From NCBI GenBank assembly GCA_001560915.1, contig CP014214.1, positions 1,178,001-1,242,000 of the forward strand: a stretch of DNA of 64,000 bases, given 5' to 3'. Origin of the DNA: a methanogenic archaeon ISO4-H5. GTDB taxonomy: Archaea > Thermoplasmatota > Thermoplasmata > Methanomassiliicoccales > Methanomethylophilaceae. Made by a program: the position numbers and the translations under genes. The notes under the pieces are model-generated. The model ran no database searches. It saw only the letters and a program-made list of their open reading frames with translations, and was not told the origin of the DNA. Positions 1-64,000 of this stretch are shown one piece after another. Each line of letters starts with the position of its first letter. Within the stretch, counting starts at the first letter, position 1.

Positions 1-409
1 AAGTCACGGTCTCCGGTCCGGGCTGGCTGTCCAGGTTCTCCTTGACATGATAGAATACTTCGGTACTGAGAAGAGGTCTCCACTTGTCGCCGTGTTTGAC
101 GACTGCCTCCGCATCAACCTCGGCGATCATGTGGGAGGGGATGAGCTGTCCCTGGACCGCTCCTTCCTGCATCTTTGCGATAACGGTGTCGAAGATGTCC
201 TTGCGGAGCTTATCGAGCAGCTTGGTGGTGTCCTCGTCGTAACGGTCGATTGCTCCGAGCCAATAGGTGACCGCATGGGGGAGGTCGCTGTCCCTGGCGC
301 TCTCGAATCCCTTTTCGGCCCACAGATGCCAGTTGGCGTCATCCGCTACGGCGGGCTGCCAGGGGGTCTCAGGCTCTGCTTCCTTGTTCTTCTTTCCGAA
401 TAATCCCAT
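1..409 (-). CDS. Hypothetical protein, 3' end outside the window
   Basis: An open frame on the minus strand begins with ATG at 409-407 and is still open at base 1, giving at least 136 residues. It starts MGLFGKKNKEAEPETPWQP and continues with a segment containing HLWAEKGFESARDSDLPHAV and YWLGAIDRYDEDTTKLLDKL, which looks like a helical TPR-type or solenoid stretch, but no family is recognised. A good ribosome site (GGTGA, around 413-418 on the minus strand) precedes the ATG. The gene starts 9 bases after the stop of the DEAD-box helicase gene, so the two are probably cotranscribed. The C-terminus cannot be seen. Function unknown. Confidence 0.75.
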   Translation of the reverse strand, partial: MGLFGKKNKEAEPETPWQPAVADDANWHLWAEKGFESARDSDLPHAVTYWLGAIDRYDEDTTKLLDKLRKDIFDTVIAKMQEGAVQGQLIPSHMIAEVDAEAVVKHGDKWRPLLSTEVFYHVKENLDSQPGPETVT

Positions 410-418
410 CCTCTCACC

Positions 419-2704
419 TCAGTACTTTCCGCGTCCGCGCTTGGGGGTGTCGCGGTTAGAAGGGTATCTCTTCTTGGGGGTATCACGATTTGATGGATAT
501 CTCTTTGGGGTGTCGCGGTTCGATTCGTAGCGCTTGGGACGGTCGGAATGCTCCCTGGGGCGATCTCCGAAGTCCCTCCTGGGCCTGTCCTCTCCGTCGA
601 ACCTGGGCTTCCTGTCGCCGTAGTCTCTCCTCGGACGGTCCCCGAAGTCCCTTCTCGGACGGTCACCGTAATCGCGTCTGGGTCTGTCCCCGTAATCCCT
701 GCGGGGACGATCATCGTATTCACGCCTGGGGCGCTCGGAGTATTCCCTGCGGGGCCTGTCCTCTCCGTCGAACCTGGGCCTCCTGTCATCGTAATCGCGC
801 CTGGGGCGGTCTCCGAAGTCGCGCCTCGGCCTGTCGCCGTAGTCTCTCCTCGGATGGTCTCCGAAGTCCCTTCTCGGACGGTCGCCGTAATCGCGTCTGG
901 GTCTGTCTCCGTAATCCCTGCGGGGACGGTATCCGTCGCCGTGGCGGTCGGAAGGACGGTCATGGAATTCCCTGCGGAGATATCCGCGGTCCCCGAAGTC
1001 CCTCCTGGGCCTGTCGCCGTAGTCCCTGCGGACCCTGTCGCGGTATCCGCCCTCGCGGCGTCCGTATCCGCGGGATTCCCTGGGGCGCCTCTCCTCCACG
1101 GTATCATCGAACTCCTCGATCTCGGCGTCGTCCTCGGCGTCAGCCTCTTCGGACTCCTCCTGACGCTTCTTCTCGTAGTTCTTGTAGCGGTTCTCCCTGC
1201 GCCTGTCGAAGGTGTCCTCCTCTTCGTGGTATCTCTTCTTCTCGGGTGCGGGGGATATGGTCACGGGTTTGCCGTTGTACTCGCAGCCGGACATGTTCTC
1301 GAGAACGTAATCGGAGTGGTCGAGGGATACCTCCACGAAAGAGACGTCGTCCTTGAGACCGACCTTGCCGATGGCGTCCTCGGGAAGGTTGGCACGCTGC
1401 CTTATGAAGTCGGCGATATCGCTGCGCTTGACCCCGTCCGCCTTGCCGAGGCTGATCTCGAGGGTGGCGAATCCCTCCCTCTCCGTGCTTCCGGACTTGG
1501 CCTGGCTGTTGTTCCTGTGTTTCTCGACCTTCATCTTCCTTTCCTTCTTCGGACGTTCCCTGAATACCATCTCGTGTACGGCGTCGATGGGCTCGAGGCC
1601 GTCTGGTGTGATCTTCTCCATCTCGGTGTCGGCTTCCTCCTCGCACATGCGCACGAGCTTCCTGTCGCGGGGGTTTACCAGCGAAACCGAGATTCCTTCC
1701 TTCCCCGCCCTTCCGGTCCTGCCTATCCTGTGCAGGTAGGTCTCCGGATCGATGGGTAGGTCATAATTAATGACGAGGTCCACGTCCCTGACGTCGAGAC
1801 CCCTGGCGGCCACGTCGGTGGCCAGTAATGTGAGTATGTGGTTGTCCCTGAAGTCGCCGATGACCCTCTCCCTCAGCTTCTGGGGCATGTCTCCGTGTAA
1901 GGTTCCCACCTTCACTCCCTCGGCCTTCAGTTCCTGATATATTTCGTCGACCATGGATTTGGTGGCGAAGAAGACGATGGTCTTGGGGGTTCCCTTCTCC
2001 AGGAGCTCGTAGAGCAATTCCTTCTTCTCGTTCTTCTTGCAGGGGATGATGTACTGCTTGGTGAGCCCGGTGGTGGGCGTGTCTCCGGAGATGTCGACCA
2101 TGGCGGGGTCGGTGAGCATATCCTCGGCCAGTTCCTGAACGTCCCTGTCCACGGTGGCTGAGAACAACAGGGTGTGCCTGGTCTCGGGGATGTGCTCCAT
2201 GATGAAGTCCAAATCCTCCTCGAATCCCATATCGAGCATACGGTCGGCCTCGTCGAGCACCACTTCGCTGACCTGGGAGAGATCCAAAGCCTCCCTCTCG
2301 ATCATGTCCTTCAGCCTGCCGGGGGTTCCGACGATGATGTCCGCTCCCCTCCTGAGGGCGTTGATCTGCCTGTCGATGGGTGCTCCCCCGTAGACGGCGG
2401 TGCTGATATGTCCCGATTTGCGGGAGATCTTCCTGAGCTCGGTGTCCACCTGCATGGCGAGCTCCCTGGTGGGAGTGATAACGATTGCGGAAGGTATCTG
2501 CCTCCCGTGGCCGATCCTGCTGAGCACGATCATGGCGTAAGCGCCGGTCTTGCCGGTCCCGGTCTGGGCCTTGGCGATCAGGTCGTTGCCTGCCATCCCT
2601 ACGGGTACCGCTTCGCACTGGATGGGAGTGGGCTCCGACCACCCCATGTCCATCATGGAGTCGATGAGCGCACTATTTATTCCGAGTTCTTCAAAAGAGG
2701 TCAT
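419..2704 (-). CDS. DEAD-box ATP-dependent RNA helicase with DbpA-type RNA-binding domain and Arg/Asp-rich repeat tail
   Basis: A 761-residue superfamily 2 RNA helicase. Visible motifs are the Q motif (GWSEPTPIQ, 21-29), motif I AQTGTGKT (46-53), PTREL (78-82), TPGR (127-130), DEAD (151-154), SAT (182-184) and HRIGRTGR (325-332). A domain at about 420-495 resembles the DbpA RNA-binding domain found in DeaD/CsdA helicases. The last 230 residues are a low-complexity tail of about twenty units of the type RPRRDYGD/RPRRDFGD, ending in NRDTPKRYPS repeats; it is strongly charged and presumably disordered and RNA-binding. The family unwinds structured RNA during ribosome assembly, mRNA decay or cold adaptation. 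A TATA-like element lies at 2748-2757, giving a short leader. Which of the DeaD-type roles it serves cannot be told from sequence. Confidence 0.93.
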   Translation of the reverse strand: MTSFEELGINSALIDSMMDMGWSEPTPIQCEAVPVGMAGNDLIAKAQTGTGKTGAYAMIVLSRIGHGRQIPSAIVITPTRELAMQVDTELRKISRKSGHISTAVYGGAPIDRQINALRRGADIIVGTPGRLKDMIEREALDLSQVSEVVLDEADRMLDMGFEEDLDFIMEHIPETRHTLLFSATVDRDVQELAEDMLTDPAMVDISGDTPTTGLTKQYIIPCKKNEKKELLYELLEKGTPKTIVFFATKSMVDEIYQELKAEGVKVGTLHGDMPQKLRERVIGDFRDNHILTLLATDVAARGLDVRDVDLVINYDLPIDPETYLHRIGRTGRAGKEGISVSLVNPRDRKLVRMCEEEADTEMEKITPDGLEPIDAVHEMVFRERPKKERKMKVEKHRNNSQAKSGSTEREGFATLEISLGKADGVKRSDIADFIRQRANLPEDAIGKVGLKDDVSFVEVSLDHSDYVLENMSGCEYNGKPVTISPAPEKKRYHEEEDTFDRRRENRYKNYEKKRQEESEEADAEDDAEIEEFDDTVEERRPRESRGYGRREGGYRDRVRRDYGDRPRRDFGDRGYLRREFHDRPSDRHGDGYRPRRDYGDRPRRDYGDRPRRDFGDHPRRDYGDRPRRDFGDRPRRDYDDRRPRFDGEDRPRREYSERPRREYDDRPRRDYGDRPRRDYGDRPRRDFGDRPRRDYGDRKPRFDGEDRPRRDFGDRPREHSDRPKRYESNRDTPKRYPSNRDTPKKRYPSNRDTPKRGRGKY

Positions 2705-2747
2705 TGGTTTTCAATCCTGCACGAACGGTACCGCGCGACAGAGGTAC

Positions 2748-2768
2748 GTATATATGCCCCTATAAAAA
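2748..2768 (-). promoter_or_regulatory. TATA-box region for the DEAD-box helicase gene
   Basis: Read on the minus strand, two AT-rich elements (TTTTTATAGG and CATATATACG) lie 44 to 65 bases before the helicase start codon. The nearer one would place transcription start about 20 bases before the ATG. Promoter use is inferred from position only. Confidence 0.5.
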
Positions 2769-2807
2769 GGGTTGGAGCGTGCCGGCAGGATATCGGACTG
2801 CCAGCAA
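2762..2807 (-). terminator. Probable terminator after the MTA/SAH nucleosidase gene
   Basis: On the minus strand, immediately after the nucleosidase stop, GGCAG and CTGCC can pair within an outer GTTG/CAAC pair, and the structure is followed by CCCTTTTTAT. The T-run doubles as part of the helicase promoter region. Confidence 0.45.
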
Positions 2808-2812
2808 CCCCT

Positions 2813-3613
2813 TCACGGAGACTCGTTTTCCAGGAGATAGAGAACCGCGGCGGAAGAACGCTCGGCAGCCTTCTTCTTGAATTCCTCGTAATCCATGGAT
2901 GAGGAACCGTCCGCTTTGTCGGAAATCGCCCTGATGATGACGAACGGCACATCGTTCAGATAGCAGACCTGTGCGATGGCGGCGCCTTCCATCTCGCAGC
3001 ACATTCCTCCGAAGGCCGAGGTAATCGCATCCTTCTGAGCGGATGTGTATACGAACTGGTCCCCGGAGCAGACCCTTCCTTCGTAGATCTTGACACCGGT
3101 GGTGCTCTTGGTGATGGCATCGACGGCCTTCTGCCTCAGAGCCTTGTCGGCTTCGAAGGCGTATTTCCCGGTGTAGGGGATCTCTCCCTTCTGGAAACCG
3201 ATGTGACTTACATCGAAGTCGTGCTGAACCGCATCGACGGATACCACGAAGTCCCCGATGTCCAAAGTATTATCCAAGGAACCTCCCACACCCGTATTGA
3301 TGACAGCTCTCGCGTTGAATTTCGTTATGAGAAGCTGAGCGCATGTGCCAGCATTCACTTTGCCCATACCGCTCTGAACCACGACGACGTCGCATCCGCC
3401 GAGTTTTCCGACGAAGAACTCCATGCTCTCCACGATTTCCTTGCGGTCGATATCCATAGCGGCCTTCAGAGAAGATACCTCTTCGTCCATGGCACCGATA
3501 ATCCCGATGCGCTCCGGCTCGCTGGATTTCCCCATATCCTCTGCCAGGCGGACACATCCTGCGGTCGCCAGAATGGCGATGAGCACGATGGCTATGACCT
3601 CGTAGTTTTTCAT
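2813..3613 (-). CDS. 5'-methylthioadenosine/S-adenosylhomocysteine nucleosidase with lipoprotein-like N-terminus
   Basis: A 266-residue protein of the purine nucleoside phosphorylase/MTAN superfamily. The core begins at about residue 36 with IGIIGAMDEEVSSLKAAM, the usual first strand of MTAN with its catalytic Glu, and ends with PFVIIRAISDKADGSS, which carries the catalytic Asp (SDKAD). In between GVGGSLD and EMEGAAIAQV (base and ribose contacts) are visible. The family cleaves adenine from methylthioadenosine and S-adenosylhomocysteine. Unusually, the first 20 residues are hydrophobic and end LATAGC, resembling a lipobox with an N-terminal signal, so the enzyme may be anchored outside the membrane. 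Cytoplasmic MTAN normally starts at the IGIIGAM segment. No internal start with a good ribosome site is evident just before the core. Specificity within the superfamily is less certain than the fold. Confidence 0.85.
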   Translation of the reverse strand: MKNYEVIAIVLIAILATAGCVRLAEDMGKSSEPERIGIIGAMDEEVSSLKAAMDIDRKEIVESMEFFVGKLGGCDVVVVQSGMGKVNAGTCAQLLITKFNARAVINTGVGGSLDNTLDIGDFVVSVDAVQHDFDVSHIGFQKGEIPYTGKYAFEADKALRQKAVDAITKSTTGVKIYEGRVCSGDQFVYTSAQKDAITSAFGGMCCEMEGAAIAQVCYLNDVPFVIIRAISDKADGSSSMDYEEFKKKAAERSSAAVLYLLENESP

Positions 3614-3990
3614 AATAGGGAGTATGCCACCTCCCTTAAAAAGAGTGGTTTTGACGTCAGTGCTTGTTCACGACGGCGAACCGCACCAAATCGGAGTCCG
3701 TCGTTGATGATCGTGTGAGAGCTTCGTTTCTGGCATATGTGGCAGACTCCGGGTGATAGAGGTTCATCCTGCCCGTCGCAGACTGCTTTTCCTTTTCCTT
3801 CTAGACATAGTTGATGTCATCGCCCGACTCCTGCCTGTGGAGGCCGATGGATGACCCTGCGGGAATCCTGGCGATGATGATTCTAGAATGATCGTCGTTG
3901 TACATCCTGGCACATATCGAACCCTCTCGGGTTCAAATCCCAAACAGGTCTAAGGCACTGATGGAGTATGCCACTGATCTCCCCCTTTAA
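3614..3990. other. Gene-free interval
   Basis: About 380 bases without a supportable gene. The left end holds the presumed promoter of the nucleosidase (CTTTTTAAGG on the minus strand near 3640). At 3919-3934 GAACCC-TCTC-GGGTTC forms a small perfect hairpin whose right half resembles a tRNA T-arm, but no tRNA can be folded around it. Nothing else is recognised. Confidence 0.5.
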
Positions 3991-4008
3991 ACGTGCGTAT
4001 GCGCACGT
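3991..4008 (-). terminator. Hairpin after the small cysteine-rich gene
   Basis: ACGTGCG and CGCACGT form a 7-bp perfect stem with a 4-base loop, 13 bases after the stop codon of the minus-strand gene at 4022. Only a short T-run follows, so terminator function is uncertain. Confidence 0.4.
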
Positions 4009-4021
4009 CCCCTGGAAAGGG

Positions 4022-4354
4022 TCAGACCTCGTCGAAGTCGACGGAATTGTTGCCGCACCTCTTCGCCAGGCCCTTGGAAATCATGCCCTCCTCCAGCCAG
4101 CAGGCGTTGAACACGGCCGGCATGGCAAGGCATTCATAGCACACGTTGCCGCGGACCTCGGGGGTCATGATCTTCCCGTTGTAGATGTCGAGAATGTCGT
4201 CGGAGGACACACCGTCCTTCAGGGCGTCGCCGAGCTGCTGGAGCTTGTCACAGTTGGAGACGATGACGATGTCGTCTCCGCCCTCGCGGTGGGTTGCGGT
4301 AATCCTGCAGGTCTTGTCGCATACGCGCATGTTGACGTTGACAGTGGTGCTCAT
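4022..4354 (-). CDS. Small cysteine-rich hypothetical protein
   Basis: About 110 residues; no family recognised with confidence. The start at 4354 (MSTTVNVNMRVCDKTC) is preferred to the ATG three codons upstream because GTTATATGC at about 4376-4385 on the minus strand puts a leaderless transcription start at this codon. Seven cysteines are present, in CDKTC near the N-terminus, SNCD, NVCYEC, NACW and KRCG, an arrangement that could hold a zinc ion or an iron-sulphur cluster. There is no signal peptide or membrane segment. It stands alone between a hairpin and the ACT-domain gene. The cofactor suggestion is inference. Confidence 0.7.
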   Translation of the reverse strand: MSTTVNVNMRVCDKTCRITATHREGGDDIVIVSNCDKLQQLGDALKDGVSSDDILDIYNGKIMTPEVRGNVCYECLAMPAVFNACWLEEGMISKGLAKRCGNNSVDFDEV

Positions 4355-4427
4355 GCTGAGCATAACACACCGCGTGCATATAACTGGAGAGTTTCCAAAG
4401 GGAAACCTTAGCAGTGGAAAAAGGAGA

Positions 4428-5114
4428 TCAGTTGTTGCCGACGGTCTCTTCCGCGGACTGGATGCACTTGGTCAGCACGGTGTACGCGTTGATCATGTCG
4501 GGTTCGTTGACAATGAAGATCGTATCTGTGTGACAGCTGACGGTCTCCTCGATATTGATTCCGGCATCGGAGAGGTTGGTGATCAGATAGGCGATGACCC
4601 CTGCGGTGTCGACGATCTTCTCGGGGGATTTAACGACGATCTCCACCAGGTTCTCCCTGATTTTGATGAGGTTGAACCTCCCGACGGTGTCGATGATCCT
4701 GTCCTTCAGCATCCTGTCCGCGATGATGGTGACTGCAGAAGCAGACTGAACGCACTGCATGATGGAGTTCTCGTTCCACATGTCCTTGAACAGGTTGTCC
4801 ATCTTGTGGAGAACGGTCCAGTCGTTCTTGGCGGTGACGATGCAGGTCTTGGTCCTCATCTCGAGCCTGCTGTCCTTGAGAATGGAAAGGATGCTGAGCT
4901 CGTGGTCGGTGGTGACGCTGAGCTTGGAGGCGTAACGCCTGCAGGCGATCATGACCGCCTCCTCGTTCTCGACCTCCAGGTCCTTCATGATCATACGTGC
5001 CAGAGATGAATAGTTGATGAGACCTTTCGCTACACAGTCCTTGATGCTGGGGTGTGCGTCGATATACATCCTGGTCCTCTCTGCGAGGCTCTCTCTGGAC
5101 ACTGGTTCGGACAT
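4428..5114 (-). CDS. ACT-domain protein, candidate regulator of amino acid metabolism
   Basis: A protein of 228 residues starting MSEPVSRESLAERTRMY. The N-terminal part (HPSIKDCVAKGLINYSSLARMI) matches a helical module found in archaeal ACT-domain proteins predicted to regulate amino acid metabolism. The C-terminal part (IVDTAGVIAYLITNLSDAGINIEETVSCHTDTIFIVNE) is a clear ACT domain, the small-molecule-binding fold that often senses amino acids. The upstream in-frame extension to 5219 is rejected: a TATA box at 5134-5142 (TTTATATCC on the minus strand) sits 26 bases before this ATG, giving a leaderless message. A perfect dyad (5141-5160) abuts this TATA box, so expression is probably controlled, possibly by the protein itself. 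No ligand or target can be assigned from sequence. Confidence 0.8.
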   Translation of the reverse strand: MSEPVSRESLAERTRMYIDAHPSIKDCVAKGLINYSSLARMIMKDLEVENEEAVMIACRRYASKLSVTTDHELSILSILKDSRLEMRTKTCIVTAKNDWTVLHKMDNLFKDMWNENSIMQCVQSASAVTIIADRMLKDRIIDTVGRFNLIKIRENLVEIVVKSPEKIVDTAGVIAYLITNLSDAGINIEETVSCHTDTIFIVNEPDMINAYTVLTKCIQSAEETVGNN

Positions 5115-5140
5115 AGTATGGTAAACGGACAGTGGATATA

Positions 5141-5160
5141 AATGTCTATTGTCAGACATT
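5141..5160. promoter_or_regulatory. Dyad AATGTCT-N6-AGACATT at the ACT-domain gene promoter
   Basis: A perfect 7-bp inverted repeat with a 6-base spacer overlaps the upstream edge of the TATA box of the ACT-domain gene (5134-5142). Its layout matches the ATGTAT-N6-ATACAT dyads in front of trpE and trpB2, with one base changed per arm. Operator function is inferred. Confidence 0.5.
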
Positions 5161-5284
5161 ATGTTAATAATCCCAATTTCCAGGCCGGCAATTATCAAAA
5201 AGACGTGAAAAACGTCCATCGTCCTAAAATATAACGAGCATCTACGCCCAACTATATACCGGTCAGACCGGGCGGAATGATATA

Positions 5285-6961
5285 ATGGACAACATCAACG
5301 AGACCATCAGAAAATACGCGCTGCAGAACGCCGTATTCTTCAAAGGCAAGGCGAACCCCAAGGCTGTCGTGGGCAAGGTTCTGGGCGGATGCCCCGAGCT
5401 CCGTCCCAGGAGCGCGGAGATCACTCCCCTCATCAACTCCATCGTCGAAGAGGTCAACGCCATGAGTCCCGAGGCCCAGACCAAGGCCCTGCAGGAACTC
5501 GACGCATCCCTCCTCGTGAAGGAGAAGAAGGAGCGCAAGTACGAGCTCCCCGAACTCAAGAACGTCGACGGCAAGGTTGTCATGCGTATCGCACCCGGAC
5601 CCTCCGGACCTCTCCACATCGGACACACCCGTGTCTCCATCCTCAATGATGAATATGTCAAACGCTACGGCGGGGACCTGGTCCTCAGGTTCGAGGATAC
5701 CAACCCCGAGAAGATCGACCCAGAGGCGTACGACATGATCCCTGAGGACCTCGAGTGGATGGGCGTCAAATGCAACAAGCAGTACATCCAGTCCGACCGC
5801 TTCCCCCTCTACTACGACTACACCAGGAAGCTCCTGGAACAGGGACACGCATATGTGTGCACCTGCGACGGCGACCACTGGAGGGAGCTCAAGGAGAAGG
5901 GAATGGCATGTCCCTGCCACGACCTCCCCGTAGAGACCCAGCTCGAGAGGTACGACAAGTTCCTGAACGGCGACTACGACGACGGAAAGGCTGTCGTCGT
6001 TGTCAAGACCGACCTCCAGCACCCCAACCCCGCGGTCAGGGATTTCGTTGCCCTGCGTCTTGTCAGGACCCCTCACCCCAGGACCGGCACCAAGTACATC
6101 GCCTACCCCATGATGAACCTCTCCGTGGCCATCGACGACCACGAGATGGGTATGACCCACGTCATCAGGGGAAAGGACCACCTCAACAACACCAACAGGC
6201 AGGAGTACATCTTCGACTACTTCGGATGGAAGAAACCCGAGTACTACCACTACGGTCTCGTGCACATCCCCGATACTGTCCTCAAGACGTCCATCATCAA
6301 GGGTGCCATCAAGGACGGGGAATACTCCGGATGGGACGATGTCCGCACCGGAACCGTCCGTGCCCTGAAGAGGCGCGGCATCAAACCCGAGGCGGTCAGG
6401 CGCTACTGGGTCGAGGCCGGAATGAAGAGCGTCGACATCGAGTTCTCCTGGGACGGACTCTACAGCATGAACCGCGATGTCATCGACCCCGTTTCCAACA
6501 GGTACTTCTTCGTGGACAACCCCGTGAAGTTCGACATCGAGGGAGTGGACGAGATCAAGGGATCCGCACCCCTCCACCCCGACCATGCGGACAGGGGAAG
6601 CAGGGACTACGACTTCAAGGCGCCCATCTCGGTCTGCCTCTCCAAGGAGGATTCCGAACTGTTCGCCGAGGCCGGCAAGATCCGTCTGAAGGACTTCTGC
6701 AACCTTAACTACGGAACACCCGCCAAGTACGCAGGCAACGACGTCTCCATCCTCAAGAAGGGTGCCAAGGCCGTCCAGTGGGTCGGTCCCGACGCCATGA
6801 AGGCCACCCTCCTCATGCCCGACGGTTCCGTCAGGGAGGGACTCATCGAGCGTGCCTTCGCCAAGGAGCAGGGAGAGAGCGTGCAGCTCGAGAGGACCGG
6901 TTTCGCCCGTGTCTCCGAGAAGACCGCGGACTCCGTCTCATTCGTGTTCTCTCACAGGTGA
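5285..6961 (+). CDS. gltX: Glutamyl-tRNA synthetase, archaeal type
   Basis: A 558-residue class I aminoacyl-tRNA synthetase. The N-terminal appended segment (1-95) is followed by RIAPGPSGPLHIGHTR with the HIGH motif at 111-114; the KMSKS-like element is in VLKTSIIKG near residue 337. The C-terminal third is the beta-barrel anticodon domain of archaeal/eukaryotic GluRS rather than the helical cage of bacterial enzymes. It charges tRNA-Glu and, in archaea that make Gln-tRNA by transamidation, this is the discriminating form. A TATA box (CTATATACC, 5252-5261) lies about 27 bases before the ATG, so the message is probably leaderless. It stands alone, divergent from the ACT-domain gene. Confidence 0.97.
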   Translation: MDNINETIRKYALQNAVFFKGKANPKAVVGKVLGGCPELRPRSAEITPLINSIVEEVNAMSPEAQTKALQELDASLLVKEKKERKYELPELKNVDGKVVMRIAPGPSGPLHIGHTRVSILNDEYVKRYGGDLVLRFEDTNPEKIDPEAYDMIPEDLEWMGVKCNKQYIQSDRFPLYYDYTRKLLEQGHAYVCTCDGDHWRELKEKGMACPCHDLPVETQLERYDKFLNGDYDDGKAVVVVKTDLQHPNPAVRDFVALRLVRTPHPRTGTKYIAYPMMNLSVAIDDHEMGMTHVIRGKDHLNNTNRQEYIFDYFGWKKPEYYHYGLVHIPDTVLKTSIIKGAIKDGEYSGWDDVRTGTVRALKRRGIKPEAVRRYWVEAGMKSVDIEFSWDGLYSMNRDVIDPVSNRYFFVDNPVKFDIEGVDEIKGSAPLHPDHADRGSRDYDFKAPISVCLSKEDSELFAEAGKIRLKDFCNLNYGTPAKYAGNDVSILKKGAKAVQWVGPDAMKATLLMPDGSVREGLIERAFAKEQGESVQLERTGFARVSEKTADSVSFVFSHR

Positions 6962-7055
6962 AATTCACATACCCAGAAACCTTTTTCCAAACCATTTTTC
7001 CAGTTCTTCCGTAATCCTGAAAAGCCATAATTACCTGTGACTGTATCCTCCCTTC

Positions 7056-8039
7056 ATGAAGGTCTTCGTCTACAACTTCCGCCGGTTCGACGAGGAGGAG
7101 TTCTTCGTGAAGTACACGAAGGAGATGGGCATGGAACTCGCATGGACCGAGGATGCCCCCACGCTCGAGAACTGCGATCTCGCGAAAGGATGCGAATTCG
7201 TATCGATCATCACCACCCCCATTACGGCCCCCATGCTGGACAGGTTCAGGGATCTCGGAGTGAAGATGATCTCCACCCGCACCATCGGTTACGACCACAT
7301 CGACCTGGAGCACGCGAAGAAAATCGGTATGGCTGTCAGTCACATAACATATGACCCAGAAGGTGTGGCGGAGTACACCGTGATGGGGATCCTGATGGCG
7401 GTCAGGAAGATGCGCGAGATCATGGAACATGCGGTTTCCGGCGATTTCAGACTCAACGGTCTGATGGCCGGGGAACTCAGGGAAATGACCGTCGGCATAA
7501 TCGGTGCAGGGAAGATCGGCAGATCGGTGCTCAGGGACCTGTCCGGTTTCGGATGCAGGTTATGCTACTGCAACCGCAGCCCCTCTGAGGAAGCTGACAG
7601 ATATGCGGAGAGGGTGGAACTCGATGAACTCCTGTCCAGATCCGATATCGTATCCCTGCATCTGGAGCTGAACGGCGATACCAGGCACATCCTGGACGAT
7701 GCTGCCTTCTCCAAGATGAAGAAAGGTGCCATACTTGTGAACACCGCCAGAGGACCCCTGGTCGACACCACGGCTCTGGTCAGGGCACTGGATTCCGGGA
7801 AGGTTGGGTATGCTTTCCTGGATGTTTTCGAGGATGAGTTCGGCCTCTGCTACAACGATTGCAGGGAGATGGACCTTGAAGAACGCTGGTTCGGTATCCT
7901 CCGGAAACGTCCCGATGTTCTGATAACACACCACATGGCATTCTATTATATCAGCGCCGTAAGGGATATGGTCTACAACTGCCTTTACGGGATGAAGATG
8001 TTCGGAGAAGGGAAGGAAGTACCTCTCCGCCTGGTCTGA
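7056..8039 (+). CDS. D-2-hydroxyacid dehydrogenase (D-lactate dehydrogenase-like)
   Basis: A 327-residue NAD-dependent D-isomer 2-hydroxyacid dehydrogenase. The substrate domain is followed by the dinucleotide motif in GIIGAGKIGRSVL (about 150-162). The catalytic triad is visible as Arg in NTARGPLVDT, Glu in DVFEDEFG and His in ITHHMAFY. The last element, with HHMAFY, and the insert CYNDCREMDLEERW resemble the D-lactate dehydrogenase/VanH branch rather than phosphoglycerate dehydrogenase. It presumably interconverts a 2-oxoacid and a D-2-hydroxyacid; the substrate cannot be fixed. The Sel1 gene starts 5 bases after its stop, so the two form a likely operon. Confidence 0.9.
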   Translation: MKVFVYNFRRFDEEEFFVKYTKEMGMELAWTEDAPTLENCDLAKGCEFVSIITTPITAPMLDRFRDLGVKMISTRTIGYDHIDLEHAKKIGMAVSHITYDPEGVAEYTVMGILMAVRKMREIMEHAVSGDFRLNGLMAGELREMTVGIIGAGKIGRSVLRDLSGFGCRLCYCNRSPSEEADRYAERVELDELLSRSDIVSLHLELNGDTRHILDDAAFSKMKKGAILVNTARGPLVDTTALVRALDSGKVGYAFLDVFEDEFGLCYNDCREMDLEERWFGILRKRPDVLITHHMAFYYISAVRDMVYNCLYGMKMFGEGKEVPLRLV

Positions 8040-8044
8040 GTAAC

Positions 8045-8683
8045 ATGTCAAGAGCATTCACGTCCGAGGAGTACGAGCAGAAGGAGGTGCCGATAGTCAT
8101 ACCTCCCAAAATCGAAGAGGCTCCCGACCACGACATCGTGATGAAATATTCGAACGGCAGAAGCCTCGAGGACCCGAAACTCCCGTACGAGATCGGGATG
8201 GGCTTCCTGAAGGGTGAAGGGGAGTTCTTTCAGAGCGATGAGCTGGGCATCAAATGGCTGGAACGTTCCGTTAAGATGGGATATACTCCTGCCATGGTGT
8301 CATTGGCTGAACTCTTCCTGAAGGATACGAAGACGTACGGATTCCGCAGGCCGGCCAAACTCCTCAAACAGGCGTCGGATCTGGGATCCGCGGATGCAAA
8401 ATCATATATCGACATGTCATCGGTGGATGATCCTTCGACCAAGAAAGCGTACACAGTATACCGTCTCAACGGAGAACTCGGCGACATTTCCGCATGTATG
8501 GCACTTGCGGAGGGATTCGAGAAAGGCTACTACGGGAAGGATAAGGCGAGGGCTGCAGCCACCTGGTATATCCGTGCGTTCAAACTTGGTGACGAGGGAG
8601 CATCCAAGAAGGCTCTTGCATTACACTACAAGAAAAAGGCCGTCCTCACCGAGGATGAACTTGCGCTCCTCCGGAAGCAATGA
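8045..8683 (+). CDS. Sel1-repeat protein
   Basis: A 212-residue protein without signal peptide or membrane segment. From about residue 40 it consists of Sel1-like helical repeats (for example YEIGMGFLKGEGEFFQSDELGIKWLERSVKMGYTP and ACMALAEGFEKGYYGKDKAR), alpha/alpha hairpins that mediate protein contacts. The charged N-terminus (SRAFTSEEYEQKEVPIVIPPK) is probably disordered. It follows the hydroxyacid dehydrogenase by 5 bases. A second, more regular Sel1 protein is at 34640-35263. The binding partner is unknown. Confidence 0.8.
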   Translation: MSRAFTSEEYEQKEVPIVIPPKIEEAPDHDIVMKYSNGRSLEDPKLPYEIGMGFLKGEGEFFQSDELGIKWLERSVKMGYTPAMVSLAELFLKDTKTYGFRRPAKLLKQASDLGSADAKSYIDMSSVDDPSTKKAYTVYRLNGELGDISACMALAEGFEKGYYGKDKARAAATWYIRAFKLGDEGASKKALALHYKKKAVLTEDELALLRKQ

Positions 8684-8735
8684 ATCTTTTGGTGATGGAC
8701 CCTCTGGGTCATTCGTGCAACTATGATTTACGAAC

Positions 8736-8999
8736 TCAGGCCGTACGGTCCTCCAATTCCATGATGCAAGCCAGAACTTCGTCGCGGAACTCAGGGAGAA
8801 TATGAAGCATGGATATTACCTCCTCCGCAGATTTTCCTGTCTCAGACCTAATCTTAACGAATAATTGCGAATAAAACTCGACAGCATTTGATAGGAGTCT
8901 TTCGTGTTCTTCTGCACGTACTTCCGCAAGTCCTTCTGCACGTCCTTCTGCACGTCCTTCCTCGCGGATCATCTCCATCTCTTCAGCTAACGCACCCAA
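8736..8999 (-). CDS. Free-standing C-terminal module of an Rpn/PDDEXK_2 protein (tandem duplicate)
   Basis: Up to 87 residues, from a possible TTG at 8999 (an internal ATG follows 8 codons later, at the second Met of EEMEM). The sequence GALAEEMEMIREEGRAEGRAEG is nearly identical to the C-terminal part of the neighbouring gene (LGALAEEMKMIREEGRAEG), and the similarity continues through NAVEFYSQLFVKIRSETGKS and LHILPE. The unit therefore arose by tandem duplication of the coiled EGRAEG region and following C-terminal domain, in a different frame from the upstream copy, whose stop lies within the start of the duplicate. It lacks the nuclease core. In E. coli Rpn genes a short C-terminal product made inside the gene blocks the toxic full-length protein; a similar role here is speculation. 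Confidence 0.55.
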   Translation of the reverse strand: MGALAEEMEMIREEGRAEGRAEGLAEVRAEEHERLLSNAVEFYSQLFVKIRSETGKSAEEVISMLHILPEFRDEVLACIMELEDRTA

Positions 9000-9012
9000 A
9001 CAATCTGCCTCC

Positions 9013-9982
9013 TCAAAACAGTTCTGGATAAGCCTTGTGAATGGAGTCTAATACACTATCGTAGTATTCGGGGAAAATATGAAGCTCGGATATTGCGTCC
9101 TCAGCAGATTTTCCTGTCTCAGACATTATTTTAGCAAAGGATTGCAAATAATACTCGACTGCATTAGAAACAGTTCTTTCGTGTTCCTCTGCACGCCCTT
9201 CAGCACGCCCCTCCTCACGGATCATCTTCATCTCTTCAGCTAAAGCGCCCAAACGATCTGCCTCCTCAATTATCGTACCACTTACATCGATATCATAGTT
9301 GCGCAATAGTTCATTCGCCTTGTCCTCGCCGTGAAGCTCGTCGGTAAAAAGTGTGTTAAGGATACAAAGAATGGGTTCGGTGACTGAATCCAGATACTCG
9401 CCGACATGAATCTCGTAGATATCTGCCTTATTGACAGGACTCGGCTTTGTGGCCCCCGGTTCATCCGAATATTCCCGCACACGATAACCATGGACAATGC
9501 GATTCTTGTCTTTGTCACCGGGAGCCAACATCACCCAGATCACTATAGTCTTCCGCAGGTTAGCATAGAGCTCCTTCTTAGTGTTGTAGAGCATCCCCTG
9601 GTCTGAAACAAGCCTACTAGAGTAGTACTGCTCCCTGTTGTAGAGGTCATTGTCCGCCATCGACCTGCCCTGGGCCTCGATGGCCACGATGAGACTCATC
9701 TCCCCCCTTAACGGGAGATTTCACATCGAATAGCGAGTCCAGGAAGATAGGTCCGTTGTACACCGACGGACTCTCCACATTCCTCCCGATTACCGTCCTC
9801 CCGTCCGACTCCAATGGAAGACATCCGATGATTTCCGCTTTGTCGAGATTCTTAAACTCCGGGACCAACCCCTTGAGCAGAGCTGCGAGTATATCGCAAT
9901 CCTTGATGATGCTCTTGAAGGCCTGGTCAGTCTTGACGCTCACATCCGTTTCTTGATTTCCGGTATCGGGTTTCTGATCCAT
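9013..9982 (-). pseudogene. Rpn-family (PDDEXK_2) recombination-promoting nuclease, frameshifted
   Basis: Two open frames together reconstruct one Rpn/PDDEXK_2 protein of about 322 residues. The first (9982 to about 9702) has SIIKDCDILAALLKGLVPEF and LPLESDGRTVIGRNVESPS and ends at FLDSLFDVKSP with the first catalytic Asp. The second (from 9699) continues with MSLIVAIEAQGR, carrying the E-x-Q part of the PD-(D/E)XK site, then YNREQYYSSRLVSDQG. They are separated by a run of six G on the minus strand (9702-9707); five G would restore the frame. The C-terminal EGRAEG region is repeated downstream at 8736-8999. The family comprises mobile, often toxic DNA nucleases. The change may be a real mutation, a sequencing error in the homopolymer, or translational slippage. 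The locus is more AT-rich than its neighbours. Confidence 0.8.
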
Positions 9983-10074
9983 ACGGAGTGTTCTCCCCGG
10001 AACAAGATAAACGGGACAGATTACAGTTAGTCAGTTAATACAGATTGATACAGAGGGATGGGTTCTGTACACAC

Positions 10075-10638
10075 TCAGACCCGGTATTTCTCGCGACCGT
10101 AAAGGTTTATCAGGATCATCGATGCCTTCTGCGCCAGTTCCAATGCGCCCCTGTCCTTACCGACATTGGCCGGATCAGAGCGCTTGAACATCCTGTCATA
10201 GGCCTTGCGTATGATGTCTGCCTCGTCCTCCGGGTACTTGCACCTGAAGCTGATGGGCTGGCGGTTCATTATCGAAGGCATGATGTGCGCTTCCAGGGTA
10301 ACATCCCAGGGGGCGTTTATCAGGTACTTGGAGAAGACCTGCCTGATGTCGTAACTGGTGACGTACTTGTCGTTGATGACCTTCTTGAATCCCCTGACAG
10401 CCTCGTCGATGGGCATGCCCGCATAGAGGGAGGATACGTTGAGTCCCTGTTCCTCCGCATAATCGAGCTTCGCCTTGCCGACGTATTTGGGTTCCAAACC
10501 GAGGGTGGCGTCGTATACGGAATCAAAATCGCCTGCCTCAAGATCCACTGCACAGACGGCGATGGAGAGGATCTCGTCATAGGGGTATCCCTGTGCACCG
10601 TCGGAGATGGCCTCCACCACGTAGATCTTGTCGGTCAT
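10075..10638 (-). CDS. Hypothetical protein resembling a degenerate DnaQ-like exonuclease
   Basis: A 187-residue protein. Its layout follows that of DEDD exonucleases such as the one at 21748-22509: a first strand YVVEAISDG, a second strand with DEILSIAVCAVDL, and a later YVTSYDIRQVFSKYL resembling the Exo II segment. The first motif (normally D-x-E) reads V-E-A-I here, and no H-x4-D Exo III motif is seen, so it is probably not an active nuclease. A TATA box (CTTTTTATAGC, about 10656-10666 on the minus strand) lies close to 26 bases before the ATG. The relationship is a judgement by eye and moderate at best; otherwise the function is unknown. Confidence 0.7.
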   Translation of the reverse strand: MTDKIYVVEAISDGAQGYPYDEILSIAVCAVDLEAGDFDSVYDATLGLEPKYVGKAKLDYAEEQGLNVSSLYAGMPIDEAVRGFKKVINDKYVTSYDIRQVFSKYLINAPWDVTLEAHIMPSIMNRQPISFRCKYPEDEADIIRKAYDRMFKRSDPANVGKDRGALELAQKASMILINLYGREKYRV

Positions 10639-10668
10639 GCTTTCCCAATCGACCTGCGCTATAAAAAG

Positions 10669-11655
10669 TCAGAGGTTCAACGGTATCTTATGGAATTTCA
10701 GGGTCTCGGTATCGCCCGCGGCCATGGCCAGGAGCTCCGCCAGGTGGATAACTGGCTTGCCCCCTTCATAATTATCGTAGAACCATTGGCAATTGGGACA
10801 ACCCATGACGATGACGTCCGCATCCGCACATTCTGCCTGCCTCTCCGCCATGAGCTTATCGCTGATACCCTTGACGTTCTTTCCGCAGCACCCGTAGGCA
10901 TTGCCCACGTATTCCGCACCGGTGGCCTTCACGATCTCGATGAAATCGGACATGTGCTTCTCGGCGGAGCATCCGGGTTCGATGGCCACCTTCAGCTTCA
11001 CTCCCGGTAATTTCCTGATCCTGTCGAGATACTTCACCAGATATGTGCAGATGTGGGGAGCATACACACCTGACCTGCCCAGTTCGTCGGTGCATCCCGC
11101 ACAGAGAGTAACCATATCTCTGCCGTGGGCCTTGGCGCGCATCTTGTACTTGTACTCGTTGCGTTCGGGCTCCTCCATCACACGGAAGGGCACGGGATAC
11201 ATGCAGCAGGTGTTCTCGGGAAGTTCCGCGAGTCCGACACCCAATGCGCCGAAGGCCTTAACGGCTGCGTATTTCAGATACGGCAGACGGCCCTGCACGA
11301 TGCATCCCGGGAGCATGTATACATCGTTTCCCTCTCTGTATTCGGGGACCTTCTCCTTCCACTCCTCGGAAGCGGGAGGTATGGAATACCCGGTGGACTC
11401 GAAACTCTCGGGGACCTTGGAATTCAGGTACTCGGCCCTCAGATAGAGCAGTGCGAGCTTCGGATCGGTGTGCTTGCAGACCTCGCTGCACTTCCCGCAC
11501 CCGATGCACATGGTGGCGTTGGCGTTGTCCCTCTCGAGCATGGACAGCCAGGGGCTGCATCCGCCGTATTTGTACGAGGGGCAGACCTTTTCGCATCTCC
11601 TGCAGCCGAGGCAGGAGGCCATGATGTCCTCCACGAAAGAGGGTAACGCGCACAT
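10669..11655 (-). CDS. HdrB/HdrD-like iron-sulphur protein with two CCG domains
   Basis: A 328-residue protein. The N-terminus carries two 4Fe-4S ferredoxin motifs (CLGCRRCEKVCP and CIGCGKCSEVCK), as in HdrC. The rest has two CCG cysteine-rich domains: PGC ... TCC ... CAGC and PGC ... GCCG ... CPNC, as in HdrB and the C-terminal half of HdrD. The fusion of both parts is the HdrD/GlpC architecture; HdrD reduces the CoM-S-S-CoB heterodisulfide in methanogens. At 328 residues it is shorter than typical HdrD (about 400). No HdrE or HdrA gene is adjacent, so the partner and substrate remain open; other CCG proteins act in lactate, glycerol-phosphate or fumarate-linked electron transfer. Divergent from the ASCH gene. 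Confidence 0.85.
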   Translation of the reverse strand: MCALPSFVEDIMASCLGCRRCEKVCPSYKYGGCSPWLSMLERDNANATMCIGCGKCSEVCKHTDPKLALLYLRAEYLNSKVPESFESTGYSIPPASEEWKEKVPEYREGNDVYMLPGCIVQGRLPYLKYAAVKAFGALGVGLAELPENTCCMYPVPFRVMEEPERNEYKYKMRAKAHGRDMVTLCAGCTDELGRSGVYAPHICTYLVKYLDRIRKLPGVKLKVAIEPGCSAEKHMSDFIEIVKATGAEYVGNAYGCCGKNVKGISDKLMAERQAECADADVIVMGCPNCQWFYDNYEGGKPVIHLAELLAMAAGDTETLKFHKIPLNL

Positions 11656-11713
11656 GCGACCCGGATTGTATATCCGATTAAAGCCTTTTATGGCTGAAAT
11701 CGATTTATGTCCA

Positions 11714-12100
11714 ATGCGCGGACTCCTGATGATGAAGTACTATCTCGACGAGATCCTCGACGGGAAGAAGGATACCGATGCCCGCCTGTACCCGACAGGC
11801 ACCAGGGGTACCATCGCCCTGGTGGATTCCGCCACCTTCAAGGTGTACGGCCTCGCCGAACTCACGGGATGCGATGCCATACCGTACGAGGAGTTCGTGA
11901 GGTGGCATCAGGTGGGGCCTTTCTCGCAGACCGCCATCGCCCCGTATCATGCCGGGAAGACCTGCTACTCATACCGTCTGCAGAATGCCCGCAGGATTGC
12001 GGTCCCCGTCAGAATCGCCAAAGACCCAGATGCAAAAATGTGGGTTGAAATCCCCGATTCAATCGTGAAGAGTTTCTCCTATCAGAGGACGCTCTTCTGA
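11714..12100 (+). CDS. ASCH-domain protein
   Basis: About 128 residues. The start at 11714 gives MRGLLMMKYYLDEILDGKKD, the characteristic beginning of ASCH domains; an in-frame ATG at 11690 is less likely because TTTTATGG at 11686-11693 can serve as TATA box about 25 bases before 11714. The central TRGTIALVDSATFKVYGLAEL corresponds to the conserved G-x-I-A-L-V strand. ASCH domains are beta-barrels related to PUA and are thought to bind RNA or modified nucleotides; some have nuclease or amidohydrolase activity. It is divergent from the HdrD-like gene and 46 bases before the four-gene AddAB-like unit, with its own promoter region between. Confidence 0.8.
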   Translation: MRGLLMMKYYLDEILDGKKDTDARLYPTGTRGTIALVDSATFKVYGLAELTGCDAIPYEEFVRWHQVGPFSQTAIAPYHAGKTCYSYRLQNARRIAVPVRIAKDPDAKMWVEIPDSIVKSFSYQRTLF

Positions 12101-12146
12101 ACATAACATGATGGCCGTTTTATATCTCAAGATTATACCCTGATGC

Positions 12147-12929
12147 ATGAACGGAGGAGAGGGTTCCGCAGAGGAATTGATGTGGCTCCTGGAGGAGCGC
12201 AGGCGCCGTGCCGGCGACATCGAGGAACAGCTGTCCTCCGAGAAGAATCCCGAGGTCGCCAGAGGCCTGAAGGGCATGCTTGCCATGCTGAAGGACGAGA
12301 TCGCGGAATATGAGCACAGGCTCGACGAGATGGATGATGGCGGTACCGATTACGATGCGGAGATTGCCGACATCGATTCCAAACTGAGGGACATCGCCTC
12401 GCAGATGGAGCTGGAGACCGACCCGGTGATCCGTAACAATCTCGATGTTTCCAAACGCTTCCTCCAGATGGAACGCAACCATCTTCTGATCGAGAAGACC
12501 CAGGGTGCACCGAAGAAGGATCCGATGGAGGAGCGCCTCGAAGAACTTACCAAAAGGATCGAGGCCAACACGAAGTACATCGCGGACCTGGAGAGACGTC
12601 TTGAGAAGGCCGAGAAGGATGCTTCCTACTACAAACGTCTGGCCGAAAACCCTGACAGAGATGTCTCGTGCGATACTACCAGGGTCACCGTGACCGCCGA
12701 AGCTCTATCGGAACTGCGCAACGATGCTAAAATGAAGGCCATCGAAAACGGCAACCTCAAGATGGAGAACCGGGAGCTCAAGAACCAGATAGATATGCTC
12801 CGCAGGAACGTGAGGGAACTCACTGAGCACTGCAGGGAAACGGATTCGCAGATAATCAAGCAGCAGGCCACCCTGGCCCTGCTGCGCAAACAGCTTGAAG
12901 ACAGGGAAGAGAAGAAAGGAGGTCAGTGA
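12147..12929 (+). CDS. Coiled-coil protein, first gene of the AddAB-like unit
   Basis: A 260-residue, highly charged protein that is almost entirely helical and heptad-patterned: EELMWLLEERRRRAGDIEEQ near the start, RLEELTKRIEANTKYIADLE in the middle and KMENRELKNQIDMLRRNVRE near the end. There is no catalytic motif, signal peptide or membrane segment. TTTTATATC at about 12117-12125 is a likely TATA box 26 bases before the ATG. The stop (12927-12929) is followed at once by the GTG of the next gene, with AAGGAGGT as ribosome site inside the coding sequence. Tight coupling to the nuclease-helicase genes suggests a structural or bridging role, but this is inference. Confidence 0.75.
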   Translation: MNGGEGSAEELMWLLEERRRRAGDIEEQLSSEKNPEVARGLKGMLAMLKDEIAEYEHRLDEMDDGGTDYDAEIADIDSKLRDIASQMELETDPVIRNNLDVSKRFLQMERNHLLIEKTQGAPKKDPMEERLEELTKRIEANTKYIADLERRLEKAEKDASYYKRLAENPDRDVSCDTTRVTVTAEALSELRNDAKMKAIENGNLKMENRELKNQIDMLRRNVRELTEHCRETDSQIIKQQATLALLRKQLEDREEKKGGQ

Positions 12930-13439
12930 GTGTCCAAGAAGAAATTCAGCAGAGAGATCGAGAAGGCATCCGAGAAGAAGCTGCTGCGCATGTACGCCGA
13001 GAGACTGGAGCGCGACCCGCCCTACAGGACTGAGCGTGAACTCAGGAAGCTCTCCGACATCATCCCCGACCCTGTGCAGGAAGAACTCATCTACCATCAT
13101 TACGCGGCCGAGGCCGACAAGCTCGAACGCCAGAGGTTCAAACTGCTCACCGGCTACGGACAGTGCAGGGGCAGCCTCATCGTCCACGACAGATCGGTCA
13201 TCGTGAGCTGCTGCCACGACATGTCCGCCCTCGTCGCATACCAGGGTGCCTACTACCAGGACCGTTTCATATGCGTCCCCGGCAGGGACCAGAAGAGCGC
13301 CTGCAGGTCCGGGAGCAGCGTCTACCTGCTGGATAACGGCGACGACGTGAAGCTCGACCACTGTCCTTTCTGCGGTTCCTCCATCCACGAGAAGATCGAT
13401 TTCTACGAAGAACCCGATGAGGAAGGCCAGGAGGAATGA
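12930..13439 (+). CDS. Small zinc-ribbon-like protein of the AddAB-like unit
   Basis: A 169-residue protein starting at GTG (12930-12932), chosen because a near-perfect Shine-Dalgarno AAGGAGGT lies about 7 bases upstream and the preceding stop is directly adjacent. The N-terminal half is helical and charged. The C-terminal half has GQCRGSLI, VSCCHDMSAL, SACRSG and HCPFCGSSIHEK; the last is a zinc-knuckle, and pairing with one of the earlier cysteines would make a zinc ribbon. The acidic tail DEEGQEE ends the protein, and the next gene begins within its stop (ATGA overlap at 13436). Function unknown; genomic context points to DNA end processing. Confidence 0.75.
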   Translation: MSKKKFSREIEKASEKKLLRMYAERLERDPPYRTERELRKLSDIIPDPVQEELIYHHYAAEADKLERQRFKLLTGYGQCRGSLIVHDRSVIVSCCHDMSALVAYQGAYYQDRFICVPGRDQKSACRSGSSVYLLDNGDDVKLDHCPFCGSSIHEKIDFYEEPDEEGQEE

Positions 13440-16123
13440 CGCTGAAGAGAGCCAAGTCGATCGACGAGCTCTACGAGGAGGTCAGGGACTTCGATTACGT
13501 CCTGACCTGCGATGCGGCCCTCGCCACCGCCCTCAACGCCAAGATAGACGACTACCGTCTCGGCGGATTCGCCTACACTCCCAAACAGATCGCCGGTATG
13601 CTGGAGACCCAGGTCCTCGGAGAGAAGGCATACTCCGACCTGGAGACCATCGAGGCCATCGAGAAGGAGACGGGATTCGATTTCGCCTACATCCACGGCG
13701 AACTCGAGAACATCCGCGACATCATGAAGTACACCGAGAACGTCGAGGGATACCTCCCCACCAGAAAATCCAAGACCGTCCTGGAAGCTTACTACAGGCT
13801 GCCGACCCTCCACAGGCTGATGCAGATCTACGAACCCGACCTGTACCGCACGGAGTTCAGCGGGAAGAGATGCGCGGTCATCGGGGTCGAATTCTTCAAC
13901 CAGCTCGATAAGAAATTCATCCCTCTGGAACATACGGAGATCGATCTCTTCGGGAAGGAGGAGTTCTCATTGGATACGGTCTACGCCATCGGCAACGACA
14001 GGCAGATTGCGGGAAGCGTGGTAGACCTCATCAGTCCCGAAACCGCAGACGATACTGCTATCATCCTCGATGCCTCCGGACCCATAGCTGATGCGGTCCG
14101 CTCAGCGCTTTACCGTAAGAAGATTCCTTTCAAGAACGGACTCGACGTGAAGGACCTCTCGCAGATCAGGGACTTCGTCGAATTCCTCTCGCTGGCGCTG
14201 GATTACGAAACCCTGAGGGTGGCCGATGTCCGCGAGCTGTTCTCGGCATACCAGAAGGGCAACAGGGTGAAGGACAAAGAATACAGCTTCCTGACCCCCA
14301 AAATGGACCGTTACCTCCTTTCGCGCGTTCCTTTCGACAAAGAAACCGATCCCACCACCCGCCGCCTCATGGAGACCATGCGGGACATCAGACAGATGAC
14401 CTTCGGGGAAGCCATGGAGAGGCTCTTCGAGGGCTGGCCCCAGAGAAAGACCTCGGTCGCCATCTTGGTGGATGCCATGCACCTGACCGAGGAGAGAATC
14501 ACCTCGGTGCTTGTCAACCGGATTTCCTATGCCGTGAACAACATAAGCGATCTCAAACACAACGAACAGGTCCCGGAATACGAGAAACGCGGGGTGCTTC
14601 TGGCAGACTGCAGGAATGCCTACTATGTGGACAGACCGTTCGTCATTTTCATAGGCCTCGACTCCTCGTGGGACGTGACCGCCGCAGGTAAGGACTATGT
14701 CGACAAAGAGGCATTGGAAGAACAGAATGCCGACCGTATCAGCATCCTCCTGCAGCAGGGAGAACAGAGGATCTATGCGGTCAAACCTGTCACCGACGGT
14801 AAGGAAACCATGCCGGGAAGTGCTTTCCAAACCATATACCCAGGAAAGAGAATCGAGAACTTCGCCGACATCTGCGGAGAGTATCGTAAAGGGACGTGGT
14901 TCACCTCGAAGGAAAGGGAAAAAGTTGCTACGGGAGAATCCGGAGTCGCAGCCGATCCCGAACCTGAGGATTTCTCCAAGAGTACATACAACAATTATGC
15001 GGACTGTCCCCTGAAATATATGTTCGGACTGCTGGTCCCAACCGAGGATAACGACAAAGCCATCTTCGGAAATGTCCTTCATGATTTCGCCGAATTCTAC
15101 TTCTGCTACCCGGAGACAGTGAAAGAGAGAGGACTGGATTACTACGTGGAACGTCTCAATACCATCTACGCAGGTATCTCCAGCGATGCCATGGAAGAAC
15201 TCGATGCCAGCAAATTCAGGGTCTTCCTCCGCAATATCACACGCTTCATCGACAGGGTAAGACCTGAAGAGGTCCCTCTGGACTCGACCCAATCCGGCCG
15301 TTCCCACCCCAACATATTCATGATCGGGGAAGGAATGAATTCCACCAGCAGCATGACTGAGGCCAAATTCGATTCCAAAGCCCCTCTTTTCGCCAAATAT
15401 GACCTCTGCATCGGAAACATCATCTTCGACTACAAGACCGGAGAGGCCAATGACGCCAAGTCCATCAGAACGAAATTCAGCCGCACCGGCAACAGATTCT
15501 CCGAATTCCAGCCCTTGATCTACCTGCAGGCCCTGTCCGAGAACCGCGGCGTACCCTGCAGTTTCAAACTGTTCTATCTGGGTGCCAACCTCATAGAATC
15601 GCTCAGCGACGACTTCGACATCATGAGGAACGTCAGGGAGATCAGACTATGCAGCGAGACCCTTCCCGAACTCGCTTTCGGCCTTAACGGATCCGTATAC
15701 AATAATGCAATGTCCAAGGCGAAATATCAGCCGCTCAATGGTCGCTGGGACATCGTACAGGCCGAACTCACGGATATGTACGCCAACGGCACCCTGTCTG
15801 CTGACGCCGATACCACCGAGCTTCTGAACATGCTGGGCCTCAAACACACCAAAGGGAATGCTGATATGATCACGGGAGTCTTCAAGCTGGCCGTCAAGGA
15901 ACTTGAAAACGATTACCTTGTAATCGGCGACGATACTGTACTGGTTCCCTCCGATTCCATGAAGAAGTTCGTGGAACGGCTCACAGCCGACCACGCGGCC
16001 TGCACCCATGAGAAGATGATTCCCGTCTACCAGTTGAAGAAGGGCAGATTGGACTGCAAACAATGCAATTACCGCAAGATATGCATCAAAGCCGAGGAGG
16101 AGGCAGAAGATGGCACTGAATGA
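13436..16123 (+). CDS. AddB-like PD-(D/E)XK nuclease with iron-sulphur cysteines
   Basis: An 895-residue protein related to AddB/RexB. The C-terminal nuclease domain shows the helix motif NVLHDFAEFYF (G-x3-H-like), then YDLCIGNIIFDYKTGE with catalytic Asp and DYK, and a QPLIYLQA helix. Four cysteines bracket it: C524 (YADCPLKYMFG) and C874, C877, C883 (CKQCNYRKIC), exactly the C ... CxxCx5C pattern of the AddB iron-sulphur nuclease. The N-terminal 500 residues correspond to the inactivated helicase half; no Walker A motif is visible. It overlaps the previous gene by an ATGA and the AddA-like gene by 14 bases. With its partner it should process double-strand DNA ends. Confidence 0.88.
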   Translation: MTLKRAKSIDELYEEVRDFDYVLTCDAALATALNAKIDDYRLGGFAYTPKQIAGMLETQVLGEKAYSDLETIEAIEKETGFDFAYIHGELENIRDIMKYTENVEGYLPTRKSKTVLEAYYRLPTLHRLMQIYEPDLYRTEFSGKRCAVIGVEFFNQLDKKFIPLEHTEIDLFGKEEFSLDTVYAIGNDRQIAGSVVDLISPETADDTAIILDASGPIADAVRSALYRKKIPFKNGLDVKDLSQIRDFVEFLSLALDYETLRVADVRELFSAYQKGNRVKDKEYSFLTPKMDRYLLSRVPFDKETDPTTRRLMETMRDIRQMTFGEAMERLFEGWPQRKTSVAILVDAMHLTEERITSVLVNRISYAVNNISDLKHNEQVPEYEKRGVLLADCRNAYYVDRPFVIFIGLDSSWDVTAAGKDYVDKEALEEQNADRISILLQQGEQRIYAVKPVTDGKETMPGSAFQTIYPGKRIENFADICGEYRKGTWFTSKEREKVATGESGVAADPEPEDFSKSTYNNYADCPLKYMFGLLVPTEDNDKAIFGNVLHDFAEFYFCYPETVKERGLDYYVERLNTIYAGISSDAMEELDASKFRVFLRNITRFIDRVRPEEVPLDSTQSGRSHPNIFMIGEGMNSTSSMTEAKFDSKAPLFAKYDLCIGNIIFDYKTGEANDAKSIRTKFSRTGNRFSEFQPLIYLQALSENRGVPCSFKLFYLGANLIESLSDDFDIMRNVREIRLCSETLPELAFGLNGSVYNNAMSKAKYQPLNGRWDIVQAELTDMYANGTLSADADTTELLNMLGLKHTKGNADMITGVFKLAVKELENDYLVIGDDTVLVPSDSMKKFVERLTADHAACTHEKMIPVYQLKKGRLDCKQCNYRKICIKAEEEAEDGTE

Positions 16124-19082
16124 GTCTCAAAGGAAGATTGCCGAGACCACCGAAGGGATGATGGTAGCTGATGCGGGACCGGGAACCGGCAAGACATTCA
16201 CCGTCGTATCGAGATGCATCAACATCCTCCGCAAGAAGGACGTTGGCCCCAAGGACCTCATCATGCTGACATTCACCCGCAACGCCGCCGCGGAAATGAA
16301 GGAGAGAGTGACTGCCGAGGTAACCAGGATGCTCTCCGAGAAGGAGGTCACCGCCGAGGAGTTCAGACATGTCTCCAAACTTGTGAAGGAGACCTACATT
16401 GGGACCTTCGACTCTTTCTGTCTCGCTGTCGTGAAACAATCCCCGTTCAACATCAGCAAGTTCTTCGGATTCAAGGAGGAACTCAGCAGAAGTGCGGACA
16501 TCACTGAGAACGACAGCATGAACCGCGCCCATTTCTCCCGTTTCCTCGACCGTTTCATGCATACCCGCGGAGAGGATTTCGGAGACCTAGCCGCTCTGGC
16601 GGCAGAGAACCCCTCACAGATGTACAACCTGCTGAACCGTCTCATGGCCCGCGGTATCCTCCCGTACAAGAAATCGTCCACCGGACGGTATCCCTGGTTC
16701 GGAGGCAACGACGGAAAGGATCTGGTAGGTGATACCGAAACACTCCGTCAGATGCTCGAAGGGTTCAAGGGATTCGACAAGAGCGATGATTTCGGAGACG
16801 TATCTTCACTTGAAGGCTTCGACGTCTATGCCAAACCGCCTGGACAGGAGATGAAGGATGCGGCTGCCTTCGAGGACCGTTCAGCCCTCATCGACATGAT
16901 CCATGAGATCTACTACGCTTATCTCCGCCAGTGCGTCATCGACGGCCATCTCACATTCGGGGTGGTTGCTACATTCGCCTTCGTCGTCCTCTACAGCGAC
17001 CCGCAGGCAAGGGAATCCTTCAAAACGAGATATCTGATCGTGGACGAATTCCAGGACACCAACACCAACCAGATGATGATTTCCCTGATGCTCCTTAAGG
17101 AACCGAATCTCTGTGTGGTGGGCGACTGGAAGCAGGGAATCTACGGATTCAGATTCGTGACCATCGAGAACATCACGCGGTTCGAGGACCGTATCTGCGA
17201 CCTCAGGAAGTTCCTGAACGATGATACCGTCCGCGTGTCGGTGCACCCAGGGGACATCATGAGGTTCCCGCTGATGGAGAACTATAGGAGCTCGCAGCTG
17301 GTTATCGACAGGGCTTACGAGAGTCTGACCATCCCTGCCACCACCAGCGAGCCTCTGGACAAGGATGCGGTCAGGAAGGACATCACTTACATTACCTCGA
17401 GCCGTGACGAAATAGGCGACAATACGGGATTCCAATGCGTGCAGTGCGAGTCGCAGGATGCGGAGATCGAGGAGGTCCTCAGACGCATACTCGACTATGT
17501 GGAATCCGGCAACTATACGGTTGTCAAAGACAAGGAAAACAGAAGACCCAGATATGGAGATATCGCCGTACTGTGCAGGACCTCGGCCGTCTGCCGCAAG
17601 ATCTTCGATGCGTGTCAGGAACACGGAATACCGGCCTTCCTGCAGGGTGACGTGAGCGTCATGGCCACCCGCTACGGAAAGATGCTTCTCGCCTGGCTGA
17701 GATACATCAGTAACGACAAGGATGTGTGGGGAATCGTGCCGATTCTTGCCGATCTCGGCTACTCTGAGAGCGAAATCGAACGTCTCCGCTCATACAAGAA
17801 TGATACCGCCGACGAACCCATCCTGGTGGAACTCAGGGAGTTCAAAACCAGGCTCCGCGCCAAGAGAAGACGTATCACGGAACTCATCTCGGATATCTTC
17901 TCCTACTACGGCTGGGACAATGATATAACACAGGCCATAACCACCATACTGTCGTCGTCCCACCGCAACTCCCTGATGACCATCTCCGATCTAATCAGGA
18001 TCATCGAATCCGATATCGAGACGGATGCTAAGTACGATGTGGACGGACTCCCCCTCAGCAACGCGGTCATCATCCAGACCCTGCACAAATCCAAGGGACT
18101 GGAGTACCCGTTCGTCATCATCCCCCGCATCGACCAGAACTCATACCCGTCGACCGGCGGAGACAAGTCGGTGTTCCGCTTCAGCGACCTGACCGGCATC
18201 AGGTGCAGCCGGACGATCATCTATTTCGGTAATGAGAAGAAGATAGGCAGCTCCTGGAGAACCTCGGCGGTTAGCAAATCCATCGTCAAGGACTACAGCG
18301 AAGAACGCAGGCTGCTGTTCGTCGGGATTTCCAGGGCGAAACAGTACGTCACCCTTATCGCCGGAAAGAAGCCGTCAGCATTCTTCAGCTACTATGCCGA
18401 CAAATATGGAAAAACCGAAGGAGGCACCGAACCGGTCCCCGTGCTTACACTCACCGAGGAACTGCTGGTCAAACGCCCCGTCATCGGTGCCATCAAACCC
18501 CGCAGGAAGAACATCCCAGTGCACGGCATGATGCATCTCGACAAGAGCGGATACCGCGCCGAGACCGAGTCCGACGAGTTCAACAAGAAGGGTATGCAGT
18601 ACGGAACCGACGTCCACAAATTGGCGGAGATGCTGGTCCGCGGAAAGCCGTTCGACGCTCATCTCTTCAAGGAATATCCGCAGCTCAACATGGCCCGCGA
18701 CGTCGTCGAGCGCCTGAAGGGAGAGGGTGCGTTACTGACCGCGGAGAAGGAATGCAGCCTCCCGCTCAACGACCTTAATGCCACGGTCAGGGGAGTGATC
18801 GACATGTACGCGGAGTTCCCCGACAGGATCGAGGTCCACGACTGGAAGACCGATGCGGAGCCCGTCTACGTGAACGAGTACAAACTGCAGCTGACCGTCT
18901 ACGCACACGTGCTGGCACATATGAAGAACAAGCCCGTGACGTGTCACATAGACTGGCTCACGCAGGGAAGATCGGAAGAGTTCCAGCCCCTGCCGACGGA
19001 CCTCATAATCGAGAAGGCGAAGGAGTTCCTCTCCGCCGTGACGAAGACCCAGTACATCCCCGACGAGGAGGAGCTGCTCTAA
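16110..19082 (+). CDS. AddA-like UvrD/Rep-family helicase with C-terminal nuclease domain
   Basis: A 990-residue superfamily 1A helicase-nuclease. Helicase motifs are clear: ADAGPGTGKTFT (Walker A, about 20-31), LTFTRNAAAEM (Ia), YLIVDEFQDTN (motif II), VVGDWKQGIYGFR (III), MENYRSS (IV), VIIQTLHKSKGLEYPFV (V) and EERRLLFVGISRAKQYV (VI). The C-terminal domain has GTDVHKLAEML, GVIDMYAEF and HDWKTD with LQLTVYAH, the PD-(D/E)XK nuclease signature of AddA/RecB. Together with the AddB-like protein it forms a two-motor or two-nuclease end-resection enzyme by analogy to bacterial AddAB. A CGGG/CCCG hairpin (19089-19102) and AT-rich sequence follow the stop. AddAB is uncommon in archaea, and acquisition from bacteria is possible. 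Confidence 0.92.
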   Translation: MALNESQRKIAETTEGMMVADAGPGTGKTFTVVSRCINILRKKDVGPKDLIMLTFTRNAAAEMKERVTAEVTRMLSEKEVTAEEFRHVSKLVKETYIGTFDSFCLAVVKQSPFNISKFFGFKEELSRSADITENDSMNRAHFSRFLDRFMHTRGEDFGDLAALAAENPSQMYNLLNRLMARGILPYKKSSTGRYPWFGGNDGKDLVGDTETLRQMLEGFKGFDKSDDFGDVSSLEGFDVYAKPPGQEMKDAAAFEDRSALIDMIHEIYYAYLRQCVIDGHLTFGVVATFAFVVLYSDPQARESFKTRYLIVDEFQDTNTNQMMISLMLLKEPNLCVVGDWKQGIYGFRFVTIENITRFEDRICDLRKFLNDDTVRVSVHPGDIMRFPLMENYRSSQLVIDRAYESLTIPATTSEPLDKDAVRKDITYITSSRDEIGDNTGFQCVQCESQDAEIEEVLRRILDYVESGNYTVVKDKENRRPRYGDIAVLCRTSAVCRKIFDACQEHGIPAFLQGDVSVMATRYGKMLLAWLRYISNDKDVWGIVPILADLGYSESEIERLRSYKNDTADEPILVELREFKTRLRAKRRRITELISDIFSYYGWDNDITQAITTILSSSHRNSLMTISDLIRIIESDIETDAKYDVDGLPLSNAVIIQTLHKSKGLEYPFVIIPRIDQNSYPSTGGDKSVFRFSDLTGIRCSRTIIYFGNEKKIGSSWRTSAVSKSIVKDYSEERRLLFVGISRAKQYVTLIAGKKPSAFFSYYADKYGKTEGGTEPVPVLTLTEELLVKRPVIGAIKPRRKNIPVHGMMHLDKSGYRAETESDEFNKKGMQYGTDVHKLAEMLVRGKPFDAHLFKEYPQLNMARDVVERLKGEGALLTAEKECSLPLNDLNATVRGVIDMYAEFPDRIEVHDWKTDAEPVYVNEYKLQLTVYAHVLAHMKNKPVTCHIDWLTQGRSEEFQPLPTDLIIEKAKEFLSAVTKTQYIPDEEELL

Positions 19083-19137
19083 AAAGAACGGGCGCGCACC
19101 CGCAAAATTATTTTATTCATTTAACGTGACACCCTGC

Positions 19138-21747
19138 ATGCACGGCAACGGACTGACGTCCCAAGAGGTCAAGGAGAGGGTCTCCCAAGGACTCTCCAAC
19201 GACAAAGAGGAACGTCAGAGCAGGGGATACTTAGAGATTCTCGCCAAGAATCTGCTTACCCCCTTCAACGTTGTCCTTTTCATCCTCGGTATCGCCCTTC
19301 TGTACTTCCAGGAGCTTACCAGCGCTATCGCGGCGACCGGGGTCATCATCTTCAACGTGATAGTCTCCACCGCCCAGGAGTGGAAGGCCAAGCGCCGTCT
19401 CGACAAGATCGCGGTTCTCATGAGGCCCAAGGTCAACGCCTTCCGCGACGGCGAACTGAAGGTCATCGACCGCTCCGAGATCGTCATGGACGACCTCCTG
19501 TTCCTCGGTGCCGGGGACCAGGCGCAGGTGGACGGTGTCATCGACGACGAGAAATCGCTCGAGATGGACGAATCACTCCTCACCGGGGAGTCCAAGACCA
19601 TCCGCAAGCACAAGGGTGACAAGGTTTTCTCCGGTTCCTACTGCGTCACCGGCGAGTGCTGGATGAAGGTCACCAACGTCGGCGACGATACCTACTCCGC
19701 CAAGATGCTGAAGAAGGCCCGCAAGTTCGAGAAGAAGAGCACTCCCCTCCAGACCGAGACCAACACTGTCACCCAGATCCTGATGGCCATCGCGTTCATC
19801 TATCTGATGATTCTCATCGTGATCAACGCATTCGGGGGACATGCGCTTACCACCTACCTCAAACAGGCCGTAATCGTTCTGGATATCGTGCCCATCGCAC
19901 TTTTCCTGCTGATCTCCCTTACCTACATGATTGCTGCTGTCAGGATGGCTGATTCAGGAGTCCTCCTGCAGAACTCCAACTCTGTGGAATCCATGAGCCA
20001 TGTCGACACCGTCTGCATGGATAAGACCGGAACCATCACCACCAACAACCTGGTCTTCGAAGGCATCGACTATGTCGGCAACGACCCCGCCGCCACCGAG
20101 GCCCTCGTGAGGAAATTCGTATCGGTCACCGGCAGCAGGAACAGGACCGTCCTCGCCATCGAGGCGAAATACGGACATGAGGACGTGGAACTCGTCGATG
20201 AGGTACAGTTCTCGTCCGAGAGGAAGTTCAGTGCCGTTCGTTTCAGGGACGGAGAGGGATACAGGTCCGTCTACATGGGCGCATGGCCCTTCCTCAAGGA
20301 CAAGGTGACCGACGGTACCGATGTCACTCCCGCTCTCAAGGAACTTTCATCCAAGGGCCTCAGGTCCGTCGTCCTCTTCGATGCCGGTTCCGCCGAACTC
20401 CATGACACATCCGGCGAGATCGTCCTCCCCGACCTGAAGGTACTTGCCGTGATCTCCATCAGGGATGAGATCAGACCCGACTGCAAGGAGATCATCTCCG
20501 AATTCGTGGACCACGGGATGGATATCAAGGTCATCTCCGGCGACGATCCGGAGACTGTGGAGGCCATCTTCAAACTGGCCGAGATCCCCGGCGAAAGGAA
20601 GATCATCTCCGGGGATAAACTCGACAGCATGAACGAGGATGAGTTCGCACAGGCCGCCCTCGAGACCAATATCTTCGGCCGTATGAGGCCTGAGCAGAAG
20701 GAGAAGGTCATTGACTCCCTCCGCAGAAGCGGCAGATATGTGGCCATGGTCGGCGACGGAATCAACGACGTCCGCTCCATCAAGAAGGCCCAGGTGGGCG
20801 TAGCGGTTCAGAGCGGAAGCGGTGCGGCCCGCGGAGTGGCCGATATGGTCCTCATGAACGATGATTTCAAAGCTATTCCCCAGGCTATCGTAGAGGGGAA
20901 GAGGACCGTCAGCGGTATGAGGGACATCCTGAGGCTGTACATCACCAGGAACTTCGTCCTGGCTGCTCTGGTCCTGGTGCTGCTGCTCATCTTTGCCAAA
21001 TGCCCCCTGCGCCCCATCCAGAACTCGCTTTACGCTCTGCTCACGGTCTCCATCGCAGCTTTCCTCATGACCCTGTGGGCCAAACCGACGGAGAACAAGG
21101 ATCTGGTGCTTCCCGGAGTCATGAGATTCGTACTGCCCACCACCGGCACCATAACCGTGTTCGCACTGGCTATCTACGCCATGTTCTACTTCGGTACCAT
21201 GGAGCACTGGATGGACGGTGCCTTCGAACTCGCACCCTCGTATCAGGAGATCTGCGAAAGACTGAACATGACCATGGAGCAGGTTTACAGCAAGCTCAGC
21301 ATCGAGGGCTCGCCTGACCATTTGGTTCCTGTGGACCTCCAGCATACCGCCGAGATCAACGCCAGGAACGCGATGCTCCTGTTCCTCCTGATCTCCGGTA
21401 TCCTCGAACTGATCATCCTGTTCCCCCTTACCAAGAGACTATCCATCACGGATGACTATCAGAGGGATGTGAAACCCACCATCCTCGCCCTGCTCCTCCT
21501 GGGACTGACCTACGCATTCTATCAGATCCCCGAAGTATACGTGACAGTAGCGGAGACCCTTCCTGTAGGGAACATGTGGGTGTTCATCGCCGGAGCGGTT
21601 GCGGTGTGGTACGTCATCACCCTGTTCGTACTCAAGAGTCCCAGACTCCAACCTCTCTCCAACTTCTTCGACAGGATGGTTAGGCGCGGACTGCAGAAGA
21701 GCTTTGAGAAACAGTCCCGCAAGGAACTGCAGGAAGAGGACGACTGA
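19138..21747 (+). CDS. P-type cation-transporting ATPase (CtpE-like)
   Basis: A membrane ATPase of 869 residues from ATG 19138. A GTG at 19126 would add 4 residues, but the TATA-like TTATTTTA at 19108-19115 lies 26 bases before 19138. It begins LTSQEVKERVSQGLSN, has two N-terminal membrane segments, the actuator motif LLTGES, the phosphorylation site DKTGT (Asp about 295), MRPEQKEKV and GDGINDVRS, and six C-terminal membrane segments. The architecture resembles type II ATPases of the CtpE group (calcium uptake in mycobacteria). In segment M4 the usual PEGL reads VPIALFLL, so the classic ion-binding Glu is absent and the transported ion cannot be assigned. Convergent with the exonuclease gene, stop codons abutting. 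Confidence 0.9.
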   Translation: MHGNGLTSQEVKERVSQGLSNDKEERQSRGYLEILAKNLLTPFNVVLFILGIALLYFQELTSAIAATGVIIFNVIVSTAQEWKAKRRLDKIAVLMRPKVNAFRDGELKVIDRSEIVMDDLLFLGAGDQAQVDGVIDDEKSLEMDESLLTGESKTIRKHKGDKVFSGSYCVTGECWMKVTNVGDDTYSAKMLKKARKFEKKSTPLQTETNTVTQILMAIAFIYLMILIVINAFGGHALTTYLKQAVIVLDIVPIALFLLISLTYMIAAVRMADSGVLLQNSNSVESMSHVDTVCMDKTGTITTNNLVFEGIDYVGNDPAATEALVRKFVSVTGSRNRTVLAIEAKYGHEDVELVDEVQFSSERKFSAVRFRDGEGYRSVYMGAWPFLKDKVTDGTDVTPALKELSSKGLRSVVLFDAGSAELHDTSGEIVLPDLKVLAVISIRDEIRPDCKEIISEFVDHGMDIKVISGDDPETVEAIFKLAEIPGERKIISGDKLDSMNEDEFAQAALETNIFGRMRPEQKEKVIDSLRRSGRYVAMVGDGINDVRSIKKAQVGVAVQSGSGAARGVADMVLMNDDFKAIPQAIVEGKRTVSGMRDILRLYITRNFVLAALVLVLLLIFAKCPLRPIQNSLYALLTVSIAAFLMTLWAKPTENKDLVLPGVMRFVLPTTGTITVFALAIYAMFYFGTMEHWMDGAFELAPSYQEICERLNMTMEQVYSKLSIEGSPDHLVPVDLQHTAEINARNAMLLFLLISGILELIILFPLTKRLSITDDYQRDVKPTILALLLLGLTYAFYQIPEVYVTVAETLPVGNMWVFIAGAVAVWYVITLFVLKSPRLQPLSNFFDRMVRRGLQKSFEKQSRKELQEEDD

Positions 21748-22509
21748 TCATCTTCCGCCGTGGCGTCCCGAGAGGTCGTAAGGATCGTAGCAGCCGTCGT
21801 CGTACAGTTTTATCATGACGTGGGAGGCCACTCTCGCATCCGAAAGAGCACGGTGGTCCTGCACCCCGTTTATGCCTGCTGGGTCTTCGCCCCGCAGAAT
21901 GTGTTCGTAGGCATAATCGAGCTTGGGATAGCGGTATTCCTTGACACCGTACAAAGGGCTCTTGAGCTTGCAGATGTCGCGGGCGGAGAACATGATGTCG
22001 CGGCATTCCTTGAACAGGTTCCTGAAATTCCAGGGGAATCTGTAAAGGAACTTGTCGAGGTCGTATTGAACATTGTAGGTGGTCAGGAATCTGTCCTTCA
22101 CAATGTTGTGCACCTCGCGCCTGACCTGCGAGAAGGGTTTGCCGGCGGCCACCTGCTCCACGGTCAGATCGGTGTTCTCGAAGATCCATGAGGTCTTCAT
22201 CTCCTCCGTCCAGGTGGAGACATCATAACCTACGATGGCGGAATACACTTCTTTGACCGTATGGTTCTTGAGAGATACCTCGGTGATACCGACATCGACC
22301 ACCAGATCGCCGTACTTGCTCCAGTCGAGTTTGTCCAGCCTCGAATCGTCGAAGAAATCCAATGCGCTCTTCTTGAAGAACGGGTCGACGAAAGGATCGT
22401 CCTCGTAACGAGCACCGTCGAGACCCGTGGTCTCGGTATCCAGCACGAGGATCGTGTCGGGGATGTCCTCCACCGCCGCCTCCAGACCCGTACGGAAGTC
22501 CGAGGTCAC
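21748..22509 (-). CDS. DnaQ-like 3'-5' exonuclease (DEDDh)
   Basis: A 253-residue exonuclease starting at GTG 22509, chosen because GGGGAGGT lies 7 bases upstream on the minus strand; the frame stays open to a GTG at 22578, but that overlaps the TATA element shared with the opposite gene. Exo I is LVLDTETTGLDG, the Exo II Asp is in TTYNVQYDLDKFLY, and Exo III is DHRALSDARVASHV (H-x4-D), so all DEDDh residues are present. A charged insert after Exo I (DPFVDPFFKKSALDFFDD) is unusual. The family trims RNA or DNA 3' ends, as polymerase proofreading subunits, RNase T or DinG-type accessories do; the substrate is not evident. A weaker relative lacking these residues is at 10075-10638. Confidence 0.88.
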   Translation of the reverse strand: MTSDFRTGLEAAVEDIPDTILVLDTETTGLDGARYEDDPFVDPFFKKSALDFFDDSRLDKLDWSKYGDLVVDVGITEVSLKNHTVKEVYSAIVGYDVSTWTEEMKTSWIFENTDLTVEQVAAGKPFSQVRREVHNIVKDRFLTTYNVQYDLDKFLYRFPWNFRNLFKECRDIMFSARDICKLKSPLYGVKEYRYPKLDYAYEHILRGEDPAGINGVQDHRALSDARVASHVMIKLYDDGCYDPYDLSGRHGGR

Positions 22510-22577
22510 TGTGAGGACCTCCCCTGGATTACTGAAAGCGGAACGGCTGGACGCATAGCTCGGATATTGCCAAACCA

Positions 22578-22588
22578 CTTATAAAACG
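22578..22588. promoter_or_regulatory. TATA box between exonuclease and ubiquitin-like gene
   Basis: CTTATAAAACG is about 25 bases before the ATG of the ubiquitin-like gene, fitting a leaderless message. Because TTATAA is palindromic it could also serve the divergent exonuclease gene, whose preferred start lies about 70 bases to the left and has a Shine-Dalgarno site. Confidence 0.6.
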
Positions 22589-22605
22589 ACGCTGTTCCCC
22601 CGGAC

Positions 22606-22800
22606 ATGAGCGCCACCCTCATCATCTCAGGCAAAGAACACCAGGTCCAGCCCGGGCTCACCATAGAGGAGGCCGTGCGCTCCGCGGGTGCTCTTCCCGA
22701 TGCATTCCTTTTCCTCGTGGACGGGAGGCCTGTCCCCATGGACACGCCCATGGAAGACGGTATGACGGTCAAGGCCGTCAAGGTCGCCTCCGGCGGATGA
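22606..22800 (+). CDS. Ubiquitin-like sulphur-carrier/SAMP protein ending in Gly-Gly
   Basis: A 64-residue beta-grasp protein of the MoaD/ThiS type: ATLIISGKEHQVQPGLTIEE, FLFLVDGRPVPMDTP and a C-terminal KVASGG. The terminal Gly-Gly is the feature required for adenylation by an E1-like enzyme. Known relatives deliver sulphur for tRNA thiolation or for molybdopterin or thiamine synthesis, or act as SAMP protein modifiers. No partner (MoeB/UbaA, MoaE or ThiG) is in the window, so the role cannot be narrowed. Leaderless by its TATA box. Its TGA abuts the stop of the convergent cobyric acid synthase paralogue (TGATCA). Confidence 0.85.
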   Translation: MSATLIISGKEHQVQPGLTIEEAVRSAGALPDAFLFLVDGRPVPMDTPMEDGMTVKAVKVASGG

Positions 22801-23637
22801 TCATTCTTCCAGAAGCTTTACGATCCCTTCGAGGTCCACACCCGACTCTACGGCATTGTCGATGAGCCTGTCTAGGTTCCTTATGAACTCCTCATGGAGG
22901 TCGCCGGAACCGATGTTTCCGCCCGTCTGGGACAAGCTGTCCTCCTCTGGGAATTTCAGCGATTCGTAGGGCACGATACCGAAGCATTTCATGCCCGTGA
23001 GCTCCTCTACTTTCTGAATGCCGGGGCCCAGGATGGATGCGTCTCCGCGGAAACGGTTGATGACGAATCCCTTCATCAGGGGCTTGAGTTCGTCCGGTAT
23101 CAGGAGCCATGTTCCGTAGATGGCGGCGAATACGCCGCCTCTCTCGATATCGCCCACAAGGATGGCCTTCACTCCGCGGGCCTTCATCAATCCGACGTTG
23201 GCCATGTCGGTGGACATGAGGTTGAGTTCGGCGGGTGATCCGGAACCCTCACAGATAACAGCATCGTACTGCTCGATCAACCTGTCATAGGATTCGCAGG
23301 CCTTCTCCATGACCTCATCGCGGTCCCAGGGCTGGTCGCGTACGATATCCTGATATGGTTTTCCGCGGAGGATGATCTGCATCCTGCCCGAACCTGCGGG
23401 CTTTAGAAGAACGGGATTCATGTCGCCGGTGGGCTCGATACCGCAGGCCCATGCCTGGAAGGCCTGTCCCATACCGATCTCCTCCCCGCCGAGGGTGACA
23501 TATGAGTTCAGAGAAAGATTGGAAGCCTTGTAGGGTGCGACTTTCATCCCCTTACGGACAAGATACCTGCAGAATGCCGCATCGAGGGTGGTCTTGCCGG
23601 CACCGGAGGAAGTTCCCAGGAAGAGCAACGATTTCAT
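22801..23637 (-). CDS. Cobyric acid synthase paralogue lacking the glutaminase domain
   Basis: A 278-residue protein that matches the ATP-dependent N-terminal domain of CobQ/CbiP: LGTSSGAGKTTLDAAFCRYL (P-loop), KASNLSLNSYV, IGMGQAFQAWACG, NPVLLKPAGSGRMQ, ICEGSGSPAELNL and VGDIERGGVFAAIYGT. The C-terminal class I glutamine amidotransferase domain, with its Cys and His, is missing. The last 30 residues (NLDRLIDNAVESGVDLEGIV) nevertheless resemble the last residues of the full-length CbiP next door (NLDLLADAFESGLDMDALLS), so the protein looks like CbiP with the middle removed. It starts within the stop of that gene (ATGA). It may accept ammonia or amidate a different corrinoid or tetrapyrrole; this is speculation. 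Confidence 0.85.
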   Translation of the reverse strand: MKSLLFLGTSSGAGKTTLDAAFCRYLVRKGMKVAPYKASNLSLNSYVTLGGEEIGMGQAFQAWACGIEPTGDMNPVLLKPAGSGRMQIILRGKPYQDIVRDQPWDRDEVMEKACESYDRLIEQYDAVICEGSGSPAELNLMSTDMANVGLMKARGVKAILVGDIERGGVFAAIYGTWLLIPDELKPLMKGFVINRFRGDASILGPGIQKVEELTGMKCFGIVPYESLKFPEEDSLSQTGGNIGSGDLHEEFIRNLDRLIDNAVESGVDLEGIVKLLEE

Positions 23638-25457
23638 TCCTTCACCCCCAGGATGGAGAGTAAGGCATCCATGTCGAGTCCGCTCTCGAATGCATCCGCC
23701 AGGAGGTCGAGGTTGTGATCCACGACCTCATCGTAGTCCAAGGATTCTTTCTGAACGGCGGGCTTCTCGCCGCGGGGTTTGATGAGCGACAGGAACTTCT
23801 TCCTGAAGGCGGGTTTATCGAGGACTCCGTGCAGATAGGTTCCGTAGAGCATCTCGTCCTCGCGGACAGATCCCTCGACCTCGTCCTTCCTGCCGTGGGA
23901 TGTGATCCTGAACAGGGGCTTCTCCTTCACAACGGAGAGACCCATGTGGATCTCGTAACCCTCCACCTCTCCTCCGCCGTCGATGATCTCGGCACGGTCG
24001 CGGATGACCCTCTTCTCGTACTTGTCCCAGTAGGCCACATCGTTGAACAGACCCAGACCCTCGTAGCAGCCCTTCTCGCGCCCTTCGATTCCCTTGGGGT
24101 CGAGGAGCTCAGCGCCCATCATCTGGTATCCTCCGCAGATTCCGAGAATGGGAATCTTGCCCCTCACGCACTTGATTGCATCGGCGATGCCCGAAGCGAT
24201 CAGCCATTCGTAATCGTCGATGGTGTTCTTGGTACCAGGGATGATGACCGCATCCGCGGTCAGGACATCGCTGGGACAGTCGGCGAACACCACTGTCGTA
24301 TCCTCTGTGTAAAGCGGGTCGAGGTCGGTGAAGTTGGCAATGCGGGGGAGTTTGATGACCGCTATGCGCATCGAACCGTTCCCGCGTTCCTTCACTCCGC
24401 GGAATGCTTCCGAATCCTCCTGCGGGAGCTCCACATCGGCGTGGGGGATGATTCCTATGACAGGTATTCCGCATCTCCTCGAGAGTTCATCGGCACCCTC
24501 CTTCATGCGTGAGGGTTCTCCCCTGACGTTGTTGAGGATAATTCCCTTGATCCTCTTCCTGTCCTCCGGGGGCATGAGCTCCACGGTTCCGATGGCATAA
24601 GCGAAGGAACCTCCCCACTCCACATTCACCACCAGGATGCAGTCGGCATCCGCTATCTCGGCGGCCCTCATGTTGGCGATGTCCTTATCGTAGATGTTTA
24701 TCTCCGCCGGGCTTCCCGCACCCTCCATGAGGATGAAATCGTAATGGTCCTTGAGGAAGTCGATATTCCTCTTCACGATCTCCTTTCCGGGGCCGGGGAC
24801 GAAGTCGTTGTAATAGGAGGGCACATCGTAATCGCCGAAGGGCTTGCCTTCCACCACAACCTGTGAGACTGTGTTCCCCTTGGGCTTCAGGAGGATGGGG
24901 TTCATATGGAAATTGGGGATTGTCAGACCCATGGCCTGGGCCTGGAGCATCTGCACCATGGCGATCTCGTCGCCTTTCGCGGTGACCCTGGAGTTCAGGC
25001 TCATGTTCTGCGATTTGAAGGGTGCACAGAGGTATCCTCTGCGGAAGAGTATCCTTCCCAGGGCGGCCACGGTCATGGATTTGCCGGCATCAGAGGTGGC
25101 ACCGACCACCATGATGGCCTTCCCGCGTTTCCAGCAGGCATCCATGCTTTCTCTGAAGACCTCCATCATACCCTCGTGGTCCCCTGGAGCGATGCCCTTC
25201 TCCAGAATCCTCGGCAAGGCGTATTCAACGGTGCGGTCGCGGTGGATGAAGAGACAGTCCTCGCATGACCATATATCTCCGATCTTGGTGCCCCGGATGT
25301 AGTGACCGTTGCGTTCATCCTCGCAGGGATAGAACGGACAGTAGCAGAAGGTGCAGTTCTGTCCCTTGAAATGGGACGGATGGTAGGGACATTCGCGGTT
25401 GCTGTGAATGTTGCCAGCGATAAGCTCGTCTTCTACTCTCTTCTTGATGGTCTTCAT
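23634..25457 (-). CDS. cbiP: Cobyric acid synthase with N-terminal cysteine-rich domain
   Basis: A 607-residue protein. Residues about 18-75 form a cysteine-rich domain (ECPYHPSHFKGQNCTFCYCPFYPC ... WSCEDCLFIH in three pieces), matching the cysteine-rich small domain associated with cobalamin genes. The synthase core follows: VVGATSDAGKSMTVAALG, PFKSQNMSLNSRV, MEGAGSPAEIN and VNVEWGGSFA. The glutaminase domain has PGTKNTIDD, LGICGGYQMMG with the catalytic Cys, and GTYLHGVLD with the His. It amidates adenosylcobyrinic acid a,c-diamide at four positions, using glutamine. The start at 25457 (MKTIKKRVEDEL) is preferred over 25517 because AGGTG precedes it and a TATA-like element lies at about 25499-25505. 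It overlaps the paralogue at 22801 by 4 bases. Confidence 0.93.
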   Translation of the reverse strand: MKTIKKRVEDELIAGNIHSNRECPYHPSHFKGQNCTFCYCPFYPCEDERNGHYIRGTKIGDIWSCEDCLFIHRDRTVEYALPRILEKGIAPGDHEGMMEVFRESMDACWKRGKAIMVVGATSDAGKSMTVAALGRILFRRGYLCAPFKSQNMSLNSRVTAKGDEIAMVQMLQAQAMGLTIPNFHMNPILLKPKGNTVSQVVVEGKPFGDYDVPSYYNDFVPGPGKEIVKRNIDFLKDHYDFILMEGAGSPAEINIYDKDIANMRAAEIADADCILVVNVEWGGSFAYAIGTVELMPPEDRKRIKGIILNNVRGEPSRMKEGADELSRRCGIPVIGIIPHADVELPQEDSEAFRGVKERGNGSMRIAVIKLPRIANFTDLDPLYTEDTTVVFADCPSDVLTADAVIIPGTKNTIDDYEWLIASGIADAIKCVRGKIPILGICGGYQMMGAELLDPKGIEGREKGCYEGLGLFNDVAYWDKYEKRVIRDRAEIIDGGGEVEGYEIHMGLSVVKEKPLFRITSHGRKDEVEGSVREDEMLYGTYLHGVLDKPAFRKKFLSLIKPRGEKPAVQKESLDYDEVVDHNLDLLADAFESGLDMDALLSILGVKE

Positions 25458-25550
25458 GAGGGCACCTGAATGCACGTGTATGTTCGCGCGGATAGATAAG
25501 CTGTCGTACTCATCCATCCGTATTTCCGTGCGTCAGTGCCCGACGGGGAT

Positions 25551-26813
25551 TCACTGCCCCAAATCCGGACCTTTGCCCGCCAGATCCCTCTCGCGGTTGT
25601 CCGCGATGGCGGTGAAGAACACGTCCATGGAGGAGTTGAGGGCGGTCTCGAGGGAATCCTGGATGACCCCGATGATGAAACCGATGGCGATTAGCTCGGA
25701 GGCCGCGTCCCCGGGGACCCCCAGCATGGAGCAGGCGAGGGGGATGAGCAACAGCGATCCGCCGTTGACCCCCGATGCGCCGCATGCGGACAGTGCCGCG
25801 ACCACGCAGAGGGCCACGGCCATGTAGAGGGGGATGCTGATGCCGAGGGTGTTGGCGGCCGCCAGGGTCATCACGGTAATGGTGATGGCAGCGCCGTTCA
25901 TGTTCACGGTGGCTCCCAGGGGGATCGACACGGCGTAGAAGTCCCGGTCGAGCTCCAGCTCCTCGCAGAGCTTGAGGTTCACGGGGATGTTCGCGGCGGA
26001 GCTCCTGGTGAAGAACGCGGTGATGGCGCTGCCCCTGAGACACTTGAGGAGCAGGGGGTAGGGGTTCCTGCGGCTGACGATGAAAGCCAGCAAAGGGTTG
26101 GTGACGAACATGACCAGGACCATCGCCGCCACCAAGAGGATGATCAGGTGGCCGTACTCGGTGAAGATGTCCAGCCCGTTCTCTGAGACGGCGTTGTAGA
26201 TGAGTCCGAAGATTCCAATGGGGGCGAACTGGATCACGAAGCCGATGACCTGGGCCATGATGTTGGAGATGTCCTTGGAGACGGTCTTGGTGGTCTCGGA
26301 GCCATACTTCTTCATGAAGAGTCCGATGATGACCGCCCAGGTCAGGATGCCCAGGAAGTTGGCCCCGGCGAAGGCGTCCACGGGGTTGCAGATCAGCTTG
26401 GAGACGATCATCTCGACGATCTCGTAGGCCTCGTCGCTGTAGAACGGTGCGTATGCGGAGACGAAGGTCACGGTGGCGGGCCAGAAGTAGCAGAGCACGG
26501 TGGCGATTACGGCCGCAATGATGGTGCTCGCGAGATACAGCTTGATAACGGTCTTGAACCTCGCTCCCAGATTGAAGGTGGAATGGGAGATGGCGGTGAT
26601 GACCAGGAAGAAGACCAGGAACGGAGCGACGGCCTTCAGCGCCCAGATGAACGCGTCACCGAGCAGGAAAAGGAACTTGCTGTGCGGGTAGACCAGCGCG
26701 ACGACGATACCAATCACCAAAGCGATGATTATGCGGAGCACTAGGCTGACCGATGTCCATGTGTCGTACGCTTTCCTAAGGTCTACCATGGGCGCGCATG
26801 GTCCTTTTCCCAT
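25551..26813 (-). CDS. sstT: Sodium:serine/threonine symporter
   Basis: A 420-residue member of the dicarboxylate/amino acid:cation symporter (SLC1-like) family, with about eight membrane helices and two re-entrant hairpins. SstT-type landmarks are ALKAVAPFLVFFLVITAI, FTRSSAANIPVNLKLCEEL (hairpin 1 serine-rich motif) and GATVNMNGAAITITVM (the NMNG cation-binding motif of TM7). It imports serine and threonine with sodium. The frame offers starts at 26813 and 26789 (MVDLRKAYDTW); a TATTTTC element near 26833 fits either. The gene looks bacterial in type and is divergent from the Mre11-like gene, sharing a 60-base promoter region. It probably sits in its own transcription unit. Confidence 0.92.
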   Translation of the reverse strand: MGKGPCAPMVDLRKAYDTWTSVSLVLRIIIALVIGIVVALVYPHSKFLFLLGDAFIWALKAVAPFLVFFLVITAISHSTFNLGARFKTVIKLYLASTIIAAVIATVLCYFWPATVTFVSAYAPFYSDEAYEIVEMIVSKLICNPVDAFAGANFLGILTWAVIIGLFMKKYGSETTKTVSKDISNIMAQVIGFVIQFAPIGIFGLIYNAVSENGLDIFTEYGHLIILLVAAMVLVMFVTNPLLAFIVSRRNPYPLLLKCLRGSAITAFFTRSSAANIPVNLKLCEELELDRDFYAVSIPLGATVNMNGAAITITVMTLAAANTLGISIPLYMAVALCVVAALSACGASGVNGGSLLLIPLACSMLGVPGDAASELIAIGFIIGVIQDSLETALNSSMDVFFTAIADNRERDLAGKGPDLGQ

Positions 26814-26876
26814 TTAACTGTGATTAAGAAAATAACAACCTATCCTATAAGTGTCGGAAACTCATATTCCCTGCCC

Positions 26877-28064
26877 ATGGGATGCGAATTCACCTTCATT
26901 CACTGTGCGGACCTGCACCTGGGAAGCAGGTGCTGGGGAAGCAGACACGACGACCCCGCTCTCGGCAAGAGGTTCTACGGAGCGACCTTCGCCTCGTTCA
27001 GGAGGATCGTCGACCTCGGAATCAGCAGGGCAGATTTCATGGTGATCTCCGGAGACATCTACGATGATCTCAACGAGACCCCCCGCACACGTCTGTTCTT
27101 CGCATCCGAGATGAAGAGATTCGCCAAACCGTGCTTCATCGTCACCGGCAATCACGATGCGCGCCACAGCTGGTCGGAGAGCATCCCCTACCCCAGCAAC
27201 GTCTATCAGTTCGGTACGGCGCCCATGAAGTACCGCGTGAGCGTCAAAGGCACCCCCGTGGAGATCACTGGAGTGAGCTTCGACGGCCCCCACACCGACG
27301 AGAACCTCGTCTCCAAACTGAGGGGTTCCCCGGGGGTTTTCACCATCGGTGTGGTCCACTGCGAGGTCGGGACCGCAGGAGGCTATGCACCCTGCTCCAT
27401 GGAGGACTTCCTGGGGAAGGACATCCAATACTGGGCCCTCGGACATATCCACAAGAGGATGGTCATGCGCGAGGCTGAACCCGTAGTGGTCTATCCCGGC
27501 AACATCCAGGGCCGTGACATCGCGGAATCGGGGGAGAAGGGATGCATGCTCGTACATGTGGACGGCGGCAACGTGACCCCCGAATTCGTACCCACTCAGG
27601 AAATCATATGGAAAGAGGTGGCCGCCGACATCACCGGCAAGTCCACCCTCGGGGAACTCATCGATTCCGTAAAGGCGGAGATCCCTCCGGATTCCGTCAT
27701 AGGGCTGAACATCGTAGGGAAAGGCGCCCTCAACAAGGCGATACGCCAAAACCCCTCGGATATCGCAGAAAGAGTGGAGGAAGAGACCGGTTGCCCCACC
27801 ACTATCAGAAAAGTGACCTGCACCGACGATATCGACCTGGAGAAGATCGCCCAGGGCGAGACACTGGCCTCCGCCATCGTGAAGGCAGGTGAATCGTTCT
27901 ACGCCATGTCCGAGGAGGAGCTCCTCGATGCCATCTGCTGCACCGCACCTTCTAAGGATATCAGGATCTATCTCGAATACTTCGCCAAACACGGAAGACT
28001 CCACGACCTCGTCAGGGAAGCTCAGCTTTCGGCAGTCAGCAGAATCCTGGAGGGAAGCGAATGA
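26877..28064 (+). CDS. Mre11/SbcD-like nuclease (YhaO-like)
   Basis: A 395-residue calcineurin-type phosphoesterase. All metal-binding motifs are present: HCADLHLGS (12-14), ISGDIYDD (about 60), VTGNHDAR (about 91), GVVHCEVG and ALGHIHKR (about 188). This is the Mre11/SbcD core. The C-terminal 150 residues correspond to the capping and partner-binding region. ATG 26877 (MGCEFTFIHC) is chosen because CCTATAAG lies about 26-30 bases upstream; the frame is open further to 26820 without support. It overlaps the ATPase gene by ATGA. Pairing with a YhaN-like, rather than classical Rad50, ATPase argues for the YhaO/YhaN group. It should nick or resect DNA ends or hairpins in an ATPase-gated way. Confidence 0.9.
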   Translation: MGCEFTFIHCADLHLGSRCWGSRHDDPALGKRFYGATFASFRRIVDLGISRADFMVISGDIYDDLNETPRTRLFFASEMKRFAKPCFIVTGNHDARHSWSESIPYPSNVYQFGTAPMKYRVSVKGTPVEITGVSFDGPHTDENLVSKLRGSPGVFTIGVVHCEVGTAGGYAPCSMEDFLGKDIQYWALGHIHKRMVMREAEPVVVYPGNIQGRDIAESGEKGCMLVHVDGGNVTPEFVPTQEIIWKEVAADITGKSTLGELIDSVKAEIPPDSVIGLNIVGKGALNKAIRQNPSDIAERVEEETGCPTTIRKVTCTDDIDLEKIAQGETLASAIVKAGESFYAMSEEELLDAICCTAPSKDIRIYLEYFAKHGRLHDLVREAQLSAVSRILEGSE

Positions 28065-30157
28065 AGGTCATCCGCATCAGGATCGGTTCCTTCGGCAAAC
28101 TGAGGGACCGCAGCATGGAGATGTCCCCCGGACTCAATGCAGTATACGGTCCTAACGAAGCGGGCAAGAGTACGCTCAGGTCATTCATCACCACCACCCT
28201 CTTCCCGAAATCCAAGGTGAACTACCCGACGCCCAAGACCAGCGATTCCGGCTCGGTGGATGTCATCCTGGAGAACGGGGACAATATCACATTCACCAAA
28301 GACGGGAAGAAGAGCAACGGAATGGGATCCCTCCTATGCGGCATCGATGACAAGGAGTATGTCTCTATCTACTCCATGCAGCCCGACGAACTCAGGGACG
28401 TCGACAGGCTGGAGAACGGAGGCATTCGCAACCGCTTCCTGACCATTCCCGGAGGAGGCGACCTCCCCCGCGCCTACGAGATCATCAATTCTGAGCGTAC
28501 GGCCCTGCTCCCGGACGGACGCCGCAGCCCCACCTGCGGGATCGCCAGGCTGGTGGATGCCGAGAACACGGCCGTCCGCCGTGTGAGGGAGCTCCAGAAC
28601 CGCGAGAGCGGCGACAACAGGTACAGCGAACTGGTCCGCAGGAAGTCGGAACTCACCGCACAGCTCCAGACAGCACAGAAGACCTTCGACACCGCAGATA
28701 AGATCCGTCTCGATTCCAACGCCTTCGCACACCGTGCGGAGGACCTGCAGAAACTGGAAAAACTGATTGAAACGGAGAAAAGCCTCGCCTATTCGGAGAA
28801 CACCGATCCCTCCCGGCTGGAAGTCCTGGAGAACGAGATCAAGAACCGCAGGGACCTCTTCGAGGCGTCCTCCAGGAAGGAGGATGCTTGCAAAACAGCT
28901 CTTGACGGGAGGGACTGCGAACTATACATCAGGTACAAGAAGAAGATAGAACAGATAGACCGCTTCTCCGCGGACTACGAGTTCTACTGCAGCAGCGAAA
29001 CGACTCCCGCTGCGGTTCCCGTCAGCAGTGGAGGTCTCCCCGTGCTCGCCATAGCTGGAGCGGGCGTGGCGGTGGCGGGAATCGCCGTGGCGGCAATCGT
29101 CAATGTCATCGCCGGCGGAGCGGTGGTCGCCATCGGTGCCATCATCGCCCTGTTCGGACTGCGCTCCCGCAGGAGCGCTCCCGCTCCGGCACCAGTCAGA
29201 CAGGAGAACGAGACCGCAAAGAGGATGGAGAACGCCCTCGACCAGGTCGCCTCCGTATTCGATATCCCCCGCAGAGGATACCATGCCGATGTGAGGACAC
29301 TCATGGACGGTCTTCGGGCTTCCGAGGCATATCAGGAAGCGGCCAAGGAACTGAAGGCCGCCCAAGACGCCCTCGATCAGGCGACAAAGGCCAAAGAACT
29401 GTTCCTTTCCGGTTACAACGGAGAAGAGGGGTACCGCAAAGCGGTAGCCGATTCCAAGGAACTCATCTCGGTAAGGTCTCAGATTGAGGCACTCAGGGCG
29501 AGCACCTCCAATGTCCCGGAGACCCCTGTCGATGCGGACACCGCAGAATCGGAATATTCCACCGCACATTCCAATCTCACCGCCATCAAGGAGGAACTCT
29601 CGGGCATCAACCAGGCGCTGAAGGACATCGGGGACGATACCTCCGTGGAGGATGCCCTCACCGCCAGCTCGGACGCAGCCGACAAGGTCTACGACGCCTG
29701 CTTCAGGTGGGCGAGGCTCATGATGGAGAAGCTCATCCTCGACAAAGCCTCGGAAGAGGCCTACGGCAGCCACCGTCCCGACGTTCTGCAGCGTGCGGAC
29801 GGGTTCCTTATGCTCATGACCGGCGGAAGGTACAGCATGAGCACCGATCCCCGCGACACCGAACTCGCCATCGTCGACCGCAACAACGGCGAGAAGAAGA
29901 TCGCGAAGGAATGGTCTAGCGGATTGGAGGACCAGGTGAAACTGTCGGTGAAGATGGCAGTCTCCCTCAGCCTCTCGAAGGAGAAACCCCCGGTGATCCT
30001 CGACGACATCCTCCTGACCTCGGATACCGAGAGGAAGAGAGCAGCCTGTAAAGCACTGGCCGAACTGTCCAGGGACATACAGGTCATCTACTTCACATGC
30101 GACCGCGAGACGCGCGATTTCCTTGAGGCGGAGGGTGCGTCAGTCACCGAAATCTGA
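28061..30157 (+). CDS. Rad50/YhaN-like SMC-type ATPase with an internal membrane segment
   Basis: A 698-residue ABC/SMC-type ATPase. Walker A is GPNEAGKST (30-38), the signature region WSSGLEDQVKLSVKM is near 618, and Walker B is PPVILDDILLTSD near 645. Two long coiled-coil stretches (about 165-320 and 375-560) flank a hydrophobic segment at 327-370 (LPVLAIAGAGVAVAGIAVAA and GAVVAIGAIIALFGL) followed by RSRRS. It is long enough for a hairpin of two membrane helices, as in YhaN of Bacillus. The Rad50 zinc-hook CxxC is absent. With the Mre11-like protein it should form a membrane-tethered DNA-end or branched-DNA processing complex. No HerA/NurA genes are nearby. Confidence 0.88.
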   Translation: MKVIRIRIGSFGKLRDRSMEMSPGLNAVYGPNEAGKSTLRSFITTTLFPKSKVNYPTPKTSDSGSVDVILENGDNITFTKDGKKSNGMGSLLCGIDDKEYVSIYSMQPDELRDVDRLENGGIRNRFLTIPGGGDLPRAYEIINSERTALLPDGRRSPTCGIARLVDAENTAVRRVRELQNRESGDNRYSELVRRKSELTAQLQTAQKTFDTADKIRLDSNAFAHRAEDLQKLEKLIETEKSLAYSENTDPSRLEVLENEIKNRRDLFEASSRKEDACKTALDGRDCELYIRYKKKIEQIDRFSADYEFYCSSETTPAAVPVSSGGLPVLAIAGAGVAVAGIAVAAIVNVIAGGAVVAIGAIIALFGLRSRRSAPAPAPVRQENETAKRMENALDQVASVFDIPRRGYHADVRTLMDGLRASEAYQEAAKELKAAQDALDQATKAKELFLSGYNGEEGYRKAVADSKELISVRSQIEALRASTSNVPETPVDADTAESEYSTAHSNLTAIKEELSGINQALKDIGDDTSVEDALTASSDAADKVYDACFRWARLMMEKLILDKASEEAYGSHRPDVLQRADGFLMLMTGGRYSMSTDPRDTELAIVDRNNGEKKIAKEWSSGLEDQVKLSVKMAVSLSLSKEKPPVILDDILLTSDTERKRAACKALAELSRDIQVIYFTCDRETRDFLEAEGASVTEI

Positions 30158-30231
30158 GGTTTAACGACGCTGTATCCAACCCTTTCAGCGTTGTAGACTG
30201 TGCACAAACCGTGGATTGCCGGACACAGTCT

Positions 30232-30269
30232 CAGCTTATTTTTCGTTATAAAACACGAAAAGTTAGCTG
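30232..30269. repeat. Imperfect inverted repeat around a TATA-like core
   Basis: Arms CAGCTTATTTTTCG (30232-30245) and CGAAAAGTTAGCTG (30256-30269) match at 12 of 14 positions around TTATAAAACA. It lies between the YhaN-like gene and the TnpB relic and could be a terminator, an end structure of the decayed element, or an operator. Confidence 0.5.
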
Positions 30270-30280
30270 ATTTTTCGTAG

Positions 30281-30481
30281 CAGAAGAGACAGGCCAGATA
30301 TGAGAGAAAGTATGACTGGCGGATACAACAACACATCCTTAGGTACACTCGTAAGAAGAATCTCAGGACAAAGGTGCATTCGTGTCCTTTCTGCTGTTTC
30401 AACGTGGACAAGGACGTGACTGCAGCGAGGAACACTTGCCAAAATCGGCGGGATGATTCGGCCATCCCGGTCCCTCGCTGA
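30281..30481 (+). pseudogene. Relic of an IS200/IS605-type TnpB (OrfB) C-terminus
   Basis: In one frame the DNA reads ARYERKYDWRIQQHILRYTR, then KNLRTKVHSCPFCCFNVDKD, then VTAARNTCQNRR up to a TGA at 30479-30481, with a stop at 30278-30280 upstream. CPFC followed by VDKDVTAARN matches the zinc finger and D-x-N/T-A-A-R-N signature at the end of TnpB proteins. No start codon or RuvC core is present, so it is a truncated remnant. Two hairpins immediately follow, as at the right end of IS200/IS605 elements, where the guide RNA of TnpB is encoded. The relic lies in the largest gene-free gap of the window. Confidence 0.65.
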
Positions 30482-30511
30482 GGGACAGGATAACCGGGCA
30501 CCCCTCGGTGC
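30466..30511 (+). mobile_element. Hairpins at the probable right end of the decayed IS605-type element
   Basis: GTCCCTC-GCT-GAGGGAC (30470-30486) is a perfect 7-bp hairpin containing the tnpB stop codon; CCCGG/CCGGG (30466-30470 and 30494-30498) can close around it. A second hairpin, GCACC-CCTC-GGTGC, occupies 30498-30511. Such subterminal palindromes are recognised by TnpA and form the 3' part of omega RNA in IS200/IS605 elements. The exact element end cannot be fixed. Confidence 0.5.
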
Positions 30512-30587
30512 ACCGGCACAGATTCCGACAGATTCTTGATAACTGTCGGACTCGAATGATACATTTATTTACCGAAATAGGGATACC

Positions 30588-30800
30588 GAAAAGCAGGGAA
30601 AACACTGGATGTTTTCCTGTTCACAATCACTGTCACACGCGCGGTCGAGCCAGGCTCCTGCGCATAAAACGCCGACAATCCGATGAGGACACTGCGGCAG
30701 AATATTGGGATGGAAACGAGGTACCCGGACAGCCGGGATGCGGCTGAAAGATGGGTACATGCAGTAAAGGTACTGCGGAACAGGAAACCGTAGGTTTTTT
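30588..30800 (+). ncRNA. Candidate structured non-coding RNA or long dnaG leader
   Basis: TTTATTTA (30564-30571) could serve as a TATA box for a transcript from about 30590. The next 210 bases contain no reading frame but several strong hairpins: CAGG-AAAACA with TGTTTTCCTG (30594-30619, one bulged G), GTACCC/GGGTAC (30721-30758) enclosing CAGCC/GGCTG, and GCAGTA-AAGG-TACTGC (30761-30776). AAACC-GTA-GGTTT leads into a run of six T (30795-30800), resembling a terminator. It does not match SRP RNA, RNase P RNA or tRNA by eye. dnaG starts at 30828, so it could instead be a structured leader. Confidence 0.35.
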
Positions 30801-30827
30801 CCCGGAATAACAACCCGGAGTGGTTTC

Positions 30828-32672
30828 ATGAGCGGAGTATCAGACCCCAGTTCAATCAAATATCAGGTTAAAGCAAAGATAAACGCAGACGGAATCGTGG
30901 ACAAACCCGATGTCGTGGGTGCCATTTTCGGACAGACCGAAGGTCTGCTCGGTGACAACCTCGACCTCAGGGACCTGCAGAAATCCGGAAGGATCGGCAG
31001 GGTCGAGGTGGAGATCGTCTCCAAGGGAGGAAAGTCCGAGGGTATCCTCTACATGTCCTCCTCTCTCGACCAGGTGGAGACCGCTATCATCGCGGCCACC
31101 CTCGAGACCATCGACCGCGTCGGTCCCTGCAAGGCATCCATCAAAGTCATCGGCATCGAGGATGTCCGCGTCACCAAGAGGGAGCAGATCGCAGAGCGTG
31201 CCAAGGAGCTCCTCGGCATCCTCATGGACCAGGCCAAGGGAAGCGGTTCCAACCTCACTCAGAACATCAGGGAATCCCTGCAGGTCGAGGAGATCACCAC
31301 CTACGGAAAGGAGCGCTGCCCCGCCGGACCCAATGTGAAGAATTCCGAAGCGATCATCATCGTCGAGGGCAGGTCCGATGTCCTCAACCTCCTCAGGGCA
31401 GGCATCAAGAACGCCATCGCCGTCGAGGGAACCAACATCCCCAAGTCCGTGCAGGACCTCTCCAAGGAGAGGGTCACCACCGCCTTCGTGGACGGCGACA
31501 GGGGAGGAGAGCTCATCCTCAGGGAGCTCTTCCAGACTTCCGACATCGACTACGTCGCCCGCGCACCCCGCGCCCACGAGGTCGAGGAGCTCTCCGCCAA
31601 ACAGCTGGTCAAATGCCTGCGCAACAAGGTGCCCGGCGACCAGTACATGGAGATGAACGGACTCTCCTTCGAGGAGAAGGAACTCTCCGAGGACGCAGAG
31701 AACGACCTCAGGGACCGCCACGTCCGCAAGAACGCCGAGGAGTTCGTCCAGGAGGACGAACCCGCAGAGGAGGAGCCCAGCTTCAAGATCCGCAGGGCCA
31801 ACGGAGACGATTCCGAGGAGGATTCCCGCTTCGGCAGGAACCGCCGCGAGCGCCGTCAGCGCAACGACGATGACGACTCCAGGGGAAGGAACCGCCGCGA
31901 GCGCCACACCAGGAAGAGCGCTGAGGAGACCGCCGAGGAGATGGGAGTCTCCGGAAGGAGGTTCGAGAGGAAGAGGAGGGAGTTTTCCAGGAGGGATTCC
32001 GAGTTCGACGAGGAACCCGTCGAGGAAAGGCCCGTCAGGAACAGGAGGAAGTTCGAGGAAGAGCCCGAGACCGAATCCGTCGTGACCGAGACCGAGGAGG
32101 GTGAGATCATCATCGACGAGGTCGAGGTATCCGAGGAGAGGACCGAAGAGCCCGCCGCAGAGGAACCTGTCATCGAGGAACCCGTTGAGGAAGTCACCGA
32201 GACCGCGGAAGAGCCTGTAGAAGAGGAGATTCCCGAGGTCAAAGAGGAACCCGAGCCTGTCGTTGAGGAAGCACCCGCCGAAGTGAAGGAAGAGGAACCC
32301 GTTGAGGAAGAGCCCAAGAGGGCCATCAGGGCCCCCGTGAAGAGGAAATCCTCCAAGAAGGACAAAGTCCTCACCGAGGAGCAGGAGAACTACAAGGCCA
32401 TCCTGTCCGAGATCTCCGGAACCAAGAACTCAGTGCTCATCGACGGCGAGGGCAACCAGCTCGACAAGGTCGAGGTCAAGAACCTCGCCAACTACCTGAA
32501 GGAATCCACTGCCGAGAACATCACCACCATCGTCTTCGACGGTGTCATCTCGCAGAACATCCTCGACATCGCGTCCGGAAAGGGAATCAAGACCCTGGTG
32601 GGAAAGAACAAGGGCAAGATCGCCAAACTCCCCGCCGAGATCACCATCTGGACCAGGACCGACCTGCTCTGA
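30828..32672 (+). CDS. dnaG: Archaeal DnaG, TOPRIM-domain primase/exosome subunit
   Basis: A 614-residue DnaG. The N-terminal domain starts SIKYQVKAKINADGIVDKPD; the TOPRIM domain shows IIIVEGRSDVLNLL (Glu180) and TAFVDGDRGGELIL (Asp222, Asp224). Archaeal DnaG is a primase-like protein that also associates with the RNA exosome. A linker of about 250 residues, first Arg/Glu and then extremely Glu/Val/Pro-rich (EEPVEEVTETAEEPVEEE), separates the TOPRIM region from the conserved C-terminal domain that begins about residue 520 (EEQENYKAILSEISGTKNSV). Typical archaeal DnaG is 400-450 residues, so the linker accounts for the extra length. GGAG precedes the ATG. The LonB-like gene follows after 12 bases. 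Confidence 0.95.
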   Translation: MSGVSDPSSIKYQVKAKINADGIVDKPDVVGAIFGQTEGLLGDNLDLRDLQKSGRIGRVEVEIVSKGGKSEGILYMSSSLDQVETAIIAATLETIDRVGPCKASIKVIGIEDVRVTKREQIAERAKELLGILMDQAKGSGSNLTQNIRESLQVEEITTYGKERCPAGPNVKNSEAIIIVEGRSDVLNLLRAGIKNAIAVEGTNIPKSVQDLSKERVTTAFVDGDRGGELILRELFQTSDIDYVARAPRAHEVEELSAKQLVKCLRNKVPGDQYMEMNGLSFEEKELSEDAENDLRDRHVRKNAEEFVQEDEPAEEEPSFKIRRANGDDSEEDSRFGRNRRERRQRNDDDDSRGRNRRERHTRKSAEETAEEMGVSGRRFERKRREFSRRDSEFDEEPVEERPVRNRRKFEEEPETESVVTETEEGEIIIDEVEVSEERTEEPAAEEPVIEEPVEEVTETAEEPVEEEIPEVKEEPEPVVEEAPAEVKEEEPVEEEPKRAIRAPVKRKSSKKDKVLTEEQENYKAILSEISGTKNSVLIDGEGNQLDKVEVKNLANYLKESTAENITTIVFDGVISQNILDIASGKGIKTLVGKNKGKIAKLPAEITIWTRTDLL

Positions 32673-32684
32673 AAGTGAACTATC

Positions 32685-34217
32685 ATGCCATCGCCAAAGA
32701 AAGTGACCGTGAACGACTGGGAAGACGTCGAGAAGCTCAAACACACCGGGCAGATCGAGATCCCAGCCGACCCCCTTGACCGCGTCCTCGGACAGGAGGA
32801 GGCCATCAGCCTCGCCAAGATCGCGGCCATCCAGCGCAGGAACCTGCTGCTGGTGGGCCCTCCGGGAACCGGTAAGTCGATGATTGCACGCGCCATCTCC
32901 ATGAACCTGCCCAAGGCGACACAGGAGATCCGCGTCTCCCACAACCCCGAGAATCCCGAGAGGCCCTTCCTCAACGTCATCGAGGCCGCCGAGGTCAAGA
33001 GCGAGGAAGGCGACGAGAAGGATTCCGTCGGAACCCTCGTTGACCCCGAGGATATACCCAAGAGCGTCGCCGAGAGGCTCGGATACCTCTGCAGAGGCTG
33101 CGGACACATCTCCTCACCCGAGGAGGTGAACTGCCCAAGCTGCGGCAGGAGCAAGCTCGACGGACAGGGCACCGGAGGCAACAACCCATTCGGTGTCAAC
33201 ATCATGGGTATCCTCCAGTCCACCGGTCTCTCCCCGCAGATGACCGCAGGCAAGGAAAGGGTCAACACCATCCGTGTACAGAACGGAGTGGAGGAGACCG
33301 TCGTCTTCGAGCGTGCCGGAATGAAGGTCAGGATGCTTGACACCAAGGCCCTCGAGAAGAGGAACAAGCTCAACAAGAAATCCACCTCCAAGACTTTAGT
33401 CAAATTGGACAGGAACCCCTTCGTCATGGCCACCGGAGCCTCCGAGACCGAGCTTCTCGGAGATGTCAGGCACGACCCCTACGGCGGACACGATAAGATC
33501 GGAGTCCCCGCCTACCAGAGGGTCATCCCCGGAGCCATCCACGAAGCACACGAAGGTGTCCTGTTCGTGGACGAGATCTCCCACCTGGGAAGCCTCCAGA
33601 GGTACATCCTCACCGCCATGCAGGACAAGAAGTTCCCCATCACCGGCAGGAACCCCCAGTCATCGGGAGCAAGCGTCAAGGTGGAAAACGTCCCCTGCGA
33701 CTTTATCCTGGTGGCTGCATGCAACATGCAGGACCTGGAGAACATCCTGTCTCCGCTGAGGTCCAGGATCATCGGTAACGGTTACGAGGTGCTCGTGGAC
33801 ATCGCCATGCCCGACAACAGCCACAACCGCGCCAAATACGCACAGTTCGTGGCCCAGGAGATCGCCATGGACGGACACGTCCCCCATGCGGCCATCGACG
33901 CCGTGGAGGAGATCATCTCCGAAGGAAAGAGGCGTGCCAGGCTCGACGGGCAGATGAACGCTCTCACCCTCAGGCTCAGGGAGCTCGGCGGACTCATCAG
34001 GGCCGCCGGAGACCTCGCTGTCATGGAGAAGTCCAAGTACATCACCGCCGACCATGTCAGGCGTGCCAAGAAGAGGTCGGAACCAGTGGAGGAGCAGATC
34101 AAGCAGCGCTACGGTTCCTACCAGAAGGGTATGACCCACGACATCTCCGATGCTCAGAAGCAGAAGTCCGAATACTATCTGCAGAACGAGCACATCGATG
34201 ACTCGATGTATCAGTGA
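32685..34217 (+). CDS. LonB-like AAA+ ATPase without protease domain, with zinc ribbon
   Basis: A 510-residue AAA+ protein. LDRVLGQEEAISLAKIAAIQ and LVGPPGTGKSMIARA (Walker A, 58-65) match archaeal LonB; Walker B is HEGVLFVDEISHLG, followed by LVAACNMQD (sensor 1) and PLRSRIIGNG (arginine finger). The lid domain ends near KSKYITADHVRRAKKR. Two differences from LonB stand out: the segment between Walker A and B carries a zinc ribbon (CRGCGH ... CPSCGR, about 136-153) instead of membrane helices, and the Ser-Lys protease domain is absent, the chain ending after the lid with a Gln/Lys-rich tail. It may be an unfoldase, remodeller or helicase-like factor. Its position 12 bases after dnaG suggests a DNA or RNA role. 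A strong terminator follows. Confidence 0.85.
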   Translation: MPSPKKVTVNDWEDVEKLKHTGQIEIPADPLDRVLGQEEAISLAKIAAIQRRNLLLVGPPGTGKSMIARAISMNLPKATQEIRVSHNPENPERPFLNVIEAAEVKSEEGDEKDSVGTLVDPEDIPKSVAERLGYLCRGCGHISSPEEVNCPSCGRSKLDGQGTGGNNPFGVNIMGILQSTGLSPQMTAGKERVNTIRVQNGVEETVVFERAGMKVRMLDTKALEKRNKLNKKSTSKTLVKLDRNPFVMATGASETELLGDVRHDPYGGHDKIGVPAYQRVIPGAIHEAHEGVLFVDEISHLGSLQRYILTAMQDKKFPITGRNPQSSGASVKVENVPCDFILVAACNMQDLENILSPLRSRIIGNGYEVLVDIAMPDNSHNRAKYAQFVAQEIAMDGHVPHAAIDAVEEIISEGKRRARLDGQMNALTLRLRELGGLIRAAGDLAVMEKSKYITADHVRRAKKRSEPVEEQIKQRYGSYQKGMTHDISDAQKQKSEYYLQNEHIDDSMYQ

Positions 34218-34226
34218 AACTTGAAA

Positions 34227-34253
34227 GCGGGCCTTCGGGCCCGCATATTTTCT
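34227..34253 (+). terminator. Terminator after the dnaG operon
   Basis: GCGGGCC-TTCG-GGCCCGC (34227-34244) is a perfect 7-bp GC stem with a stable TTCG loop, followed by ATATTTTCTT, 10 bases after the stop of the LonB-like gene. Confidence 0.85.
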
Positions 34254-34258
34254 TGAAT

Positions 34259-34600
34259 TTACTCGGAAACCGCACCCATCTCCTCCGCCGTCTTCTCGGT
34301 AGCGGAAACGGTGGGCAGGTTGAAGACCAGAGTCTTCCCTCCGCCGTAGGTGACCACGATGAATTTGGGAACATCCGCGTAGGCGTACATGGTGTAGATT
34401 CCGAATGCGGAGTTCACATATTTTCCGATATACCTGCGGTCGGTCTTCTCACCGGATACCACATGACCCAGTTTGAAGGACTCCTCATCCACGAGGACCG
34501 CGTCCTCGATTTCAGAATAAGGTAAGGTCAGAGAAACAAGGCTGTGATCGATAATGATGCCCTCATCGTCGACCGTCAGATCTTTCTTAGTGAGACCCAT
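34259..34600 (-). CDS. Hypothetical protein, probably with a bacterial PH-like domain
   Basis: A 113-residue cytoplasmic protein made mainly of beta strands (IIIDHSLVSLTLPYSEIEDA, KFIVVTYGGGKTLVFNL). The pattern YSEIEDAVLVDE, a glycine-rich turn with YVNSAFGIYTMYAYADVPKF, and a final strand with GGKTLVFNLP fits small bacterial PH (bPH) domains, whose ligands are unknown. AGGTGAG lies shortly upstream of the ATG. It is convergent with the dnaG operon across the terminator at 34227-34253 and stands next to a Sel1 protein. The domain assignment is by eye and moderate. Confidence 0.65.
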   Translation of the reverse strand: MGLTKKDLTVDDEGIIIDHSLVSLTLPYSEIEDAVLVDEESFKLGHVVSGEKTDRRYIGKYVNSAFGIYTMYAYADVPKFIVVTYGGGKTLVFNLPTVSATEKTAEEMGAVSE

Positions 34601-34639
34601 GTGTAGTGTATCTCACCTGGGATACATAAGTGTTGAGAT

Positions 34640-35263
34640 TCAGGACAGGTCTATGGTAACGACGTTAATCTGTTTCTTCAGAACATTCACCATCAGCTGT
34701 GCTTTTCTGTGACCAGATTCGGCAGCGAGCTTGAACCATTTCATGGCCTCGAACTCGTTGACAGGTACGCCCTTTCCCTTATGGAAGGCCATGCCGATGC
34801 TGAACTGTGCCTTGTTGAATCCCAATGCGGCAGACTTCCTAAACCACTCCATGGACTTGGAATAATCCTGGGGGACCCCATTCCCGTCGCGGTACATGGT
34901 ACCGATGTTGTACATGGCCTTGGCGCTGCCCATATCAGCGGCTTTGAGGTAGAACTCCATGGCCTTGGCGTAATCCTGGTCGACACCCTTGCCGCCTTCG
35001 TACATCACACCGACGTTATAGGTGGCCTTCTGGTTACCGGCGGCTGCCGAGTGCATGAAGCATTTCATCGCATTCTCATAGGACTGCTCGGTTGCGAAAC
35101 CGTTGTAGCTCATGACACCAAGGTAGTACACTGCATCGGTGCTGCCCTGGGCAGCCGCTGCTGTGAAGCAATCGAATGCCTTGGGGAGCAGGGCTTCGTC
35201 CTTGGTCTCGTAGTATCTGATTCCTTCCTCTAAAAGTGCGGCTGCATCGGCCTCGCTTACCAT
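34640..35263 (-). CDS. Sel1-repeat protein
   Basis: A 207-residue protein of about five Sel1-like repeats with the regular pattern G-x-x-Y-x-x-G and A-x-x-W/F-x-x-K-A-A (for example AMKCFMHSAAAGNQKATYNV, AMEFYLKAADMGSAKAMYNI, SMEWFRKSAALGFNKAQFSI). It has no signal peptide, so it should work inside the cell as a scaffold. AAATATAG at about 35283-35292 on the minus strand acts as TATA box 26 bases before the ATG, fitting a leaderless message. Repeats are more regular than in the Sel1 protein at 8045. Partner unknown. Confidence 0.85.
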   Translation of the reverse strand: MVSEADAAALLEEGIRYYETKDEALLPKAFDCFTAAAAQGSTDAVYYLGVMSYNGFATEQSYENAMKCFMHSAAAGNQKATYNVGVMYEGGKGVDQDYAKAMEFYLKAADMGSAKAMYNIGTMYRDGNGVPQDYSKSMEWFRKSAALGFNKAQFSIGMAFHKGKGVPVNEFEAMKWFKLAAESGHRKAQLMVNVLKKQINVVTIDLS

Positions 35264-35288
35264 GCGACAGTGTAAAACTTTGCTATAT

Positions 35289-35756
35289 TTAGGTCTGTGC
35301 GGAAAAAGACCGCCTGTCGTTCAGATCGCAGACCATCCTCACCCCGGAAGAACCGTCGTTGTAGAAGGATTCCAGGAATTCCACGGGTACGAAACCGTTG
35401 CGTTTGTAGAACTCCATGGCACGGGTGTTATGTTCCTTGACCTCCAGCTGAATGGAGGTGAATCCCTCCATCAAAGCGGCCTGCTTGAACCTGTTCAGGA
35501 CCATGGTACCTATCCCCTTCCCTCTGTTTCCGGCAGAAGTGGCAAACAGATGGATCGAAACACGTCCGTTGGGGAGCTTAGTTCCCGCCAGGTAACACAG
35601 GATGTTGCCGAACAGGTCGCATGCCACTATCTGTCCCGCCGGCCACTGCATACGGAAGAAAGTGATGACCTGCGGTGCAAAGTACTCGTCAAGACTCTCG
35701 GATATGAGCGAATACGCCTTCGGCTCGTCTTCGGAACGCATGATCCTGATTTCCAT
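35289..35756 (-). CDS. GNAT-family N-acetyltransferase
   Basis: About 155 residues. The start at ATG 35756 (MEIRIMRSEDEPKAYSLI) is taken over a GTG three codons upstream because a CCATATAC element near 35780 puts a leaderless start here. The acetyl-CoA-binding motif is in ATSAGNRGKGIGTMVLNRF (R/Q-x-x-G-x-G/A), and the C-terminal part LEVKEHNTRAMEFYKRNGFVPVEF is the typical last GNAT element with the Tyr general acid in FYKRNGF. The substrate, protein N-terminus or small molecule, cannot be read from sequence. It stands between the Sel1 gene and the phospholipase-D-like gene with separate promoters. Confidence 0.88.
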   Translation of the reverse strand: MEIRIMRSEDEPKAYSLISESLDEYFAPQVITFFRMQWPAGQIVACDLFGNILCYLAGTKLPNGRVSIHLFATSAGNRGKGIGTMVLNRFKQAALMEGFTSIQLEVKEHNTRAMEFYKRNGFVPVEFLESFYNDGSSGVRMVCDLNDRRSFSAQT

Positions 35757-35788
35757 TGCACTCACGCATCCTTATCGCAGTATATGGT

Positions 35789-37786
35789 TCATCCGAATCT
35801 CGAACGGCACTTCTTACTGGGAACCGGCCTTCTGCCGCGGAGCATATGGGATACGATGCCCAGTATCAGGACTGCAACCGCGACTGCGACTGAACCGTAC
35901 AGATAGGTGTGATCCTCTGACGACCCCGGTTCCACCCGGTAATCGGCGGTACTCATGAGGTCCGAACCTAGCATGCGTACGGTTGCGGTATACACTCCCG
36001 GAGAAGGTGACAGAAACAGGGCAGCACATGCTTCGGTGATCCTCACAGTCCCATCGCCGAGGGACCATTCGTAAGTATATCCAGACGGTCCGTTAACTGA
36101 CAACAATACCATCTCCCCCGCTGGAGTCATGAAGGTCTCGGCTTTCAGAGAAAGCCCTTCCTCTTCGGCGGTGAATATGTTCACTCCGAAATCCTCCAGG
36201 AAGAATTCCGCGTAATAATCGGCGGCTTCGGGAGAATCTATGATGACGGCTGTCTCACGGTTGCGGAGGAACGAGGAGGTGGTCCAATTGACGGATCCCA
36301 GCCACACCTTGTCATCGGCGATTACGCCTTTGTTGTGTATGAGTGAGAATTTATCCGAACCGTTCATCGCTATCGCCTGCACCGAAGTGGCGGATGAAAG
36401 CAATTCCGCATAGGACACATGCTTGGATGCACTTGCCTGAGAAGCATCGAGGATGAACTTTGTGTCGACACCACGTTCCGCTGCATTTGCCATCCACGCC
36501 GTGGGGGACTCCCCTGATACAACCGCCAGATCGGAACCGAGGTCCATCTGCTCTGCATATAATCTCTCGCAGGCACCGTCCATGAACCTCTTGATTGTTA
36601 CGAACGAATTATCCGGGGAGAGGACAGGAGTCACTGTTGCCGAGCATTGGAACAGTTCGTAAGGCGTTATCTCCGCTGCGGGAAGATCCCTTAAAGGATT
36701 GGAATTCGGATACAGTGCCAGCAGTCCGGAAACATCGCCCCACTGAGAGAAATAATCGTTCTCGAAGACCTCGCTCATGTAAGATGCATACCCATCGCTG
36801 CGGATTACTGCTCCCCACCCGCGGTTACCGTATTCCCCCAGGTTTCCCGAGGTCCAATTCTCCGAAGTGAGTACGGTAACGGAACCGTCTATCACTGCGT
36901 ATTTATTGTGAAGGTATACGAAACGGTCATCCGACCCTGTTGCATTTATGAACCTCACATCTCCGCCGGAATCGGTCAGCGACCTCAGAAGCGATATCTC
37001 TCTACTGAGGTCTGTACCCAAGGGGAAACCCTCAGCCAAAACCCTTACCCGTATTCCGGATTCAGACTTCTGGCACAATAGGGAAATGAGCTCGGGGCTG
37101 GTGATTAGGTATATCGATATGTCAATGGATTCATGTGCCTCGGACAGGGTTTCCAGGATCGGCATTCCCCTGCTTTCAGGGAAGGTGAACAATCCCACCT
37201 CTGCCCTGAAAGAAGGAATGCTTTCGGCACTGCGGTTCGTCCACCCCGGTTTGGTGGATATCCAATCGGATTCTCTGTCACTGTCCCCTCCTACACGCAG
37301 CAGATATCTTCCTGAAGCGGTATCGACAGGGTCGCCGTACCATTTTTCCGCCCCCTGGGACTTCCCGTAACATACCGAGTCAATCACTGAGGAACCGTTC
37401 ATCAGGGAGAGTTCGTCGCCCGCATCCGCCAGTATGAACGTCCTGTTCTTCGCGATGATGTCCGATGGGTAGGTAAGGACTCCGGGACGGGAATCGAACC
37501 AACAGGTTCCCGTACTTTTCGATACGGTGACACTTCCTCCCGGAGAGAGGATGAAACTAGACACGAAGGTCAGTGTTCCCTCCCCGTCGGTGATCGAATA
37601 TCCTCTCAGGTCGATAGCCGAAGAACCGTAATTCCCAAGAGTGAATCCCTCACATCCCGGATCCACTTCAGTGATTAAGGGTGCGGAAGACGGGGACGCA
37701 TCCGTTCCGGATGCGGAAAGCGGAGATGAAATTGAAATGATGGCTAATACCAGTAGGTAACCAAACGTCTTCCGCATAAGACTCAT
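35789..37786 (-). CDS. Exported membrane-anchored phospholipase-D-like protein with lamin-tail and PKD-like domains
   Basis: A 665-residue protein. An N-terminal signal peptide (LLVLAIISISSPLSAS) is followed by a lamin-tail domain (ITEVDPGCEGFTLGNYGSSA), then two phospholipase D domains with HNKYAVIDG and HNKGVIADD (H-x-K-x4-D) as catalytic motifs. An Ig/PKD-like domain (YTYEWSLGDGTVRITEA) follows, then a C-terminal membrane helix (YGSVAVAVAVLILGIVSHML) and a basic tail. The enzyme therefore acts outside the cell while tied to the membrane. PLD enzymes cut phosphodiester bonds of lipids or nucleic acids; exported lamin-tail/PLD proteins are suspected DNA nucleases or envelope enzymes, but the substrate is open. 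Both catalytic sites appear intact. Confidence 0.88.
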   Translation of the reverse strand: MSLMRKTFGYLLVLAIISISSPLSASGTDASPSSAPLITEVDPGCEGFTLGNYGSSAIDLRGYSITDGEGTLTFVSSFILSPGGSVTVSKSTGTCWFDSRPGVLTYPSDIIAKNRTFILADAGDELSLMNGSSVIDSVCYGKSQGAEKWYGDPVDTASGRYLLRVGGDSDRESDWISTKPGWTNRSAESIPSFRAEVGLFTFPESRGMPILETLSEAHESIDISIYLITSPELISLLCQKSESGIRVRVLAEGFPLGTDLSREISLLRSLTDSGGDVRFINATGSDDRFVYLHNKYAVIDGSVTVLTSENWTSGNLGEYGNRGWGAVIRSDGYASYMSEVFENDYFSQWGDVSGLLALYPNSNPLRDLPAAEITPYELFQCSATVTPVLSPDNSFVTIKRFMDGACERLYAEQMDLGSDLAVVSGESPTAWMANAAERGVDTKFILDASQASASKHVSYAELLSSATSVQAIAMNGSDKFSLIHNKGVIADDKVWLGSVNWTTSSFLRNRETAVIIDSPEAADYYAEFFLEDFGVNIFTAEEEGLSLKAETFMTPAGEMVLLSVNGPSGYTYEWSLGDGTVRITEACAALFLSPSPGVYTATVRMLGSDLMSTADYRVEPGSSEDHTYLYGSVAVAVAVLILGIVSHMLRGRRPVPSKKCRSRFG

Positions 37787-37836
37787 TCAGCATGCCGAAT
37801 AAAAGACCTGCATGCTACAGTTAGCAAGTTAATGGG

Positions 37837-37856
37837 AAAACCCGCTCGGAGGCGGG
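37837..37856 (-). terminator. Terminator after tpiA
   Basis: On the minus strand CCCGC-CTCCGA-GCGGG is followed directly by TTTTCCC, 14 bases after the tpiA stop codon. Confidence 0.7.
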
Positions 37857-37870
37857 GAAAGTGATTGTGT

Positions 37871-38551
37871 TCAGAGTCCGCTGACAAGGTCCCTGAGAAC
37901 TGCACGGGGATCGGCTGCCTTGACGACTCCGGAGGCGAGAAGAACTCCCTCGGCTCCGAGCGAGAGGGCTGCGGCGACATCCTTTCCGTTCTTGACTCCC
38001 GCTCCGCAGAGTACACGGATGGCGGGATTGACGGCCTTCACCTGCTCGACGGTGTTCTTCACGATGGAAGGGTCGGCGGTGGTGACGGAGATGTCTCCTC
38101 CGATGAGTTCCGGAGGCTCGACTGCGATGTAATCGGGAGCGAACTTCGCCAAGATCTTGGCGTCCTCGACGGTGTTGGCGCAGACCACGGTGACAAGTCC
38201 CAGCTCGCGGGCCATGGCAACTGCCTGACCTACGATTTCGGCGTCTACCTTGTGCTCGGCGTGGTTGATGAGGGTGCCGCGGCATCCGCATGCCTTGACC
38301 ATGGAAGGGGTGACCCATCCGGTGGCCGAACCGGGCTTCTTGGGGTCCACGTTCTGCGAGAATACGGGGATGCCTACGGCGGAGGCCACGAAGGCAGTCT
38401 CCACCATGGGAGGGCACACGATAATCTGTGCGCCTGATTCTTTGGCGATCTCCTCGCAGGCGGCTGCCAGGTCGGCGGCCTTGAGGCCGTCGACCTCGGC
38501 GTATGCCTTGAAATTTACGATTACGACCTTGGAACCGAGATCACTCGACAT
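37871..38551 (-). CDS. tpiA: Triosephosphate isomerase, archaeal type
   Basis: A 226-residue TIM barrel, the short archaeal form. VVIVNFKAY carries the Asn/Lys of the active site; TLINHAEHK holds the catalytic His; YIAVEPPELIG the catalytic Glu; CGAGVKNGKDV the phosphate loop. It interconverts dihydroxyacetone phosphate and glyceraldehyde 3-phosphate. The start at 38551 is 10 bases inside the end of fbp, so the two genes of gluconeogenesis are translationally coupled and share the promoter upstream of fbp. A terminator follows. Confidence 0.95.
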   Translation of the reverse strand: MSSDLGSKVVIVNFKAYAEVDGLKAADLAAACEEIAKESGAQIIVCPPMVETAFVASAVGIPVFSQNVDPKKPGSATGWVTPSMVKACGCRGTLINHAEHKVDAEIVGQAVAMARELGLVTVVCANTVEDAKILAKFAPDYIAVEPPELIGGDISVTTADPSIVKNTVEQVKAVNPAIRVLCGAGVKNGKDVAAALSLGAEGVLLASGVVKAADPRAVLRDLVSGL

Positions 38552-39731
38552 CGGTCTTGCCCTTCTTGGAGCAGCAGCATTTGCTGTCCTCATCCTTGGA
38601 GGACACGAACCTCTTCTTGAGGTCCTCGAGGACTGCGGGCCTGGAGGTGTACTCCATCTCGTCAGCTCCCAGGATGGAAGGCATGAAGGGTCCCTGGCGC
38701 CTCATCATGACAGAAGCCTTGATGGCGTTCTGGCGGGCGAGGTCCCAGGTGTTGCTTCCGAAGATGTCGACGGGCTTGTGGTCTCCGCCCTTGACTCCGG
38801 GTGCCTCGAGTCCCTGGAGGTGGCCCTCGCAGAGCTGGAATCCGAGACAGCAGATTCTCGGGGGTCCGTCGTAATAGACGGGGTTGGAGTCCTCGGGGCT
38901 GCAGGGGTACATGGCTCCGATGTGGCTTCCCCTCATCCATCCGGCAGCGAGGAAGACGTTCTGGAAGACCTGTGTGTACTCTCCGACGGAGGGGAATCCG
39001 GACTGGCACCTGCAGATGCAGACGGGGTCGTCCTTTCCGACGTAGGAGCCGGCGGTCATGTTGAGCTTGTCGGTGGATACGACAGCTGCGGGGCCGAGGC
39101 CTGCGCGGCTGTAGACCCTCTTGATTGCGTACCTGTAGGTGTCGCCGAGGAGGGACAGGATACTGTAGGTCTCCTCGGGTGCGGACATGGTGACGAACTC
39201 GTTGTCAAGGACGTCCTGGATCTCGACGTCGAATCCCTGCTTGGCCCTCTTGTCGATGACGAGGCCGGTGGTAGTGAAGGGGTCGAGGAAGATCCTGGAG
39301 AGGATGGGGGAGTAAGCGGAGGGCTCGGTCTTGTCTGCCATGAAGAAGAGCAGAGGCTCGGAGGGCCTCTCCTCGAAGGTCATCTCGGCGGATCCGGGTC
39401 CTGCTCCCTTGACGTTTCCGGAGAAGGCGTCGGTCAGGAGGTCCTGTCCGGCGGCGTAGAGGTGCATGGACTTGGAGAGCTTGGTTGCCTCAGTGAAGCA
39501 TTCCCATGCGGCTCCGTGAATCTCGGAGTTGTTCTCGCCCTTGTAGTGGGTGAGGTAGAGGTTGATGTCGTCTCCGCAGCGGGTGACGTAGAAGTCCTCG
39601 ATGATTCCCTGTTTCTGTTTGTCGGTGAGGATCTCCTTGCACTTCTCCATCATGGAGGGGTGGGGGGTCATGTGACCCGCGATAGATCCGATGTCTGCTT
39701 TGATAATCGATACAGTGACTTTCTCAGCCAT
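38541..39731 (-). CDS. fbp: Bifunctional fructose-1,6-bisphosphate aldolase/phosphatase
   Basis: A 396-residue member of the archaeal type V FBPase family, which condenses triose phosphates and dephosphorylates the product in one active site. Diagnostic segments are VSIIKADIGSIAGHMTPHP, FYVTRCGDDINLYLTHYKG (metal Asp residues), AGPGSAEMTFEER, DPFTTTGLVIDKR and YCGPPR-like YDGPPRICCLGF. ATG 39731 (MAEKVTVSIIKAD) follows GGTG; an in-frame ATG 12 bases upstream is less likely. The C-terminus is extended with KCCCSKKGK, a cysteine-rich end of unknown role. The gene is cotranscribed with tpiA. An AT-rich perfect inverted repeat coincides with its TATA box at 39760-39776. Confidence 0.96.
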   Translation of the reverse strand: MAEKVTVSIIKADIGSIAGHMTPHPSMMEKCKEILTDKQKQGIIEDFYVTRCGDDINLYLTHYKGENNSEIHGAAWECFTEATKLSKSMHLYAAGQDLLTDAFSGNVKGAGPGSAEMTFEERPSEPLLFFMADKTEPSAYSPILSRIFLDPFTTTGLVIDKRAKQGFDVEIQDVLDNEFVTMSAPEETYSILSLLGDTYRYAIKRVYSRAGLGPAAVVSTDKLNMTAGSYVGKDDPVCICRCQSGFPSVGEYTQVFQNVFLAAGWMRGSHIGAMYPCSPEDSNPVYYDGPPRICCLGFQLCEGHLQGLEAPGVKGGDHKPVDIFGSNTWDLARQNAIKASVMMRRQGPFMPSILGADEMEYTSRPAVLEDLKKRFVSSKDEDSKCCCSKKGKTDVE

Positions 39732-39759
39732 GGTATACACCAAATTGGGGGTTTCATTG

Positions 39760-39776
39760 CTTATTAATATAATAAG
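39760..39776 (-). promoter_or_regulatory. TATA region of fbp-tpiA with perfect 7-bp inverted repeat
   Basis: CTTATTA-ATA-TAATAAG covers the TATA box; transcription would start about 10 bases before the fbp ATG. The dyad could be an operator or simply a symmetric TATA element. Confidence 0.55.
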
Positions 39777-39940
39777 GGTTTGGCCTGTTTGAACACGTTG
39801 GATTGCAGTGATTTTTTACTGTCTGGCACATCCGTATTCGGTTGAAAACGGCGGTTTTTCGGCGAAAACACGCGGTTCCGCAGGATGCCGGGACCTGTAA
39901 AAAGTAATAATAGGGGGAAGGGGATTCATCGGCAGTTAAC

Positions 39941-41245
39941 ATGACCGCAGTCAGAGATTCCAGCAACATTTCCGTCGACGACGGTACCGCCACCGTTAAG
40001 GGTTGGGTCCAGGATGTCAGGGCCCTCGGAGGTATCGCCTTCGTTACCCTCAGGGACAGGTTTGGCACCATCCAGATCACCCTCCCCAAGAAGAAGATTG
40101 ACCCTGCCCTCTTCGAGGAGCTCACCAAGCTCCCCAGGGAGAGCGTCGTCGCCATCACCGGAGAGGTAAAGGCCAGCAACCAGACCGCTCTCGGACTCGA
40201 GATCATCCCCTCCGCGGTCGAGGTCTATTCCAAAGCAGCCACCCCTCTCCCCCTGGGAGTGGTGGACAAGGTCAACGTGGAGATGGATACCCGTCTCAAC
40301 CACAGGTTCATGGACCTCAGGAAGCCTGAGATCAGGGCCATCTTCGAGCTCAAGGCCATGATGGTCGAGCTCATCGAGGAGTGCGTCCGCGCTAACGGTT
40401 TCAACCAGGTCTACACCCCCAAGATCAACGCCGCCGGAGCGGAGGGAGGAGCGGAGCTCTTCAAGATTCAGTACTTCGACAAACCCGCCTTCCTGGCACA
40501 GTCGCCCCAGCTTTACAAGCAGATCCTCATGAGCACCGGTCTCGACCGCGTGTTCGAGCTCGGACCCGCCTTCCGTGCGGAGCTCTCCAACACCAACAGG
40601 CACGTGACCGAGTTCATCTCCTTCGACGGAGAGATGTCATGGATCGAGAACGAGGAGGAGGTCATGGCCATGATCGAGACCATTATCGACCACGTGCTCA
40701 CCGGCCTCAAGGAGAGGGGAAAAAAGCAGCTGGAGATCCTCGGCAAGGAGATCAAGGTCCCCGCCAGGCCCTATCCCATCCTCACTTATTCCGAATGTCT
40801 CAAGATGGTGCAGGACGCCGGACTCCCCCTGAAGGAGGGCGACGACCTCGGAACCGAGGGAGAGAAGATCATCGGTGACAAGATGGCCGAGAAGGGCGTC
40901 GAACTCTACTTCATCGCCGAATACCCAGAGGAGGCAAAGCCCTTCTATATCATGGAGAAGGACGGAACCCCCTACTCGTTCTCCTTCGACCTTGACTACA
41001 AGGGTCAGGAGATCTCCTCCGGAGGACAGAGGGAACACAGGTACGACAAGCTCGTCGCCAGGATGGAGAAGAAGGGACTCAACCCCGCAGACTTCGAGTT
41101 CTACCTTGAAGCATTCAGGTACGGAATGCCCCCGCACGGCGGATGGGGAATTGGTATCGAGAGGCTCCTCGTGAAGATGCTCGATCTCGGTAACATCAGG
41201 GAAGCCATCCTCTTCCCCAGGGACCCTGCAAGGCTTACACCTTGA
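39941..41245 (+). CDS. aspS: Aspartyl-tRNA synthetase, archaeal type
   Basis: A 434-residue class IIb synthetase. The N-terminal OB fold (KGWVQDVRALGGIAFVTLRD) binds the anticodon. The catalytic core shows motif 1 in RFMDLRKPEIRAIF, motif 2 in VFELGPAFRAELSNTNRHVTEF, and motif 3 in YGMPPHGGWGIGIERL. It is the compact archaeal/eukaryotic form without the bacterial insertion domain. Whether it also charges tRNA-Asn (non-discriminating) cannot be decided by eye. TAAAAAGTAATAATA before the start is AT-rich promoter sequence; a strong terminator follows. Confidence 0.97.
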   Translation: MTAVRDSSNISVDDGTATVKGWVQDVRALGGIAFVTLRDRFGTIQITLPKKKIDPALFEELTKLPRESVVAITGEVKASNQTALGLEIIPSAVEVYSKAATPLPLGVVDKVNVEMDTRLNHRFMDLRKPEIRAIFELKAMMVELIEECVRANGFNQVYTPKINAAGAEGGAELFKIQYFDKPAFLAQSPQLYKQILMSTGLDRVFELGPAFRAELSNTNRHVTEFISFDGEMSWIENEEEVMAMIETIIDHVLTGLKERGKKQLEILGKEIKVPARPYPILTYSECLKMVQDAGLPLKEGDDLGTEGEKIIGDKMAEKGVELYFIAEYPEEAKPFYIMEKDGTPYSFSFDLDYKGQEISSGGQREHRYDKLVARMEKKGLNPADFEFYLEAFRYGMPPHGGWGIGIERLLVKMLDLGNIREAILFPRDPARLTP

Positions 41246-41265
41246 ACAAAACCCAATCTCATAAA

Positions 41266-41298
41266 CGGCCCGGCGATAAACCGGGCCGTACTACCTTT
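41266..41298 (+). terminator. Terminator after aspS
   Basis: CGGCCCGG-CGATAAA-CCGGGCCG is a perfect 8-bp stem (41266-41288) followed by TACTACCTTTT, 20 bases after the aspS stop. Confidence 0.8.
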
Positions 41299-41438
41299 TC
41301 GTTACAATCCTGCGGATATAACTGCCACAAGAAATCCGATTGTCTGGGAATCAGCAATGATGAACGAACGCTTTCCCTAACCTTGGAATTATCATATTAT
41401 TCAGAAAATCCTCGCAGCAGGGAGTTCTTTTTGTTCGA

Positions 41439-41470
41439 TAATGTATAAATTTATACATTAATGTATAAAT
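41439..41470. promoter_or_regulatory. Triple half-site operator candidate on the trpB2 promoter
   Basis: Three half-sites ATGTATAAAT, ATTTATACAT and ATGTATAAAT alternate in direction, producing two overlapping perfect 22-bp palindromes (41439-41460 and 41449-41470). The last half-site is also the TATA box (centre about 41467), 26 bases before the trpB2 ATG. ATGTAT-N6-ATACATTAATGTAT here is identical in bases and spacing to the element upstream of trpE. Confidence 0.75.
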
Positions 41471-41492
41471 ATGCAAATGCTATCTCGCAACT

Positions 41493-42829
41493 ATGGCAAT
41501 ACCCAAAGACATCAGGATCAACCTTGCGAACGAAGACATCCCCAAGAAATGGTACAACTTCGCGGCCGACGTCCCTGATCTCGCACCCCCGCTCAATCCC
41601 GGCACCAGGGAACCCGCAAAGCCCTCCGACTTCGAGCCTATCTTCTGTAAGGAGATCATCAAACAGGAAGGCTCCACCGAGAGGTGGATCGACATCCCCG
41701 AGGAAGTCAGGGAAGCACTCATCAGCCTCAACAGGCCCGCACCCCTCCAGAGGGCATACAGGCTCGAGAAGGCCCTGAAGACCCCCGCCAAGATCTACTT
41801 CAAGAGGGAGGACATGAGCCCCCTCGGATCCCACAAGGGAAACACCGCTCTCGCCCAGGCATACTACAACGCAGAGGCAGGCATCCACACCCTCACCACC
41901 GAGACCGGTGCGGGACAGTGGGGAACCGCCCTCGCCATGGTGTCAACCTCTTCGACATCGACACCACCGTCTTCATGGTCAAGGGAAGCTACATGGCCAA
42001 GCCCCTGAGGAAGACCATCATCAACACCTACGGCGCAACCATCTACGCCTCCCCCTCCGAGCAGACCGAGTTCGGAAGAAAGGTCCTGAAGGAGCACCCC
42101 GACACCCCCGGATCCCTCGGAATCGCAATCTCCGAGGCGTGCGAGATGGCCGCCAAGAACGACGGCGTCTGCTACTCCCTGGGTTCCGTCCTCAACCACG
42201 TCATGCTCCACCAGTCCGTCATCGGTCTGGAGACAACCAAGCAGATGGAGATCGGAGAGATCACTCCCGATGTCGTCATCGCATGCGCCGGAGGAGGTTC
42301 CAACCTCGGAGGAATGACCCTTCCGATGATCGGAGCCAAGCTCGCAGGCAACAAGATGTTCGAGAACACCAGGTTCAAGGCTGTGGAGCCCAAAGCAGCA
42401 CCCTCCATGACCAAGGGAGAGTTCAAGTACGACTTCGGAGACACCGCCGGATTCACCCCGCTCCTCATGATGTACACCCTGGGAAGCGACTTCATCCCCT
42501 CGTCCATCCACGCCGGAGGACTCAGGTACCACGGAATGTCCCCTCTCGTATCCGCCGCCTACCACCACGGATACCTCGAGAGCACCTCCTACGACCAGAC
42601 CGAGACCTTCGAGGCCGGAGTGCTGTTCGCCAGGACCGAGGGAATCATCCCTGCACCCGAGTCCTGCCACGCCCTCAAGGGCGCCATCGACGAGGCACTC
42701 GACGCCAAGGCCAAGAACGAGGAGAGGACCATCGTGTTCTGTCTCTCCGGCCACGGTCTCCTGGACCTCTACGGTTACGAGCAGTACCTCAACGGTACCC
42801 TGCCCTCCTCCGAAAGGAGCGATTTCTGA
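41493..42829 (+). pseudogene. trpB2: TrpB2-type tryptophan synthase beta chain, interrupted by a one-base deletion
   Basis: Two frames join into one TrpB2 protein of about 445 residues. The first part runs from [20 protein letters not shown] through [19 protein letters not shown] (the pyridoxal-phosphate lysine in SHKGN) to [14 protein letters not shown]; the second from [20 protein letters not shown] through ACAGGGSNLGGM to the normal end LNGTLPSSERSDF. The break is at 41940-41941, where one inserted base restores Met-Ala-Val-Asn-Leu. No other defect is seen, so the lesion is recent or a sequencing error. TrpB2 enzymes make tryptophan from indole and serine, independently of TrpA; a complete TrpB1 is in the operon at 58305. 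The message is leaderless and carries the tryptophan-type operator. Confidence 0.9.
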
Positions 42830-42915
42830 ACCTTCTTTTCCGGGGGAAACCCCGGATTCTCACTTTCGGTGACCCCCCCATTTTCTTTATATACCCTTAC
42901 TCGGGATAATACATT

Positions 42916-43515
42916 ATGGCTGCACCAGGGGATACCTACGAACGCGAACTGAAATACCTGCTTTCTGGAGAGACTAAGGCTGTCACCAAGATGGTGAAGA
43001 CCTGCAACACCGAAGAGACCCAGGCGTACTGTTCGATGATCGACAATCCCTTCCTCGTGATACGTGCGGCAGGCTCTTTGGGAGTGGACCTGGTGGCACT
43101 CAGATGGGACTTCTCATTCCCCATCGAGGTCAAGAGTTCCGAGAATGACATACTCTACATGAGCAAGACCGCCCGCCTGATCGAGCAGGCCCAGAAGATG
43201 CTCGACGACTGCGACAGATCCCATGTGGTGCCTATCTACGCATTCAGACTGAAGGGAGTGAAAGGCGATCCCTGGAGGATCTTCACCATCCCCTCCGAGA
43301 GCGTGCTGAAGGGCCATGCCGCCGTCCTGAAGGACAGGATCCCGAAACTGGACACCAGCAGGAACGGCAACTTCATCATGAGATGGAACGAGGGTATGAA
43401 GCTCAGCGATTTCCTCTCCTTCATCTCGGCGAGTACCTTCGAAGAGAGCTACGAACCGTATGATGCGGGAGCTCCCGACACCATAGACGAGATCCTCTCC
43501 GAGGATCAATCCTGA
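42916..43515 (+). CDS. hjc: Archaeal Holliday junction resolvase Hjc-like
   Basis: A 199-residue PD-(D/E)XK protein. Hjc landmarks are present: Glu in YERELKYLL, the loop VIRAAGSLGVDLVAL with the catalytic Asp, and FPIEVKSSEND with Glu-x-Lys and the following Ser. Hjc cuts four-way junctions symmetrically during recombination. At 199 residues it is longer than usual (about 120-140): there is an insert between the first helix and VIRAAGS (KAVTKMVKTCNTEETQAYCS) and a C-terminal extension ending YDAGAPDTIDEILSEDQS. TTTATATACC near 42887 is a TATA box about 25 bases before the ATG. Confidence 0.85.
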   Translation: MAAPGDTYERELKYLLSGETKAVTKMVKTCNTEETQAYCSMIDNPFLVIRAAGSLGVDLVALRWDFSFPIEVKSSENDILYMSKTARLIEQAQKMLDDCDRSHVVPIYAFRLKGVKGDPWRIFTIPSESVLKGHAAVLKDRIPKLDTSRNGNFIMRWNEGMKLSDFLSFISASTFEESYEPYDAGAPDTIDEILSEDQS

Positions 43516-43641
43516 GATGTGCCAGACACAGAAGTGAGACAGCCGTCGGCACTCATAGGGTTCATCACGGATCAGCCCATTTTCTCCTCATCCGGCAGTC
43601 TCGTCCGCATATCTGCGGAATGGGATAAGAGTGTTGCGACT

Positions 43642-44544
43642 TCAGCCGAGGATGTCGGTCATGCGCTTGACGGGAACATAAGCCTTCTCGATGACCTCTT
43701 TGTCGAGGATGATCTCGCCGGTCTCCTTCTCCATGCATTCGAGGATGGATTCGAGGGAGATCATCTTCATGGTCATGCAGAGCGACTGGGCGGTGAAGTA
43801 GAACTTCTTGCCGGGGCATGCTCCTTCGAGCCTGTGGCCCATGCCGGACTCGGTAAGCACGATGAACTCCTTGCACTCCGATTTCTGGCAGTACTTCAGA
43901 ATGGCCTCAGTGGAACCGATGAAGTCCGCGATGTTCAGGACGTCAAGCCTGCACTCAGGGTGAGCGACGATCTCGGCATCGGGGTGTGCCTGCCTGAGCT
44001 CCTCGACCTGCCTGACGGTCACACACTGGTGGACGGGACAGAATCCGTTCCAGAGGATGACGTCCTTGCCGCTCTTCTCCCTGACGTATTTCCCGAGGTT
44101 GGAGTCCGGAACAAAGAGGATCCGGTTGTTGGGAATCTGCTTCACCACGTTGAGCGCGTTGGCTGAGGTGCAGCAGTAATCCACTGCGGTCTTGGTCTCG
44201 GCGGCGGTGTTGACATATGCCACGACCGTGGCATCGGGATACCTCTCCTTGGCCTGGCGGATCTGGTCCGCGGAGCACATGGCGGCCATGGCGCACTTGG
44301 CCTCGGGTTCGGGCAGCAGCACCTTCTTGGTCGGCGAGAGAATCTTGGCGGTCTCGCCCATGAAGGATACTCCGCAGAAAACTATGATGTCGGCATCCGT
44401 AGCGGCGGCCTTCTGGGACAGTCCGAGGGAATCCCCTACGTAGTCCGCGATATCCTGCACTTCGGGCGAAGTGTAGTTGTGGGCCAGTATGACCGCGTTC
44501 TTCTCCTTCTTCAGAGCAAGAATGCGTTCTTTTACGGATTGCAT
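43642..44544 (-). CDS. nadA: Quinolinate synthase
   Basis: A 300-residue NadA. ILAHNYTSPEVQDIADYVGD is the N-terminal signature; VFCGVSFMGETAKIL, MAAMC, NGFCPVHQ and TESGMGHRL mark the three pseudo-symmetric domains, and conserved cysteines hold the 4Fe-4S cluster. It condenses iminoaspartate with dihydroxyacetone phosphate to quinolinate in de novo NAD synthesis. Neither nadB/aspartate dehydrogenase nor nadC is next to it. TATTTTTAAG on the minus strand near 44570 serves as TATA box. The upstream giant gene is separated by a strong hairpin. Confidence 0.96.
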   Translation of the reverse strand: MQSVKERILALKKEKNAVILAHNYTSPEVQDIADYVGDSLGLSQKAAATDADIIVFCGVSFMGETAKILSPTKKVLLPEPEAKCAMAAMCSADQIRQAKERYPDATVVAYVNTAAETKTAVDYCCTSANALNVVKQIPNNRILFVPDSNLGKYVREKSGKDVILWNGFCPVHQCVTVRQVEELRQAHPDAEIVAHPECRLDVLNIADFIGSTEAILKYCQKSECKEFIVLTESGMGHRLEGACPGKKFYFTAQSLCMTMKMISLESILECMEKETGEIILDKEVIEKAYVPVKRMTDILG

Positions 44545-44598
44545 GAAGGACGGTTACTGTGGACTTACTTAAAAATATTAGCCAGCGGAAAATGGGTT

Positions 44599-44628
44599 GG
44601 CAGCGGTGCCTGGATTGGCACCGCTGCC
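44599..44628 (-). terminator. Strong hairpin after the giant surface-protein gene
   Basis: GGCAGCGGTGCC and GGCACCGCTGCC form a perfect 12-bp stem with a 6-base loop, 19 bases after the stop of the gene at 44647. No long T-run follows, but position and strength suggest termination and separation from nadA. Confidence 0.7.
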
Positions 44629-44646
44629 GTTAAGTCGTTTACAGGC

Positions 44647-47600
44647 TCACTGCTTCTTGCCGAGGGCTCCGAGCTGCAGCTTTCCGGTCATGATGAGGTA
44701 TCCGAAGATTCCGAGCACCGCGGCAATGGCTATCACCACTCCCACGATGATCATGGTGTTGTTGCCTCCGCCGTTGGGGGCGGGGGACTCGACCATCACA
44801 GCATAGTAGGACAGGTGGGTGGTCTCGAAGGTGACCTTGCCATCGGCATAGGTGCACTTGAGGGCCTCGTGGGTTCCGTCCTCCTTGATGTTCCAGATGA
44901 CCAGGTTGTTGGGATTCTCGTTGGGTCCGAGCTGGTAGTCGAGGGTGATTGTCAGCTTTCCGTCGAACTGGTGCACGTCTCCGATCTTGATGTCGTAGAC
45001 GGAACGTCCGGCGGCGGATTCGACGATGATGTTCGGGATTCCCTCGTCCTTCTTGATGCTGACCTCCAGGTCGTCCGCGGTGCTCAGGGACTGGATGGAA
45101 GCGCTGTCGAGGGAGATGGAACCGTTCTTCATGTTGATGTCCAGCTTCTCGAGGGTTCCGGCCTGGGCATCGTTCTTCACCTTGTCGATGTCGGCAGTGG
45201 TTATGGTCGCCGCGGTCTCGGTGGCACTGTCGACGGTGGTGGTTCCGCTGATGGGATCGGGAACGGCGATCACGGATTCGTACACAGCCGTGACGGTCAG
45301 ATCCGCCTTGAGGGGGGTGGTAGACTCGTAGCCGGTCCAGCTCTTGAAGGTGTAGGTCGTCGAACCGACGGCATCCTTCTGGGCGTTGCCGAGGCCTCCG
45401 ATGATATCGGACACCGCGGTACTGCTGGCGAACTCCTTGGTGTAGACGCCGCTAGACAGAGTCCATCCGGCGGGGTTCACGAGGGTTCCTCCGACGGGGT
45501 CGGCGGTCACTGTGTACATGATGGCCTCCCATCCCGCATAGACCGTCACGTTGCCGTGGGATCCGGTCGCGATGGTCGTCACAGGAGTCTCCAGGCCTAC
45601 ATCCCTGAACCATCCGGTGAACCTGTAGTCCTCGCGGACGGCATCCTGCAGGGTGATGGTGGCGGACTCGATGTTGTAGACCGTGGGGTTGGCGGCGTTG
45701 GTACCTCCGTTCAGCACGTAGCTGATACTGTAGTCGACCGGGGTCCACTTGGCGTAAACGTCCTTGTCACCGGTCTCGCCAGGAGCGATTCCTGTCACCT
45801 TGGTGACGAGTCCGGCTTCCGCGAACCATCCTGCGGGGGTGTAGTAGTCCTTGGATGCATAGGCGAAGTTGACTCCCGTTTCGACATTGTAGATGGCGGG
45901 GTTGTTGTTGGTCGCACCCTCTGTGTTGTGGTAGGTGATGGCGTACTCATGTATCTGCCACTGGGCATAGAGGTCGGGAGCACCGTCCCTGACCCACTTG
46001 CCGTCAGCATCGGTGTAGCCGGGGATGCTGGCGACCAGGGCACCGTCGGTTCCGATGATCTTGGCTCCGCCGCTGGCCGCGGTGTAGTATCCGGTCAGGT
46101 CGTATCCGGTCCTGGAGACGTGGACTACGAGGAGGACGTTGGAGGCGTAGGTTACGGAAGCGCTTCCGTCGCTCGCTCCTCCGTTCTTCTGGAGGGTGAG
46201 GTCGTAGTCCTTGGCTACCCACTGCGCATACAGGGTGAGGGTGGCGGCCTCGGAGGCCCACTTGCCGTCAACGACGTAACCGTCGGCGTTTTGCACCAGG
46301 GTTCCGTCGGCGATGATGATTACCACTCCTCCGGTGGCCTGTGTGGAGTATCCTGCGAGATCGTAGCCGGCCCTGGTAACAGCGTCGAAGTCGGTGATGC
46401 CGGCATCGTAGGTGGCGGTGGCGTTCCTGTTCGAATCTCCGCCGTTCTTGTCGATGGTGATATCGGTGGTGTTCGCGGTCCACTGCGCATAGATGGTGAC
46501 AGCGGGCTGATCGAGCTTCCACAGTCCTCCGACAAGGTAGCCCTCGGCATTCAGCACCGTGCTTCCGTCGGCATTGACGATCTTCACGCCGCCCTGTGCC
46601 GCGGACCAGTATCCGGTCAGGGTGTATCCGGTCCTTGAGATGGAATCGAATGAAATGATGGCTCCGTCGTAGGTGGCGCTGGTGCCCTTGTCCGCATCTC
46701 CGCCGTTCCTGTCGACGGCGATCTCGGTGGTCTTCGCGGTCCATCTGGCGTACAGGGTGAGTGTGGCCGATTCGTTGGCCCACTTGCTGTCGACGACGTA
46801 TCCTGCCGCGTTCACCATCGTACCGTCGGGATTGATTACCTTGTCTCCGCTGTCGGATGCGGTGAAGTATCCGTCAAGGATGTATCCGATCCTGGTCACT
46901 GCGTCGAAGGAGGTGATGCCTCCGTCATAGGTGGCGGTGGCGTTCCTGTTCGCGGAGCCTCCGTTCGCATCGATGGTAATCGCGGTGGTCTTGGCGTTCC
47001 ACTTGGTGTACAGGGTGAAATTCTCCTCCTTGATCCACTTGCCGTTGGCATCGGTGTAGCCGCTGATACCGGCGATCAGATCTCCGTTGCCGTCGACTAT
47101 CTTCTGCATCCTGGCACTGTCGGTGTAGTATCCTTCTACCTCGTATCCGGTCCTGGCGGGGGCCGTCACATTGGTGAGGTATCCTCCGAATACCGCCCTG
47201 GCGGTTCCGTCGGTTCCCTCCACGCCTTCCAGCGTCACATCGACGATGAGGTTGGTCCATATGGTGTACAGGGTGAGGGTCTCATCCATGCAGGTCCACT
47301 TTCCGTCCGCGTCGGTGTAGGCGGTGTTGGCACGCAGCCTGCCTCCCGCTTCCGCGATCGGGTCTCCGTCGGCAGTCGGGGCATATCCGGAGATGAAGTA
47401 CGTCTCCTTGACAGGTATGACAGCAATCTCGATGGTCGCGAGGCCGTAGGTGGCGGTCGCCTGACCTCCGCTCTCGCCGGTGTTCTTGTCAATGGTGATG
47501 GCGGTGGTCTTCGCGTTCCACTGTGCATACAGTACGAGCTCCGATCCGATGTGGATCCACCTGCCTTCGGCATCGGCGTAGGCAGTGTTCCTGACGAGGG

Positions 47601-50600
47601 TTCCGTCGGTATTGATGACCATAGTTCCGTCCGAGGCGGAGGTCCAGTAACCGGTCAGGTCGTATCCGGTACGGGTCATCACTGCGAAGGAGGGCAGGAC
47701 GGCATCGTATTCGGCGGTGAAGGTGCGGTCAGAATCTCCTCCGTTCCTGTCAAGGGTAACAACGGTACGTTCAGCCAACCAGTTCGGGTAGAACGTGAGG
47801 TCGGAGATGACGTCGTAAGTCCACTTTCCGTTGGTCGTGTAAACGGTCTCGGCGCTCACCAGGCTTCCGTTGTGCCTTACGACCTCGGTGTCCTGATCGT
47901 CATAGTATCCCGTGCTGCTGTATCCGACCCTGACGGGTGCCCTGAACTCGGTGACGCCGGAGTCGTAGGTGACGTCGACGTAACCGTTCTCGGTACCCTC
48001 ACCCTTGTCAATGACGATCCTGTAGGTCTTTGCTGACCACTGGGCGTACAGGGTGCATTCGGCGGTTTCTGAGATCCACTTTCCGTTGGAGACATATCCT
48101 TCGGCGTTCTGCACAAGGCTTCCGTTGGCGTTGATGATCAGCACACCGTTCTCGGCCGCAGTGAAGAAACCGGTGAGTTCATATCCGGTCCTGGCAACCG
48201 TGTTGAAGTCGGTGATGCCTCCGTCGTAGGTGGCTGTAGCGGAGCCGTTCGAAGCACCTCCGTTCGCATTGAGGGTGATTGCGGTGGTACCGGGGGTCCA
48301 CTGGCAATACAGATCCACGCGACCTTCCACAAGTGCCCACTTGCCGTTGACGATGTAGCCGTCGGCGTTCTGAACCAGGGTCTTGTCGGCGTTCATAATC
48401 TTGACGCCGTTCTCGGCAGCGGTCCAGAACCCGGTCAGATCATATCCGGTCCTTGTGAAGGGTGTGGTGAAGCTCCCTGCTGTCTGGTCGTAGTTGATAT
48501 TGGTCTGGATGGTCGTATCTATTCCATTACCCCTGATGAAGAGGATGGTGCTCTTCACATTCCACTGTGCGTACAGGGTCAGGGATGCGGATTCATTGAC
48601 CCACTTGCCGTCGACCACATATCCCTGGGCGTCGGCGAGGCTTCCGTCGGCGTTGATGACCCTGACACCCCTTCCCGGTTCTGTGTAATAACCGTCGAGG
48701 TCGTATCCGGTCCTGGTGACCGCATCGAAGGCCTCGATACCTGCATCGTAGGTCGCGGTGGTGGATCTGTTCTCTCCGGCTCCTTCGTTCACATCGATGG
48801 TGATTGCGGTGGTACCGGGGGTCCACTGGGCATAGAGAGTGATATGGGTTCCGGGGAACTTCGCGATTGTGTAAGGGGTAGATAGCGACTCGTCCGAGTA
48901 CCAGCCTCCGAAGGTGTAGTGACTCTTGGTAGGCTCATCAACGGAGGGTACGGCTTTACCCTCAATACCAATCAGATCGCCGATGGCACTGCCACCGTTC
49001 GTCTCGAAAGAGAAACCGGTATCGCACTTCTCCATACGTTGGGGTGTTCCGGTAAACTTGTACCCGGCAAGCTTTCCCGCATTGTGGGACAGCCGATCTC
49101 CGTTCAGATCGAAGAATGAGAACCCATTGAATGAAGTACTGTCAACGGACTCGACAGCGGACGGAATGGTGATTTCCGTCACGTAAGAACAATCCACGAA
49201 TGCGTACTGATCGATGGTCCTCACACTGTCGGGAAGCGTAATTACAGTGATTCCCGTGCTGTTGAAAGCATATCTGCCAATAGTCTCGATATCATCGTTA
49301 TAGTTCACGGTTTTGAGGTTGGCACATCCGTAAAACAGCATGGTCGGTACCGTAGTGACACCTTCACCGAAGGTGACTACACAGTTGGGTGCTGCGGCGT
49401 TGAATATTGCCCCGTTTCCGGTGATTTCACAGTTGGCATTGAAATTAATCTGCACCAACGAGGTCATACCGCTGAATGCTGCCGCACCAATGCTGGTTAC
49501 ATTGGATGGCACGGTAAGTGCTGATACTCCGCTACAGTCCTTGAAAGCACTGTTGGAGATTATCAAATCGTTAGTACCGAAGGATATATCGGTAAGACCG
49601 GAGCAGCCCTTGAACGCTTCCTGGCCGATATTCTGCAGATTGTCACCGAACTCGATCGAACTCAATCCAGTGCATCCGTCGAATGCATTCGCACCTACCG
49701 AAAGCACACTATCGGGCAGGACAAGCGCACCGGTAAGCCTTGTAATTCTCTGGAACATTTTGGCAGGAATTGATTTTACCTCGGTACCGATAGTCAGAGT
49801 GAAGTCCTCGTACTCGGCACCATCGTTGAACAAACTGCTCGCGGATGTGACGTTCACGGCGTTGTATACCACAGCAGTTAGTTTGCTGGAATTATAGAAC
49901 GCACCAGAGTCGATGGAACTGACACTCTTTCCTATAGTCAAAGATTCTATCTGTGTGTCACTAAACGCAGTTGAACCGATAGTCGTCACATGATCGGGGA
50001 TTTCCAACGCTGTGATGCTGGTCCCGGCGAATGAGTCTTTACCGATCGTGATAAGTGTGGATGGCAAAGATACAGATTTGATTTTACCGACATAATAGAA
50101 AGCAGACCCCGGTATCGAAGTTACACCCTCAGATACAATGAGATTGATTCCCGTTTCGGCTCCGGAATTATAGAAAACCGAATTACCGTAACTTGTACAC
50201 TCGACGGCACCATAGGTGATAGAGGTCAAGCCGGTACAAGTATAGAATGCGTAATTACCGACACTCTTGACCGATGCGGGCAACGTAACCGAGGTCAGAC
50301 CGGCACAACTCGCAAAAGCGCTACTCCCGATAGATACGACATTGCTACCCATCGTTACACTGATGACCTTGTCATTAGAGCGGAATAAGCAATTGGGTAT
50401 GTGCTCCACACTATCGCCTATTACTACTTCGCACTGAGATGCCTCTCCCATGCAATAGAACGGAGAACTGTTGAAATCGCCGCAGTGTATGGCATTGAAC
50501 CGTATTTCTGCCAAAGAGTTACAAGATGAAAATGCATAACTTCCGATGGAAGTTACCTTTGTTGGAATCTCGATGGAAGTTATACCGGTTCCAGAAAACG

Positions 50601-52989
50601 CACTCACACCGATGGTCTCGACGTTGGCGCCCATATTGACCGCTTTCACATTCGCATTGCCGGAGACGAAACACTCTGGAATAATAACTACAGACGCCCC
50701 GATATTGATCGTTATGCCGGGATCCTCAGAACCAGCGTTACGGAACGGATCATAATTATTAGGCACAGATTCAATTGATACCGCATTGTAGTTAATGGTC
50801 TTGACAGAAGTGCAGTTCAGGAACGGGTAGTATCCGAAACTTGTAACGCTGTCAGGTATGGTGACAGTCAGAATCTTGTTACAACCGGTGAAAGCCTTCT
50901 GACCGACGGTTGTCACTCCGTGAGGGAGAGTCACCTCTGGACCGATATTGGAATATGCGAACAATTCCTCGGGAATGATCTCAACGGTTTCGCCGAAGGT
51001 TACTGCCATCCCCTCCTCACTGCCGGCTCCATCGAATATACGCGTATTGCTTCCTGCCTGACAGTTAACTGCATTGTAGGTCAGTGAAGTCAAACCGGTA
51101 CAATGATAGAATGCCCTGGAGCCCAGTTTCGATAGCGATGCGGGGAGTGCCAGCGACTCGATACCAGCACAGTATGAGAACGCCTCGGAACCGATGTTCG
51201 TGACATTTGCAGACAACGTCAACTCTGTGACACCTGCACAGTTCTTGAAGGCGTAGTTCCCGATCTCCGTTACCGAATTGGGTATGGTCAGGGATTTGAT
51301 GCAAGTTGTCTCGGCATTAAAATACAAAAGGTAAGCAGGTATCCTCTGGACCGAAGAACCGAATGTGACAGTTACAGTAGATTCTGTATCAAAATCAAAA
51401 GTATATTGATTGAGATCCGCGCATGATACCACATTAAAAGTCAGTGAGTCGATAGAACATGCAGAGAATGCCCCTTGCCCAATGCTCTTGACTCCGGTGC
51501 CGATTGTGACACTCTTAAGAGTGCCAATATAAGCAAAAGCGCTGGAGCCTATCGCGGTGACTGAATCGGGTATGGTGACCTCGGCAATATCCGCATTACT
51601 GAATGCGGTGTCTCCGATATCCCTGATTCCCTCTCCGAGGGTGAGCACCACTTTCGCCTCTCCATTCGATATACCGCAACTGCCGAAGGCATGCAAACCT
51701 ATGGAGAAACCGCCGCTTATCGAAATCGATTCTACATATTTGCTGTTGTAGAATGCATCTTTGCCTATAACGGAATCCTCGGTACCTTTCAGAATTATGT
51801 TGATGAGTTTGGAGTTCTCGAACGCATTTTCTCCTATGAAGGAAATACTATCTCCGAACTTAAAACTCTGAAGTTTCTCACAGTTCTTGAATGCATTTTT
51901 TCCATAGTGCGTGACCGCACTTCCTCCTGCCACAGAATCTAGATTGTCACAGCTATAGAATGCATAATCTCCTATGGAGGTAAGACTTTCAGGAAGTATG
52001 AACCCGGTCACATTTGTCTGGTCATAGAAAGCGTATGAGGCTATCTCTTCTACTCCCGCAGGTATTGTTGCTGTACCAGCAGGCACTCTGCCGATGTGCA
52101 TTATGAGTTGCTTACCATCGAAAGTAAGTATATAATCGTCAACGATTTTGAAATGGGTGTTTGCAGGGTCAATGGTGATTGTTGGATTTACCCAGATATC
52201 AAACGGACGTTCGCAAAGAGTTTCCAAATCTTTGTTTATGTTCAGCGTTTTTATATTGCTATTACTGATTGTTGACGCAATCTCAGTCACGCCATTGGGA
52301 ATCGTGTACGTGTCTCCCGTCTTCGATGCAGGATACAGAAGCATCTTCCCCATGTCCTTGGTGTAAAGGACACCGTCGACTGACGCAAAACAGGTGTTGG
52401 CTGCGGCCACGGATATCGTGGTGAGAGTATTGTTTGTAAAAGCATTCTCTCCGAATTCGGTTAGTCCAGTACCAATATTCAATTCAGCAAGATTGGTTTG
52501 GTAGAATGCTCCTGCACCAACCTTGCTGACACTATTCGGAAGTGTGACAGAAGTAAAATCGCAACCCCTGAATGAATCAATCCCTATTTCTTCTACGGCA
52601 TTACCAAGAGTGAGTGTGGTGATATAACCGTTTAAAAACGCCTCATCGGCTATAGAGGTAATACCCTCTCCGACTATCAGAGTCTTGACGGAACTCTTGA
52701 ATCCATACCAAGGATAATTCCTATAGTCCGATTCTTTAGTCATCGGGCCTGAACCAGATAGTGTCAAAGTCTGATCCCCATCGAACTCCCAGGTAATATC
52801 CCCGAACTCCCCACTGGAGGGCTCTGCAGAGGAGGGATCCGTATTCTCAAAAACTAAGCACGTCAGAACGAACAGCAATGCGATTGCTGCGCATCCTGCT
52901 TTTATAAAAGTCCGGTAGGAAACGCCCCGTGAGCGCCTACCGATACAGCGGAGGTTTTTGTCTTTCTCCGCACGGTAGCTAGCGGTCAT
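44647..52989 (-). CDS. Giant cell-surface protein with LRR (BspA-type) and InlB-type repeats
   Basis: A 2780-residue exported protein. An N-terminal hydrophobic segment (GCAAIALLFVLTCLVF) acts as signal or anchor. Residues about 70-1400 are BspA-type leucine-rich repeats (units like VTIPDSVTAIGSSAFAYIGT and ITSIGSYAFSSCNSLAEI). Residues about 1420-2500 hold about 14 InlB B-repeat (Listeria-Bacteroides) units with the marks TFGGWYSDE, TLYAQWTPGTTAITID and RTGYDLTGY. A final beta domain precedes a membrane helix (MIIVGVVIAIAAVLGIFGYL) and a short basic tail. Such adhesin-like proteins are typical of gut-dwelling methanogens and bacteria. The LRR half is visibly more AT-rich than the InlB half. 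A TATA box (CTTTTAAAAAGG, about 53011-53022) gives a leaderless message. Confidence 0.92.
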   Translation of the reverse strand: MTASYRAEKDKNLRCIGRRSRGVSYRTFIKAGCAAIALLFVLTCLVFENTDPSSAEPSSGEFGDITWEFDGDQTLTLSGSGPMTKESDYRNYPWYGFKSSVKTLIVGEGITSIADEAFLNGYITTLTLGNAVEEIGIDSFRGCDFTSVTLPNSVSKVGAGAFYQTNLAELNIGTGLTEFGENAFTNNTLTTISVAAANTCFASVDGVLYTKDMGKMLLYPASKTGDTYTIPNGVTEIASTISNSNIKTLNINKDLETLCERPFDIWVNPTITIDPANTHFKIVDDYILTFDGKQLIMHIGRVPAGTATIPAGVEEIASYAFYDQTNVTGFILPESLTSIGDYAFYSCDNLDSVAGGSAVTHYGKNAFKNCEKLQSFKFGDSISFIGENAFENSKLINIILKGTEDSVIGKDAFYNSKYVESISISGGFSIGLHAFGSCGISNGEAKVVLTLGEGIRDIGDTAFSNADIAEVTIPDSVTAIGSSAFAYIGTLKSVTIGTGVKSIGQGAFSACSIDSLTFNVVSCADLNQYTFDFDTESTVTVTFGSSVQRIPAYLLYFNAETTCIKSLTIPNSVTEIGNYAFKNCAGVTELTLSANVTNIGSEAFSYCAGIESLALPASLSKLGSRAFYHCTGLTSLTYNAVNCQAGSNTRIFDGAGSEEGMAVTFGETVEIIPEELFAYSNIGPEVTLPHGVTTVGQKAFTGCNKILTVTIPDSVTSFGYYPFLNCTSVKTINYNAVSIESVPNNYDPFRNAGSEDPGITINIGASVVIIPECFVSGNANVKAVNMGANVETIGVSAFSGTGITSIEIPTKVTSIGSYAFSSCNSLAEIRFNAIHCGDFNSSPFYCMGEASQCEVVIGDSVEHIPNCLFRSNDKVISVTMGSNVVSIGSSAFASCAGLTSVTLPASVKSVGNYAFYTCTGLTSITYGAVECTSYGNSVFYNSGAETGINLIVSEGVTSIPGSAFYYVGKIKSVSLPSTLITIGKDSFAGTSITALEIPDHVTTIGSTAFSDTQIESLTIGKSVSSIDSGAFYNSSKLTAVVYNAVNVTSASSLFNDGAEYEDFTLTIGTEVKSIPAKMFQRITRLTGALVLPDSVLSVGANAFDGCTGLSSIEFGDNLQNIGQEAFKGCSGLTDISFGTNDLIISNSAFKDCSGVSALTVPSNVTSIGAAAFSGMTSLVQINFNANCEITGNGAIFNAAAPNCVVTFGEGVTTVPTMLFYGCANLKTVNYNDDIETIGRYAFNSTGITVITLPDSVRTIDQYAFVDCSYVTEITIPSAVESVDSTSFNGFSFFDLNGDRLSHNAGKLAGYKFTGTPQRMEKCDTGFSFETNGGSAIGDLIGIEGKAVPSVDEPTKSHYTFGGWYSDESLSTPYTIAKFPGTHITLYAQWTPGTTAITIDVNEGAGENRSTTATYDAGIEAFDAVTRTGYDLDGYYTEPGRGVRVINADGSLADAQGYVVDGKWVNESASLTLYAQWNVKSTILFIRGNGIDTTIQTNINYDQTAGSFTTPFTRTGYDLTGFWTAAENGVKIMNADKTLVQNADGYIVNGKWALVEGRVDLYCQWTPGTTAITLNANGGASNGSATATYDGGITDFNTVARTGYELTGFFTAAENGVLIINANGSLVQNAEGYVSNGKWISETAECTLYAQWSAKTYRIVIDKGEGTENGYVDVTYDSGVTEFRAPVRVGYSSTGYYDDQDTEVVRHNGSLVSAETVYTTNGKWTYDVISDLTFYPNWLAERTVVTLDRNGGDSDRTFTAEYDAVLPSFAVMTRTGYDLTGYWTSASDGTMVINTDGTLVRNTAYADAEGRWIHIGSELVLYAQWNAKTTAITIDKNTGESGGQATATYGLATIEIAVIPVKETYFISGYAPTADGDPIAEAGGRLRANTAYTDADGKWTCMDETLTLYTIWTNLIVDVTLEGVEGTDGTARAVFGGYLTNVTAPARTGYEVEGYYTDSARMQKIVDGNGDLIAGISGYTDANGKWIKEENFTLYTKWNAKTTAITIDANGGSANRNATATYDGGITSFDAVTRIGYILDGYFTASDSGDKVINPDGTMVNAAGYVVDSKWANESATLTLYARWTAKTTEIAVDRNGGDADKGTSATYDGAIISFDSISRTGYTLTGYWSAAQGGVKIVNADGSTVLNAEGYLVGGLWKLDQPAVTIYAQWTANTTDITIDKNGGDSNRNATATYDAGITDFDAVTRAGYDLAGYSTQATGGVVIIIADGTLVQNADGYVVDGKWASEAATLTLYAQWVAKDYDLTLQKNGGASDGSASVTYASNVLLVVHVSRTGYDLTGYYTAASGGAKIIGTDGALVASIPGYTDADGKWVRDGAPDLYAQWQIHEYAITYHNTEGATNNNPAIYNVETGVNFAYASKDYYTPAGWFAEAGLVTKVTGIAPGETGDKDVYAKWTPVDYSISYVLNGGTNAANPTVYNIESATITLQDAVREDYRFTGWFRDVGLETPVTTIATGSHGNVTVYAGWEAIMYTVTADPVGGTLVNPAGWTLSSGVYTKEFASSTAVSDIIGGLGNAQKDAVGSTTYTFKSWTGYESTTPLKADLTVTAVYESVIAVPDPISGTTTVDSATETAATITTADIDKVKNDAQAGTLEKLDINMKNGSISLDSASIQSLSTADDLEVSIKKDEGIPNIIVESAAGRSVYDIKIGDVHQFDGKLTITLDYQLGPNENPNNLVIWNIKEDGTHEALKCTYADGKVTFETTHLSYYAVMVESPAPNGGGNNTMIIVGVVIAIAAVLGIFGYLIMTGKLQLGALGKKQ

Positions 52990-53189
52990 GATTTAAAAAA
53001 CTCAAAGGGCCTTTTTAAAAGATAAGCCGAATATCTGTTAACTGGAAAACCGCTTTCGCTAAAAATGACGAATTTGATTGAAAATGAATTTTTGTAATCA
53101 TTCTCTTTTACACTCTTGTTAATCTGTCAGATACCTTTTAATAATAGGTGTTAACAACATAAGAAAAACTACGATTTTTAAGGAGAGTT

Positions 53190-53255
53190 ATGTCTCCAAT
53201 GCATACGCAGACGGACGGTAATCCGCATAGATTTCCGATTCCTGAAGATCGATAG
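53190..53255 (+). CDS. Possible 21-residue leader peptide before mptD
   Basis: A short frame MSPMHTQTDGNPHRFPIPEDR ends 17 bases before the mptD start. AAGGAGAG lies 4 bases before its ATG, a better ribosome site than that of mptD itself. It contains no tryptophan. It may be a translated leader coupled to mptD or chance. Confidence 0.3.
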   Translation: MSPMHTQTDGNPHRFPIPEDR

Positions 53256-53272
53256 CACACTACCGGAACACT

Positions 53273-53689
53273 GTGACTGACTTATACGACTACCTCGATA
53301 CAGCGAGTATGAGCGACAGGGAAGACGCAGCATCATCAAGGTTCAAATGTTCGGTCAGCGAACGCGCATGCTTCGAAGCGGGAATCAAGATGGCTACAAT
53401 CTACCACCAATTCGTGGGCACCCCTTTCTGCGCCCGCAACGTCGCCGATCTCGAAAGGACCATCGCCGAATGCATCAGGGTCCAGCCCTATGTGGAGGAT
53501 GCCAAGGTTACCATCCGCGGGAACACAGGCAACAAAGAGGACCAGTATTCCTACACCTCCCTTACCGGCGACATGATCGATGCCGCGGTGACCATCGCCA
53601 TGGACGGCACCAGAGTGGTCGCTGAGATGAGGTTCGACAAAGAGCTGGATTATCCGCTCATGTTCATCTCGTCCGTCGAAAAGATCTGA
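53273..53689 (+). CDS. mptD: Archaeal dihydroneopterin aldolase (MptD)
   Basis: A 138-residue protein starting at GTG. The segment SERACFEAGIKMATIYHQFVGTPF matches the archaeal MptD family, which cleaves 7,8-dihydroneopterin to 6-hydroxymethyl-dihydropterin in tetrahydromethanopterin synthesis. The family's usual length is about 130 residues. Other marks are VQPYVEDAKVTIRG and YTSLTGDMIDAAVTIAMDG. It lies between the giant surface-protein gene and the trp operon, in neither transcription unit. Its presence supports a methanogen-type cofactor set. Confidence 0.85.
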   Translation: MTDLYDYLDTASMSDREDAASSRFKCSVSERACFEAGIKMATIYHQFVGTPFCARNVADLERTIAECIRVQPYVEDAKVTIRGNTGNKEDQYSYTSLTGDMIDAAVTIAMDGTRVVAEMRFDKELDYPLMFISSVEKI

Positions 53690-53729
53690 TATTTTTCAGT
53701 CTTTCCGCTCATCCGGATTGTTTGTTTCG

Positions 53730-53756
53730 ATGTATATTTTCATACATTAATGTATG
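53730..53756. promoter_or_regulatory. Upstream tryptophan-operator candidate of the trp operon
   Basis: ATGTAT-N6-ATACATTAATGTAT, with a perfect 16-bp palindrome CATACATTAATGTATG at 53741-53756. Identical spacing to the trpB2 element. It lies 20-45 bases upstream of the TATA box (TATATAA, 53776-53782). Confidence 0.7.
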
Positions 53757-53817
53757 TTATTATCCATAATATTAATATATAACTTTTAGATTAATAATTG
53801 AACATAAAGTAACATCA

Positions 53818-53835
53818 ATGTATAGAAAAATACAT
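53818..53835. promoter_or_regulatory. Second tryptophan-operator candidate, in the trpE leader
   Basis: ATGTAT-AGAAAA-ATACAT is a third copy of the dyad, just downstream of the expected transcription start (about 53805) and before the ribosome site GGAG of trpE. Confidence 0.65.
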
Positions 53836-53848
53836 CGGAGAGAAGAAC

Positions 53849-55312
53849 ATGCTTAAGCCCAGTCTGGAAGAAGTGAAGGCCTACGCCGCCGACGGAAGAT
53901 ACACAGTCTGCCCCGTGTGCCAGGAGATCCTATCTGATTTCAGGACCCCCGTCGAGGTGATGAGGGCTCTGATGAACATCGATGAGCACTGCTTCATGTT
54001 GGAGAGTGCCGACCAGTCCAAGAGATGGGGCCGCTACACCTTCCTCGGCTACAGACCCAGACTCGGTATAACCGTACAGGACGGAGAGGTCACCGTCGAC
54101 GGGAAGAAACACGTCACTAAGGACCCTGCCGAGGATATCCGTGCTATCCTGAACGATTACCGCAGCCCGAAGGTACCCGGTCTCCCTCCGTTCACCGGAG
54201 GACTCGTTGGATACTTCTCCTACGACTACCTGAAGTACTCCGAGCCCAGCCTCAGGCTCGACGCCAAGGATACTGAGGGATTCAAGGACGTCGACCTCAT
54301 GCTGTTCGACAGACTGGTGGTCTTCGACAACTTCTCCCAGAAGATGCTACTGATCGTTAACATCTCCCTCGACGACCCCGAAAACAATTACATTACGGCC
54401 AAACACGAACTCCTGAGGATCATGGAACTGGTCAGATACGGTAAACCGGAGCACAGGCTGTTCGGCAGGATGGATTCCACCATGAAACCGTTCTACACCA
54501 AGGAACAGTTCTGCGATATGGTGGAGAAGGCAAAGCACCACATCAGAGAAGGAGATATCTTCCAGATCGTGCTCTCCAACAGACTGGAGGCAAGGTTCGA
54601 AGGCAGTCTCTTCAACACCTACAGGGTGCTCAGGAGCCTGAACCCCTCGCCCTACATGTTCTACTTCTCCGGTTCCGACATGGAGGTAGCCGGTGCATCT
54701 CCGGAAACCCTGGTGAAACTGGAGGACGGCACCCTCCACACCTTCCCCCTGGCGGGTACCCGTCCCCGCGGGAAGACCGAGGAGGAGGACCTCCTTCTGG
54801 AGAAGGAGCTCCTCTCCGACCCCAAGGAACTCGCCGAGCACAACATGCTGGTCGATCTCGGAAGGAACGACATCGGGAAGATCAGCAAGTTCGGAACTGT
54901 AGAAGTAGAAAAGTTCCACGTGGTGGAGCGCTACTCCCACGTGATGCACATAGGTTCCACCGTGCGCGGAGAGATCAGGGACGACAATGATGCATTGGAT
55001 GCAATCGCATCAATCCTGCCTGCCGGCACCCTTTCGGGAGCACCCAAGATCCGTGCGGCCCAGCTCATCAACGACCTGGAGGACAACAAGCGCGGAATCT
55101 ACGGAGGAGGAATCGGATACATCGACTTCTCCGGCAACATGGACATCTGCATCGCGATCCGCATAGCTTACAAGAAGAACAACAGGGTCTTCGTCAGGAG
55201 CGGTGCGGGCATCGTGGCTGACTCCGTCCCCGAGAAGGAGTATGAGGAGACGCTCAACAAAGCGGCCGCTGTCATCAACGCCATGAAGATTGCGGAGAGT
55301 GAGGACATATGA
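53849..55312 (+). CDS. trpE: Anthranilate synthase component I
   Basis: A 487-residue chorismate-binding enzyme. The N-terminal HCFMLESADQSKRWGRYTFL contains the L-E-S element of the tryptophan feedback site, so allosteric inhibition is likely retained. The catalytic C-terminal domain has FQIVLSNRLEARF, VAGASPETLVKLEDGTL, PLAGTRPRGK, SHVMHIGSTV, PAGTLSGAPKIRA and GAGIVADSVPEKEYEET. With TrpG it converts chorismate and glutamine to anthranilate. It is first of seven overlapping genes. TATA box at 53776-53782, leader of about 44 bases, ribosome site GGAG. Operator candidates flank the promoter. Confidence 0.97.
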   Translation: MLKPSLEEVKAYAADGRYTVCPVCQEILSDFRTPVEVMRALMNIDEHCFMLESADQSKRWGRYTFLGYRPRLGITVQDGEVTVDGKKHVTKDPAEDIRAILNDYRSPKVPGLPPFTGGLVGYFSYDYLKYSEPSLRLDAKDTEGFKDVDLMLFDRLVVFDNFSQKMLLIVNISLDDPENNYITAKHELLRIMELVRYGKPEHRLFGRMDSTMKPFYTKEQFCDMVEKAKHHIREGDIFQIVLSNRLEARFEGSLFNTYRVLRSLNPSPYMFYFSGSDMEVAGASPETLVKLEDGTLHTFPLAGTRPRGKTEEEDLLLEKELLSDPKELAEHNMLVDLGRNDIGKISKFGTVEVEKFHVVERYSHVMHIGSTVRGEIRDDNDALDAIASILPAGTLSGAPKIRAAQLINDLEDNKRGIYGGGIGYIDFSGNMDICIAIRIAYKKNNRVFVRSGAGIVADSVPEKEYEETLNKAAAVINAMKIAESEDI

Positions 55313-55887
55313 TTCTCCTCATCGACAACTACGACAGCTTCTCTTACAACCTCTACCAGCTGATCGGTTCCCTCGACCCCGAGATAAAGGTCGTCAGGAA
55401 CGATGCTCTTTCGGTGAAAGAGATTGATGCACTGAACCCCAAGGCCATCATCGTCTCCCCCGGTCCCGGACGTCCCGAGGATGCCGGGATCTGTATCGAA
55501 GCAATCCGCGAGCTGGGACCCAAATATCCCATACTCGGAGTGTGTCTGGGTCATCAGTCCATATGCGCAGCGTACGGGGCTACCATCACCTATGCGAAGG
55601 AACTGATGCACGGCAAACAGTCCTCGGTATCCCTCGAGAAGGATGCCATCTTCGAAGGTGTGGAAAACGGTGCACTCGTTGCGAGGTACCATTCGCTTGC
55701 GGCTGATCCTTCCACCATTCCATCATGTCTGAAGGTCATCGCCACCGCCGACGACGGGGAGATCATGGCAGTGAAACACACCGACTATCCTGTCTACGGA
55801 CTTCAGTTCCATCCCGAATCCGTGATGACACCCTCTGGAAAGACCATCTTGGCCAATTTCCTGAAGATTGCGGAGGGAAGGCAATGA
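55309..55887 (+). CDS. trpG: Anthranilate synthase component II (glutamine amidotransferase)
   Basis: A 192-residue class I glutaminase. It starts [16 protein letters not shown]; the oxyanion strand is [13 protein letters not shown], the catalytic Cys is in GVCLGHQSI, and the His-Glu pair is in [11 protein letters not shown]. It supplies ammonia to TrpE. It overlaps trpE by ATGA and trpD by ATGA, so translation is coupled. It is not fused to TrpE or TrpD. Confidence 0.97.
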
Positions 55888-56900
55888 TAAAAGAAGCTAT
55901 CATCAAACTAGTCAACAAGGGGGACCTCACCTACGACGAAGCGTTCACCGTCATGAACGAGATCATGGACGGGAACACCACCCCCACCCAGAACGCGGCC
56001 TTCCTGGCGGCACTGACCACCAAGAATACCAGGACCGAGACCGAAGCGGAGATCGCCGGATGTGCCAGCGCCATGCGTTCCCACGCCATGACTGTGGAAC
56101 ATCCTTACAAAGTTCTCGACATCGTCGGTACCGGAGGCGACGGTTCCAACACATTCAACATCTCCACCACCTCAGCTTTCGTCATCTCGGCCGGAGGCAC
56201 CAAGGTGGCCAAGCACGGCAACCGTGCCGCCTCCTCGAAATCGGGAGCGGCAGACTGCCTCGAAGCCCTGGAGATCAACCTCGACCAGCCCCCGGAGAGA
56301 GCGGTAAAACTCCTTGATGACCCCGGAATCTGCTTCATGTTCGCCCAGAGGTACCACTCTTCGATGAAGTACGTCGGTCCCATCAGGAAGGAACTCGGAT
56401 TCAGGACGGTGTTCAACATCCTCGGTCCGCTGACCAATCCCGCCAGGCCTGCATACCAGGTCCTGGGAGTGTACGACGTCATGCTCGTGAACCCTCTGGC
56501 ACATGTGCTATCATCCCTCGGGGTGGAGAAAGGTATGGTCGTCTACGGAACCGACGGACTCGACGAGTTCTCACCTGTAGGGCCTACCAGGATCTGCGAT
56601 TTCGAAGGCGACAAATACGACACCTACACCGTAGATCCCGAAGATCTGGGCATCGTCCGCTGCTCTAAATCGGATATCGCGGGAGGAAGTCCCGAGGACA
56701 ACGCCCGCATCACCCTCGACATTCTCAAGGGAAAGAAGGGACCGAAGTACGACACCGTCCTCCTCAACGCGGGAGCGGGACTCTATGTCAGCAGGCAGGC
56801 ATCCTCCGTCAAGGACGGAATGGAACTGGCGGACAAGCTCATCGCCGACGGCAGGGCATACGAACAGTACGAGAGATTCAGGGCGGCATCCAACCAATGA
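55884..56900 (+). CDS. trpD: Anthranilate phosphoribosyltransferase
   Basis: A 338-residue enzyme starting [15 protein letters not shown] at the ATGA overlap with trpG; a longer open frame upstream is not coding. [20 protein letters not shown] is the PRPP-binding signature, followed by [20 protein letters not shown] and the anthranilate-binding [12 protein letters not shown]. It transfers phosphoribose to anthranilate. The length and motifs are those of single-function TrpD. Confidence 0.96.
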
Positions 56901-57688
56901 GCGGCAATATCCTCAGGACTCTGGCGGACGATGCCAGGATCCGTGTCCAGAACTCAATGAAGATCGTCTCCCCCGCAGAGATGGCCAATCTGGCCAGAAA
57001 GATGGACTGCGATACCGGTTTCCCCTTCGAGAAAGCACTGAAACAGCCGGGGATGAGCTTCATCTGCGAATGCAAGAAGGCCTCTCCTTCTAAAGGGGTC
57101 ATCGCAGAGGAGTTCCCTTACCTGCAGATTGCGAAGGCATACGAGGAAGCGGGTGCGGCGGCCATCTCTGTCCTCACCGAACCCACGAAGTTCCTGGGAG
57201 AGGGGAGATTCCTGAAGGAGATCTCCGAGAACGTTTCGATACCCTGTCTCCGCAAGGACTTCATCGTGGACGAGTACATGATCTACGAGGCCAAGACCCT
57301 CGGAGCCTCCGCTGTGCTGCTGATCTGCGCATTGCTGAACGAAGAGGACCTCAGAAGGTTCGTGAAGATCGCCCACGGCCTGGGAATAACCGCGTTCGTG
57401 GAGACCCGCACCGCATCCGAGATCGACATGGCGGTGAGGGCAGGAGCCCGGGTCATCGGCGTGAACAACCGCGACCTCAGGGACTTCTCGGTGGACATCA
57501 AGACCTGCCTGATGCTGAGGCAGCACGTACCCTCCGACATTGTATTCGTGGCTGAGAGCGGCATCTCCAACAGGGAGGACATCGAGCGCCTGGAGAAGGC
57601 GGGAGTCGATGCCGTGCTCATAGGCGAGACCCTGATGAGAGCATCCGACAAGAAGAAGGCCCTGGCAGAACTGAGGGGTTCCCCTTGA
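56897..57688 (+). CDS. trpC: Indole-3-glycerol-phosphate synthase
   Basis: A 263-residue TIM barrel. [19 protein letters not shown] corresponds to the usual I-x-E-x-K-x-x-S-P-S motif with the catalytic Lys and Glu; [28 protein letters not shown] and [13 protein letters not shown] complete the active site and phosphate-binding loop. It cyclises carboxyphenylamino-deoxyribulose phosphate. It overlaps trpD by ATGA and ends within the TTG start of trpF. Confidence 0.96.
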
Positions 57689-58308
57689 CTCTCATCAAGC
57701 TCTGCGGGATGATGCGCCCCGAGGACATCACAGTGTGCAACAGACTGCATCCCGACTATGCGGGATTCGTATTCTGGGACAAGAGCAAACGCTGCGTTTC
57801 CGTCAATACCGCAAGGGCTCTGATAGCAGACCTCGACGAAGGAATCGTCCCGGTGGGAGTGTTCCGCAATCAATCCCTCTCGGAGGTAATCTCAGCCGCA
57901 GACACAGGTATTCGCATGATCCAGCTTCACGGTTCTGAGGACCAGGGATTCATCAACCTCGTGAAGGAACAGACCGGACTCCCGGTCATAAAAGCGTTCA
58001 CGGTTACAGATGAAGAGAGCATCACCGAATCACTCAGGATCTCCAGCGATCACATCATGTACGACAGCGGAGCCGGAAGCGGAATGAAATCCGACTGGTC
58101 CCTGCTCAGGAACATACAAACACCTTACTTCCTCGCGGGGGGCTTGGATGCCGGAAACGTAGAGGAAGCGATAAAAGAGCTGCACCCTTACGCGGTGGAC
58201 GTCAGCTCAGGCATCGAGACAGACGGGCGCAAGGACCCCGCAAAGATGGAAACATTCACGGAGGCCGTCCGCAGGGCGGACCTTAACCACAGGAAGGAAG
58301 AGAAATGA
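57685..58308 (+). CDS. trpF: Phosphoribosylanthranilate isomerase
   Basis: A 207-residue TIM barrel beginning at TTG (57685), inside the stop of trpC (TTGA). [12 protein letters not shown] corresponds to the K-I-C-G active-site motif; then [50 protein letters not shown] and [15 protein letters not shown] with the catalytic Asp. It performs the Amadori rearrangement of phosphoribosylanthranilate. The weak start codon may set its ratio to the neighbouring enzymes. Confidence 0.95.
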
Positions 58309-59495
58309 CCAACCCGAACGGAAGATTCGGAGAATACGGCGGACAGTACATGCCGGAGACCCTCATGAGCGCGGTCATCGAGCTCGAGGAGGCGTACAAC
58401 AGATACAAGGACGATCCCGAGTTCAACAGGGAATTGAACGAACTCCTCGAGGAATATGCCAACCGCCCCAGCAGACTGTACTACGCGAAGAAGATGACCG
58501 AGGACCTCGGCGGAGCCAAGATATATCTCAAAAGGGAGGACCTCAACCACACCGGCGCCCACAAGATAAACAACGTGCTGGGACAAGCACTATTGGCAAA
58601 GAAGATGGGCAAGACCAGGCTCATCGCCGAGACCGGCGCGGGTCAGCACGGAGTGGCCACCGCCACCGCTGCCGCTCTGTTGGGTATGGAATGTCTGGTG
58701 TACATGGGTGTGGAGGACATGGAGCGTCAGAAGCTCAATGTTTACCGCATGCGCCTGCTCGGAGCCGAGGTAAGGGGAGTGGAGACCGGTACCGGCACCC
58801 TCAAAGACGCTGTATCTCAATGCATGAGGGAGTGGACCACCCGCATCGCCGACACCCATTACTGTCTCGGATCCGTCATGGGTCCCCATCCCTTCCCCAC
58901 TATCGTAAGGGACTTCCAGGCCATCATCGGCAGGGAGATCAGGAAGCAGATCATGGAGAAAGAGGGCCGTCTGCCTGATATGCTCATCGCCTGCGTCGGA
59001 GGAGGCTCCAACGCCATCGGAACGTTCTATGACTTCATCAAGGACAAGGAAGTAGAACTGGTAGGAGCCGAAGCCGCAGGAAAAGGAATCGATACCCCCC
59101 TCACAGCGGCCACCATAAACACCGGCTCGGTCGGTATCTTCCATGGAATGAAATCCTACTTCTGCCAGGACAAGTACGGTCAGATCGCTCCTGTATACTC
59201 AATCTCTGCGGGATTGGACTATCCGGGCATCGGTCCCGAGCATGCCTGGTTATCGGATATCGGAAGGGCGAAGTACGTCGCTGTCACTGACGAGGAGGCC
59301 GTACAGGCCTTCGAGTACCTTTCGAGGACGGAAGGAATCATCCCTGCGATAGAATCGGCACATGCATTGGCATACGCCATCAAGGTGGCTCCCACCATGG
59401 ATAAGGACAAGATCATCGTCGTGACGGTCTCCGGACGCGGCGACAAGGATGTGGCGGCCATCGCCAGGTACAGGGGAGAGGATCTCCATGAGTGA
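58305..59495 (+). CDS. trpB: Tryptophan synthase beta chain (TrpB1)
   Basis: A 396-residue PLP enzyme of the TrpB1 type that works with Trp[17 protein letters not shown] starts the chain; [15 protein letters not shown] contains the PLP lysine; [20 protein letters not shown] and [12 protein letters not shown] bind the cofactor phosphate. The COMM-type loop and the usual length are present. It overlaps trpF by ATGA and trpA by 8 bases. It differs strongly from the TrpB2 at 41493, which has the TrpB2-type N-terminal extension. Confidence 0.97.
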
Positions 59496-60264
59496 TCTCG
59501 CCAAAGCGTTCGACCACGGCAAGGCGTTCATTGCCTTCGTCACCTGCGGAGACCCCGACCTGGAGACCACCGGCAAGGTAGTAAGGGCGATGGTCGAGAA
59601 CGGAGCCGATCTCATCGAGCTCGGTATCCCCTTCTCCGACCCCACCGCAGAAGGCCCTGTCATCATGGACGCGGACAAACGCGCATTGGACGGAGGAGTG
59701 ACCACCGACGACATCTTCGAGTTCACCAGGGAATTGAGAAATGATGTGAAGGTACCCATGCTCTACATGACCTACGCCAATGTGGTGTTCCACTACGGGG
59801 CGGAGGAGTTCTGCCGCAAAGCATCCGAAGCAGGAGTCAGCGGACTCATCCTCCCGGATGTGCCTTTCGAGGAAAAAGCAGACTTCGACGGCATGTGCCA
59901 GAAGTACGGAATAGACCTGGTTTCCATGGTCGCTCCCACCTCCGAGAGCAGGATTGCCTCCATCGTATCGGAGGCCCGCGGATTCGTCTACGTGGTCTCC
60001 TCCCTCGGTGTGACCGGCATCAGGACCAGCATCACCACCGACCTGAGACCCATGATTGATCTCATCAGGAAGAACACTGATATACCATGTGCGATAGGAT
60101 TCGGGATCTCCACCCCCGAACAATGCAGGGATATGGGGAACCTCGCAGACGGTGCCATCGTGGGCAGCGCCATCGTGAAACTCATAGCGAAGTACGGCCG
60201 CGATTCGGCCGGACCCGTAGGAGAATATGTCGCTTCCATGACACAAGCCCTTAAAAACCCCTGA
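59488..60264 (+). CDS. trpA: Tryptophan synthase alpha chain
   Basis: A 258-residue TIM barrel starting [18 protein letters not shown]; the longer open frame upstream overlaps trpB and is not needed. [18 protein letters not shown] holds the catalytic Glu, and the position of the second catalytic acid (Asp in D-G-P of E. coli) is Glu here, a variant common in clostridial-type Trp[14 protein letters not shown] and [12 protein letters not shown] form the phosphate site. It splits indole-glycerol phosphate and channels indole to TrpB. Last gene of the operon. Confidence 0.96.
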
Positions 60265-60266
60265 AA

Positions 60267-60334
60267 CGCCTCTTTCGGACAATCTGGCTTCACAAAACCC
60301 TATAAATAGTTAAAATGCCATTGTCCGAGAGGCG
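60267..60334. repeat. Inverted repeat flanking the promoter of the NTPase gene
   Basis: CGCCTCTTTCGGACAAT (60267-60283) and ATTGTCCGAGAGGCG (60320-60334) are complementary except for two extra T, and flank the TATA box CTATAAATAG (60299-60308). In read-through RNA from the trp operon the arms would form a long hairpin; for the downstream promoter it could be an operator. Confidence 0.55.
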
Positions 60335-60341
60335 CCTATTC

Positions 60342-60893
60342 ATGGTTAACAATATTAAAATCGGTATCACTGGTCTTCCCGGCTCGGGCAAGACGTACAC
60401 GTTAAAGCGTGTTATCGAGATGTTAACCAATGAGGACGAGGACCTCACCATCGGCGGAATGATCGACGAGAAGATCACCGACGGAAGGCGTGAGGTAGCG
60501 GTCAAGGTACGCAACATCCTGAGCGGAGAAGAGGTTATTTTCGCCAATCCCGAGAACGAGAGCAAGATCACCGTGGGCAACCTGGGTGTCGATCTCTCCC
60601 TCTTCGAATCCGTGGCAATCGATGCCATTAAGAATGCCTGCGAGACCTGCGACCTGATTATCATCGACGAAGTAGGGAAGGTCGAAGTGGAAAGCCAGGC
60701 CTTCGTGGACGTGGTCAAAGAAGCATTGGAGTTCGACAAACCCATGATCATCACCCTCCACAAGAAATCCAGGAACCCCCTCCTGCAGGATATCAGGAGG
60801 AGGGACGACGTGAGAATCCTGGAGGTAACCCCAACCAACAGGAACATCCTGCCCTACAAGATTGTCAAACTGATGAACGGTGAAAGCATTTGA
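60342..60893 (+). CDS. THEP1-type nucleoside-triphosphatase
   Basis: About 183 residues of the NTPase_1 (THEP1) family. The start MVNNIKIGITG at 60342 fits the family N-terminus; an ATG at 60315 is nearer the TATA box than transcription allows. Walker A is ITGLPGSGKTYTL; Walker B is DLIIIDEVGKVEVES; the family-typical GGMIDEKITDGRREVAVKV and ITLHKKSRNP are also present. These enzymes hydrolyse NTPs slowly and may act on RNA or nucleotides; the role is unknown. Its last bases overlap the TTG start of trm1. Confidence 0.88.
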   Translation: MVNNIKIGITGLPGSGKTYTLKRVIEMLTNEDEDLTIGGMIDEKITDGRREVAVKVRNILSGEEVIFANPENESKITVGNLGVDLSLFESVAIDAIKNACETCDLIIIDEVGKVEVESQAFVDVVKEALEFDKPMIITLHKKSRNPLLQDIRRRDDVRILEVTPTNRNILPYKIVKLMNGESI

Positions 60894-62020
60894 TCCCTCC
60901 GGGAACCGTCATCACCGAAGGACAGACCAAACTCCTGGTCCCCGAATCGCATTCTGTCAACGGCCCCGGCAAGATAAACGCAGGGTCGGTATTCTTCAAC
61001 GAACAGATGGCCTTCAACCGCGATGTGAGCATCATGCTGCTGAAGGCACTCAAAAGACCCAGCATGACAGTTGCCGATGCCATGACCGCCACCGGCAGCA
61101 GGGCCTGCAGGATAGCCAACGAGGTCCCCGGGACCGAAGTAGTGGCAAACGACTACGATGCCAACGCCATCCCTTACATAGAGGCGAACATCGAACTCAA
61201 CAACCTCTCCAATATCAGGGCGAACCACGCCAACATGCATGTGCTCTTCGCCGACGAATCGTTCGACTATGTCGATCTCGATCCTTTCGGTTCCCCCTCG
61301 CTTTTCATACAGTCCGCGATAAGGGGTACCCGCAAGAAGGGAATTCTAGCTGTCACCGCCACCGATACCGCTCCGCTCGCTGGGGCACAGACTCCCAAAT
61401 GCAGGCGCAGGTACCAGTGCGAGCCCATCAGGGGCTACATGTGCCATGAGGGAGGACTGCGTATCCTCCTGTGCACCATCGCCCGCGAGATGGGCAAGTT
61501 CGACATGGGAATGAGACCAATACTCTCATTCAGCGCCGACCACTACTACAGAGCATTCGTGCAGATCGAGAGCGGAACGACCGCCTGCGACAGGATGCTC
61601 GACCAGCTCGGTTACATGAAATACGACATGTCGACCCTCGAGAGGGAAGCAGTCCACGAATACGATTCCGAGCACAGGCTCGGTCCGTTCTGGTTAGGCC
61701 CCCTGTTCGACAAGGAGCTCCTGAAAGAAATGTCGCCCGAGGGGACCGCCCGCGAGAGGAAATGCACCAAGACCCTCGACATCTGGAGGAACGAGATCGA
61801 CAGCGTGCCGTTCCTTTATGACATGAGCGAGCTTTCCTCGTTCACCAAGCTGTCCCCGCCGAACCTCGATCTCCTCATCGAGAAGATGAATGAGCTCGGC
61901 CCCACCTCCAAGACCCACTTCTCCCCCACGTCGTTCGTCACCGAACTCCCCCTGAAGGATGTGCTCGCGGTCTACAGGGAGATAGGGCACGAGACCCCTC
62001 CGCCCGTAAAACCTCAGTGA
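60890..62020 (+). CDS. trm1: tRNA (guanine26-N2)-dimethyltransferase
   Basis: A 376-residue Trm1. It begins at TTG in a TTGA overlap with the NTPase gene (IPPGTVITEGQTKLLVPE). The methyltransferase domain shows ADAMTATGSRACRIANEV (SAM site) and YVDLDPFGSPSLFIQSAI with the DPFGSP catalytic motif; KCRRRYQCEP and RGYMCHEGGLRIL follow. The C-terminal domain with SADHYYRAFVQI is archaeal. It forms m2,2G26 in tRNA. Its 3' end overlaps by a few bases a convergent pseudogene. Confidence 0.95.
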   Translation: MIPPGTVITEGQTKLLVPESHSVNGPGKINAGSVFFNEQMAFNRDVSIMLLKALKRPSMTVADAMTATGSRACRIANEVPGTEVVANDYDANAIPYIEANIELNNLSNIRANHANMHVLFADESFDYVDLDPFGSPSLFIQSAIRGTRKKGILAVTATDTAPLAGAQTPKCRRRYQCEPIRGYMCHEGGLRILLCTIAREMGKFDMGMRPILSFSADHYYRAFVQIESGTTACDRMLDQLGYMKYDMSTLEREAVHEYDSEHRLGPFWLGPLFDKELLKEMSPEGTARERKCTKTLDIWRNEIDSVPFLYDMSELSSFTKLSPPNLDLLIEKMNELGPTSKTHFSPTSFVTELPLKDVLAVYREIGHETPPPVKPQ

Positions 62021-62281
62021 TCTGGGTCTTTAGGGAATTTTTCGGGATCGAGCATCTTGATGACCTTGGCGGGACTGCCGACGACCACTCCGTAATCTGG
62101 TACGTCCTTGGTCACTACGGCTGCCGCTCCGACCACCGCATATCTGCCTATGCGCACACCGGGCAGGATAGTGGCACCGGCTCCGATCCATGCACCTTCC
62201 GCGATGACGGAAGAGAATCGGTAGCCGAACTGGTAAGACTGTTCGAAGAAGCATACCGCGGATACGGAGGGCCGCTGTGAG
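62014..62281 (-). pseudogene. Remnant of a hexapeptide-repeat acyltransferase
   Basis: On the minus strand one frame ending at TGA 62016-62014 reads VIAEGAWIGAGATILPGVRI, then GRYAVVGAAAVVTKDVPDYG and VVVGSPAKVIKMLDP. This is the C-terminal left-handed-helix part of maltose/sugar O-acetyltransferases. The frame remains open upstream to about 62354 without recognisable family sequence and without any ATG, GTG or TTG start in a sensible place, so the N-terminal two thirds are missing or scrambled. It lies between the convergent trm1 and the purA promoter. Confidence 0.6.
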
Positions 62282-62415
62282 CCCGGGATCGGTATTCTGG
62301 CACATGTAAATTTGCCGGTGAATGGTGCCGCTGCATCTCGACCTTTGCAGATCCAATCGCCGATTTACGAAGAAAAAACGTCAGGCGAAACCTATAAAGT
62401 AATAGACGCATCCAC

Positions 62416-63732
62416 ATGCGATTACTTATGCCCAGCCTAGCAGTCATCGGTGCCCAATGGGGCGACGAAGGTAAAGGAAAGATTATCGACTACCTCGACG
62501 AGAAGGCAGATCTCATCGTCCGTTTCCAGGGAGGGAACAACGCCGGACACACTATCGTGGTCGGCGACAAGGTGTTCAAACTCCACGGACTCCCCTCCGG
62601 TGTCGTGAGGCCCGGCAAACTCGCAGTCATCGGAAACGGCACTGTCGTCAACATCGAAGAACTCCTCGGAGAGATCGAAGAGGTTGAGAAGCAGGGCGGA
62701 AGCGTGGACGGCCTGAGGATCTCCGACAGGGCCGCCCTCATCATGAACTATCACAAGAAGCTCGACGGCGCCGAGGAGAAATACCGCGGCAACAAGCCCG
62801 TCGGAACCACCAAGAAGGGAATCGGACCCTGCTACCAGGACAAGATCGCCAGGATCGGATTCAGGGCCGGCGACCTGCTGGAGAAGGAGACCCTCGAGGA
62901 GAAGATCTCCCTGCTCCTCCCCTACAAGAAAGACCTCATGAACATGCTCGATGCCGAGGGATGCAGCTGCACCGTTGAATCCCTGCTCGACAAGATGACC
63001 GGCTGGGGAGAGAAACTCGGAAAGTACATCGTGGACACCGGCGTTCTCATCAACGAATCCCTCGACGAGGGCAAGAACGTCATGCTCGAGGGTGCCCAGG
63101 GTGCCATGCTCGACATCGACCACGGAACCTACCCCTTCGTAACATCCTCTTCCACCACCGGCGGAGGAATCTGCACCGGATCCGGAATCGCCCCCAACAG
63201 GCTCAACCACTGCATGGGTGTCGTGAAAGCATACACCACCCGTGTCGGAGAGGGCCCCTTCGTGACCGAACTCAGCGGCGAGGCGGAGGAGATCCTCCAG
63301 AAGAAGGGCGGAGAGTTCGGTGTCACCACCGGCAGGGGAAGGAGATGCGGATGGCTCGACCTGGTCGTCGTCAACCACGCCAAGACCCTCTGCGGATTCG
63401 ACTCCATGGCCGTCACCAAGCTCGATGTCCTGAACGACTACGATGAGCTTCCTGTCTGTATCGGTTACGACATCGACGGAAAGGTCACCAAGCACTTCCC
63501 CGCATCCATCAGGAAGCTCGAAAGCGCCAAACCCGTCTACAAGACCCTCAAGGGATGGAAGGGCTGGAACGACACCGAGGCCCTGGTCAAGGGCGGATAC
63601 GACGCACTGCCCTCCGAGATGAAGGATTACATTGCCTTCATGGAGAAGGAGACAGGCATCCCCGCCGACATCATCTCCGTTGGCCCCAAGAGGGACCAGA
63701 CCATCGCCCGCAAGAGCGACTGGTGGAACTGA
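62416..63732 (+). CDS. purA: Adenylosuccinate synthetase, long (bacterial-type) form
   Basis: A 438-residue enzyme (434 if ATG 62428 is used). VIGAQWGDEGKGKIIDYL is the GTP P-loop, GGNNAGHTIVV carries the catalytic His, GTTKKGIGPCYQDK and GVTTGRGRRCGWLDLVVV contact IMP, and TKLDVLNDYDELPVC is the guanine-specificity motif. It joins IMP and aspartate in AMP synthesis. Many archaeal PurA proteins are about 340 residues and lack segments kept here, so this copy is of the bacterial length class. CCTATAAAGT (62390-62399) is the TATA box, compatible with either start. Confidence 0.96.
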   Translation: MRLLMPSLAVIGAQWGDEGKGKIIDYLDEKADLIVRFQGGNNAGHTIVVGDKVFKLHGLPSGVVRPGKLAVIGNGTVVNIEELLGEIEEVEKQGGSVDGLRISDRAALIMNYHKKLDGAEEKYRGNKPVGTTKKGIGPCYQDKIARIGFRAGDLLEKETLEEKISLLLPYKKDLMNMLDAEGCSCTVESLLDKMTGWGEKLGKYIVDTGVLINESLDEGKNVMLEGAQGAMLDIDHGTYPFVTSSSTTGGGICTGSGIAPNRLNHCMGVVKAYTTRVGEGPFVTELSGEAEEILQKKGGEFGVTTGRGRRCGWLDLVVVNHAKTLCGFDSMAVTKLDVLNDYDELPVCIGYDIDGKVTKHFPASIRKLESAKPVYKTLKGWKGWNDTEALVKGGYDALPSEMKDYIAFMEKETGIPADIISVGPKRDQTIARKSDWWN

Positions 63733-63750
63733 GTTCCACCGATCAAACAA

Positions 63751-63779
63751 CTCCGTCCGGAAACGGACGGAGATCTTCT
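63751..63779 (+). terminator. Terminator after purA
   Basis: CTCCGTCCG-GAAA-CGGACGGAG (63751-63772) is a perfect 9-bp stem with a GAAA tetraloop followed by ATCTTCT, 18 bases after the purA stop. Confidence 0.75.
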
Positions 63780-63794
63780 CAGAGATGGCGGTAA

Positions 63795-64000
63795 ATGAGG
63801 AAATCGATTGCAACAGGATTGGTTACTTTCATTCTACTCATTGCGATTCTGTTCATCTCCATCAACACAGTATTCTTTTCCGGGACCGAGGACCTCAGCA
63901 ACGTCCTGATGGGCAACATCATTTCCGATCTCATCAGCATCCTCCTCTGCATCATCATCTTCATGGTGGTTTTCCTCGATCTCAGAGATAACAGATCGAC
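63795..64000 (+). CDS. Small membrane protein, 3' end outside the window
   Basis: An open frame from ATG 63795 to the window edge gives at least 68 residues. It starts MRKSIATGLVTFILLIAILF, with a second hydrophobic stretch LISILLCIIIFMVVFLDL followed by RDNRS, so two membrane helices joined by a short polar loop (SGTEDLSNVLMGN) are predicted. No family is recognised. It starts only 23 bases after the purA terminator hairpin. Confidence 0.55.
   Translation, partial: MRKSIATGLVTFILLIAILFISINTVFFSGTEDLSNVLMGNIISDLISILLCIIIFMVVFLDLRDNRS

Follow-up and report, generated by a model that had tools for sequence, protein, structure and literature searches.

Bacterial TrpR and TyrR exert amino acid-responsive control over trp genes and over the regulator gene itself. 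The reach of TyrR extends to both aromatic uptake and aromatic synthesis. The NrpR operators of methanogens are found at archaeal promoters of nitrogen genes and consist of facing half-sites (GGTAA-N6-TTACC). Very few archaeal regulators of amino acid genes have a defined operator and regulon. In M. thermautotrophicus, TrpY represses trpY and the trp operon via TRP boxes between trpY and trpE (PMC6737238). The TrpY homologue of T. kodakarensis does not bind the trp promoter specifically and exerts no control over trp (PMC6737238). That organism encodes the activator Tar (TK0271), with the operator TGGACA-N8-TGTCCA upstream of BRE/TATA (PMC6737238). According to the main published survey that we found (PMC6737238), what other TrpY branches do has yet to be examined and is beyond estimation.

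We analyzed a window of 64,000 nucleotides from the genome of the methanogenic archaeon ISO4-H5 (G000; 1,937,883 bp in one contig). Window coordinates and genome coordinates are quoted separately. The exact motif is ATGTAT-N6-ATACAT, and the relaxed motif is ATGTAY-N6-RTACAT. The window contains the trp operon and a second tryptophan synthase beta chain gene, trpB2, and both carry the exact motif at their promoters. A literature search turned up no publication on this regulon.

Operators at the trp operon

The trp operon (trpEGDCFBA) is on the plus strand. Its first gene, trpE (53849 to 55312), was taken from the list of open reading frames and has orthologues in relatives. The genes trpG, trpD, trpC, trpF, trpB, and trpA follow 3' of trpE on the same strand (55309 to 60264) in overlapping or adjacent frames and were named by sequence reading.

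The promoter region contains two perfect copies of the motif. Operator O1 (53730 to 53747, plus strand) reads ATGTAT-ATTTTC-ATACAT and lies 5' of the trpE TATA box. Its position is kept in orthologues at about -120 to trpE. A second tandem unit with 1 mismatch, ATGTAT-GTTATT-ATCCAT (53750 to 53767, plus strand), lies 20 bp downstream of the first, and the inner dyad ATACATTAATGTAT (53742 to 53755) is common to both units. The tandem units (53730 to 53767) stop just short of the probable TATA box of the operon, which was read as AATATATAA at 53774 to 53782 (plus strand). Standard archaeal promoter geometry places the expected transcription start at about 53800 to 53803.

Operator O2 (53818 to 53835, plus strand) reads ATGTAT-AGAAAA-ATACAT. 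It is in the leader, downstream of the expected start and ahead of the ribosome-binding site, and a third half-site, AACAT-CA, comes before it. Eight genomes have a leader copy 88 to 89 bp away from the upstream one. The two copies could act in different ways.

Other features of this region were also recorded. The window encodes a predicted surface protein of 2780 aa on the minus strand (44647 to 52989), with many leucine-rich-like and other repeats. Its gene has a quinolinate-synthase-like gene on one side and the trp operon on the other, both named by sequence reading. One relative has a seemingly broken trpE (G036:C25:4094-5553), with three in-frame TGA codons and two overlapping pieces, and its promoter operators are still present. 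In another (G035), the open reading frame just upstream of the trpE region (L137:5952-7778) was read as indolepyruvate ferredoxin oxidoreductase (IorA). This IorA-like frame beside trpE is another join of aryl-acid metabolism with trp.

Operator at trpB2

The trpB2 gene is at 41493 to 42829 (plus strand; list of open reading frames). Its operator (41441 to 41466, plus strand) reads ATGTAT-AAATTT-ATACAT-TA-ATGTAT and overlaps the likely TATA box (about 41463 to 41471). The mRNA may be leaderless. The operator is kept at -55 to -67 in orthologues. In G087, trpB2 and trpE are divergent and have 258 bp in common, with three sites inside.

The trpB2 frame is broken by a one-base frameshift near 41945. 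The gene of a relative (G045) is intact and 98 to 99% identical. Either the deposited genome contains a sequencing error here or the gene has recently lost its function.

Counts in the window and genome

The exact motif was found in the window at O1, at O2, and at 41441 to 41458 in the trpB2 operator. The 26-bp layout ATGTAT-N6-ATACATTAATGTAT is exact at 53730 to 53755 and at 41441 to 41466, the only two loci in the window. It had no match at up to 3 mismatches in 100 dinucleotide shuffles of the window. Both the pair of dyads around the trp promoter and the layout common to trpE and trpB2 are thus as the original prediction had described them.

The G000 genome contains four exact sites, three of which are those at trpE (two copies) and trpB2. 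The fourth (G000:1094668) has a GC-rich spacer, is flanked by a MATE-type efflux gene and a second gene, and looks like a chance match. At 1 mismatch, G000 has 7 sites versus 6 in a read-backwards control. The relaxed motif at 1 mismatch discriminated weakly in one genome (15 matches versus 10 in the control), and an extended 20-mer at 3 mismatches did not discriminate (19 versus 21). The other relaxed matches in G000 are mostly within reading frames or have GC-rich spacers. The promoters of a CopZ-like gene (L128) and a DUF39-like gene (L130) bear weak sites. Because the 1-mismatch control is nearly equal, only exact and extended matches discriminate in a single genome, and the conservation test carries the weight.

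Conservation and spacing across the order

The regions upstream of trpE and trpB2 were gathered from relatives in the Methanomassiliicoccales (98 regions). The motif is present at ≤1 mismatch in 51 of them. The same regions gave 0 matches at this threshold when reversed and a mean of 0.36 (maximum, 2) in dinucleotide shuffles. For trpE alone, 58 of 68 upstream regions contain a site at ≤2 mismatches.

Across the order, the consensus reads TAATGTAYA-N4-TRTACATTA, and a second unit comes after it at a period of 20 bp. Facing half-sites prefer a spacer of N6 (51 promoters), and back-to-back half-sites prefer N2 (32 promoters). Half-sites in the same direction are at N14 in about 20 promoters, which gives the 20-bp period. 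A background sample of 447 real upstream regions, regulon genes included, contained 30 that score ≤2 mismatches. All 8 background regions at ≤1 mismatch are trpE, trpB2, or trpY intergenic regions. The motif is a true regulatory element, conserved order-wide, with defined spacing and target genes.

Conservation in orthologous promoters, on which the original prediction depended, is clearly present. Its proposal that the dyads are the operator of a tryptophan regulator has strong support from the conservation and specificity of the motif and from its target genes. It had also named many unrelated genomic matches as a finding that would count against it. Such matches occur with the relaxed motif in one genome, at a level similar to the control; the exact sites and the cross-species evidence point the other way.

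Additional targets

Targets were sought by an unbiased pattern scan (ATGTAYA-N4-TRTACAT) of 23 complete genomes of the family. The scan gave 1 to 6 matches per genome versus 0 to 3 in the control. The recurrent neighbors other than trp genes were a PaaK-type aryl-CoA ligase, an OFA-family MFS transporter, and PdxS. One match in G117 is at the gene for a 165-aa HTH-ACT protein.

Orthologue sets for the new targets were scored at ≤2 mismatches with no picking of matches. Sites were found for the OFA/MFS transporter in 17 of 19 orthologues (shuffle mean, 1.10), for trpY in 22 of 47 (1.98), for paaK in 11 of 30 (1.05), and for pdxS in 10 of 30 (1.62). The Fisher p values against the background, which overstate the evidence because orthologues are non-independent samples, were 8e-17, 8e-12, 8e-6, and 5e-5, respectively. 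More weight attaches to the spread over genera. The sites at trpY, paaK, and pdxS are not universal among orthologues. In genus g9, paaK lies immediately behind another gene and lacks a site; control of paaK therefore does not extend to the whole order. The regulon sites of G000 are those at trpE, trpB2, paaK, and trpY only; searches of G000 at the thresholds used turned up neither an OFA nor a pdxS orthologue.

Three further candidates, all in relatives, were rejected as targets. These were the glucose-1-phosphate thymidylyltransferase/malic enzyme region (L185 and L192), homoserine kinase (L197), and an ATP synthase subunit region (L194), and their matches were chance-like or unplaceable.

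Three g14 genomes contain a perfect ATGTAC-N6-ATACAT (L187 at about 1979, L190 at about 1979, and L208 at about 2070). A CitMHS/ArsB-like transporter gene and a CARF-like gene converge on each of these sites, and no promoter is obvious. Two paaK genes contain one in-frame TAG, at codon 19 in L268 (G034; Lys in relatives) and at codon 157 in L285 (G078; Gln in relatives). In this pyrrolysine-using order, the TAG may reflect either read-through or a pseudogene.

A TrpY-family protein

G000 encodes a single trpY homologue, a TrpY-family HTH-ACT protein (genome positions 473765 to 474256, minus strand). Residues 2 to 162 match positions 2 to 163 of the model NF053754 (NCBIfam TrpY family transcription regulator) with an E value of 3e-42. 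The score of 143.7 bits is below the curated cut-off of 180. The homologues of relatives score 136 to 152 bits against the same cut-off, over their full length and with E values of about 1e-39 to 1e-44. The Pfam ACT model scored 28.1 bits (cut-off, 27) in L342, a relative that is 98% identical. An AlphaFold model (mean pLDDT, 92) has an N-terminal helical/winged domain (HTH) and a C-terminal ACT fold. Its matches among solved structures are ACT domains (phosphoglycerate dehydrogenase and IlvN) and also PH0061, which we take to be an Lrp-like protein.

In G000, the motif AATGTACATTTTTATACTATG at 474258 abuts the trpY start codon. A chorismate mutase gene is divergent from trpY. The gene is about 758 kb from trpE and is not divergent from it. 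Among loci from genome contigs (Thermoplasmatota only), a site at ≤2 mismatches was present upstream of trpY in 29 of 79 versus 6 of 79 when reversed. The trpY site is weaker than the trp sites, usually with 2 mismatches. The genes divergent from trpY in 80 related loci include chorismate mutase (14), a DeoC/LacD-type aldolase read as ADTH synthase (12), 3-dehydroquinate synthase II (11), AroD-AroE (8), and a GHMP kinase read as shikimate kinase (6).

A TrpY homologue was found in 126 of the 147 genomes of the order and in 71 of the 74 good genomes. It was not detected in G057 (93% complete) or G087 (96% complete), which have good operators. These absences are likely due to gaps in fragmented assemblies.

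Judged by its sequence, the protein is TrpY-like and not a confirmed TrpY, and the system would work like a TrpY regulon. We did not file it as a confirmed TrpY regulon because the score is under the cut-off and trpY is not adjacent to trpE.

Proposed mechanism and alternatives

It is highly likely that the dyads are operators of a TrpY-like repressor with tryptophan or aromatic amino acids as its ligand. We infer the binder, the ligand, and the sign of regulation; the element, its conservation, its spacing, its targets, and the motif at trpY were observed directly. A TrpY-like dimer would touch a facing pair of ATGTAY half-sites, one on each side of N6. In tandem units, with a 20-bp period and N2 between back-to-back half-sites, a second dimer would sit beside the first. 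The sites at trpE lie on either side of the probable promoter, one set upstream of BRE/TATA and one site in the leader, and those at trpB2 overlap the likely TATA box. At such positions, binding should keep out TBP/TFB or RNA polymerase. Repression would follow when the ACT domain is occupied by tryptophan or by aromatic amino acids in general.

The TrpY-like protein would also govern its own gene, the genes for aryl-acid uptake and activation (the OFA transporter and PaaK), and, in several lineages, vitamin B6 synthesis through PLP synthase. We give about even chances to its being a broad aromatic regulator that uses one operator type at trp, trpB2, the OFA transporter gene, paaK, its own gene, and, in several lineages, pdxS. 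With one operator type over these genes, the cell would switch jointly between making and salvaging aromatic amino acids. Such a tie between aryl-acid salvage (PaaK and the OFA transporter) and tryptophan control would be a nutritional trait of host-associated methanogens.

The repeats could instead be general promoter or AT-rich sequence, such as copies of TATA and BRE, with the coincidence at two loci due to chance or local duplication. The motif is AT-rich, it overlaps the TATA box at trpB2, and the single-genome counts at 1 mismatch are scarcely above the control. This reading is already contradicted by the exact N6 and N2 spacing, by absence from reversed and shuffled promoters, by the restriction of matches at ≤1 mismatch to trp and trpY among the 447 upstream regions, and by conservation over genera. 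We regard it as extremely improbable. It is also very improbable that the leader copy (53818 to 53835) acts in RNA, for example as an attenuation hairpin, and not as a DNA operator. In favor of this reading, the copy is palindromic and sits downstream of the expected transcription start and ahead of the ribosome-binding site. Its sequence and spacing are the same as those of the copies upstream of the promoter, and in RNA ATGTAT-N6-ATACAT would form a weak, A-U-rich stem of 6 bp.

A real operator might also be read by another DNA-binding protein, with trpY merely a member of the regulon. The trpY sites are weaker than those at trp, OFA, or paaK, two fairly complete operator-bearing genomes show no trpY, and the trp promoter of T. 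kodakarensis uses a different protein, Tar (PMC6737238). Set against these points, trpY (in G117) was the sole regulator gene in the 23-genome scan whose motif is placed as in a promoter; at an ArsR-type gene (L202, G094), the site is after the gene and not before it. The presence of trpY in 71 of 74 good genomes, its ACT domain of the amino-acid-binding type, and its place beside aromatic pathway genes also argue for the TrpY-like protein. We consider another reader unlikely. The TrpY homologue of T. kodakarensis lacks trp control, so homology alone is no proof of the TrpY-like repressor; further support comes from the operator at trpY and from the genomic context.

Comparison with known systems

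The system resembles that of M. thermautotrophicus in having a regulator related over its full length and operators at both the trp operon and trpY. There, too, trpB2 is reportedly a target of TrpY. The half-site TGTAYA covers the TRP box TGTACA of Methanothermobacter, a relation that is suggestive at the sequence level. The two systems differ in that the protein described here scores below the family cut-off and its gene is divergent from chorismate mutase or shikimate genes and not beside trpE. They also differ in the facing pair ATGTAY-N6-RTACAT every 20 bp and in the extra targets paaK, the OFA transporter gene, and pdxS.

Several parts of the original prediction need revision. It held the regulator to be an unrecognized one, which is probably wrong, as a TrpY-family HTH-ACT protein is encoded in G000 and in 126 of 147 genomes and has the motif at its own promoter. 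Its statement that the sites are not the TrpY box is probably mistaken too, since the half-site TGTAYA includes the quoted TGTACA. Nor are the sites confined to the two tryptophan loci of the window; the regulon also has paaK, the OFA transporter gene, pdxS, and trpY. One TrpY branch, in rumen and gut methanogens, would thereby gain an operator, a target list, and a directly testable pairing of regulator and operator.

Like Tar, the proposed regulator would control trp and other aromatic operons of an archaeon from an inverted repeat close to BRE/TATA. The Tar operator differs in sequence and spacer from the ATGTAT-N6-ATACAT of trpE and trpB2. TrpR and TyrR are set apart by architecture, as the protein described here has an HTH plus an ACT domain of the TrpY type, and their operators are different. 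The NrpR operators share facing half-sites with N6 and differ in sequence, gene class, and protein.
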